Assembly: GCA_016202435.1 (NCBI GenBank)
Contig: JACQOR010000030.1
Location: forward strand, 1 to 35,452
DNA length: 35,452 bases
Direction: 5' to 3'
Source of the DNA: Chloroflexota bacterium
GTDB lineage: Bacteria; Chloroflexota; UBA6077; SHYK01
Within the stretch, counting starts at the first letter, position 1. Every line of letters begins with the position of its first letter. This document shows, piece after piece, positions 1-35,452 of this stretch. Both the position numbers and the translations under genes were made by a program. Under the pieces are notes generated by a model that saw only the letters and a list, made by a program, of their open reading frames with translations, did not search any database and was not told where the DNA came from.

Positions 1-252
1 GTGAAGCGGATCCTGCTGGGTCGAGCGCTTCCGCCCAAGACGCGGCCCGCGGGAATCCTCCGGCTCATCGAAGGAGCGCACGCAGTGCTGCCCGACTGCC
101 GCTGGCCCGATCCCTGGACCCCGAGCCACGATCAATTGGACGCCCTCCTCTGCGCGATTACGGCGCGGCTCTATGACCGTGGGGAAACCGAAACGCTGGG
201 CGACCCGGCGGAGGTCCCCATCATCATTCCTCAGCCTCGCCGTTCTTCCTGA
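1..252 (+). CDS. DUF429 family protein, C-terminal fragment
   Basis: The reading frame is open from the first base and ends at a TGA at 250-252, so this is the 3' end of a gene that begins outside the window; the GTG at base 1 is probably internal. The visible 83 residues contain HDQLDALLCAITARLYDRG followed by a GDPAEVPIIIP ending. That pattern of Asp-Ala-Leu-x-Cys-Ala-x-Thr-Ala and a terminal GDP-E-x-x-I-x-x-P is what I associate with the end of DUF429 proteins, predicted RNase H-fold nucleases of unknown substrate. The next gene follows 84 bases later on the same strand. The family call rests on the C-terminal motif only. Confidence 0.55.
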   Translation: MKRILLGRALPPKTRPAGILRLIEGAHAVLPDCRWPDPWTPSHDQLDALLCAITARLYDRGETETLGDPAEVPIIIPQPRRSS

Positions 253-336
253 AGGGCGGATGCCTTCGGCCTTCTATCGGTTGACCAGGGACCCAGCTTC
301 CAACTATGTTCAGCCATCCCGAGCCGGAGAATCTCG

Positions 337-708
337 ATGGCCGACGAGCCAGTCACGTTCCTGTGGAAGCGCACCTGAAGCACGTGTCGAGCAGCGAGGG
401 AGGCTCTCTCGCACAACGGCGTGGCCCTCAAGGAGCGCGATTTCTTCAAGCAGCCACTGACCGAGGACGAGCTGCGGGGCTTGTTGGGTCCCCGAGCGCC
501 CAGTGAGATCTTCAACTGGAGGTCGGTCACGGCGCGGAAACTGGGCCTCAGCTCCCAGCAGGGCAAGCTCGCGGAAGACGATCTCCTCCGTCTCATGGTG
601 CAAGAGCCCGGCCTCATCAAGCGGCCGCTGATCGTGGTCGGTGACGAGCTGGTGGCGGGATTCGACAAAGCGGCCCGGCTCTCGCAGCTACTCAGAAGGC
701 CGCTCTAA
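337..708 (+). CDS. ArsC/Spx-family thioredoxin-fold selenoprotein (UxxC), TGA recoded
   Basis: The ORF track starts this gene at GTG 421, but the same frame is open upstream to an ATG at 337 preceded by a GGAGA Shine-Dalgarno about 7 bases away, interrupted only by a TGA at 376-378. Read through, it is a 123-residue protein with Sec at position 14: KRT-U-STCR. That is the place where ArsC/Spx-family reductases carry the N-terminal redox Cys, and it makes a UxxC motif with Cys17. The downstream part fits the family: LKERDFFKQPLTEDELRGLL, LLRLMVQEPGLIKRP (family pattern Leu-Ile-x-Arg-Pro), then IVVGDELVAGFD. Full length matches the usual 110-120 residues only when the TGA is read through. A hairpin directly after the TGA could be the bacterial SECIS. 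The role is probably a glutathione- or thioredoxin-type reductase; arsenate as substrate is unproven. The alternative is a simple nonsense mutation or an assembly error. Confidence 0.75.
376..423 (+). promoter_or_regulatory. Candidate bacterial SECIS element following the TGA codon
   Basis: The UGA at 376-378 is followed 15 bases later by an 8-pair stem, GCGAGGGA (394-401) with UCUCUCGC (405-412), including one G-U pair and a G-containing apical loop (GGC, or AGGCU if the top pair opens). An outer helix of CACG 381-384 with CGUG 420-423 and UGU 385-387 with ACA 413-415 is also possible. The apical loop sits about 23-26 bases past the UGA, within the range known for SelB-recognised bacterial SECIS hairpins. 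Pairing was done by eye; no energy was computed. Confidence 0.55.
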
Positions 709-761
709 CCGCGGCGGTTTCGGCGAGCGCGAAAACGCCCGGGCAGGAGCGACTTCGGAAA

Positions 762-846
762 TTGTGCGGCCTGCACAAGCAAACCGGGGAAATCTTTGGA
801 CAGCCTGCCTCTAGGACCCGCTGCTCGGGAGACGGAGAATACTCCG
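762..846 (+). other. Structured leader upstream of the small membrane protein
   Basis: The 178 bases between the selenoprotein gene and the 40-residue ORF contain three consecutive perfect hairpins: TTGTGC-N5-GCACAA (762-778), CCCG-CTGCT-CGGG (817-829) and CGGAG-AATA-CTCCG (833-846). I do not recognise a named riboswitch class here. The first palindrome could instead be a DNA operator. No clear promoter was found. Confidence 0.35.
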
Positions 847-886
847 CAATGAGGGCAGACGGCCTTCAAACTCACGAGGTGGATGA

Positions 887-1009
887 ATGGATCTGGAAAT
901 CCTGGCTAGCTTGCTCGCTTTCGCAGCCCTGGTTGTCACCTGGGCCGTCGCCCCGAGCCGCAGCCCGAAGTTCTCCGAGGCCAAGAGCCCCGTTCCTGCC
1001 GCCAGCTAA
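887..1009 (+). CDS. Small single-helix membrane protein, 40 residues
   Basis: This ORF is too short for the supplied track. ATG at 887 is preceded by GAGGTGG about 5-8 bases upstream; the overlapping ATG at 883 runs into a stop after eight codons. The protein starts MDLEILASLLAFAALVV, giving one transmembrane helix at about residues 4-22, followed by a Pro/Ser/Lys-rich hydrophilic tail ending in PVPAAS. It stops at TAA 1007-1009 and an intrinsic terminator begins 15 bases later, so the transcription unit is well framed. The length and one-helix layout recall accessory subunits such as KdpF, but there is no sequence match I would defend and no partner next to it. Function unknown. Confidence 0.55.
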   Translation: MDLEILASLLAFAALVVTWAVAPSRSPKFSEAKSPVPAAS

Positions 1010-1024
1010 CGAACTCACAAAAGG

Positions 1025-1056
1025 AGCCCGCTGGGTTCTCCCGGCGGGCTGTTTTT
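1025..1056 (+). terminator. Intrinsic terminator after the 40-aa ORF
   Basis: An 11-pair stem, AGCCCGCTGGG with CCCGGCGGGCT (one T-G wobble), has a TTCT loop and is followed by GTTTTT. It ends the left + strand unit, facing the convergent nuoI gene. Confidence 0.9.
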
Positions 1057-1134
1057 GTGCCGAAAAGTCTCCGCGAATGTGACGCTGGGGGAAACGCTAG
1101 GCTACTCCGCCCTCTGCAGCAGATCACACCTGCC

Positions 1135-1599
1135 CTAGGCCTGCTTACCCTTGGTGCCGGCGATCCAGTGCATGTCGGCCTCGCTCTCGGGGGTCGCCTT
1201 CAGAGCCAGCATCTCCTTCGTCCAGAAGAGCTGCTCCCGGTTGTAACCGGCTATCTCGAAGCCATGCATCATGGTGAGCGCCTCGAACGGGCAGGCCTCG
1301 ACGCACAGACCACAGAAGACGCAGCCTCCGGCTTCGATATCGAAGCGGTCCAGGACCAGCTTGCGATCCTCCCCGCGATGGGTGTCGATGTGGATGACCT
1401 CCACCGGGCACGCGTTGGCACAGATGCTGCACGCGACGCACCGCAGGTCGTCGGGGGTCTCGTCGTACACCAGCCGGGGCAGACCCCGGAAGCCAATCGG
1501 CAGGGGCGCCCGCTCCTCGGGATACTGAATCGTGTACTTCTTGGCAAACAGGTGCCCTAGCGTGGTCCTCATCCCCTGGACGATCCCGCTACCAAACAT
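1135..1599 (-). CDS. nuoI: NADH-quinone oxidoreductase subunit I
   Basis: NuoI carries the two [4Fe-4S] clusters (N6a/N6b) that pass electrons from the peripheral arm towards the quinone site of complex I. Both ferredoxin motifs are intact: CVACSICANACPVEV and CVFCGLCVEACPFEA. The ORF track runs to 1749, but its first 50 residues are low-complexity and overlap the end of nuoD in another frame. The ATG at 1597-1599 gives MFGSGIVQGMRTTLGHLF, a normal N-terminus, with AGGAGG 11-12 bases upstream, for a 154-residue protein of usual length. It lies 76 bases downstream of nuoD on the same strand and is presumably cotranscribed. No other nuo genes are visible, so the complex I genes are split in this genome. 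The C-terminal tail after the second cluster is the usual NuoI extension. Confidence 0.93.
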   Translation of the reverse strand: MFGSGIVQGMRTTLGHLFAKKYTIQYPEERAPLPIGFRGLPRLVYDETPDDLRCVACSICANACPVEVIHIDTHRGEDRKLVLDRFDIEAGGCVFCGLCVEACPFEALTMMHGFEIAGYNREQLFWTKEMLALKATPESEADMHWIAGTKGKQA

Positions 1600-1628
1600 C
1601 AGAGGAAGGCCCTCCTGCTCAGACGGGG

Positions 1629-1653
1629 GCCGCGGGGGCCGCGCCCCCGCGGC
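1629..1653. repeat. Perfect GC palindrome between nuoD and nuoI
   Basis: GCCGCGGGGGC and GCCCCCGCGGC form an 11-pair perfect hairpin with a CGC loop in the nuoD-nuoI gap. On the transcribed (-) strand it is not followed by a U run, so it is more likely an mRNA-stabilising or processing hairpin, or a REP-like repeat, than a terminator. Confidence 0.6.
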
Positions 1654-1675
1654 AAAAGGGCGGGTGGGTGGGCGT

Positions 1676-2818
1676 TCATCTGTCCACCTCGCCCATGACG
1701 ATGTCGATGCTGCCCAGTATGACGACGGCGTCGGCAACCTTGTGGCCAACGACTAGCTGGCTGAGCACGCCCAGGTTGATAAAGCTGGGCGCCCGGATGT
1801 GGAAGCGGTACGGCTCGGTCCGGCCCTCGCTTACCAGATAGAAGCCGATCTCGCCCTTGGGACTCTCCGTCCGCGCGTAGGCATAGCCCTTGGCCGGACG
1901 GAAGACTTTCGGAACCCTCCCCGCGATCGGCCCCTCCGGCAGGTCCCTCAAGGCCTGCTCGAGGATGCGCTTCGATTGGCGCATTTCGCCGATCCGGACC
2001 AGGTACCGGTCGTAGCAGTCGCCCCCCTGGCGCGTGGGGATCTCGAAGTCGAAACGGTCGTAGACGGAGTACGGCTCTGCTCTACGCACGTCGTAGGCAA
2101 CCCCGCTGGCTCGGAGCATGGGTCCGGTGATGCTGTACTGCACAGCGGTCTCCGGGGGCAGCACGCCGATACGGATCGTCCGGGCGCGAAAGATCTCGTT
2201 CCGCGTCAGCAGCGACTCAAACTCGTCGATGCTCCGGTCCATGTCCGCGACGAGCTCGCGAATCGCCGCGACCGCCTCGTCGGTCAGGTCCCTCGCAACG
2301 CCCCCGTAGCGGATATAGCTCACCGTCATGCGCGCGCCGCAGGCCTGCTCGTAAACGTCCAGGATCCGTTCGCGCTCGCGAAACGTGTACATCATGGGCG
2401 TGTAGAACGCACCGGCGTCCGAAGCGAACGTGCCGACGGCGACGCAGTGGCTGGCAAAGCGTTGGAGCTCGCACATGATCACTCGGATGTACTCGGATCG
2501 TTCCGGCACCTCGATGCCGGCTAGGCGCTCGATTGCCATGGCATAGGGGAGATTGGTCGTCATCGGCGCCAGGTAATCGAGGCGGTCGGTGAAGATAATG
2601 TCCTTGAGGTAGCTTCGTTCCTCGGCAAGCTTCTCGACCGACCGGTGCAGGTACCCCATCACCGGCCGACAGCCGACCACCGTCTCACCGTCAAGGGTCA
2701 GCACCATGCGAAAAACGCCGTGGGTGCTGGGATGCTGCGGTCCCATGTTGAGGGTGAGCAAGTCGCCCTCGCGGACGACCTCCTGCTGTGAGCTGACTGG
2801 AACGTCCACTCTAGCCAC
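1676..2818 (-). CDS. nuoD: NADH-quinone oxidoreductase subunit D
   Basis: NuoD is the 49-kDa subunit of complex I, homologous to the large subunit of NiFe hydrogenases, and forms the quinone-binding cavity with NuoB. The N-terminus has the expected [23 protein letters not shown] segment, then [16 protein letters not shown], and the C-terminus ends [13 protein letters not shown] as typical NuoD does. The 380-residue length is normal. ATG at 2818 is the only sensible start. Hydrogenase-type nickel-binding cysteines are absent, as expected for NuoD. It is first in a two-gene unit with nuoI and is separated from the upstream phosphofructokinase gene (same strand) by 78 bases. Confidence 0.95.
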
Positions 2819-2896
2819 ACACCTTACCCGCTGCGTTCGCGCGCTGGGCTCCGAAATTCTAGCACCGCCGCCCCAATGCCGTGCTCAGCGGTTGGA

Positions 2897-4135
2897 TCAG
2901 CCCTGGGACAGGTCCATGACGTCGGGCAGACGGCCGCCGACGAGTGGGCGAACGTAGCGAAGGAAAGCAGGCGTAACGTCGGTACCCGAGGTCGCGATGA
3001 ATTCGTCGGGCAGCCGGCGCTCCTCGCGGGCGATTGCCTCCAGTGGCGCCGTCCCCAGGCTGACGCGGTACTGAGGACCCGGAGCGCGCTCGACGGTCAC
3101 CATGATGCCGCTCTCTCCCGCGAGTGCGCGGCGAACCGCCTCGGCGCCAACCGCCACCGCCTCGGCCACGTCGATCCGTGACTGCCCCCCAGCGAGGCTG
3201 CGCAAGAAGCTACCCGGTCGCTCGTACCGGGCCGACACGCCCGACGCCTGGCGAATCGCTGCCGCCAGCGCCAGCCCGGGACTCTCGAAATAGGGGTGCC
3301 CGTAGGGATCCGTGTCCAGCGCAGCGCCACCGGCGAGGGGCTCGCTCCGTTCGTTGGTCTGGTTCTCCGAGATCACCACCACCGCGAACCCGCTCGCCTC
3401 GAGTGCCACCCGAACCTCTTGCACCATGTGGGCCAGGGGGCGAGGACGCTCCGGCAAGAAAATCACGTGCGGGGCCCCTCCGGCTGAGGACCGGTGCCGC
3501 CCTGGTAGGGGCGAGGCACGCCTCGACCTATCCGCCGATCTGGCGAGAGCGGAGGCGGCGGCCAGCCAGCCCGAGTTTCGACCCGGCACCTCGATGATCT
3601 TCACTGGATCGGTGCGGCGCAAGGCCGCGGTATCGAGCGCGGAGCCCCGCACGTACCGGGCCAGCGCCCGAGCAGCGCTGCCGTACCCGGGCGTGTGATC
3701 CATGAACGGCAGGTCGTTGTCCACGGTCTTTGGGATCCCAACCACATTAAGGGGCACGCCCAGCACGAGGGCGCAGAGGTGCAACCGTTGCATGAGATCC
3801 GCGGAATCGTTGCCCCCGATGACCGAGAGCCAGCCCACGCCTCGCTCCGCCAGTGAGCGCACCGCTTCCCCCAGGTCCTGGTCAGAAGGCCGAAGCCGCG
3901 AGGACGCGAGTGCCGGCCCCGGCGTCTTGGCGAGACGGCCCAGTTGAGACGGACCAAGCTCGCCGAGATCGGCATAGCTGCCCCCCAGAAGGCCCTCGAA
4001 GCCAAATCGAGCGCCCAACACCGCGCGGACGCGCTCGTCGCTCCGGGCAGCGCGAATCGCGCCCACGAGACTCGCGTTCACGACGGCGGTGGGGCCGCCG
4101 GACTGGAAAAGCACCAACGTATCGGGGTCGGGCAC
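2897..4135 (-). CDS. 6-phosphofructokinase, probably PPi-dependent
   Basis: The enzyme phosphorylates fructose 6-phosphate to fructose 1,6-bisphosphate. The fold is clear: FQSGGPTAVVNASLVG (residues 10-25), IGGNDSADLMQRL (106-118), PKTVDNDLPFMDHTPGYGS (135-153) and EVPGRNSGWLAAASAL (182-197). From family knowledge, Asp at the second position after Gly-Gly and Lys in PKT(I/V)DND indicate pyrophosphate as donor; ATP enzymes have GGDG and PGTIDND. Here the loop reads GGND, so the first Asp is Asn while the PPi-type Asp and the Lys are present. The catalytic Asp of TVDND is intact. A stretch of about 19 residues (201-219, rich in Arg and Ser) interrupts the conserved run before PHVIFLPERP and coincides with a decayed palindromic repeat. 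The GTG start lies two bases after the stop of the upstream membrane protein gene, implying translational coupling. Confidence 0.87.
   Translation of the reverse strand: MPDPDTLVLFQSGGPTAVVNASLVGAIRAARSDERVRAVLGARFGFEGLLGGSYADLGELGPSQLGRLAKTPGPALASSRLRPSDQDLGEAVRSLAERGVGWLSVIGGNDSADLMQRLHLCALVLGVPLNVVGIPKTVDNDLPFMDHTPGYGSAARALARYVRGSALDTAALRRTDPVKIIEVPGRNSGWLAAASALARSADRSRRASPLPGRHRSSAGGAPHVIFLPERPRPLAHMVQEVRVALEASGFAVVVISENQTNERSEPLAGGAALDTDPYGHPYFESPGLALAAAIRQASGVSARYERPGSFLRSLAGGQSRIDVAEAVAVGAEAVRRALAGESGIMVTVERAPGPQYRVSLGTAPLEAIAREERRLPDEFIATSGTDVTPAFLRYVRPLVGGRLPDVMDLSQG
3504..3533. repeat. Degenerate palindromic repeat inside the phosphofructokinase gene
   Basis: GGTAGGGGCGAGGC is followed by a near-complementary arm, GCCTCGACCTATCC. 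It falls exactly where the protein has extra residues (ASPLPGRHRSS region) compared with the family, suggesting in-frame acquisition of a mobile palindrome. Confidence 0.45.
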
Positions 4136-4137
4136 GC

Positions 4138-4677
4138 CTAAGCGCCGGGGACCAGGCGCCGGGCTCCTCGGTAGAGGTACCAGGCGCTGAGCAGCGCAAA
4201 GATCGCGACGGGGACCAGCGCCAGCATCATCGGGGTCCGCTCATTGGCGGGGCCGGTGGGTTGGACGGTGGCCGCGGCGGCAGCCAGGGGCGCCAAGAGA
4301 ATGGCGACGTACGCGAGGGACGCGGTAGCGGCGCCCCAGCGGTCGACGAGCTTGAGCCATGCCCTCCAGGAGCGGAGGTCCCGCGGCTCAAAGCGCGCGT
4401 AGAGGACCGTGCTCTCCAGGTCTCGCCGCAGCTCGTTCCGCCACAGCGTAGGGCTGGAGGCCCAGCCCGCGAATGAGAAGGTGATCGCGAACAGACTCGC
4501 CGTCTCGGCCACGCTTCTGACCGCCATAATCTGGCCGGCCGCGGCCACAATCAGCCCGGCGAGGACGAGGAGAGCGAGCCAGTACAGCCGAAAAAGGGTG
4601 GCGCCGCGCAGCAGGCTCCAGCCAACGACCGTCGCGGTTCCGATGATGATCAAGATGGAGATCTGGGCCAGGCTCAC
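4138..4677 (-). CDS. Small polytopic membrane protein, unknown function
   Basis: The product has about 179 residues and four probable membrane helices: SILIIIGTATVVGWSLL near the start, LYWLALLVLAGLIVAAAGQI, ATASLAYVAILLAPLAAAAA and MMLALVPVAIFALLSAWYLY. A hydrophilic, charged middle segment (WRNELRRDLESTVLYARFEPRDLRSW) would lie on one side of the membrane. The track places the start at GTG 4689; I prefer the GTG at 4675-4677, which overlaps the stop of the upstream binding-protein gene as GTGA and has GGAG about 8 bases upstream. It sits between a lipoprotein solute-binding protein and phosphofructokinase in a coupled - strand unit. I recognise no family. It does not look like an ABC permease, since no EAA loop is visible. 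Confidence 0.65.
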   Translation of the reverse strand: MSLAQISILIIIGTATVVGWSLLRGATLFRLYWLALLVLAGLIVAAAGQIMAVRSVAETASLFAITFSFAGWASSPTLWRNELRRDLESTVLYARFEPRDLRSWRAWLKLVDRWGAATASLAYVAILLAPLAAAAATVQPTGPANERTPMMLALVPVAIFALLSAWYLYRGARRLVPGA

Positions 4678-6398
4678 CCTTTGCTCCACTCATGGGCGTT
4701 CCAGCCAAACATGGGTCGCGCCACCGGCGGGGTCACCTCGGGGGGACGCACGTTTCGAACCCCATCCCGCACCAGCGCAATCGTGGGATAGAAGAACACT
4801 CCGATCATCGGTAGGTCCTCCGCTACCTTCCTGGCTATCGCGCTCTCGGCGGCGTCGATCTCCGACTGACCGATGGCCTGCCACAGGCGATCCAGCAGCC
4901 CATCGAGTTCGGGGCTCGCGTAGCGGCCCCGGTTCGACCCCACGAAGAGATTCTCGGCAGAGGGCGCATTCGTCGACCGGAGCCGGCTATCCAGCAGCCC
5001 GATGGAAGGGAACGCTCCGGTCATTTCCACGCCAGAGTAGGTGGAGCGCCGCTCCCGGTCGAACACCGATCCCAGCGATATCACCTCCTCTTTCACGCCC
5101 ACGCCGACCTGGCGCCACGACTCGGCTACCGAAGCTGCCGCAGAGTGCCATTCCGCTGTGGTGCTCAGCTCGATTTCAAGCCGCTCGCCATGGCTGACGA
5201 GCACCGCATCGACTCCCTCGGGCCGCCACCCCGCGTCTCGCAACAGGCCCGCCGCGCGCTCCGGGCGGTACTGATAGCGGGGGATGCCCGATGCAACCGG
5301 TTGGTACCGTGGGTCCGACGGCGCTATCCACAGCTCAGAAGCCAGGGAAGCGTCTCCGCCTACCGCTTCCGCGACCCCGGCGCGATCGATGGCAAAGGCT
5401 AGCGCCTGCCGGATTCTCGGATCGCCGAGCCCCCGGGGCTGAGGATTGAGGAACTGCGGAGCGAGAAACACCCAGCTGTAGGTGGGCGAGAGTATGAGGG
5501 ACCCGCCACCGACCGCCCATTGCTGACGCAGAGCCTGGGTGATGCCCAGGGCCGCGCGGCGGGGAAGCACGACGTCTACGCCGCCGCCCAGCACCGCCGC
5601 CAGAGTCGAGCTGTCATCGGTCAAGAAGCGGACGCTGATGTGCGCCCCGCGGGGTGGACCCAGATAGTAGTCGGCCACCGGTTCCAGCTCCAGCGAGATG
5701 CCGGCATACCAGTGAGCGAGGCGGTACGGGCCAAGGCCAACGAACGATGCCTGCCAGTAGGGATGCCCGGCCATCTGCTGCGGCACCAGGTCGAGCGAGT
5801 CTTGGAGCAGGTGCTTGGGCAAGAGCGTGAGCTCGTAGCCGGAGAGCTGGTTCGCGAAAGCGTAGCGGCCGCGCCAGTGGATCGCCACGGTCTGGGAGTC
5901 GCGCACCTCGACGTTGTCGATCAGCCGAGCGGCTCGGCGGGAGACGACCGGCACCGCGCTGCTGTTGAACAATCGCCAACTGAAGGCAATGTCGTCGGCG
6001 GTGAGGTCCCGACCGTCGTGCCACCGCACCCCTTCCCGGATCTGGTAGACAGTCTCCATCGACCCGTCTGGGAACAGCTTCCACGAGCCGTCGGCCAGTG
6101 AAGGGAGTGCGCGGGCCACCTTCGGAATCGGCTGGCCCGAAACGTCGTACGAGACGAGCGACTGGTGCAGCACCTCGAAGAGGTGCTCCGTGGGGCCCGG
6201 TGTCTCGCTCCCGATCGAGGGCACGAGGCTCCGGGGCTCGCCGCCCACGGCCACCACAATCGTGTCGGGAGCAGCCCTCGCGCCCCCAAGCGTCTCCTGC
6301 CCGCCCTCACCCGTCGGGGCACACGCCGCAAGTATCCCCACCGCCGTGGCGATCAGGAGTGCGCGCGCGTGCGGCGGCAGTACCTTGCTATGGTGCAC
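4674..6398 (-). CDS. Lipoprotein ABC-type substrate-binding protein (SBP_bac_5, peptide/nickel family)
   Basis: The 574-residue protein begins with a lipoprotein signal (ALLIATAVGILAAC, lipobox LAAC, Cys at about residue 26). The mature part follows the DppA/OppA plan: IVVAVGGEPRSLVPS near the start, then YQIREGVRWHDGRDLTADDI (family pattern R-x-G-V-x-W-x-D-G-x-x-x-T-A-D-D), a KHLL segment, and DPRIRQALAFAIDRAGV, the conserved helix of the family. It would bind a peptide-like ligand outside the membrane and deliver it to an ABC permease. No permease or ATPase genes are adjacent, so the partner is unknown or the protein acts in sensing. It heads a coupled unit with a membrane protein and phosphofructokinase. 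The start is ATG 6398, behind a TATAAT box about 40 bases upstream. Confidence 0.9.
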   Translation of the reverse strand: MHHSKVLPPHARALLIATAVGILAACAPTGEGGQETLGGARAAPDTIVVAVGGEPRSLVPSIGSETPGPTEHLFEVLHQSLVSYDVSGQPIPKVARALPSLADGSWKLFPDGSMETVYQIREGVRWHDGRDLTADDIAFSWRLFNSSAVPVVSRRAARLIDNVEVRDSQTVAIHWRGRYAFANQLSGYELTLLPKHLLQDSLDLVPQQMAGHPYWQASFVGLGPYRLAHWYAGISLELEPVADYYLGPPRGAHISVRFLTDDSSTLAAVLGGGVDVVLPRRAALGITQALRQQWAVGGGSLILSPTYSWVFLAPQFLNPQPRGLGDPRIRQALAFAIDRAGVAEAVGGDASLASELWIAPSDPRYQPVASGIPRYQYRPERAAGLLRDAGWRPEGVDAVLVSHGERLEIELSTTAEWHSAAASVAESWRQVGVGVKEEVISLGSVFDRERRSTYSGVEMTGAFPSIGLLDSRLRSTNAPSAENLFVGSNRGRYASPELDGLLDRLWQAIGQSEIDAAESAIARKVAEDLPMIGVFFYPTIALVRDGVRNVRPPEVTPPVARPMFGWNAHEWSKG

Positions 6399-6440
6399 TC
6401 ATTCCCCTTCGATCCGGCGCACGCGGCTGCGCATGGCCAG

Positions 6441-6446
6441 ATTATA
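6441..6446 (-). promoter_or_regulatory. Probable -10 box for the binding-protein operon
   Basis: The reverse strand reads a perfect TATAAT here, predicting a transcription start near 6434 and a leader of about 36 bases before ATG 6398. No good -35 hexamer is found at 16-18 bases spacing (CTGACA lies too close), so the promoter may depend on an activator. Confidence 0.5.
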
Positions 6447-6644
6447 TGGAGGGGGTATGTCAGCTTCGGATCTGTGCCATCACTTGAGGCGGTTCGAGCT
6501 ATCTGCTCTCGATCTGGAGAGGCGATGGGCTTCAGCGCGGGAACGCCGTAGCGGCAGAGTGGCTTCCGTCTCCTCTGGGCAGGAATCGTCGAAAATGGGA
6601 TCCCGCAGCTTCCGGTTCACCACCAGGCCCTCCGTTCGGACCGG

Positions 6645-8132
6645 TCAAACCCCGGCGATCTGGCGGAGCAAATCCACGTCGAGGTGCTCGCGCAGGATGC
6701 CGGCCAAGCGGTCATAGGGGTCCACGCGCGCACCGTTCGCCGCGAGGGCCAGACCCCGGCGCCGGGCGAGCGCGCTCAGCATCGCCTCGGTGAAGTCAAC
6801 GTTGGCGAAAAGGCCGTGGAAGTAGGTCCCCGCGATCCAGCCATCCTCCGACACCTGTCCGTCCACGTGCGGGCCCGATTGATCCCGAATGCAGAACGCG
6901 GGGCTGGCGCTCGGATCGGTCCGGCCCACGTGGATCTCGTAGGCGGACACGGGCAGGCCATGGGCGTCGGCGAACAGCCCGCGTGAGGCCTGGACCCTGC
7001 CCTCAACCTGCACCGTGGCCTTTTCCGGCGCGTAACGGGTGACCCCAGGGAGCAGGCCCAGACCGGAGACCGAACCGGGGTCGCCCTCGGCGCCTTCGGG
7101 GTCGTCCAGCCGCTGGCAGAGCATCTGGTAGCCGCCGCAGATCCCGAGCACGGCCCCACCCCGGCCGGCGTAGCTCTGAATCGCCCGGTCCAGGCCCCGC
7201 GCGCGGACGAAGGCGAGATCCGCACGCGTCGTCTTGGTCCCGGGGAGGATGAGGAGATCCGGCGTGCCCAACGCGTCCGGACGATCGACGTAGCGCAGAG
7301 CAACACCGGGCCGCCGCGCGAGCGGATCGAAGTCGTCGAAGTTGGCGATGTGGGGGAGCTTCACCACCACGACGCTCAGTAGGTCCCCACCCGGCCGGGC
7401 CGGGGCGGCGGCCAGGTTCTGGGAATCTTCCTCCGCGATCCCGAGGTCCTCGATCCACGGGATGACTCCGAGCGTCTTCTTCCGGGTTCGGCGCTCCAGG
7501 AACTCGAGGCCGGAGCGGAAGAGCGCGAGGTCGCCCCGGAACTTGTTCACGATGATGCCGGCCACGAGGGCGCGCTCCTCGGGCTCCAGCAGCTCCAGAG
7601 TGCCGACCAGCGACGCGAAGACGCCGCCCCGGTCGATGTCCGCGACCAGCAGCACGGGCGCGGGTGCCGCCCGGGCCACACGCATGTTCACGATATCGTG
7701 CGCCTTCAGGTTCATCTCGACCGGGCTGCCCGCGCCCTCGATGAGCACGAGGTCGAACGTCGCCATGAGGCGGCGCAGGCTGGCCTCGGCCACGGGCCAG
7801 AACTCCTCTTTGCGCGCCTGGTACTCGGCGGCGCTGAGCGTGCCCCAGACACGACCGCTGACCACGACCTGGGAGCGGGCATCGCCCTCGGGCTTGAGCA
7901 GGATCGGGTTCATGTCCGCGCTCGGCGGCAGGCCGGCCGCCTCGGCCTGGACGGCCTGGGCGCGTCCGATCTCAAGGCCATCGGGCGTGGCGAACGAGTT
8001 GAGCGCCATGTTCTGGGACTTGAAGGGGGCGACTCGGACTCCCTCCTGGAAGAAGAGGCGGCAGAGCCCCGCGACCAGCACGCTTTTCCCGACCGACGAC
8101 GACGTCCCCTGGACCATGAGCGCCTTACCCAC
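6645..8132 (-). CDS. cobQ: Cobyric acid synthase
   Basis: CobQ/CbiP amidates the b, d, e and g side chains of adenosylcobyrinic acid a,c-diamide, using glutamine and ATP, to give adenosylcobyric acid. The N-terminal synthetase domain has the P-loop-like MVQGTSSSVGKS and FKSQNMALNSF; the middle contains EGAGSPVEMNL and VADIDRGGVFASLVGT, both CobQ signatures. The C-terminal class I amidotransferase domain has GICGGYQML with the nucleophilic Cys and GTYFHGLF with the catalytic His. The track starts at 8267, but the first 45 residues overlap cobD out of frame. GTG at 8130-8132 gives MGKALMVQGTSS, 495 residues, with GAGG 7 bases upstream and an 8-base overlap with the cobD stop. It is the last gene of a cbiB-cobD-cobQ unit. 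Confidence 0.95.
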   Translation of the reverse strand: MGKALMVQGTSSSVGKSVLVAGLCRLFFQEGVRVAPFKSQNMALNSFATPDGLEIGRAQAVQAEAAGLPPSADMNPILLKPEGDARSQVVVSGRVWGTLSAAEYQARKEEFWPVAEASLRRLMATFDLVLIEGAGSPVEMNLKAHDIVNMRVARAAPAPVLLVADIDRGGVFASLVGTLELLEPEERALVAGIIVNKFRGDLALFRSGLEFLERRTRKKTLGVIPWIEDLGIAEEDSQNLAAAPARPGGDLLSVVVVKLPHIANFDDFDPLARRPGVALRYVDRPDALGTPDLLILPGTKTTRADLAFVRARGLDRAIQSYAGRGGAVLGICGGYQMLCQRLDDPEGAEGDPGSVSGLGLLPGVTRYAPEKATVQVEGRVQASRGLFADAHGLPVSAYEIHVGRTDPSASPAFCIRDQSGPHVDGQVSEDGWIAGTYFHGLFANVDFTEAMLSALARRRGLALAANGARVDPYDRLAGILREHLDVDLLRQIAGV

Positions 8133-9237
8133 GGAGCACCTCGGCCAGGGCGGCCAGCAAAAGGTCCTGCTCCGGAAGCGAGCGCACGCCAATCCGGATG
8201 CAGTCCGGCAGGCCGAACGAGGCGCAATCGCGGACGGCGAAGCCGCGAGCGAGCAGGCGCTCGGCAATCCCCGGGGAACCCACCGAGACCAGGACGAAGT
8301 TGGCGACGCTGGGATAGGGGTGAAGACCGATGCGCTTCAGACCGGAGGTCAGGTGAGCCCGGGAGGCAGCGACCGCCGTCCGGGCCCGATCCAGGTGCTC
8401 GGGATCCGCCAGGGCGGCGACGGCTCCGGCCTGGGCCACGCTGCTGACGCTCCAGGGCGGGATGACGCGGCGAACGACGTCGGCGATCTCGGGCGCGGCC
8501 AGCAGATAGCCGGCGCGCAGACCGGCCAGGCCGAGATCCTTGGTCAGTGAGCGAAGCACCCCGACGTTGCCCCCAGAGATCAGCGGCGCCGCGGATGGCG
8601 CGGTCTCGCACAGCGTGAGATACGCCTCGTCCACGACGAACAGGACCTCGGGCAGATCCTCGATGACGCCGCGCAGCTCCGCGAGGGGGGCGGGCCGCCC
8701 GGTCGGGTTGTTGGGGTGACCGAGCCAGACGAGCCTCGGAGAGCCGCCGCGGAGCCGGGCCGCCAGGGCCGCGGCATCCGGGAGGGGAAGGGGGCCGCCG
8801 GGAGATCGGTCGAGGGGCAGAGAGGGGAACGACGCGACCGTCGCACCGGTCGCTCGGGAAGCAACCTCGTACTCACCGTAGGTCGGCACGAGCACCAGCG
8901 CGCGATCCTCGGGCGCAAGATAGGCACGAGCGAGGGCCCAGATCAGCTCGGTGGAGCCATTGCCGGCGACCACACTCTCGGCAGGTAGCTGCTCGCGAGC
9001 GGCAAGCTCGGTGCGCAGCCTGGAGGCGCTGCGATCCGGATAACGGCTGAGGTCGACGGCGGCGACGGCCTCGGCCACGCGCGGCGACGGCCCGATCACG
9101 TTGCCATTGGCGCTGAAGTCCAGGATCGAGCTCGGGCTGGGATTGATTGACGCCGACGGAGGATCGAAGGACCCGTGGACCGCGGGGGTAAGGTTGGCGA
9201 TCCAGGGGACCGGGCGCGGCCGCCGAGGCGAGGTCAC
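8125..9237 (-). CDS. cobD: Threonine-phosphate decarboxylase (histidinol-phosphate aminotransferase fold)
   Basis: This PLP enzyme of fold type I makes (R)-1-amino-2-propanol O-2-phosphate from L-threonine phosphate, the linker attached to cobyric acid. Visible landmarks: FSANGNVIGPSPRV, RYPDRSASRLRTELA, VAGNGSTELIWALARA, GHPNNPTGRP, FVVDEAYLTL, and SLTKDLGLAGLRAGYLLA with the PLP-binding Lys. The C-terminal RGFAVRDCASFGLPDCIRIGVR is typical of CobD. The track start at 9492 overlaps cbiB; GTG at 9235-9237 forms a GTGA overlap with the cbiB stop and gives 370 residues, the normal length. Its location between cbiB and cobQ distinguishes it from HisC, which it resembles in sequence. Confidence 0.92.
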   Translation of the reverse strand: MTSPRRPRPVPWIANLTPAVHGSFDPPSASINPSPSSILDFSANGNVIGPSPRVAEAVAAVDLSRYPDRSASRLRTELAAREQLPAESVVAGNGSTELIWALARAYLAPEDRALVLVPTYGEYEVASRATGATVASFPSLPLDRSPGGPLPLPDAAALAARLRGGSPRLVWLGHPNNPTGRPAPLAELRGVIEDLPEVLFVVDEAYLTLCETAPSAAPLISGGNVGVLRSLTKDLGLAGLRAGYLLAAPEIADVVRRVIPPWSVSSVAQAGAVAALADPEHLDRARTAVAASRAHLTSGLKRIGLHPYPSVANFVLVSVGSPGIAERLLARGFAVRDCASFGLPDCIRIGVRSLPEQDLLLAALAEVLRG

Positions 9238-10172
9238 GTGAGGGCCAGGCCGACGAGCGCCGCCGCCAAGAGACCGACCACCCAATCGGCGATCCGGACG
9301 GCCCGCGGGATTCCCGAAGGAGCCGGGGCCGGGAACCGGCTGCCCAGCACGTAGTGTCCGGGTTTCTCCAACCGAACCCGAAGCGCGCCCGCCATGGCCG
9401 CCATCGGCCAACCGGCGTTGGGGCTCTCGGTTTGGCGGTGCTCCCGGAGCCCGACGGCCAGAGCCGCGGCGGCGTCGGCTCCACCGAGCCACGCGCCGAC
9501 CGCGAGGAGGCCCGCCGTCACTCGTGCCGGCACCCAGTTCGCCACGTCGTCAACCCGGGCAGCCACTTTGCCCAGGTACTCGTACTCGCCGTGGTAGCCA
9601 ACCATCGCGTCCAATGTGTTAATCGCGCGGTAGGCGAGAGCGCCGGGCACCCCGAACAGCACGAAGTAGGTGAAAGGCGCCACGACCGAGTCGCACAGGT
9701 TCTCGGCCAGAGACTCGATCGCCGCGGAGCTGGCCCGCGACGAGTCCAGATCGCCCGTATCGCGACTCACGAGAGCGCTCAGCCGGTGCCGGGCGCCGAC
9801 GAGATCCTGGTCCCTCAAGGCCGCAGCCACCCCGAGGGTCTCGGTCCGGAGCTGACGATAGGAGAAGCTGACCTTGAAGAGCAGAGCGCCGACGAGCGTA
9901 CCCGGCGGCGGCGCCAAACTTCCGAGCCAGGCCAGGGCGAGGGCGGAGCCGAGGGCGACCAGCCCGACCGAGCCGCCGACGAGGGCCGCTCCGAACCCCA
10001 GCTGGGCCCGGGGGCTGGCCCTCGGGACCAGCCGGAGGACGGCCGCCACGGCGCGGCCGAAGAGCGCGACGGGGTGCCAGCGAGTAACGGGATCGCCCAC
10101 CACCACCTCGAGCGCCAGGGCGAGGACCACGAGAGGCAGAGCGCCGTCCAGCATCCCGAACAAGTACACCAT
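9234..10172 (-). CDS. cbiB: Adenosylcobinamide-phosphate synthase
   Basis: CbiB (called CobD in aerobic-pathway nomenclature) condenses adenosylcobyric acid with aminopropanol or its phosphate at the membrane. Diagnostic features are an N-terminal helix ending in LEVVVGDPVTRWHPVALFGR (family pattern GDP-x-x-x-x-HP-V), then LVSRDTGDLDSSRASSAAIESLAENLCDSVVAPFTY, AYRAINTLDAMVGY and ESPNAGWPMAAMAGAL. It is polytopic. The track uses GTG 10229; ATG 10172 (MVYLFGMLDGAL) or ATG 10154 gives a more typical N-terminus, and none has a strong ribosome site. It is first in the cobalamin unit. No B12-box or cobalamin riboswitch could be found in the roughly 300 bases upstream. Confidence 0.93.
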   Translation of the reverse strand: MVYLFGMLDGALPLVVLALALEVVVGDPVTRWHPVALFGRAVAAVLRLVPRASPRAQLGFGAALVGGSVGLVALGSALALAWLGSLAPPPGTLVGALLFKVSFSYRQLRTETLGVAAALRDQDLVGARHRLSALVSRDTGDLDSSRASSAAIESLAENLCDSVVAPFTYFVLFGVPGALAYRAINTLDAMVGYHGEYEYLGKVAARVDDVANWVPARVTAGLLAVGAWLGGADAAAALAVGLREHRQTESPNAGWPMAAMAGALRVRLEKPGHYVLGSRFPAPAPSGIPRAVRIADWVVGLLAAALVGLALT

Positions 10173-10333
10173 CGAGGCGGCGGCGCTCAACTCGATCCAG
10201 GATCGGGCTGCTCGCCAACCTAGACCCACACAGCCGGCTGATGCTCAGTGATCCCGGGCTCAGTCACCGCATGGCGGCCACGAACTGAGCGGCGGATACC
10301 GCCCGCGAGCTTGCCCAGGCCCGGAAAGGGACG

Positions 10334-10380
10334 CCCCCTCTCCCCAACCCTCCCTCGCGAGGGGGGGGGTGGGGAGAGGG
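10334..10380. repeat. GC-rich palindromic repeat (element A)
   Basis: CCCTCTCCCC-AA-CCCTCCCTCGCG is followed by GAGGG-G4-GGGTGGGGAGAGGG, an almost perfect inverted repeat. Its left flank, GGGACGCCCCCTCTCCCC, is nearly identical to element B at 11268, which marks both as copies of one dispersed family. It lies in the stretch of about 300 bases between cbiB and the DUF2442 gene; I see no gene or clear promoter in the rest of that stretch. Confidence 0.7.
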
Positions 10381-10480
10381 ACGTGCAGCGGATGGGAGCC
10401 TCCATGCAAAGAACTGGTGTTCTATCCATGATAGCGGGTTGGGGCGTGGCTGGGTAGCGGGGGTAAGACGACTTGCCGGC

Positions 10481-10783
10481 TCAGTGGCCGGCCCTTGCTT
10501 CCAGCCAACGCTTCAGGGAGGTCTGGCTTTCACCGGAGCGGCGACCCGCCAGCAGACCCTCCACGCTGACGTCCTCGTCAAGGTCGTCCCAATGGATACC
10601 CTGGCCGCGGCCGATGAGCCGCCAATTGCGCCACTCGTCTGGCCGGCCGTCCAGCAAGCGCGGGTACCAAGTCAGCGGCACCGCGATCGCGCGGGCGTCG
10701 CTCAGCTCCACCGTGAGCGTGTCATCGCTCACCTCGACGCGGACCGCGTCGGGAACTTCGATCTCAATCCTGGAAATACTCAC
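10481..10783 (-). CDS. DUF2442 domain protein
   Basis: The 100-residue product matches the DUF2442 plan: a short start (MSISRIEIEVPDAVRVEVSD), then LTVELSDARAIAVPLTWYPRLLDG, a W-x-x-WRLIGRGQGIHWDDLDEDVSVEGLLAG segment (family pattern G-x-G-x-x-W-x-x-L-D-x-D-x-x-x-x-x-L-L) and a tail. It is small, soluble and probably DNA- or protein-binding. GTG at 10781-10783 lies inside the end of the DUF4160 gene, giving a 20-base overlap, so the two form one transcription unit. DUF2442 and DUF4160 genes commonly travel as an adjacent pair and are suspected toxin-antitoxin-like modules; that function is an inference, not shown here. Confidence 0.88.
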   Translation of the reverse strand: MSISRIEIEVPDAVRVEVSDDTLTVELSDARAIAVPLTWYPRLLDGRPDEWRNWRLIGRGQGIHWDDLDEDVSVEGLLAGRRSGESQTSLKRWLEARAGH

Positions 10784-10995
10784 GCCAAGCCTCCCTCAGC
10801 TCAGACTGACGCTCTTCGACGAGTCGCTGGATGGCCCGCAGTTCCACACGTGTAAAGCCGCCGCTGCGCTCCAACCTGATGGGTGACAACCAGAACTTCG
10901 CTACGTTCCTGCTCGACGTGCACGTGTTCCGGCTCGCCCCCGTCGCCGGCGTAAAAGAAGAATCGGTAAGGCCCGAGGCGAAAAACGGTCGGCAT
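10764..10995 (-). pseudogene. DUF4160 domain protein, frameshifted
   Basis: Frame 1 from ATG 10995 reads MPTVFRLGPYRFFFYAGDGG and continues EPEHVHVEQE, the classic DUF4160 N-terminus. The family sequence then continues in the next frame as NVAKFWLSPIRLERSGG, followed by FTRVELRAIQRLVEERQ and a tail ending EYFQD with TGA at 10764-10766. The switch lies at about 10903-10911, in GAGCAGGAACGTAGC on the - strand, and corresponds to one extra (or two missing) bases. Corrected, the protein has 76 residues, near the family norm. It may be a real inactivating mutation, an assembly error or, less likely, programmed frameshifting, since no classical slippery heptamer is evident. The uncorrected ORF would end after 64 residues with an unrelated tail. 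Confidence 0.8.
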
Positions 10996-11207
10996 TGTTA
11001 CCTACCATAGCCCGTAAGAGCGAAATATGCGATGGCTGCGTGACGTGGATCTGGCTCGCCCTGTCCATACAGGAAGCACTCGACACCGCGGAGGACGGGG
11101 ACGATATCGCGACGCTCCGGTGCGCGAACTGCGCGCTGCCACGGTACGGGCCGCGTCTCGCCCAGATGCTGACGCGGGAAGTATTCGGCGACGAGGCGGC
11201 CGCCTGA
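10995..11207 (+). CDS. Possible small hypothetical protein, low support
   Basis: This 70-residue frame starts at TTG or later and reads on to TGA 11205-11207. It has three scattered Cys residues (ICDGC, RCANCALP) and mostly G/C third positions in its second half, which is why it is listed. I recognise no family, and the opposite strand is also open across it (10998-11429). It sits in the repeat-rich gap between the DUF4160 pseudogene and the large membrane protein and may not be a gene. Confidence 0.15.
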   Translation: MLPTIARKSEICDGCVTWIWLALSIQEALDTAEDGDDIATLRCANCALPRYGPRLAQMLTREVFGDEAAA

Positions 11208-11267
11208 TCTATCGGCGAACTGAACGGCTAGCAGCTCCGCCCCGGCTCTGGCATCGTGGTAGGAATG

Positions 11268-11312
11268 GACGCCCCCTCTCCCTGACCCTCCCCCACAAGG
11301 GGGGAGGGGAGG
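11268..11312. repeat. GC-rich palindromic repeat (element B)
   Basis: CCCTCTCCCTGACCCTCCCCC is followed by a short ACAA loop and GGGGGGAGGGGAGG. It shares the GGACGCCCCCTCTCCC left arm with element A. It lies in the 11208-11441 gap, where no convincing gene is seen. Confidence 0.7.
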
Positions 11313-11345
11313 CCCCACACGGCCCACGCCCAAACCACTCCCGCG

Positions 11346-11394
11346 CCCCCTCCGCCGCAGTCGCCGCGTCACCACCGCGACAAGGCGGGAGGGG
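11346..11394. repeat. Related inverted repeat (element B2)
   Basis: CCCCCTCCGCC (11346-11356) is complementary, with one inserted base, to GGCGGGAGGGG (11384-11394), around a loop of about 27 bases. It appears to be a degenerate relative of element B, 34 bases from it. Confidence 0.45.
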
Positions 11395-11441
11395 AGAAAA
11401 GACCCGCGCCGCCAGCGAGCGGCAAACAACGTCGCGCTCTG

Positions 11442-13811
11442 CTATCGGGCGGTGGGCGGCTCCATGGTCAGCCGCCCCAAGACCTGGCTGTCTCCAGACC
11501 CGACCGGGAGCCGCTCTCCGTCGGAGGAGCGATACACGACGGCGGTGACTGTAAGCGTGCTGGGTGCGCCGGGCGGGACGCGCACGACGACCGTGTCGGG
11601 AACCAGGTCTCCCGCGTCCCAACTACTGGTGGGAAGCGCGCCGTCCAACGGCGGGCTGTCGTGCTGGGCGACCAGCGACCGGTCCGGCCCGAGCAGCTGA
11701 ATCGAGACCGTGTAGTCGGAGGACGGCTGCCGAGATGCGAGCCACAGGAGTCGGACTTCGATCGGCTCGTCGAATCGCGCCAGCGTCGGAGCGATCTCGG
11801 CTCGGGCCAGAGCGATCTCGGTCCCGAATTGAGCAATGGGTTGGCCCGCCCAGGCCACGGGCGGCAGGAGCTTCAGCTCCCGGAGAACCGTCACGTCGCC
11901 CGAAATCACGCGATCTCCTGCCGCGGGAAGCCGGACCAGATCCGGAAAGCGATAGAAACTCGAGACCACCCGGTACAGGCCCGGGCGCGTGTTCGGTCGG
12001 AGCGTGACTTCAAAATCATCGTAGACGACGTCGCCGCGACGCCACAGGCCCGTGGAAGCGGCGCCATTGCCGGGCACGCGGTCGACACCGCCGGCCATCG
12101 CTCCATCCAGGCCGACGACATGCACGAACGCCCGATAGGAGCGAGGCACGTCCTGGATCGCCCGCCAGACCAGGCGGGCGCGGATGGGGTCGCCGAGCGC
12201 CGGACGTTCGGGGGTGAGGTCAGCGCGGACCAGCTCGATCTGGCCTCCAAAAGTGACGCGCTGATTGGCTCCGAGAGCGGCTGCCTCCGCCGGATCCAGG
12301 CGGTTGGCCAGGGTGTAGGTGGGCAGAAATAGCCCGGGCGGAGTGAAGACCGCGAGCCCCAGCAGCCCCAAGCTCGCCGCGGCCGCGGCCGGAACGCGAG
12401 CGGCACGGGGAAGGAGCGCCCGCCAGCCGCAAACCAGACCCAATGCTATGAGCGGCAAGGCCGGGAAGAGATAGCGGCCGTTGGGCCCGAAAAAAGTGAG
12501 CGAGTAGCGGACGATACCGCCCACCACGAGCAAGACCGCCGTGGCGGCGATGACGGCGTCGGCGGCCCAGGCGCGTCGGTCATCCCAATGGGTCCAGGCC
12601 CAGGTCAGGAGGCCACCCAGCCCAGTCGCGGTCAGGGCGAACGCCGCGCCCAGGAGCAGCGCCTGTCCAAAGACCATCTGCCCGGCCCCAAAGAGCAGCG
12701 ATCGCCAGAAATCTGAGCCGGGCGTCCACTGCGCCACCAGCTCGCCGAGAAAGCTCGCTGCGGTGATGGGTCGTTGGTCGATGGGCCACAGGGGGCTGGC
12801 TGAGAAGACTCCCCAGCCCAGCGGGTCGCCGTAGAGCGCCTGGTTGCGGGCGAGCCACCAGCCCATGATGGCCAGGTAGGCGGCAGCCGCCGCGGCGAGC
12901 TGACTGAGGGCCGTGGGGACGGCGAGCGGTACCGGTGCGGACCCGGCCTCTAGCCCCGGCAGCGCTCCCCCTCTCCCCAGCCCTCCCCCACGGGGGCGGA
13001 GGGGGCGTGCAGGCCGATCCGTGCCGCCCGGCGAAGCACCCTCTCCTCCACCCTCCCCCGTCAAGGGGGAGGGTTTGCTGGAACGCCACCAGACCAGAAA
13101 AACGGCCAGCGGAAGCAGTGCAAGCAGGACCAACCCGGAGGCTTTGGTGAGCGCGGCCAGAGCGAAAAGCACGGCCGCGAGCGCCACGTTTCCGGCCGTG
13201 GGGACGCGCAGGTAAAGGAAGAGCCGCCACAGTCCCAGAGCGGCGAAGGCGGCCACCCAGCTGTCGTGGTGGACGGTCGCGGCGCTGACCAGGAACCCGG
13301 GGAGGAACCCAACGGCTGCCATCGCCAGCGCGGTCGCCCCGGCAGATCCGGGAGCGAGCACCCGGCCCATCTGCCAGGTCGCGAAGAGCACCAACCCGCC
13401 CGCCAGGACGGACAGCAACCGGCCCACGTGCAGCCCCCGAATGGGGCCGTCGTAAGGGAACGTCTCCGAGGGGTCCCCATGGAAAACCCGGTTGTAGCCA
13501 CCGTGGTTAGGGTCGCCCCAGCGGAAGTCGGTATTCGCGCGAGCCGAAGCCTTCGGGTTCGACTGGTCCACAGGCGCGATCACCAGGGCCAGCATCAGGT
13601 AGTAGAGCGGCGGGTGGTGCGCGAGCAGCACCTCCTGGGGCTGCCCCTGGGTCGCCTGTTCCGGCAGGCGCCGCTCCGTCAGCAGGAACTGGGCGTAGTG
13701 GTAATGGTCGATCTCATCGACGGCTTCCCACGGAGGGATGACGAGGCTGTAGTAGATCGCCAGCAATGCGTAGAGGGCGATGATGACGGGATGTTGGGCT
13801 GCCGTTTTCAG
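11442..13811 (-). CDS. Large DUF2142/PMT-like membrane protein with C-terminal beta-sandwich domains
   Basis: The N-terminal half is a polytopic glycosyltransferase-like domain of the GT-C type: first helix HPVIIALYALLAIYYSLVIP, then PWEAVDEIDHYHYAQFLLTE (an acidic DE in the first external loop, as in GT-C enzymes), HHPPLYYLMLALV, and GFLPGFLVSAATVHHDS. At least ten helices follow. From about ANQRVTFGGQIELV onward there are two repeated beta domains, each ending in a stretch like RPGLYRVVSSFYR or LTVTAVVYR. The probable role is lipid-linked sugar transfer at the envelope. Start problem: no ATG, GTG or TTG precedes the first helix in frame; CTG 13811 (or ATT 13817) is the best guess. A loop of about 50 Gly/Pro/Arg-rich residues is encoded by two palindromic repeats. 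It lies just downstream of the MFS gene on the same strand. Confidence 0.75.
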   Translation of the reverse strand: MKTAAQHPVIIALYALLAIYYSLVIPPWEAVDEIDHYHYAQFLLTERRLPEQATQGQPQEVLLAHHPPLYYLMLALVIAPVDQSNPKASARANTDFRWGDPNHGGYNRVFHGDPSETFPYDGPIRGLHVGRLLSVLAGGLVLFATWQMGRVLAPGSAGATALAMAAVGFLPGFLVSAATVHHDSWVAAFAALGLWRLFLYLRVPTAGNVALAAVLFALAALTKASGLVLLALLPLAVFLVWWRSSKPSPLTGEGGGEGASPGGTDRPARPLRPRGGGLGRGGALPGLEAGSAPVPLAVPTALSQLAAAAAAYLAIMGWWLARNQALYGDPLGWGVFSASPLWPIDQRPITAASFLGELVAQWTPGSDFWRSLLFGAGQMVFGQALLLGAAFALTATGLGGLLTWAWTHWDDRRAWAADAVIAATAVLLVVGGIVRYSLTFFGPNGRYLFPALPLIALGLVCGWRALLPRAARVPAAAAASLGLLGLAVFTPPGLFLPTYTLANRLDPAEAAALGANQRVTFGGQIELVRADLTPERPALGDPIRARLVWRAIQDVPRSYRAFVHVVGLDGAMAGGVDRVPGNGAASTGLWRRGDVVYDDFEVTLRPNTRPGLYRVVSSFYRFPDLVRLPAAGDRVISGDVTVLRELKLLPPVAWAGQPIAQFGTEIALARAEIAPTLARFDEPIEVRLLWLASRQPSSDYTVSIQLLGPDRSLVAQHDSPPLDGALPTSSWDAGDLVPDTVVVRVPPGAPSTLTVTAVVYRSSDGERLPVGSGDSQVLGRLTMEPPTAR
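12965..13073. repeat. Two tandem palindromic repeats within a coding sequence (element C)
   Basis: C1 (12965-13006) is CCCCCTCTCCCCAGCCCTCC with complementary GGGGGCGGAGGGGG; C2 (13038-13073) is CCCTCTCCTCCACCCTCCCC with GGGGGAGGGT. They are separated by about 30 bases and match elements A and B. On the - strand the reading frame of the membrane protein passes through them without a stop, giving PSPLTGEGGGEG and RPRGGGLGRGGALPG. Confidence 0.8.
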
Positions 13812-13840
13812 GACAATGACACTTCTAGCCGCTTGCCGAA

Positions 13841-15139
13841 TCAGATGCGGCGGATTTCGGGGAAGCGCCAGGTGACCACGATCGCCAGGGTGAGCACCGA
13901 GGCCCCCATCATGGCCACGGTGAGCGGGCCACCGAAGCCCTCGGTGGTGGCGCCGGCGAGCAGCGTTCCCGCCGGAGTCAGGCCGAACTCCAGCATGTAG
14001 ATGCTGGTCACCCGGCCCCGCAGCTCGTCCGGGATGATCTGCTGGATCATCGCATTGGTGATCGAGCCGAAGAAGATGTGGAAGCATCCCACCCCGAACA
14101 GGGCGGCGAGCGCGAAACGGAGCTCCGTCGTCTGGGAGAACAAGATCAGGGAGATGCCCAGCAGCACCAGTGCGCCGAGGAGGAAGGGGCCGCGGCGCTC
14201 CATCCTATAAGCGTACGACGCGACGAACAGGGTGGAGACCACGGCGCCCAGGCCGGGCGCGGCGAGCATGAGCCCCAGTGCGTCCGGGCCGAGGCCGAGC
14301 ACGTCGCGCGCAAACACGGGCATGAGCGACATGTAGGGCAGGGCCAGGATGCTGGGAATCAAGGTGAGCAGCAGCAGCGCGAGCACCGTGGGAGTCGCTC
14401 GAACGTAAGCGAGCCCCTCGCGCAAGTTCTGTAGGACCGACTCGGCCCCGGCCAGGGAAGGGGTGGGCGGCACGCGCATCAGGTAGACGACAACCAGCAC
14501 CGCCGCGTAGGCGGCGGCCTGGACGAAGAAATTGCCGCCGGCTCCGAATACGGCGATGAGCACGCCGCCCAGCGAGGGGCCGATCACCTTGGTCAGGTTG
14601 AAGCCCAAGGAGTTCAGGGCAATCGCATTCATGAGGTCATCTTCGGGGACGACGTTGGGCACGAGGGCCATCCGCGCCGGCTGGTTGAACGACCAGGCAG
14701 TGCCGGTGGCGATCGTGAACACGAACAGGTGCCATACTTGCAGCTGCCCGGACACGACGATCGTCCCCATAACGACCGCGGCCGCGACCAGGAACGACTC
14801 CGCGGCCAGGATGATCACGCGGCGGTCCACTCGGTCAGCGATGACTCCCGCGGTGGGGCTGACGACCAGGAACGGCAGCGCCCGGACCGCGCCAATCAGT
14901 CCCAGGAGGGCGGCCGAAGAGGTGAGATCGTACACCAGCCAGCCGAGGGTGACCTGCTGGATCCACTGGCCCGCGCTCATGAAGCAGGTGCCCAGCCACA
15001 GGAGGCGGAAGTCGCGGTGGCGCAGCGAGGCGAAGGTCGCCAGGCCCACCGGCGCAGCTTCGTGGCCCTCGATTGCGGCGGCGGCTGTTGCTACGAGGGG
15101 GACAGACTGAGCCCGTATCGTAGGCTCGCCGGTGGCCAT
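13841..15139 (-). CDS. MFS transporter, MFS_3 (EntS-like) family
   Basis: This is a predicted drug- or metabolite-exporting permease with 12 helices. The start of the conserved part, FASLRHRDFRLLWLGTCFMS followed by GQWIQQVTLGWLVYDLTSSA, is the signature of the MFS_3 / transmembrane secretion effector group, and the A-motif-like GVIADRVDRR follows in loop 2-3. The second half repeats the pattern (LLGALVLLGISLILFS). The track starts at 15340 but its first 67 residues are not conserved and cross a palindromic repeat; ATG 15137-15139 (MATGEPTIRAQ) gives 432 residues, the usual size, although its ribosome site is weak. The substrate cannot be read from the sequence. The downstream membrane protein begins about 30 bases after its stop. 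Confidence 0.88.
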   Translation of the reverse strand: MATGEPTIRAQSVPLVATAAAAIEGHEAAPVGLATFASLRHRDFRLLWLGTCFMSAGQWIQQVTLGWLVYDLTSSAALLGLIGAVRALPFLVVSPTAGVIADRVDRRVIILAAESFLVAAAVVMGTIVVSGQLQVWHLFVFTIATGTAWSFNQPARMALVPNVVPEDDLMNAIALNSLGFNLTKVIGPSLGGVLIAVFGAGGNFFVQAAAYAAVLVVVYLMRVPPTPSLAGAESVLQNLREGLAYVRATPTVLALLLLTLIPSILALPYMSLMPVFARDVLGLGPDALGLMLAAPGLGAVVSTLFVASYAYRMERRGPFLLGALVLLGISLILFSQTTELRFALAALFGVGCFHIFFGSITNAMIQQIIPDELRGRVTSIYMLEFGLTPAGTLLAGATTEGFGGPLTVAMMGASVLTLAIVVTWRFPEIRRI

Positions 15140-15280
15140 AAGCCAGTTTAGGCGGCACCCACGAACGCAGTCAACGAATGCTCCAGAACGCCCCCTCCCT
15201 CGCTCGGAGGCCTTGCCCAAGAAATGCTTAGCGGGGCAGCTTAGAGCATGGCCAGGCAGGTTTGTTCCTCGCCCATCGCA

Positions 15281-15366
15281 GTGGGAGAGGCGAGGTGAGG
15301 GCACCTCGTTCGTAACAAGCAAGCTGGATTCCGCCAACAAATGCCCTTACCCCTCCTTCTCCCGCC
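15281..15366. repeat. Facing pair of palindrome-family half elements (element D)
   Basis: One arm at 15281-15303 ends in GCGAGGTGAGGGCA. The other at 15342-15366 begins TGCCCTTACCCCTCCTTCTC, its approximate reverse complement. They flank about 38 bases of unique sequence. The layout resembles a small non-autonomous element between the divergently transcribed MFS and PLD genes. It also explains the unlikely upstream ATG at 15341 in the PLD frame. Confidence 0.5.
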
Positions 15367-15382
15367 ACGGCAGGAGAGGGAG

Positions 15383-16549
15383 ATGGTCCGATTGCCAATG
15401 AAACCGGGCCGTAGCTCGAGGATCATCGGGTCGCTCCCGGTGATCGCGCTGGCCCTGGCGGCCGTCCTGTGGCGGGTGGCGTTTCCCGATGCGCTACCGG
15501 CTCCGATTGCGACGCCGGCGCAGTCCCTCCCTGGGTACCAGGCAGCAACTCCGGGCGACGGGGTCCTCCGCGGCGCCTGGTACGAGCTGGCTTTCACCCA
15601 ACCGACCGCTGCCGCGAACCCTGAGGAAAGCGCGGTCGAGCGGCTGCTCATCGAGATGGTGGACCGATCCCAGCAGACTCTCGACGTGGCGATTCACGAC
15701 CTCGACCTGGAGCGCGTCACCGAGAGCTTCGCGCGGGCAGCGCAACGCGGCGTGCGGGTGCGGATGGTGGCCGAATCAACGATTGTGGGTAGCACCGACC
15801 GTCGCACCCAGCTGCAAGTGCAGCGGCTTCGAGACGCCGACATCCCCATCGTCGTGGATGGCGCGAGCCACACCATGCACCACAAGTTCGTGGTGGCTGA
15901 TGGCCGGTGGGTCCAGACGGGCTCATGGAACTACACGTTCAGCGAGACGTACCGGAACAACAACAACGCCATCGTGATCGAGTCTCGCGAGCTGGCCGCG
16001 AACTTTACCAGTGAGTTCGAGAAGATGTTCCTGCAGGGGCGATTCGGGAGCGCGAAGCCCCGCGGAGTGCCCTATCCGGTTCTGGGTCTCGCCGGCGCGC
16101 GGGTGGAGAACTACTTCTCACCGGCAGATCGGTCGGCCAGCCACGTCATCCGATGGCTCGGAGCGGCGCAACAGCGGGTGCGATTCCTGGCCTTCTCCTT
16201 CACCCACGACGGCATTGGCGACGCCATCCTGGAACGGGCCCGGTCTGGGGTCGCGGTCGGCGGCGTGTTCGAAGCATCGGCCACGCGGGACCAGTATTCC
16301 GAGTACGCCCGCTTGAAGTCCGCCGGCCTCGACGTGCTGCTGGACACGAACCCGTTCAACCTGCACCACAAGGTGATGGTCCTCGACGGGCGGGTCACGA
16401 TCTTTGGGTCGTTCAACTTCTCGGCCAGCGCGGACCGCGAGAACGACGAGAACCTGCTGATCGTGGAGGACCCGGGGTTGGCGGCAGCGTTCGAGGCCGA
16501 GTACGAGCGCATCAGGGCGCAAGCGCTGGGGCGCAACGGGCGGCCCTAG
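15383..16549 (+). CDS. Phospholipase D family protein with two HKD motifs, membrane-anchored or secreted
   Basis: The 388-residue protein (from ATG 15383) begins with an N-terminal hydrophobic segment IIGSLPVIALALAAVLW, likely a signal or anchor, followed by a Pro/Ala linker. Two PLD repeats follow, each with a complete catalytic motif: HHKFVVADGRWVQTGSWNYT and HHKVMVLDGRVTIFGSFNFS (His-x-Lys-x4-Asp). Such proteins are phosphodiesterases acting on phospholipids or nucleic acids; the PLDc_2-type pattern here resembles the bacterial nuclease/cardiolipin-synthase-like group, and the substrate is not determinable. I prefer ATG 15383 to the track's 15341 because AGGAGAG lies just upstream and because 15341 lies in a palindromic repeat. 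It is divergent from the MFS gene. Confidence 0.88.
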   Translation: MVRLPMKPGRSSRIIGSLPVIALALAAVLWRVAFPDALPAPIATPAQSLPGYQAATPGDGVLRGAWYELAFTQPTAAANPEESAVERLLIEMVDRSQQTLDVAIHDLDLERVTESFARAAQRGVRVRMVAESTIVGSTDRRTQLQVQRLRDADIPIVVDGASHTMHHKFVVADGRWVQTGSWNYTFSETYRNNNNAIVIESRELAANFTSEFEKMFLQGRFGSAKPRGVPYPVLGLAGARVENYFSPADRSASHVIRWLGAAQQRVRFLAFSFTHDGIGDAILERARSGVAVGGVFEASATRDQYSEYARLKSAGLDVLLDTNPFNLHHKVMVLDGRVTIFGSFNFSASADRENDENLLIVEDPGLAAAFEAEYERIRAQALGRNGRP

Positions 16550-16578
16550 GTTGACGGTGCCAAGGTGCGTTTCCTAGC

Positions 16579-16597
16579 GCGGGGGCTTGTCCCCCGC
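16579..16597 (+). terminator. GC hairpin after the PLD gene, possible terminator
   Basis: GCGGGGG-CTTGT-CCCCCGC forms a 7-pair stem 30 bases after the PLD stop. The tail (CATTCTTG) is only weakly U-rich, so it may be a repeat palindrome rather than an efficient terminator. Confidence 0.4.
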
Positions 16598-16688
16598 CAT
16601 TCTTGAGCGGGCCACCCACCAGTCGCCTGCGCTACGACTCGAACTACCAAGGTAGGCGATTAGCCTCATTCCGCCTATAGGACCGCCG

Positions 16689-16694
16689 TACAAT
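16689..16694 (+). promoter_or_regulatory. Possible -10 box upstream of the MATE pair
   Basis: TACAAT stands 31 bases before the CTG start of the first MATE gene, predicting a start near 16701 and a leader of about 25 bases. No recognisable -35 at normal spacing. Confidence 0.35.
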
Positions 16695-16725
16695 GCCCTT
16701 TTTGACCCAGAAGACGAGGTGAGGT

Positions 16726-18186
16726 CTGGCTCAGCGTCGGCGCAGTGAGTATGCGACCCGCGATCTGACCCAGGGCAGCATCCCCAGGAACCTCTGGTTC
16801 CTGGGGTGGCCGCAGATCGTCTCGGGCGCCGCGAACGCCGTCGACCAAATGGCGGACCTCCTGTGGGCCGGCTTCCTGGGCTCGGCCCAGGTCGCCAGCA
16901 TCGGCGTCGGGCAGACCTGGGTCCAGTTCTTCAACACCGCGCGCGGGGGACTCGACACGTCCGCCCGAGCCATGGTCTCGCGCGCCGTGGGCGCGGACGA
17001 CATTCCCCAAGCCAACCACATCGTCCGCCAGGCGGTGGTCGTCAATACGACCGTGGCCGTCGTCGTCATGGGTTTGGGCATCCTGCTGACTGACTGGCTG
17101 CTGTACATCATCGGCGTATCCGAGGCGCTGACCGAGGAAGGGTCCAACTACCAGAAATGGCGGTTCATGGGCTTTTTCTTCTTTTCGATGAACACGCTGG
17201 GCGGCAACCTGCTGCAGGCCGGGGGTGACAGCCTTACGCCTATGAAGGCGAACATGATCACGCGCGGACTGCACCTGATCTTGAGCCCGGTGCTCGTGTT
17301 CGGCTGGCTGGGCGTGCCGGCGGTTGGGGTGGCGGGGACGGCGATCGCGACGGGCATCGCGCAAGCGGTGGGCATGACCATGAACTTCCGGGCCCTGGCC
17401 ATCGGGACCTCGAAGCTCCGCCTCACCCTCAAGGACTGGAGCTTCGATTGGCCGGTGATCGCTCAGCAGGTCCGGATCGGGACGCCGGCCGCGATCACCG
17501 GCGCCGAGCGCTCATTCGCGCAGGTGATCCTGGTGGGACTCGCGGGACCGTTCGGTCAAACCGGACTTGCGGTCTATTCGATCACCCAGCGCATCCAGAC
17601 GTTCGGCGGCTTCGGGTCGCAAGGGATCTCCATGGCGGGTGGGGTCCTGGTTGGCCAGAATCTCGGCGCCCGGGAGCCCGGGCGAGCGAAGAGGACCGTG
17701 TGGTGGGCGCTGGCGTTCGTGTTTGGGGTCCAGCTGGTCATCTGCACCGCGATGTTCGTTTTCCCGGAGCAGGTGCTGTACGCGTTCAGTCGGGAGCGCG
17801 CCGTGATCGAGATGGGGATCCCGTGGCTACGCATCGAGGCGTTTGGCTACATGTTGTTCGCCACGGGAAATACCCTGGGCCAGTGCCTGAACACGGCGGG
17901 TGAGACCGTGGCGCCGATGTGGGCCAGCCTGGGCACGTTGTGGGGCGTGCAACAGCCGATTGCGATCCTGCTGACGGGTTCCGCCCTGACCTGGGAGATC
18001 TTCGGTCAGTCGGTCGCCATTCCCAGCTTCTGGAACGTCGGCGTTCTGGGAATCCCCATCGCGATCGTGACGGCATCGTTCGTTCGCCTGGCGATCCTGT
18101 TCGGGTATTTCCAGTGGGGACCGTGGTGGAAGAAGGAGGTGCTGGTCCGGTCCAGAGACGGCGGCCGGGTGGCCGCGGCGCACTAA
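16726..18186 (+). CDS. MATE family efflux transporter (first of tandem pair), probable CTG start
   Basis: This is a Na+- or H+-coupled multidrug/toxin exporter of the MATE (MatE/DinF) superfamily, with 12 helices in two related halves. The track begins at ATG 16849, which would remove a block identical to the N-terminus of the next gene (QRRRSEYATRDLTQGSIP followed by NLWFLGWPQIVSG). In frame, the codon matching the paralogue's GTG start is CTG at 16726, preceded by GAGGTGAGG and an in-frame TGA at 16720-16722, so translation must begin between these points; CTG gives 486 residues. Conserved segments are MADLLWAGFLG, NTARGGLDTSARAMVSRAVGA, NLLQAGGDSLTPMKA, and AFGYMLFATGNTLGQCLNTAG. The substrate is unknown. 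Confidence 0.88.
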   Translation: MAQRRRSEYATRDLTQGSIPRNLWFLGWPQIVSGAANAVDQMADLLWAGFLGSAQVASIGVGQTWVQFFNTARGGLDTSARAMVSRAVGADDIPQANHIVRQAVVVNTTVAVVVMGLGILLTDWLLYIIGVSEALTEEGSNYQKWRFMGFFFFSMNTLGGNLLQAGGDSLTPMKANMITRGLHLILSPVLVFGWLGVPAVGVAGTAIATGIAQAVGMTMNFRALAIGTSKLRLTLKDWSFDWPVIAQQVRIGTPAAITGAERSFAQVILVGLAGPFGQTGLAVYSITQRIQTFGGFGSQGISMAGGVLVGQNLGAREPGRAKRTVWWALAFVFGVQLVICTAMFVFPEQVLYAFSRERAVIEMGIPWLRIEAFGYMLFATGNTLGQCLNTAGETVAPMWASLGTLWGVQQPIAILLTGSALTWEIFGQSVAIPSFWNVGVLGIPIAIVTASFVRLAILFGYFQWGPWWKKEVLVRSRDGGRVAAAH

Positions 18187-18252
18187 ACTGGTGGCGCTCG
18201 GCGGCACGCGGGAAATCGAGCGGTGCCTATGAAGCGAGGGCGAGGTTAAAGA

Positions 18253-19704
18253 GTGGCTCAGCGTCGGCGCAGCGAGTACGCGACCCGGGATCTGACCCAG
18301 GGCAGCATCCCTAAGAACCTGTGGTTCCTCGGCTGGCCGCAGATCGTATCGGGCGCGGCGCACGCGATTGACCTGGCGGCGGACCTGTTCTGGGCGGGCT
18401 TCCTCGGCTCGCGCTCAGTGGCCGCCGTGGGCGTGGCGCAGAGCTGGGTCCAGTTCTTCAATACCGCCCGGATGGGGCTGGACACTTCCGCCCGCGCCAT
18501 GGTCTCCCGGGCCGTGGGGGCCGACGACCTGCCGCTGGCCAACCACATCGCGCGCCAGGCCGTGTTCATCAACGTGACGGTCTCGGTCATCGTCATGGGC
18601 TTCGGGGTGCTCCTGAGCGACTGGCTCCTCCGCATCCTGGGGGTGACCCAGGCGGTGGTGGACGATGGGACCGCCTATCAGCAATGGCGCTTCCTGGGCT
18701 TTTTCTGGTTCGCGATGAACCAGCTGGGCGGCAATCTGCTGCAGGCGGGCGGTGACAGCCTCACGCCGATGAAGGCCCAGCTGGTGACGCGCGGACTGCA
18801 CCTCGTCCTGAGTCCGATTCTCGTGTTCGGGTGGCTGGGCCTGCCGGCCCTGGGCGTATCGGGCACCGCCATTGCCACCAGCATCGCGCAGATCGTCGGC
18901 ACCTACATGAACTTCCAGGCGCTCTATCTCGGGACCTCCAAGCTCCACCTGACCCTGGAGAACTTCACCATCGACTGGCCGGTGGTCATTCAGCAGATCA
19001 AGATCGGGACGCCGGCCGCGATCGCCGGCGCCGAGCGCTCGGCCGCGCAGGTCATCCTGGTAGGGCTCGCCGCTCCCTTCGGCGCGACGGGACTCGCCGT
19101 GTACTCGATTACGCAACGGATCCAGATGTTTGGCGGCTTCGGGTCGCAGGGGCTCGCCATGGCCGGCGGAGTCATCGTCGGCCAGAGCCTTGGGGCCGGA
19201 CAGCCGGCGCGAGCGAAGGCGACCATCTGGTGGGCGCTGGCGCTGGTCGCAGGGGTGCAAATGGTGATCTGCAGCCTCATGTTCCTGTTCCCGGACGCGG
19301 TCATCTTCCTGTTCAGCCGGGAGGCCGACGTGATCGAGATGGGGATCCCGTGGTTACGCATCGAGGCGTTCGGCTACATGCTGTTCGCGGCGGGGAATAC
19401 GCTGGCCCAGTGCCTCAATACCGCCGGAGAGACGATGGTGCCGATGTGGTCCACGCTCGGGACGCTCTGGGGAGTGCAACAGCCGGTGGCTATCTTGCTG
19501 ACGGGATCCGCCGTCACCTGGGACGTGGCCGGCCAATCGTTCGCCATCCCCGGCCTGTGGAACATCGGCATCCTGGGCACCCCGATCGCGATCATGGTCG
19601 CGGCCGGCATGCGGCTGGGGATCCTGTTCGGGTACTTCCTGTGGGGCCCGTGGTGGAAGAAGGAAGTGCTGGTGCGCCCGGCCGCGTACGTCGGGGCGCA
19701 CTAG
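18253..19704 (+). CDS. MATE family efflux transporter (second of tandem pair)
   Basis: The 483-residue paralogue of the preceding gene begins at GTG 18253, with GAGGTTAAAGA as a ribosome site. The two proteins align along their whole length, and the first 60 bases of the coding regions are nearly identical, so this is a tandem duplication. Shared landmarks include NLLQAGGDSLTPMKAQLV, IKIGTPAAIAGAERSAAQVI, YSITQRIQMFGGFGSQG and WGPWWKKEVLVRP at the C-terminus. Differences cluster in the second loop and in helix 7-8 (FPDAVIFLFSREADVIEMG), which could mean different substrates or a heterodimer. The gap to the first gene is 66 bases with no terminator, so both are probably cotranscribed. Confidence 0.92.
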   Translation: MAQRRRSEYATRDLTQGSIPKNLWFLGWPQIVSGAAHAIDLAADLFWAGFLGSRSVAAVGVAQSWVQFFNTARMGLDTSARAMVSRAVGADDLPLANHIARQAVFINVTVSVIVMGFGVLLSDWLLRILGVTQAVVDDGTAYQQWRFLGFFWFAMNQLGGNLLQAGGDSLTPMKAQLVTRGLHLVLSPILVFGWLGLPALGVSGTAIATSIAQIVGTYMNFQALYLGTSKLHLTLENFTIDWPVVIQQIKIGTPAAIAGAERSAAQVILVGLAAPFGATGLAVYSITQRIQMFGGFGSQGLAMAGGVIVGQSLGAGQPARAKATIWWALALVAGVQMVICSLMFLFPDAVIFLFSREADVIEMGIPWLRIEAFGYMLFAAGNTLAQCLNTAGETMVPMWSTLGTLWGVQQPVAILLTGSAVTWDVAGQSFAIPGLWNIGILGTPIAIMVAAGMRLGILFGYFLWGPWWKKEVLVRPAAYVGAH

Positions 19705-19767
19705 TTCCGGCTGAATCGGCGAGCGCGCGGATGTGGCAGACTACCGGCCCGAAACGAATCGGCCGTT

Positions 19768-20775
19768 GTGGAAAAAGGACCGACCAATCCGGTGACTGAA
19801 ACCTTGTCTGGCGATAGCGCGCTGTGGCGCGCGATGTACCGCGCCATGCTGCGAATACGCCGATTTGAAGAGGCCATCGGCGATTGCGTGGAATCCGGCG
19901 AGATCATCGGGCCGGCGCACCTCTACATCGGGGAGGAAGCCGTCGCCACCGGCGTCTGCCTCGCGCTGCGCCGCGATGACTTCATCTTCGGAGCGCACCG
20001 TTCCCACGGCCACTACCTGGCCAAGGGCGGCGACATGGCGGCCCTGGCCGCGGAGATTTTCGGCAAAGCGACGGGTTGCTCCGAAGGCAGAGGCGGCTCG
20101 ATGCACATCATCGCCAGAGACGTGGGCTTGCTGGGCACTTCGGCGCTCGTAGGCGGCGGGTTCGGGCCGGGTGTCGGCACCGCCCTGGCGAGCCGCCTCC
20201 AGGGCCGGGACCGAGTCACCGCGATCTTTTTTGGCGACGGCGCCACCGAAGAGGGCATCTTCTTTGAGGCGCTCAATTTCGCGGCGCTCCATCACCTCCC
20301 GGTGATCTTCGTGTGTGAGAACAACGGGTATTCGAGTCACCTTCGGATCCAAGAACGCCAGCCCATCGACACGCTCTACGAGCACGCGGCGGTCTACCGA
20401 ATTCCTTCTATCCGGGTGGATGGCAACGACGTGCGCGCCGTTCATCAGACCGGCCTCGAGGCGGTGGACCGGGCCCGAAAAGACCAGGGACCCACGTTCA
20501 TCGAGGCGATGACCTACCGGTGGCGCGGGCACGTCGGCCCCAAGCTCGACCTGGATGTGGGTCTGCGAACGCGCGAAGAGCTGGACTCGTGGATCGCCCG
20601 CTGCCCCATCGAGAACCTCGCCAACTTCATGGACGAAGTCGGAGCCTGGAACCCGGGCGAGCGGCAGGCCATCGACCGCGAGGTCGCCCAGGAGGTCGCG
20701 ACGGCAATCGGTTTCGCCAGACAGAGTCCGCGACCCGACCCTTCAGAGCTGCTCTGGCATGTCTATCAAGACTGA
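19768..20775 (+). CDS. Thiamine-pyrophosphate dehydrogenase E1 component, alpha subunit
   Basis: This is the alpha subunit of a heterotetrameric 2-oxoacid (pyruvate/acetoin/branched-chain type) dehydrogenase E1, 335 residues from GTG 19768. The TPP/Mg motif is complete: GDGATEEGIFFEALNFAALH then VCENNGYS (GDG...NN). Other landmarks are YRAMLRIRRFEEAI, PAHLYIGEEAVATGVCLAL, AHRSHGHYLAKGGD and EGRGGSMHI. The E1 phosphorylation-type loop region (YRWRGHVG) is present. It overlaps the beta subunit gene by 17 bases. No E2 acyltransferase or E3 gene follows, so the oxidised acceptor and the precise 2-oxoacid are unclear. This standalone alpha/beta arrangement is also seen with enzymes of sugar or secondary metabolism. 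Confidence 0.88.
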   Translation: MEKGPTNPVTETLSGDSALWRAMYRAMLRIRRFEEAIGDCVESGEIIGPAHLYIGEEAVATGVCLALRRDDFIFGAHRSHGHYLAKGGDMAALAAEIFGKATGCSEGRGGSMHIIARDVGLLGTSALVGGGFGPGVGTALASRLQGRDRVTAIFFGDGATEEGIFFEALNFAALHHLPVIFVCENNGYSSHLRIQERQPIDTLYEHAAVYRIPSIRVDGNDVRAVHQTGLEAVDRARKDQGPTFIEAMTYRWRGHVGPKLDLDVGLRTREELDSWIARCPIENLANFMDEVGAWNPGERQAIDREVAQEVATAIGFARQSPRPDPSELLWHVYQD

Positions 20776-21796
20776 AGCGCGCAAAACCGGGCAACCGCTC
20801 GTGGGGCCCCCAGCGGGGGACCGCGCCCTGGACTACGGGTCTGCGCTCAACGAGGCATTCCTGCAGCTCATGGAGCGCGATCCCACGATGGTCCTCATCG
20901 GGCAGGGACTCTACAGCCCCTGGTACGTGGGGAACAGCATGGTGAAGCTGGAGGAGCGCTTCGGCAAGGAGCGCGTGATCGACTGTCCGGTGTCTGAAAG
21001 CGCGATGACCGGAGTCGCAATCGGCCTGGCGCTCGCCGGAGTGCGCGCGGTGATGGTGCACCCACGCATGGATTTCATGGTGTACGCGACGGATCCCATC
21101 TTCAACCAGGCGGCCAAGGCGCACTACATGTTTGCCGGCCAGGTCAACGTACCCGTGGTGATTCGGGGCATCATCAACCGCGGCAACGAGCAAGCTGCCC
21201 AGCACGCGCAGGCGCTGCAGTCGATCTACATGCATCAGCCGGGCCTGAAGGTCGTCATGCCCGCCACCCCGTACGATGCCAAGGGCCTGCTGATTGCGAG
21301 CGTACGGGACGACAATCCGGTCATCTTCATCGACGACCGCTGGCTCTATTCTCAGGTGGCGCCGGTTCCTGAGGATTTCTACGTGGTACCGCTGGGGAAG
21401 GGCGCGGTGCTGCGGCCGGGGAGCGACGTCACCGTCGTCGCCACGTCCTACATGACCGTCGAGGCGCTGAGCGCCGCCGAACAGCTCGCCGGCTCCGGCG
21501 TCAGCGTGGAGGTCATTGATCCGCGAACGCTGAAGCCGCTGGACGAGGAGCTGATCTACTCCTCCGTCGAGAAGACCGGCCGGCTGGTGGTGGCCGACGC
21601 CGCCTTTCCCACGTGTGGGGCGGCCTCGGAGATCGCCGCGCTGGCGGCCGAGCACGCCTTTTCCAGTCTGAAAGCCCCGATCCAGCGAGTGACGCTGCCG
21701 GACGCTCCCGCCCCGTGCAGCACCTCACTCGAAGAGGTCTATTTCCCGAAGGCTGAGAACATCGTTCTTGCCATTCAGCGGACTCTCAAGCCCTGA
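20759..21796 (+). CDS. Thiamine-pyrophosphate dehydrogenase E1 component, beta subunit
   Basis: The 345-residue protein starts at ATG 20759, inside the alpha gene; the track's 20555 start overlaps alpha out of frame. The plan is that of E1 beta: ALNEAFLQLMERDPTMVLIG, RVIDCPVSESAMTGVAIGLA, VMVHPRMDFMVYATDPIFNQAAK, HQPGLKVVMPATPYDAKGLL and VEVIDPRTLKPLDEELI in the C-terminal transketolase domain. The usual GEDVG is replaced by GQGLYSPWYVG. VHPRMDFM replaces the pyruvate-type E-x-x-F-x-DF, a variant I associate with E1 beta proteins found outside classical pyruvate dehydrogenase operons. Together with alpha it forms the catalytic tetramer. The transketolase C-domain appears intact. Confidence 0.87.
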   Translation: MSIKTEARKTGQPLVGPPAGDRALDYGSALNEAFLQLMERDPTMVLIGQGLYSPWYVGNSMVKLEERFGKERVIDCPVSESAMTGVAIGLALAGVRAVMVHPRMDFMVYATDPIFNQAAKAHYMFAGQVNVPVVIRGIINRGNEQAAQHAQALQSIYMHQPGLKVVMPATPYDAKGLLIASVRDDNPVIFIDDRWLYSQVAPVPEDFYVVPLGKGAVLRPGSDVTVVATSYMTVEALSAAEQLAGSGVSVEVIDPRTLKPLDEELIYSSVEKTGRLVVADAAFPTCGAASEIAALAAEHAFSSLKAPIQRVTLPDAPAPCSTSLEEVYFPKAENIVLAIQRTLKP

Positions 21797-21893
21797 AATC
21801 GGTTCCAAACGTGCTGGTCTTCGTGCCGCCTCCGGTAGATCGCCCGGGGAGCGCATGGTAGACTAGGCATCCCCCTAGGGAATCAAGGCCTGC

Positions 21894-23384
21894 GTGGATA
21901 CCATACCTCCCCACCCCCCAACTGAAGACCCTGCGTCGGGAAGCGCCCTCCCCCTCTCACCATGGGTGCTAGGCGCTCTGATCGCCCTAGGCGTCGTAGC
22001 GATCGGGATCTCCTGCACTGGTGCCCCGGTGTCGCTCGGCACTGTCACCGGCCCTGGAATCCCGGTCCCCGGCCCGGGAGTGACGCTGGTGGGCGGCCCC
22101 GTGAGCATCGAAACCGTCCCCGCGGGCGCGACCGTGGTCCTCGATGACAAGCCGCTCGGCGCAACCCCGCTCTCGATTCCGTCGCTCCCCGCGGGCACGC
22201 ACCGCCTCAGGCTCACGGCCGCGAACTACTTCGACTGGGACGGCGAAGTCGAAGTGCCGCCGGGAGCGCCGTTGGCGCAGCGCATTTTGCTGCCCCCAAA
22301 GCCGGGCGAGATCGAGGTCAAGAGCCTGGTCAGCGGCGCGCGGATCTGGCTCGACGGCGCCGATGTTGGCCCGGCGCCGGTGGGCGCCATGGTGGAGGCC
22401 GGCGAGCGGACGATTCGCGTCGAGGCCGAAGGCTACGACGGGTGGGAGGTGCGGCTAGCGCTGCAGCCAAATGAGCGCCGAGCCCTGTACGTGGTGCCGA
22501 GCGGACCCAGCCTGAACCTGGTCCACGAAGACCCGTCAGCCGGCGTCGCGGTGACGATCGACAACCAGAAGGACGCACGGCCTCAGACCGGCCTCAACGC
22601 TGCCGACGTGGTGTACGAGGCCCTCGTCGAGGGCGGCATCACCCGGTACCTGGCGCTCTTCCTGACGCGACCGGCGGACGTCATCGGTCCGGTGCGCTCA
22701 GCCCGGCACTACTTCGTGAATTGGGCCGCCGAGTACCGCGCTCCCCTGATGCACATTGGAGCGAGTCCCCAGGGCTACGGGGCCCTGGCCGCCACTAGGC
22801 TCCCGCACGTGGATAGCCGTGCCTTCTACCGCACCCGGCGGCCCGCGCCCCACAATGCCTACACGAGCACGGCTGCCGTGCAGTCAGAGCTGCGCACGCG
22901 GGACGCCAGCAGCTTTGGCGGCCTGCGCTTTGGGAATCCGGAGCCCACGGACCTCGCGGCGACGGGGTTGCGTCTGTCTTACGGGGCACGCGACTACAAC
23001 GTCGGCTGGGCGTACGACACGGGAAAAGGCGTTTACGAACGGTCGATCAACGGCGAAGTGGTCGTCGATGCCGATTCGGGAGAGCCGATCACCGCCACGA
23101 ACATCCTAGTGCTCTGGATGGACTCCTGGCCCCTAGAGGATGACGAGGCCGGGCGACTCGATTTCCGCCAGACCGGCGGTGGCCAACTCCTGGCACTCAG
23201 GCACGGTTTCGCCACTGACGGTCGCTGGTTGCGGGGCTCACTCCGCAACGTTACCGAGTATCGTGACCAACAGGGTCAACCCCTGCTGCTCACCCCGGGA
23301 AACACGTGGATTCAGGTGATCCCATCCGGGACCCGCGTGGACCTGTTCGGCGGCGACGACCACGCCGGGGGAGGGACAAGTTGA
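21894..23384 (+). CDS. Membrane-anchored PEGA-DUF3048 (YerB-like) protein
   Basis: The 496-residue protein has an N-terminal anchor (PWVLGALIALGVVAIGIS, residues 23-40), a Gly/Pro linker, two PEGA domains (about 69-124, SIETVPAGATVVLDDKPLGA; and 139-194, VKSLVSGARIWLDGADVG) and a DUF3048 domain from about 216, with VTIDNQKDARPQTGLNAADVVYE, DVIGPVRSARHYFVNWA and a C-terminal VTEYRDQQGQPLLLTPGNTWIQV. PEGA domains are linked to envelope proteins that bind cell-wall or surface material. DUF3048 proteins (YerB of Bacillus) are extracytoplasmic lipoproteins of unknown role. GTG 21894 is used because no better start precedes the anchor. The bactofilin gene follows 102 bases on, with its own promoter, suggesting a shared envelope theme. 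Confidence 0.85.
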   Translation: MDTIPPHPPTEDPASGSALPLSPWVLGALIALGVVAIGISCTGAPVSLGTVTGPGIPVPGPGVTLVGGPVSIETVPAGATVVLDDKPLGATPLSIPSLPAGTHRLRLTAANYFDWDGEVEVPPGAPLAQRILLPPKPGEIEVKSLVSGARIWLDGADVGPAPVGAMVEAGERTIRVEAEGYDGWEVRLALQPNERRALYVVPSGPSLNLVHEDPSAGVAVTIDNQKDARPQTGLNAADVVYEALVEGGITRYLALFLTRPADVIGPVRSARHYFVNWAAEYRAPLMHIGASPQGYGALAATRLPHVDSRAFYRTRRPAPHNAYTSTAAVQSELRTRDASSFGGLRFGNPEPTDLAATGLRLSYGARDYNVGWAYDTGKGVYERSINGEVVVDADSGEPITATNILVLWMDSWPLEDDEAGRLDFRQTGGGQLLALRHGFATDGRWLRGSLRNVTEYRDQQGQPLLLTPGNTWIQVIPSGTRVDLFGGDDHAGGGTS

Positions 23385-23420
23385 TGATGAATCTTGGGTT
23401 GAAAACGCCGAATTCGTTCG

Positions 23421-23449
23421 TTGTTCGGTGCCTGGGGATGCTCTATACT
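23421..23449 (+). promoter_or_regulatory. Sigma-70-type promoter of the bactofilin gene
   Basis: TTGTTC (23421-23426) and TATACT (23444-23449) are separated by exactly 17 bases. The predicted start is near 23456, giving a leader of about 30 bases that carries GAGGTGG ahead of ATG 23487. Confidence 0.7.
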
Positions 23450-23486
23450 GCCGCGAGTCGCGGGCAGCGACGCGAGGTGGTGGCCG

Positions 23487-24095
23487 ATGTTTAAGAGGAA
23501 CGACGAGTCCGAATGGGCTCGTTTCTCCAAGGCCTTTCCCCAAGCCAAAGAGGAGAAGAAAGAGAGCGGCGAATCGGCAGCGAGCGCCGTCGTCTCGACT
23601 GAACGTGCGACTGAACGTGCTCCGCAGAGCGCCAACGGCGAAGACCGAGCCGCCGCGGCTCCAGTGCCGGCTGCCCAGCGCATTTTTGAAACGAGCCTGG
23701 CGGTGAACCGGCCGGCGGCGGTCCCTGTCCCGACGCAGGTCTTCTCGGAAGAGGTGGAAAGCACGATTGGCCCCACCACCTTCGTGGACGGCAAGTTCCG
23801 CTCTGAGAACGGCGTCCGGATCCACGGGTCGGCGCAGGGCGAGATCGAGAGCGCCAAGGCCGTGTACATCGAGGAGACTGCCAAGGTTTCGGCCAAGGTC
23901 ACCGCCGCCTGCATCATCGTCGCGGGCGAAGTGAACGGCGAGCTCCACTGCTCCGGACGAGTCGAGATTCGGCCATCAGGGCGAGTCACGGGCACGATCA
24001 ACGCCGCGACTCTCATCATGCAGGAGGGGGCTTTCTTCGACGGCAACCTCAAGATGAAGACGGCCGCGGGCGCGGAGAGCACCAGCTCCAACTAG
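23487..24095 (+). CDS. Bactofilin-family polymer-forming protein
   Basis: Bactofilins (DUF583) self-assemble into beta-helical filaments that organise cell shape, stalks or division. The protein, 202 residues from ATG 23487, has an acidic, Lys/Glu/Ala-rich disordered N-terminal tail (residues 1-85, FPQAKEEKKESGESAAS) unusually long for the family. The bactofilin core is at about 88-192: STIGPTTFVDGKFRSENGVRIHG, then ESAKAVYIEETAKVSAKVTA, GEVNGELHCSGRVEIRPSG and TLIMQEGAFFDGNLKM, with the short beta rungs and Gly-turns expected. The track start at 23421 lies in the promoter. It is followed by a gap of about 125 bases and then holA. Confidence 0.9.
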   Translation: MFKRNDESEWARFSKAFPQAKEEKKESGESAASAVVSTERATERAPQSANGEDRAAAAPVPAAQRIFETSLAVNRPAAVPVPTQVFSEEVESTIGPTTFVDGKFRSENGVRIHGSAQGEIESAKAVYIEETAKVSAKVTAACIIVAGEVNGELHCSGRVEIRPSGRVTGTINAATLIMQEGAFFDGNLKMKTAAGAESTSSN

Positions 24096-24220
24096 CGCTT
24101 GCCCGGTTTGCCGTTCGGCTTCCGGGTGCCGCTCTCAGGAGCCCATGACGTATTCCCGGTTGCCGTCGCTCCTTGGTGTGAAGGCAAAACCCACGCGCCG
24201 AACGGGGCGGGAGGCTGGAC

Positions 24221-25216
24221 ATCCTCTACCTGATTGGTGGGCGGGACGACTTCCGCCGCGGAGAGCTCGTCGATCAGCTAAGGGCGCGCATGCGCCAGCT
24301 GCCGGCGGGCGAGCACAACATCACCGAGATGGACTCGAGCAGCTCGGTGGAGCAGGTGATCACGGCGTGCAACACCACGCCGTTCCTGTGCGAGAAGCGA
24401 ATGGTTATCGCGCACGGGCTTCTTTCACAGGCTCGGCGGGGTTCGAACGCGGCACAGACAACGCTGGCACAGATCGCTGAGTACCTGCCAGCCCTTCCCG
24501 AGGAGACGCATCTCGTCCTGGTGGAGGAGGATGGCGCCACGCTGGAGTCCCTGGCCTCGGTGCGTAGCGACACGTTTCGTCGCTCATTCCCCAGGCTGCG
24601 ACCCCACGAGCTTCCAGGATGGATCAACGACCGCGCCCGCGCCCTCAACGTTCGAGTGAGTCCGGAGGCCGCCCGGGCGCTAAGCGAGATGGCTGGCGGC
24701 GACTTGCGGCTGCTGGAGAAGGAAATCGCCAAGCTGGCGACGCACGCGGACATTGGCGGAACGATCGGCATCGAGGACGTCCGGGATCTCGTGCACGCCG
24801 CTTCGCCGGACATATTCGCCTGGCACGATGCGATCGCGGAGTCGCGGGCCGGCCCGGCCCTGGCAGCCACGCAGCGGTTCCTGGATGAGGGCGCCGACCC
24901 CGCCGAGCTTTTCGCACAGGTGGTCGCGCTCGTACGTCGCTTGTTCGTGGTGAGCGAGCTGCTCGCGGAGCGTCGCTCGGTGGCCCGGGACGGACCGGGC
25001 TTCGGTCTCAGCTCGAGCAGCTTCGTTCAGGACAAGCTGCGGGGCCAGGTCATGCGGCTGCCCCCCGGCCATCTGGAGCGTGCTTATCGCACCTTGCACG
25101 CGGCGGACCTCGCCATCAAGGCGGGCCGGCTCGACGGCGAGCTAGCGCTGGAGCTGGTGGTTGCCGAGCTGACCGGCGCGGAGCCGGTGAAGGTCCCCGC
25201 ATTAGAAGGATTCTAG
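24221..25216 (+). CDS. holA: DNA polymerase III subunit delta, non-ATG start
   Basis: The delta subunit opens the beta clamp within the clamp loader. The track begins at ATG 24290, but the conserved N-terminus lies upstream in the same frame (YLIGGRDDFRRGELVDQLRA), and an in-frame TGA stands at 24179. No ATG, GTG or TTG exists between. ATC 24221 (reading M-LYLIGGRDDF) has GGAGG six bases upstream and gives 331 residues; CTG 24215 is the alternative. Supporting motifs are EETHLVLVEEDG, VRVSPEAARALSEMAGGDLRLLEKEIAKL (the delta AAA+ lid) and a C-terminal helical domain ending in LELVVAELTG. A different ATG at 24145 opens MTYSRLPSLLG in another frame, so a frameshift in the N-terminal region is also possible. 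Confidence 0.82.
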   Translation: MLYLIGGRDDFRRGELVDQLRARMRQLPAGEHNITEMDSSSSVEQVITACNTTPFLCEKRMVIAHGLLSQARRGSNAAQTTLAQIAEYLPALPEETHLVLVEEDGATLESLASVRSDTFRRSFPRLRPHELPGWINDRARALNVRVSPEAARALSEMAGGDLRLLEKEIAKLATHADIGGTIGIEDVRDLVHAASPDIFAWHDAIAESRAGPALAATQRFLDEGADPAELFAQVVALVRRLFVVSELLAERRSVARDGPGFGLSSSSFVQDKLRGQVMRLPPGHLERAYRTLHAADLAIKAGRLDGELALELVVAELTGAEPVKVPALEGF

Positions 25217-25717
25217 GTGCCTCTCCAATGCATGACCCTGCAGACCTCGGCTGGACCTTTGCGCGTCGCCTATCGCGACGGAGCAGTCTGCCTCGCGCTT
25301 CTCGACGCCGGCGAGGAGACGTTTCTCAGTGAGTGTCGGCGTCGGCTGGGAGAAGAACCGCGGTTCGAGGATAGCTTCTCGCTTCGCCAGCTCCTCGAAG
25401 TCCGGCTGGGCTCCGACACGGCGGTTCCATTCGATCTCAGTGCGTGCACTGATTTTCAGCGTAAGACGCTGGAGGCGGTGGCCTCGATTCCCCGGGGTGA
25501 GGTGCGCACCTACGCGGAGGTCGCGGCGTTGATCGGTCGACCCGGCGCCGCTCGCGCGGTGGGCGAGGTGATGCGCACGAACCCGATTCCAGTACTCATC
25601 CCGTGCCACCGGGTCGTTCGCAGCGGCGGCAGGCTGGGGAACTACTCTCCACGACCGGAGCTGAAGCGTCAGTTCCTCATCGAAGAAGGCGCCATTCGTG
25701 GGCAGGCCCGGACCTGA
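25217..25717 (+). CDS. ogt: Methylated-DNA--protein-cysteine methyltransferase
   Basis: This enzyme transfers alkyl groups from O6-alkylguanine (or O4-alkylthymine) to its own Cys and is consumed in the process. The C-terminal domain is complete: DFQRKTLEAVASIPRGEVRTYAEVA (Arg finger helix and winged-helix), then PVLIPCHRVV with the acceptor Cys, and GGRLGNYSPRPELKRQFLIEEGA. The protein has 166 residues with a short N-terminal domain, as in Ogt and other non-Ada forms. GTG 25217 is adjacent to the holA TAG and is preceded by AAGGA six bases upstream; an ATG at 25232 is possible. It is coupled to holA, a common replication/repair pairing. Confidence 0.95.
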   Translation: MPLQCMTLQTSAGPLRVAYRDGAVCLALLDAGEETFLSECRRRLGEEPRFEDSFSLRQLLEVRLGSDTAVPFDLSACTDFQRKTLEAVASIPRGEVRTYAEVAALIGRPGAARAVGEVMRTNPIPVLIPCHRVVRSGGRLGNYSPRPELKRQFLIEEGAIRGQART

Positions 25718-25784
25718 TAGCCGAGTGAGGCGGGCGGGAGCACAAGGCCCCAGCCGCGGAGCAGGATCATGCGCTCACGCCATC

Positions 25785-25797
25785 TAAAATAGGCTCA
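25785..25797 (+). promoter_or_regulatory. gatB promoter with probable leaderless transcript
   Basis: TAAAAT (25785-25790) is followed by AGGCTC and the ATG at 25797, so the predicted transcript begins at or within a base of the start codon. No Shine-Dalgarno is present upstream. No good -35 is seen, which is common for leaderless promoters in Actinobacteria and Deinococcus-type bacteria. Confidence 0.55.
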
Positions 25798-27248
25798 TGT
25801 CGGCGATCCACTACGAGCCCGTAATCGGCCTCGAGACGCACGTTCAGCTACAGACCCGCAGCAAGATGTTTTGCAGCTGCAGCGCGGCCTACGCGGGTGC
25901 GGAGCCCAACACGCACGTCTGCCCGGTGTGCCTGGCCATGCCCGGAGTGCTTCCGGTCATGAACCGCCAGGCGGTCGAATACGCTCTACTCACCGGTCTG
26001 GCTCTGAACTGCCAGGTCCAGGAAGCGAGCAAGTTCGATCGCAAGAACTACCCCTACCCGGACCTCCTCAAGGGCTACCAGATCTCCCAATACGCCCTTC
26101 CGTTCAGCACGAACGGCTGGATGACCGTCGACGTCGACGGGACCACGACCCGGGTTGGCATCACCCGGGCCCACCTGGAAGAGGACACGGCGAAGCTGAT
26201 CCATCGGACAGAAGACGGCGCGCCCCGCAGCCTGATCGACGCCAACCGCTCCGGTGTGCCCCTCCTCGAGATCGTAAGCGAGCCGGACATCCGCTCCGCC
26301 GCGGAAGCCCGGGCTTACCTCCAAAAGTTGCGGCTCATCGTTCAGACACTGGGCGTCTCGACCGGCAACATGGAAGAAGGCGCCATGCGGTGCGACGTCA
26401 ATGTTTCCGTGCGACCGGCGGGCTCCGAGACGCTCGGGACGAAAGTCGAGGTCAAGAACCTGAACTCGGCGCGGTCGGTGCAACGGGCCATCGAGTATGA
26501 GATCGAGCGCCAGCGACGGGCCCTGGAGAAGGGTGACCGCGTGCTGCAGGAGACGCGCGGCTGGGACGACGACCGGGGAACCACAGTCTCGCAGCGGTCC
26601 AAGGAGGAAGCGCACGACTATCGGTACTTCCCTGAGCCCGATCTCCCGCCGGTCTTTGTCTCGGCGGAGTGGCTGGCAGACCTGCAAGCCCGGCTTCCTG
26701 AGCTCCCCGACCAGCGTCGCGAGCGCTACATGAAAGATCTCGAGCTGAACCGCTATGACGCGGTGCAGCTCACCTCATCGCTGAGCGTTTCCCGCTTCTT
26801 CGAGGAGGCGGTCAGGCTCTACCCGAACCCGAAAACGTTGGCGAACTGGATCCAGAGCGAGCTTTTCCGCCTATTGCACGAGCGGGACGCCGAAATCGAA
26901 GACCTCGCCATGGGCCCCGCGGACCTCGTCCAGCTCCTCAAACTCGAGGCGGAGGGCACGATCAGCCGCGCAACTGCCAAGCAAGTACTCGAGGAGATGG
27001 CTCGATCAGGGAAGGCGCCCGAGGCCATCGTCCGGGAGCGCGAGCTCCTGCAGATCAGCGACGCGGGTGAGCTGGAGCGAGCCGCAGCCGACGCGATCTC
27101 CGCGAACCCGCAGGCCGTCGCGGACTACCAGGCCGGCAAGCAGCAAGCCCTGGGGTTTCTCACGGGGCAGGTCATGCGCGCCACCCGCGGCAAGGCCAAC
27201 CCCGCCCTGGTCAACGAGATCCTGGAGCGCCATCTCCAGGAGGGCTAG
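25797..27248 (+). CDS. gatB: Aspartyl/glutamyl-tRNA(Asn/Gln) amidotransferase subunit B
   Basis: GatB binds tRNA and activates the misacylated Glu-tRNA(Gln) or Asp-tRNA(Asn) by phosphorylation; GatA supplies ammonia. The 483-residue protein is full length: YEPVIGLETHVQLQTRSKMF at the start, zinc-site cysteines CSCSAAYAGAE and CPVCLAMPG, FDRKNYPYPDLLKGYQISQY, VGITRAHLEEDTAKLIH, VPLLEIVSEPDIRS, and MRCDVNVSVRP. The C-terminal YqeY-like domain (LKLEAEGTISRATAKQVLEEM) is intact and ends in NPALVNEILERHL. gatC and gatA are not adjacent, so the GatCAB genes are scattered here. Confidence 0.97.
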   Translation: MSAIHYEPVIGLETHVQLQTRSKMFCSCSAAYAGAEPNTHVCPVCLAMPGVLPVMNRQAVEYALLTGLALNCQVQEASKFDRKNYPYPDLLKGYQISQYALPFSTNGWMTVDVDGTTTRVGITRAHLEEDTAKLIHRTEDGAPRSLIDANRSGVPLLEIVSEPDIRSAAEARAYLQKLRLIVQTLGVSTGNMEEGAMRCDVNVSVRPAGSETLGTKVEVKNLNSARSVQRAIEYEIERQRRALEKGDRVLQETRGWDDDRGTTVSQRSKEEAHDYRYFPEPDLPPVFVSAEWLADLQARLPELPDQRRERYMKDLELNRYDAVQLTSSLSVSRFFEEAVRLYPNPKTLANWIQSELFRLLHERDAEIEDLAMGPADLVQLLKLEAEGTISRATAKQVLEEMARSGKAPEAIVRERELLQISDAGELERAAADAISANPQAVADYQAGKQQALGFLTGQVMRATRGKANPALVNEILERHLQEG

Positions 27249-27387
27249 TGGGTGAAACCGAAATTCGCTGAACAAGTCCGTTCACCCTGAGTCGCCGCGA
27301 CAGTCCCCTCCCAGAGGGCCCGGGGGCAGAGCGCCGTTGACGCCCAGGGCCAAGAGTTCGAGTCCTTTACGGGTCCGGTGGACGCAA

Positions 27388-28134
27388 TCAGTCGATGGTT
27401 GCCGTGACGTCTAGCTCCAGAGTCAGCGCGTCCTCGAGGCTCAGGAGGACCGGGACCTGAGGGATCGGCATGCCGAAGTCAGTGATGTTCACCCGCGTGG
27501 ACGCGGTCGCCGTTAGCTGATTGCCGGCGATCTGACCGGTTCCGGCCCAGGCTACCGGGCGCGTGACGCCATGCACGTTGAGATCGCCGAGAAGCTGGAA
27601 GCCAAAGCTACCCGACGTCGGGGCTGGCCACGGGATGCCCTGCAGCTCACTCGGCACGAACTCCGCGTTCGGGAACCGGCTGGTTTGTAGCAGCTCGGAG
27701 CGGGCGAACCGGTCCCGTTGCCCTTCGTTGCTGGTGAGCTGACGGAGATCGACCGTGACCTTGGATTCCGCGGGCACGACCCGACCGGATTGATCCAACA
27801 CAATCACGCCGCTTACGGATCTCGCCCGGCCCACAGCCTCGGACGGCACCCGCACCCGGACGAGGACTTCCCGGGCACGATAGCGCGCCTCACTGCCCCC
27901 GGGCTGGATCGTGACCCGGATCCCGGCTGCGGACGCGGCGCCACCTGGAGCGCCGGCCCCGTCTGACTGGGCCGGCACTCCCCCGTCTGGCGCAGTTGCA
28001 GATGGGGTAGGGCGGCTTCGGGCACCCTGGGAGGCGGGCTGAGCACAGCCTGACGCCAAGAGTACAAGGATGGAAAGCAACGTCGTGAGCGTTGGCCCAG
28101 CGGGCGCGCCAACGGTTTGAGTGGCGGTGGGCAA
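27388..28134 (-). CDS. YceI-family lipoprotein
   Basis: YceI proteins are periplasmic or surface lipocalin-like beta-barrels that bind long isoprenoid or lipid chains. The 248-residue product starts at TTG 28134, preceded by GGAGG five bases upstream, and has a lipoprotein signal (LLSILVLLASGC, Cys about 30). A Pro/Ala/Gly linker follows, then the YceI domain: AREVLVRVRVPSEAVGRARSVSG, VTVDLRQLTSNEGQRDRF, SRFPNAEFVPSELQGIP, LLGDLNVHGVTRPVAW and a C-terminal DFGMPIPQVPVLLSLED. These match the family's D-x-R-x-L, FP-x-A-x-F and LN-x-HG-V-x-R-PV patterns. It lies about 190 bases downstream of the first KimA-like gene and may be a separate unit. Confidence 0.88.
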   Translation of the reverse strand: MPTATQTVGAPAGPTLTTLLSILVLLASGCAQPASQGARSRPTPSATAPDGGVPAQSDGAGAPGGAASAAGIRVTIQPGGSEARYRAREVLVRVRVPSEAVGRARSVSGVIVLDQSGRVVPAESKVTVDLRQLTSNEGQRDRFARSELLQTSRFPNAEFVPSELQGIPWPAPTSGSFGFQLLGDLNVHGVTRPVAWAGTGQIAGNQLTATASTRVNITDFGMPIPQVPVLLSLEDALTLELDVTATID

Positions 28135-28321
28135 GTGTCCCTCCAGGGGGAGACAGAGATTTGGGGCAAGCGTGTGTTCCTGTCGATACTACGCGCCCGA
28201 CAGTCGACGGGAGCCGAGAGCGACTAAAAGCTCCATGAAAGCTCATCGCCCCGGAGTGGCAATAGCCATCTCGAATTGGAGAAAAGCCGCTACGCGGGTA
28301 CGGGACGGATGGTTCCGCCTG

Positions 28322-30412
28322 TTACGTTGGCTTGCTGGCCAGGGCTACCTGGTAGGGAACGTCCACAACCACCGTATTCGGACGAAAGAAGAGCGCGAGC
28401 TTGAGACGGAGAGCCGTCTGGTTGTGCAGCGGGTATTCCCAGAAATGATGCGGCACGTACTCCGACAGAACCACCGCGATTTGACGATCCGGCTCCTGCC
28501 TCCGCAGCGCGTCGACGTACGCGACGATGGGCTGCACCAGAGCCCGATACGGCGACTCCACCACCACCAATGGCATCGCCCCCACCCAGCGCTCGAAGCG
28601 TCGGCTCAGGGCGTCGCCATCGGCGGGATCATCGGTCACGTGCAACGCAACGACATTGGGAGACATCGTCCGGGCGAAAGCGAGAGCATGAAGCGCGGCG
28701 CGATCCACGCGGCCAACCGGGACTACGACATTTGGCGGCCGCGCTTGCGGCAGCTCGTCGCCTCGGTCCGGGGTGAGTGCATCTTCGACTTTCCAGTAGT
28801 GGGTTTGAATGGCCCACATGAGCCCGATGAGCGCCGGGATGAGCACCATGACCATCCAGGCCCCCAGGGCGAACTTGGACACGCCCACGACGACCATCAC
28901 CGTCCCCGTGGCCGTGGCTCCCAGGCCGTTTACTGCCGCGCGGTAGTGCCAGCCCGACTCGCGCAGCGTCCACCACCGGCGCACCAGACCGAGCTGACTC
29001 AGCGTGAAGGCCAGGAACACGCCGACTGTGTAGAGCGGGATGAGCCCGGTCACGCTTCCCCCGTAGGCGATGATCAGCAGGATCGAAAGCGCGGCCAGGA
29101 CCACGATGCCAGAGGTGAATGCCAGCCGGTCCCCGCGAGATTGGAAGGGCCGGGGTAGATACCGATCCCGGGCAAGAATGCTGGCCAGGCGGGGGAAGCC
29201 GTTGAAGGCGGTATTGGCGGCCAGGATTAGGAGCACCGCCGTCGAGAATTGAATGAGCAGGTAGTAAGGAGTACCGGTCCCGACAAGGGTTCGGGCGATC
29301 TGGCTGACGACCGTTTCCACCTCCTCGGGATCCGGGACAATGCCCAACTGCCCCGAGATGAAGCTCATCAGCAAGAAGATCGTGCCGAAGAGCGCGCCCA
29401 TGGCCACCAGGACGGCCTGGGCGTTGGGCACTTCGGGCGGCTTGAAGGCCGGGACGCCGTTGGAGACCGCCTCTGTGCCCGTCAGGGCGACCGAACCCGA
29501 AGCGAAGGCTCGCAGTACTAGCAGCAGGGCGAGTGGCTCGGCTCCGTGCCCTGTCATCCACTCCGGAGGAGCCGAATACTCCGGCAATGTGCCAGTAAAC
29601 GTCTGGAACGAGCCATACCCCAACAGACCCACCATGGCGATCACATAGACGTAGGTCGGAGCCGCAAGGATATTTCCAGATTCGCGGACCCCGCGCAGGT
29701 TCAGGATCGTCATGACCACCACCACGGCAGCCGAGATGGCCACCCGCTGGCTGAAGAGTTCGGGAAACGCCGAAGTGATGGCCGCGGTGCCCGCGGAGAC
29801 CGAGACCGCGACGGTGAGTATGTAATCGGTGAGCAGCGCCGCCGCCGCTGCCAAACCCGCCAGGCGCCCAAGATTCTCGTGGGCCACCACGTAGCTGCCG
29901 CCCCCATTGGGGTACGCACGAATGACCTCGCGGTAGCTCGTGACGACGATGGCGAGAATCACGACGATGGCGATGGTGAGCGGCATGGTGAGGAAGAGGG
30001 CGCTGAAACCGGCCAGGATGAGGACCCGCATGACTTCCTCGGTGGCATACGCCGAAGAAGAGATGTTGTCCGAGGCGAAGACGGCCAGGCCCTTGAGCTT
30101 GCCGAGCCGCTCTTCGATCTCCAAGTCGCTGGGGATGCGCCGACCGATCAGGATCCGCCGAGCGAGATCAGCTGCTCGCCCGCCTACACTCCTGGGCTTG
30201 AGGACTTGCTCCGTGGCGACCAGATGGCCGGAAGGTGGTCGGCTGAACTCACGGATCGCGGGCCGGACGATGCGCACGTAGCGAGTGCCCGGCAGGCGGC
30301 CGTGGACGATACGAACCTCCTCCGCGTCAGGGGCGAACCAGTGGCTCCGGGCGTCGCTCCCGCCAGCCTCAACCCCCGGGCGCGTATCTTCGCCGCCGTT
30401 CTCTTTTGCCAT
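28322..30412 (-). CDS. KimA-like K+ importer (APC superfamily) with Usp-like C-terminal domain
   Basis: This 696-residue permease has a hydrophilic N-terminus (about 90 residues, HGRLPGTRYVRIVRP), 12 helices and a soluble Usp-like tail. The membrane part follows Bacillus KimA closely: KGLAVFASDNISSSAYATEE, AYPNGGGSYVVAHENLG, DYILTVAVSVSAGTAAITSA, ILNLRGVRESG, ALTGTEAVSN, RGDRLAFTSGI and IPLYTVGVFLAFTLSQ. The residues that line the K+ site in KimA, as I recall them (Asp of SSDxxSSxAY and its Tyr, Asp-Thr-Ser of DYILTVAVS, Thr-Glu of LTGxEA, Tyr of IPLY), are all present. The C-terminal domain has HNQTALRLKLALFFRPNTVVV. ATG 30412 is the start. It is a paralogue of the next gene upstream. Confidence 0.82.
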   Translation of the reverse strand: MAKENGGEDTRPGVEAGGSDARSHWFAPDAEEVRIVHGRLPGTRYVRIVRPAIREFSRPPSGHLVATEQVLKPRSVGGRAADLARRILIGRRIPSDLEIEERLGKLKGLAVFASDNISSSAYATEEVMRVLILAGFSALFLTMPLTIAIVVILAIVVTSYREVIRAYPNGGGSYVVAHENLGRLAGLAAAAALLTDYILTVAVSVSAGTAAITSAFPELFSQRVAISAAVVVVMTILNLRGVRESGNILAAPTYVYVIAMVGLLGYGSFQTFTGTLPEYSAPPEWMTGHGAEPLALLLVLRAFASGSVALTGTEAVSNGVPAFKPPEVPNAQAVLVAMGALFGTIFLLMSFISGQLGIVPDPEEVETVVSQIARTLVGTGTPYYLLIQFSTAVLLILAANTAFNGFPRLASILARDRYLPRPFQSRGDRLAFTSGIVVLAALSILLIIAYGGSVTGLIPLYTVGVFLAFTLSQLGLVRRWWTLRESGWHYRAAVNGLGATATGTVMVVVGVSKFALGAWMVMVLIPALIGLMWAIQTHYWKVEDALTPDRGDELPQARPPNVVVPVGRVDRAALHALAFARTMSPNVVALHVTDDPADGDALSRRFERWVGAMPLVVVESPYRALVQPIVAYVDALRRQEPDRQIAVVLSEYVPHHFWEYPLHNQTALRLKLALFFRPNTVVVDVPYQVALASKPT

Positions 30413-30612
30413 GCGACTCCCCTCAGTGAGCCTATGGCTATTCTCGACGGCCTTTGCTCAACGGCTGGTCAACGCGGCATGGCACCACGTCTCAATAAGA
30501 AGTCAAGAAACGAAGGGGCGAGTTTCCGACGCACCCTGCATGATGGCGCGTCGCGTTGGCAAGGTGGGGTCGGGCCGCAACGGCTGCCCAGATCGCCTGC
30601 CCGGCGAGGCGA

Positions 30613-32760
30613 TCAACGCGCGGCTGCGGGCGTCTCCTGCTCCTCGGAAAGGTGATAGGGAACATCGGCAACCACGACGCCCGGCCGAAAGAAGAGGGAG
30701 AGCTTGAGTCGCAGCGCCGTCTGATTGTGGAGGACATGCTCCCAAAAGTGTCGCGGAACAAACTCGGCCAGCACCACCACGATGAGCTCGTCGGGGTACT
30801 GCCGACGCACTGCCTCAATGTACGCGAGCAGCGGTGAGATCAGCGCCCGGAAGGGAGACTCGACGATGATGAGTTCGACGTCGCCACCGGACCGCTCCCA
30901 GCGCTGCTTCATTCCCTCCGCCTCGGCGGGGTCGTCGGTCACGTGCACCGCCCGCACCTCAGGGGAAATGGACTTCGCGAAGGAGAGCGCCTGGAGCGTC
31001 GGCCGGTCGAGTCGCGCGATCGGCACGATGACCACTGGCGCTCGCGACTCAGGCACTGTCACGTTTGGCCATCCGGGCGTGAGCGCATCCTCGACCCGGC
31101 GGTAGTGGCTCTGGATCGCCCACATGAACGCGATCAGGACGGGGATCGCCACCAGGACCATCCAGGCGCCCAGCGCAAACTTTGAGACTCCCACGATGAT
31201 CAGAACGACACCCGTCGCGAGCGCCCCGAATCCGTTCAGGAACGATCGAGCCTTCCAGCCGCTCTCGCTTTCTCGGAGCTGCCACCAATGCCGGACGAGA
31301 CCCATCTGGCTCAGGGTAAAGGCCAGGAATACGCCGACGGTATAGAGCGGGATCAAGCCGGCCACACTTCCCTCATAAGCGGCTATCAGGGCTGCGCCCG
31401 CCGCGGCCAGGACGACGATTCCCGTCGTGAAGGCGAGACGGTCGCCGCGGCTCTGGAACTGGCGAGGGAGATAGCGGTCCTTGGCAAGGATGCTCGCCAG
31501 CCGGGGGAAGCCGTTGAAGGCGGTGTTGGCGGCGAGGAGCAAGAGCACGGCGGTGGCGAACTGGATCAGCAGGTAGTAGGGCGTTCCGCCGCCCACCAGC
31601 GTCCGTGTCATCTGACTCACGACGGTCTCGGCCTCGTGCGGATCGGGAACGATTCCCATCCGGCCGGAGAGGAAGCTCATGCCCAGGAAGATCGTCGCAA
31701 AGAGGGTACCCATCATGACGAGAATCGCCTGGGCGTTGGGCACTTCCGGCCGCCGGAACGACGGAACGCTATCCGCGACCGCCTCCGTTCCAGTGAGCGC
31801 CACGGACCCGGAAGCGAAAGCGCGAAGGACGAGAAGCAACGCGAGTGGCTCGGCTCCATGAGACTCAAGCCACTCGGGCGGAGCGGAGTACTCTGGCAGC
31901 GTGCCCATGAAAAGACGGAGGAGCCCGAACCCCAGGAGACCGAGTATCGAAAGCACGTAGACATAGACGGGGGCAGCGAAAATACTGCCCGACTCTCGGA
32001 TCCCCCGCAGATTGAGGACCGTCATCACCACCACGACGCCGACGGCTATCTGAACCTTGTTTTCGAGCAACCCTGGGAACGCGGACGTGATGGCGGAAGT
32101 ACCGGCCGAGATCGATACGGCGACGGTCAAGGTGTAGTCGGTGAGGAGGGCGGCGGCCGCGGTCATCCCGGCTAGCTTGCCGAGATTCTCGTGGGCCACC
32201 ACGTAGCTGCCGCCGCCCTGCGGGTAGGCTCGGATCACCTCCCGGTAGCTGATAACGACGATGGCCAGGATGGTGACGACCGCCAGGGTGATAGGCATGG
32301 CCAGGGTCAGCGCCGCCACTCCGGCGAGCACCAGCACGCGCATCGTCTCTTCGGTCGCGTACGCGGACGACGAAATATTGTCTGAAGCGAAAACCGCCAG
32401 GCCCTTGACCTTGCCTAGGCGCTCCTCGCCTTCGAACTCACTCCGAATCCGCGATCCGATGAGGAATCGGCGCAGCAGATCGGCGGCTCCCCCGATGAAC
32501 CCTTTGGGTGCCAGCACTCGCTCGGTAGCAACGAGGTAGCCGGGCGTTTGTCGACTGAACTCCCGCGCCCTGGGGCGTACGATGCGGACGTAACGGGTTC
32601 CGGGAAGGCGACCGCGAACGACACTGACGTCCTCGCCTTCGGTATCGACCCAGTGCTCTTCGACACGGCCCTGAGCGCCGTCGGCCGACGGAGTGACCGG
32701 TAGTTGTCGATTGCGCTCCCGCCGGACGCGGTTCCTGCCGGGAGGGTCGTTGGCAGACAT
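30613..32760 (-). CDS. KimA-like K+ importer (APC superfamily), second paralogue
   Basis: The 715-residue paralogue of the downstream gene has the same layout: an N-terminal cytosolic segment (RLPGTRYVRIVRPRAREFSR, then VATERVL), the K+-type core ASDNISSSAYATEETMRVL, AYPQGGGSYVVAHENLG, DYTLTVAVSISAGTSAITSA, LTGTEAVADS and IPLYTVGVF, and a C-terminal Usp-like domain with HNQTALRLKLSLFFRPGVVV. One difference is the Ile/Thr change in DYTLT. It starts at ATG 32760, 103 bases after kdpE on the same strand, placing K+ uptake directly behind the KdpDE system. The gap carries direct repeats. The N-terminal about 90 residues are longer than in Bacillus KimA. Paralogues differ most in the N-terminal tail and in the last helices. 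Confidence 0.83.
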   Translation of the reverse strand: MSANDPPGRNRVRRERNRQLPVTPSADGAQGRVEEHWVDTEGEDVSVVRGRLPGTRYVRIVRPRAREFSRQTPGYLVATERVLAPKGFIGGAADLLRRFLIGSRIRSEFEGEERLGKVKGLAVFASDNISSSAYATEETMRVLVLAGVAALTLAMPITLAVVTILAIVVISYREVIRAYPQGGGSYVVAHENLGKLAGMTAAAALLTDYTLTVAVSISAGTSAITSAFPGLLENKVQIAVGVVVVMTVLNLRGIRESGSIFAAPVYVYVLSILGLLGFGLLRLFMGTLPEYSAPPEWLESHGAEPLALLLVLRAFASGSVALTGTEAVADSVPSFRRPEVPNAQAILVMMGTLFATIFLGMSFLSGRMGIVPDPHEAETVVSQMTRTLVGGGTPYYLLIQFATAVLLLLAANTAFNGFPRLASILAKDRYLPRQFQSRGDRLAFTTGIVVLAAAGAALIAAYEGSVAGLIPLYTVGVFLAFTLSQMGLVRHWWQLRESESGWKARSFLNGFGALATGVVLIIVGVSKFALGAWMVLVAIPVLIAFMWAIQSHYRRVEDALTPGWPNVTVPESRAPVVIVPIARLDRPTLQALSFAKSISPEVRAVHVTDDPAEAEGMKQRWERSGGDVELIIVESPFRALISPLLAYIEAVRRQYPDELIVVVLAEFVPRHFWEHVLHNQTALRLKLSLFFRPGVVVADVPYHLSEEQETPAAAR

Positions 32761-32785
32761 ATCAACGTAGTGTCAACAAAAGCCG

Positions 32786-32823
32786 GGGAAAACTCAACAG
32801 AAACTTGAAACTCGGGAGAACTC
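32786..32823 (-). promoter_or_regulatory. Direct repeats upstream of the KimA-like gene, possible operator
   Basis: On the - strand GAGTTCTCCC and GAGTTTTCCC occur 28 bases apart, with a third GAGTTTC between them. They sit 26-63 bases before the ATG, in the gap after kdpE. Spacing and position would suit a response regulator site; the link to KdpE is an inference. Confidence 0.3.
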
Positions 32824-32863
32824 GTGGTGGGGCCGCCTGGGACTGATTCGGTTTGGGCTTATG

Positions 32864-33568
32864 CTAATCCTCTTGGGCGAGCAACCGGTAGCCGACCCCG
32901 GGAACGGTCGTCAGGTACCGGGGATGGCGCGGGTCAGGCTCCAGCTTCTTCCGCAATCTCGCCATGTAGACGTGAAGATAGTGCTCCTCCGAGCCGTATT
33001 CCGGGCCCCACACCTGCTGGAGCAACATCCGGTCCGTGAGGACGCGGTTTGGGTAGCGGATGAATGCTTTGAGCAAGTCGAATTCGTTCGGCGTGAGATG
33101 CACCTCCGCGCCTTCGACGCTCACGAGCCGCCTCCCCAGGTCTACCGTGAAGTCGCCCGTACGGAAAACCGCCTCCGCCCCACCGGATGGCCCGGCCGCG
33201 TGCCGCAGCGCAACGCGCACCCGGGCCAGCAGCTCATCGACGCCAAAGGGCTTCGTGAGGTAGTCATCCGCACCGAGGTCGAGCGCGGCAACCTTGTCCC
33301 GCTCGGTCTCGCGCACCGAGAGCACGATGATCGGCGTTGCAGACCGCTTGCGAATCTCGCGGATCACATCGAGCCCGTCCAGATCGGGAAGTCCCAGGTC
33401 TAGCAAGATGACGTCGGGTTGTCCGTGAGCCGCCCGTTCCAGGGCCTGGAGACCTGACTCCGCCGTCTCGACCTGCCAGCCGTGGCCCATCAAGACGGTC
33501 CGAACCGCTCGGAGGATCGCGGTTTCGTCGTCGACGACGAGAACCTTAGCTCCGTTCGGCGCGGTCAC
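32864..33568 (-). CDS. kdpE: Response regulator KdpE
   Basis: This is an OmpR/PhoB-type response regulator, 234 residues from GTG 33568. The receiver domain has acidic DD at 13-14, phosphoacceptor Asp57 (VILLDLGLPDLDG) and Lys at about 106 (ADDYLTKPFG). The winged-helix domain (about 130-230) has LTPNEFDLLKAFIRYPNRVL, the recognition region YLHVYMARLRKKLEPDPRHP and the terminal YLTTVPGVGYRLL. Assignment to KdpE is by homology style and by partnership with the KdpD-type kinase; its GTG overlaps the kinase stop as GTGA. Normally KdpE activates kdpFABC; here the next genes downstream are KimA-like transporters. Confidence 0.9.
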   Translation of the reverse strand: MTAPNGAKVLVVDDETAILRAVRTVLMGHGWQVETAESGLQALERAAHGQPDVILLDLGLPDLDGLDVIREIRKRSATPIIVLSVRETERDKVAALDLGADDYLTKPFGVDELLARVRVALRHAAGPSGGAEAVFRTGDFTVDLGRRLVSVEGAEVHLTPNEFDLLKAFIRYPNRVLTDRMLLQQVWGPEYGSEEHYLHVYMARLRKKLEPDPRHPRYLTTVPGVGYRLLAQED

Positions 33569-35193
33569 CGGGTCACTTCAGGCAGGGACGCATGGGCGAT
33601 GGGCAGGTGAAACTTGAAGGAGGCGCCCCCTTGAGGACGGTTCTCGCACCAGATGCGGCCGCCGTTCGCCTGGACAAACCCGCGGGCAACCGCGAGGCCA
33701 AGGCCGGTACCCGCGGCCCTGGTCGCTCCCTGACCGCGATAGAAGGGGTCGAAAAGCCGCGGCAGCGCATTTTCTGGAATTCCAGGGCCGCGATCCGCCA
33801 CCTCAACTTCAACGGCATCGCCCACCGACCGCGCACTGATCGCGATGGGCGTTCCGTGCGCCGAGTACTTGGTCGCGTTCTCAATAAGATTGAAGAGCAC
33901 CTGCTGAATCTGCACGTAGTCGAGTAGCACCGGCGGGAGGGTCGGGTCGATGTCCAGGACCAGATCCCCGAGGTGCGGGCCAAGCACAAGTGCGCCCACG
34001 ACATCATCGATGAGCGCGCCGACATCGTGCCAGGAGCGCTCGGGCTTGAGGCTCCCACTCTCGATGCGCGAAACGTCGAGCAGATTGCCCACGATTCCAT
34101 TCAGGCGCTGCGCCTCATGCTCGATCGCCTCGGCCAGCTCCCTCCGCTCATCATCGGACCAGGCTATCTCCTGCTGTCGCAAACTGCCCGCGGATGCAAC
34201 GATCGAAGCCAGCGGGGTTCTCAGGTCGTGCGAGACCGCGTGGAGGAGCGCACTCTTGGTCTCGTCCGTCCGACGAAGAATCTCCGCTTCCGTGGCTTCC
34301 TCGCCCAGTCGAATGCGTTCGACTGCCGATCCGAGCTGCGCCGCGACGGCCGAAAGGAGACGGTCGTCCGCTTCCCCGAAGCGAGTCGCACGGCTCGGAC
34401 GGACGAGCAGCAGGCTTCCAACCCGCCGACCCAGCACGGTGATCGGCACGATCAGGAGCCGCTCGTTCGCGATCACGGGCTCGCCCCCCGGCGCTTGCGG
34501 TCGAATGATCCGAACCCACCGGCTTGGAACGCTGGGCTGCCCAACGCCCGCGCCACCGGCCTCTCCGAAGACTTCGGTCGGCACCGCCGCCATCGGGTTC
34601 GCGTGTCGCAAGGATGTGGCCTCGCCCGCGGCAGCGCGAGCTTCCAGTGGTCCGTCGCTCACCTCGATGACCGCGGCTGACAGACGCAGATCGCGCCGCA
34701 GTTGATTGGCTAGCGCTTTCAGGGCACCAGCCAGGTCTGGCTCCGCCATCAAGCGAGCGACGTTGTAGAGCGCGTTCGCCTCACGCTCCCGGTGACCGGC
34801 CTCCTCGGCCCGGCGCCGCTGGCCGGCCGCAAGCTGGCCGGTCACGACCGCGGTAAGCAGGAACAGGATCAGACTTACCCATTCACCGGGATCGGCGACG
34901 GTAAGCGTGTGAACGGGCTCGACAAAGAACCAGTTAAAGGTCACAAACGCCGAGAGCGAGGCCAGGACGGCGGGACCACGACCGAACGCGCTTGCCGTGG
35001 CTAAGACCGCGAGCAGATAGAGAATCGAAACGTTCGCAAGCTGGCTCCGCCCGCCGAGGAGCCCGATCAGCCAACTGACGGCTGCCACGGTCAGTAGGGC
35101 GAAGGCGTAGCCGAAGGCTGGCAGATGGAGGATCTGTGACTCCGTTCGGAGCGCTGCCAGGTTCGGGACGGTTGGGATGCCCACAAGAAACAT
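33565..35193 (-). CDS. kdpD: Short KdpD-type sensor histidine kinase, lacking N-terminal KdpD/Usp domains
   Basis: The 542-residue kinase begins directly with the four-helix DUF4118 region of KdpD (about 28-125; FVTFNWFFVEPVHTLTVADP is the family signature), then a GAF-like domain (145-295), HisKA with the phosphoacceptor His322 (HAVSHDLRTPLASIVASAGS) and HATPase (LFNLIENATKYS N-box, DRGPGIPENALPRLFDPFYR, GTGLGLAVARGFVQANGG). Full-length KdpD has about 900 residues with a 220-residue KdpD domain and a Usp domain ahead; both are absent, and upstream DNA diverges into another gene's leader, so this is a true short form rather than a clipped annotation. K+ or osmotic sensing must therefore be done by DUF4118/GAF or a partner. 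ATG 35193 is the only start before the first helix. Confidence 0.88.
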   Translation of the reverse strand: MFLVGIPTVPNLAALRTESQILHLPAFGYAFALLTVAAVSWLIGLLGGRSQLANVSILYLLAVLATASAFGRGPAVLASLSAFVTFNWFFVEPVHTLTVADPGEWVSLILFLLTAVVTGQLAAGQRRRAEEAGHREREANALYNVARLMAEPDLAGALKALANQLRRDLRLSAAVIEVSDGPLEARAAAGEATSLRHANPMAAVPTEVFGEAGGAGVGQPSVPSRWVRIIRPQAPGGEPVIANERLLIVPITVLGRRVGSLLLVRPSRATRFGEADDRLLSAVAAQLGSAVERIRLGEEATEAEILRRTDETKSALLHAVSHDLRTPLASIVASAGSLRQQEIAWSDDERRELAEAIEHEAQRLNGIVGNLLDVSRIESGSLKPERSWHDVGALIDDVVGALVLGPHLGDLVLDIDPTLPPVLLDYVQIQQVLFNLIENATKYSAHGTPIAISARSVGDAVEVEVADRGPGIPENALPRLFDPFYRGQGATRAAGTGLGLAVARGFVQANGGRIWCENRPQGGASFKFHLPIAHASLPEVTR

Positions 35194-35220
35194 TATCGGG
35201 GTTCAGTATCTGGGTTGAGT

Positions 35221-35250
35221 TTGCCCTAGATCGCGTGTTCCGCTTAGGAT
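35221..35250 (+). promoter_or_regulatory. Probable promoter for the rightward leader RNA
   Basis: TTGCCC (35221-35226) and TAGGAT (35245-35250) are 18 bases apart. The predicted start is near 35257, just ahead of the structured leader and divergent from kdpD. Confidence 0.4.
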
Positions 35251-35269
35251 CAGTCCCAATAGCATGATA

Positions 35270-35351
35270 GGCAACCCTGGTGACGCCAGGCGGGGCGCCA
35301 CACCCGTTATCAGGTGGCTAGGTGGAGACGGCAACGGTGCCGTCTTTTTTT
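35270..35351 (+). ncRNA. Terminator-linked structured leader, candidate riboswitch or attenuator
   Basis: After the predicted start come GGCAACC, a hairpin CCTGG-TGACG-CCAGG (35276-35290), a second GC-rich stem GCCAC...GTGGC (35297-35318) and an intrinsic terminator, 56 bases before the downstream gene. GGCGCC at 35295-35299 region could pair with GGTGCC of the terminator 3' arm as an antiterminator. The sequence has some likeness to GEMM/c-di-GMP aptamers (GGTGACGC), but the usual P1b hairpin and CAAAGC are missing, so I do not assign that class. Na+-, Li+- or c-di-AMP-type elements are worth testing because the downstream gene may be an ion antiporter. Confidence 0.5.
35326..35351 (+). terminator. 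Intrinsic terminator inside the leader
   Basis: AGACGGCA-ACGG-TGCCGTCT (8 pairs) is followed by a run of seven T. It ends before the coding region, so read-through must be regulated. Confidence 0.92.
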
Positions 35352-35406
35352 GTGAGTCGCTTGTCCCAGAGAGAAGGGCGGCTTCAGAAACCGTGGGGAC
35401 CAGCTA

Positions 35407-35452
35407 ATGCACGATCTTACCGGCGATCCGGTTGGCATAGCGGCACTTTTGA
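35407..35452 (+). CDS. 5' end of a membrane transporter gene, possibly NhaD-type Na+/H+ antiporter
   Basis: ATG 35407 has GGGGA about 8 bases upstream; the frame reads MHDLTGDPVGIAALL and runs off the window. The pattern DLT-x3-VG-x-AAL resembles the N-terminus of NhaD (ArsB/NhaD superfamily) antiporters, where DLT-x-x-x-VG is followed by the first helix. Only 15 residues are visible, so this is a tentative call. It would fit the K+ uptake genes on the other strand as part of a cation-balance locus. Confidence 0.35.
   Translation, partial: MHDLTGDPVGIAALL

Follow-up and report, generated by a model that had tools for sequence, protein, structure and literature searches.

Does the right-hand end of this contig, a leader ahead of a gene cut off after 15 codons, encode a regulatory RNA, and if so, what might that RNA sense? 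The window analysed here is an entire contig (G000:C8; 35 452 bases) of a 1.76 Mb draft genome. A sequence-only reading had placed here a leader with a transcription-attenuating layout that faces away from the neighbouring genes and precedes a gene whose first residues look like NhaD, and each of these points was borne out by the sequence comparisons described below. The genes at 28322–35193, for a pair of AA_permease_2 transporters, a response regulator of the OmpR type and a DUF4118 histidine kinase, are all on the minus strand, and the leader is on the plus strand. The frame beginning with the ATG at 35407 runs without a stop through 15 codons, as far as the contig goes (MHDLTGDPVGIAALL). 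Its closest counterpart among the proteins of relatives is the N-terminus of NhaD from G001, a genome of the same family (MIDLTSHWVGIAALS; 10 of 15 residues identical), and the identity of the G001 protein is strong (NF038006). The element itself was not found in the closest NhaD-carrying relatives searched (G001, G003 and G004). The two transporters (28322–32760) are adjacent paralogues (696 and 715 aa) that may be KimA-like importers of K+, and adjoin the response regulator/DUF4118 histidine kinase pair; the DUF4118 domain is also present in KdpD.

The terminator is exactly as first described, an 8-pair stem with a 4-nt loop and seven T at 35345–35351, ahead of the start codon. It is the sole terminator-like site within 33000–35452, a region for which shuffled sequence averages 1.6, and taken alone it is therefore not significant. 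The fold energy of the single leader sequence is likewise unremarkable (z −1.1). The leader stands above chance because of its homology, in the form of the match to model R1 below, and not because of a lone terminator or its fold energy.

A DNA similarity search of relatives yielded one meaningful match to the leader, in G012 (80% over 52 bases), with the rest noise. The parts common to G012 and the window are ‘CCCGTTATC ... GCTAGGTGGAGAC’ plus the terminator. A first exact pattern was found in only three of 400 genomes and added G002; in GTDB contigs it occurred in three named records (WHTR01000010, JAUJPG010000015 and JACCXM010000021), and the matching homologue records were all Chloroflexi, Chloroflexia or Chloroflexota. 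Covariance models were needed to go further. The first of these, R1, was built from three homologues (G002, G012 and JACCXM010000021) with the window left out, and its recovery of the window element (56 bits, E 4.3e-14) is an independent confirmation. Searching the whole class turned up members in G006, G007, G009, G012 (three copies) and G014, and models R2 (10 sequences) and R3 (15 sequences) widened membership to further families and classes within the phylum Chloroflexota. The final set holds 28 members from several Chloroflexota lineages, after matches inside genes had been dropped.

Weak model matches that lay inside genes or came without the tail and terminator were discarded (L115, L116, L129, L130, L131, L146, L150, L151, L178, L179 and L182), and two pattern matches in viral contigs, both inside protein genes, were attributed to chance. 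A locus in G008 (L114, L147 and L168) was also excluded; it has the tail and terminator but is without the CCCG/UAUC pseudoknot. This divergent leader (L168; G008:C15:2850-2970), with a GGUGGAGAC tail, lies ahead of a small membrane protein and may be a variant that binds a different ligand, or may have decayed.

All 28 members share one architecture, consisting of a P1 hairpin, an H-type pseudoknot and a tail of the form GGNGGAG[A/G]C that extends into the 5′ arm of a terminator-like stem (table 1). The earlier proposal depended on covariation among homologous leaders, and the alignments of members provided it in strength: all 11 pairs of P1 and P2 (five and six, respectively) changed on both sides, standard pairs filled 93.6% of the pair cells across the 28 members (64.8% in shuffles) and the covariation score was 0.735 as against 0.212. 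Sliding the partners reduced pairing in the 28-sequence alignment to 48% or less and destroyed the signal. The two GC hairpins of the sequence-only reading do both lie upstream of the terminator, but the second (35297–35318) turned out to be one helix of the pseudoknot. The other helix, S1, joins the strand between P1 and P2 (CGGG in the window) to the complementary 5′ part of the P2 loop (CCCG). It was mostly invariant, and weakly informative, in the first 10 sequences. Across all 28, changes in one strand are matched in the other (CGGGU/ACCCG, CGGCG/CGCCG, GGGAG/CUCCU, GGAAG/CUUCC, GGGCC/GGCCC and GCGGG/CCCGC), and because S1 covaries in this way the fold is an H-type pseudoknot. In a permutation test that ignores sequence relatedness, the S1 strands scored 412 with their own partners and 352 ± 12 with permuted ones (0 of 2000 permutations reached the observed value).

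Table 1. Features of the leader and its surroundings in the window.
Feature	Position	Strand	Basis
Putative promoter, −10-like hexamer CATGAT	35263–35268	+	Comparison with relatives; tentative for the window itself
Whole RNA element	35275–35351	+	Models built on other genomes; R1, without the window, 56 bits, E 4.3e-14
P1 hairpin, CCUGG-UGACG-CCAGG	35276–35290	+	5/5 pairs changed on both sides, 10- and 28-sequence alignments
Pseudoknot helix S1, 5′ strand CGGG	35291–35294	+	Pairs with 35303–35306; permutation test
P2/pseudoknot helix S2, 5′ strand GCCAC	35297–35301	+	6/6 P2 pairs changed on both sides
Pseudoknot helix S1, 3′ strand CCCG, within P2 loop	35303–35306	+	Permutation test
Conserved pseudoknot loop UUAUC	35307–35311	+	Alignments; family consensus near UA[U/C]C
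P2/pseudoknot helix S2, 3′ strand GUGGC	35314–35318	+	Covariation in 10- and 28-sequence alignments
Conserved tail GGUGGAGAC	35321–35329	+	Family GGNGGAG[A/G]C, 28/28; final AGAC in terminator 5′ arm
Intrinsic terminator, stem 35326–35333/35338–35345, U tract 35345–35351	35326–35351	+	Sequence; stable hairpin here in nearly every member
Putative ribosome-binding site GGGGA	35395–35399	+	Sequence; tentative
First 15 codons of NhaD-like Na+/H+ antiporter	35407–35452	+	Sequence; truncated by contig end

The tail is fixed save for two positions in all 28 members (GGUGGAGAC in 18, GGAGGAGAC, GGAGGAGGC and GGUGGAGGC in three each and GGGGGAGAC in one), and the rest of the terminator is not so conserved. 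Where GAGGC replaces GAGAC, the partner strand mostly changes with it (column 74/100: AU 22, GC 5, GU 1), and a stable hairpin folds at the terminator position in nearly every member. The NhaA-linked leader of G300 (L148; G300:C4:14082-14162) keeps the stem with no U tract after it, and may act at a level other than termination. On these comparisons, the leader is a real, well-supported structured RNA family.

In most members, a −10-like hexamer lies about 2–19 nt upstream of the element (TATAAT in G161; TATACT, TAGACT, TACACT and the like elsewhere), with a summed score of 104 compared with 61 ± 7 in shuffles (0 of 1000 as high). This favours the hexamer nearer P1 in the window, CATGAT, as the probable −10 element. 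The promoter proposed from the sequence alone, TTGCCC/TAGGAT (35221–35226/35245–35250), does exist as an alternative but is weak and absent from a stricter scan. No conserved sequence was seen upstream of the element across the members. With the hexamer so near the element, the transcript preceding the switch would be only about 80–90 nt long.

The genes downstream bear on function. A cation/H+ antiporter gene follows the leader directly in 17 of the 28 members and belongs to one of five families: CPA2 (11), CPA1 (3), NhaA (1, G300), MrpA (1, G161) and NhaD (1, the window, from 15 residues). Group representatives were assigned by Pfam and NCBIfam and the remaining members by reading translations. 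The downstream genes thus share a logic of the kind that the sequence-only reading presupposed. These antiporter families have in common the ion they exchange, not their sequence, which is the chief reason for tying the putative ligand to Na+ (or Li+, H+). In a further three members (L183, L181 and L180) the next two genes form a unit, one for a CBS-domain protein and one for a CitMHS/ArsB-family transporter; for the latter, the leader suggests a role in Na+/H+ exchange. The other eight comprise NfeD (3), HflK (1) and four single cases, namely a TolB-like gene with a CPA2 gene after it that is interrupted by an insertion sequence, a methyltransferase, a sigma factor and a small protein encoded ahead of tuf. 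In G012 (L139; G012:C86:86000-101000), an insertion-sequence-like element splits the CPA2 gene that follows one leader copy; 5.6 kb from there, on the other strand, a second copy stands ahead of a sigma-70 region 2 protein. The presence of the same leader ahead of NfeD/ClpP-type and HflK (SPFH) genes (L149, L172, L177 and L145) suggests that membrane quality control is co-regulated with the antiporters, and the downstream genes together point to a common regulon for sodium or alkaline stress, with NfeD and HflK among its members. Given the eight members before other genes, the ligand could also be a general stress signal.

Does the leader belong to a known class? No Rfam 15 family matches the window. 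A scan of short stretches at 15 loci (14 members and the doubtful G008 locus), with permissive filters and E values up to 10, likewise gave no match; the three weak matches listed were to unrelated families and are attributable to chance. The known classes suggested at the outset, Na+-I, nhaA-I, nhaA-II, ydaO and GEMM, therefore fell away on the Rfam check, leaving the suggestion of a new class standing. Na+-I (DUF1646, RF03071) was unmatched in G000 and at the 15 loci, and had no match above cut-off in 101 genomes. The models for Li+-I and Li+-II (nhaA-I and nhaA-II), ydaO (c-di-AMP) and GEMM (c-di-GMP) were unmatched in the window and at the 15 loci. A literature search, with subscription papers and preprints outside its scope, found no description of the motif.

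The leader combines a conserved 5′ structure with an expression platform, as riboswitches generally do. A riboswitch function is likely, with an alkali cation the most likely ligand; we infer the identity of that ligand, the direction of switching and the switching step from the features above. The RNA would start near P1, which would fold first, followed by the H-type pseudoknot (S1 and S2) with its UUAUC loop. The last four bases of the tail are also the first of the terminator stem. With ligand bound, the tail would be held against the pseudoknot, leaving the terminator incomplete and the antiporter gene transcribed; with no ligand, the terminator would form and transcription would stop. 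Capture of the tail would have to be direct, because no conserved antiterminator helix was found (for pairing of the tail with its own upstream sequence, 4846 of 5000 permutations among members were as good). Direct tail capture is known from some small pseudoknot riboswitches. An ON switch is suggested because the tail is conserved beyond the needs of the terminator, as expected if the aptamer uses it, and because Na+-I, which lies ahead of genes of these kinds, switches them ON (PMC9337991, PMC9646797).

Taken together, we judge it rather probable that 35275–35351 holds a cis-acting candidate riboswitch whose class is outside Rfam, most likely sensing Na+, that turns its gene on through ligand-dependent tail capture. 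The ligand is possibly Li+ or another monovalent cation instead. The broader proposal is one on which we are evenly balanced: a new alkali-cation riboswitch class with a structure of its own, one more for Na+ or Li+, built on a T-box-like H-type pseudoknot, controlling NhaA, NhaD, NhaP, CPA2 and Mrp antiporters across Chloroflexota and using one purine-rich tail for both ion site and terminator. If this is true, antiporters would probably be switched on as sodium or a related ion accumulates, and this would be, as far as we have found, the first dedicated ion-sensing leader family for Chloroflexota.

Instead of a metal ion, the same RNA might sense pH or alkaline stress through a protonation-dependent or co-transcriptional change of folding, and in this way raise antiporter genes along with those for membrane quality. 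Na+/H+ antiporters help to keep pH constant under alkaline conditions, and the NfeD/SPFH-type genes that the leader also precedes are, in other bacteria, part of the response to alkaline and membrane stress. The conserved loop and tail, on the other hand, resemble a ligand site, and we consider pH sensing unlikely. That the signal is K+, c-di-AMP or another osmotic cue seems to us similarly improbable. CPA2 antiporters include K+ exporters, and the AA_permease_2-type transporters and response regulator/DUF4118 kinase pair lie divergently beside the leader in the window. Yet NhaA, NhaD, CPA1 and MrpA are typically Na+/H+ antiporters, the ydaO model is unmatched and no K+ uptake gene lies directly downstream in any of the 28 members.

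The failure to demonstrate an antiterminator helix would also fit a leader bound by a trans-acting protein, or one that is mainly a constitutive attenuator. We think either very unlikely, as the many unrelated downstream proteins speak against simple autoregulation and a plain terminator needs neither a fixed pseudoknot nor the tail.

The leader also resembles T-boxes. A T-box in the window's own genome (L090; G000:C90:8708-9029) has a stem IIA/B pseudoknot nearly identical to that of the leader (CGGGG...ACCCGUUAUC...). It reads CGGGGGCGCUACCCGUUAUCAGCGGC, with the stretch GGGGGCGCUACCCGUUAUCAGCGGC very like the leader pseudoknot, and the GGUGGA of the leader also resembles T-box sequence. T-box stem IIA/B, part of RF00230, is like the leader an H-type pseudoknot with a CCCGUUAUC loop and a UGG sequence after it. 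The leader could on these grounds be a stripped derivative, still responsive to tRNA, that has kept this pseudoknot and the acceptor-binding UGGN. However, RF00230 finds T-boxes elsewhere in G000, G002 and G012 but none at the leader loci of these genomes; with a −10-like hexamer so near, a stem I with its specifier has no room upstream; seven of 28 members have A or G in place of the U of UGGN (GGAGG or GGGGG); and no synthetase or amino-acid gene lies downstream. T-box identity was therefore rejected, for want of a model match, a stem I and a conserved UGGN, and a tRNA-responsive derivative appears highly improbable. Since the leader has no stem I, does not conserve UGG and has other target genes, none of them for amino acids, we regard the likeness as reuse or convergence of one module; it raises the question of whether a single module came to serve two signals. 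Lastly, an ordinary intergenic terminator or unrelated small RNA is barely credible. A lone terminator is indeed not rarer than chance, but the R1 match and the covariation already contradict such a reading, and the gene association and the same-strand position before start codons across 28 members also speak against it.

The reading that we prefer, an alkali-cation riboswitch acting through its tail, has parallels among known systems. In the fluoride riboswitch (crcB), the aptamer is small and pseudoknotted, its 3′ end shares bases with the terminator and a large antiterminator is absent; the leader is alike in this overlap, but differs in sequence and target genes and has no Rfam match. The Li+-I and Li+-II riboswitches (nhaA-I and nhaA-II motifs), like the leader, lie ahead of nhaA and other cation/H+ antiporter genes, and are ON switches (PMC9646797). 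A further parallel is Na+-I, which targets kefB and nhaD and activates them by preventing termination (PMC9337991, PMC9646797). It has in common with the leader its target genes (kefB-type CPA2 and nhaD), terminator attenuation, a small aptamer and, probably, the ON direction (PMC9337991). The combination that marks the Na+-I type, Na+-related transporter genes downstream together with a transcription terminator, is found at the leader too. The cores differ: that published for Na+-I has conserved A's at the P1 base and G's in the P2 loop, whereas the leader has a pseudoknot with UUAUC and GGNGGAG[A/G]C. Known RNA sensors of Na+ or Li+ are few, and the way in which RNA tells monovalent ions apart is an open structural question; if our reading is correct, an independent fold with the same targets would offer a further solution to compare.
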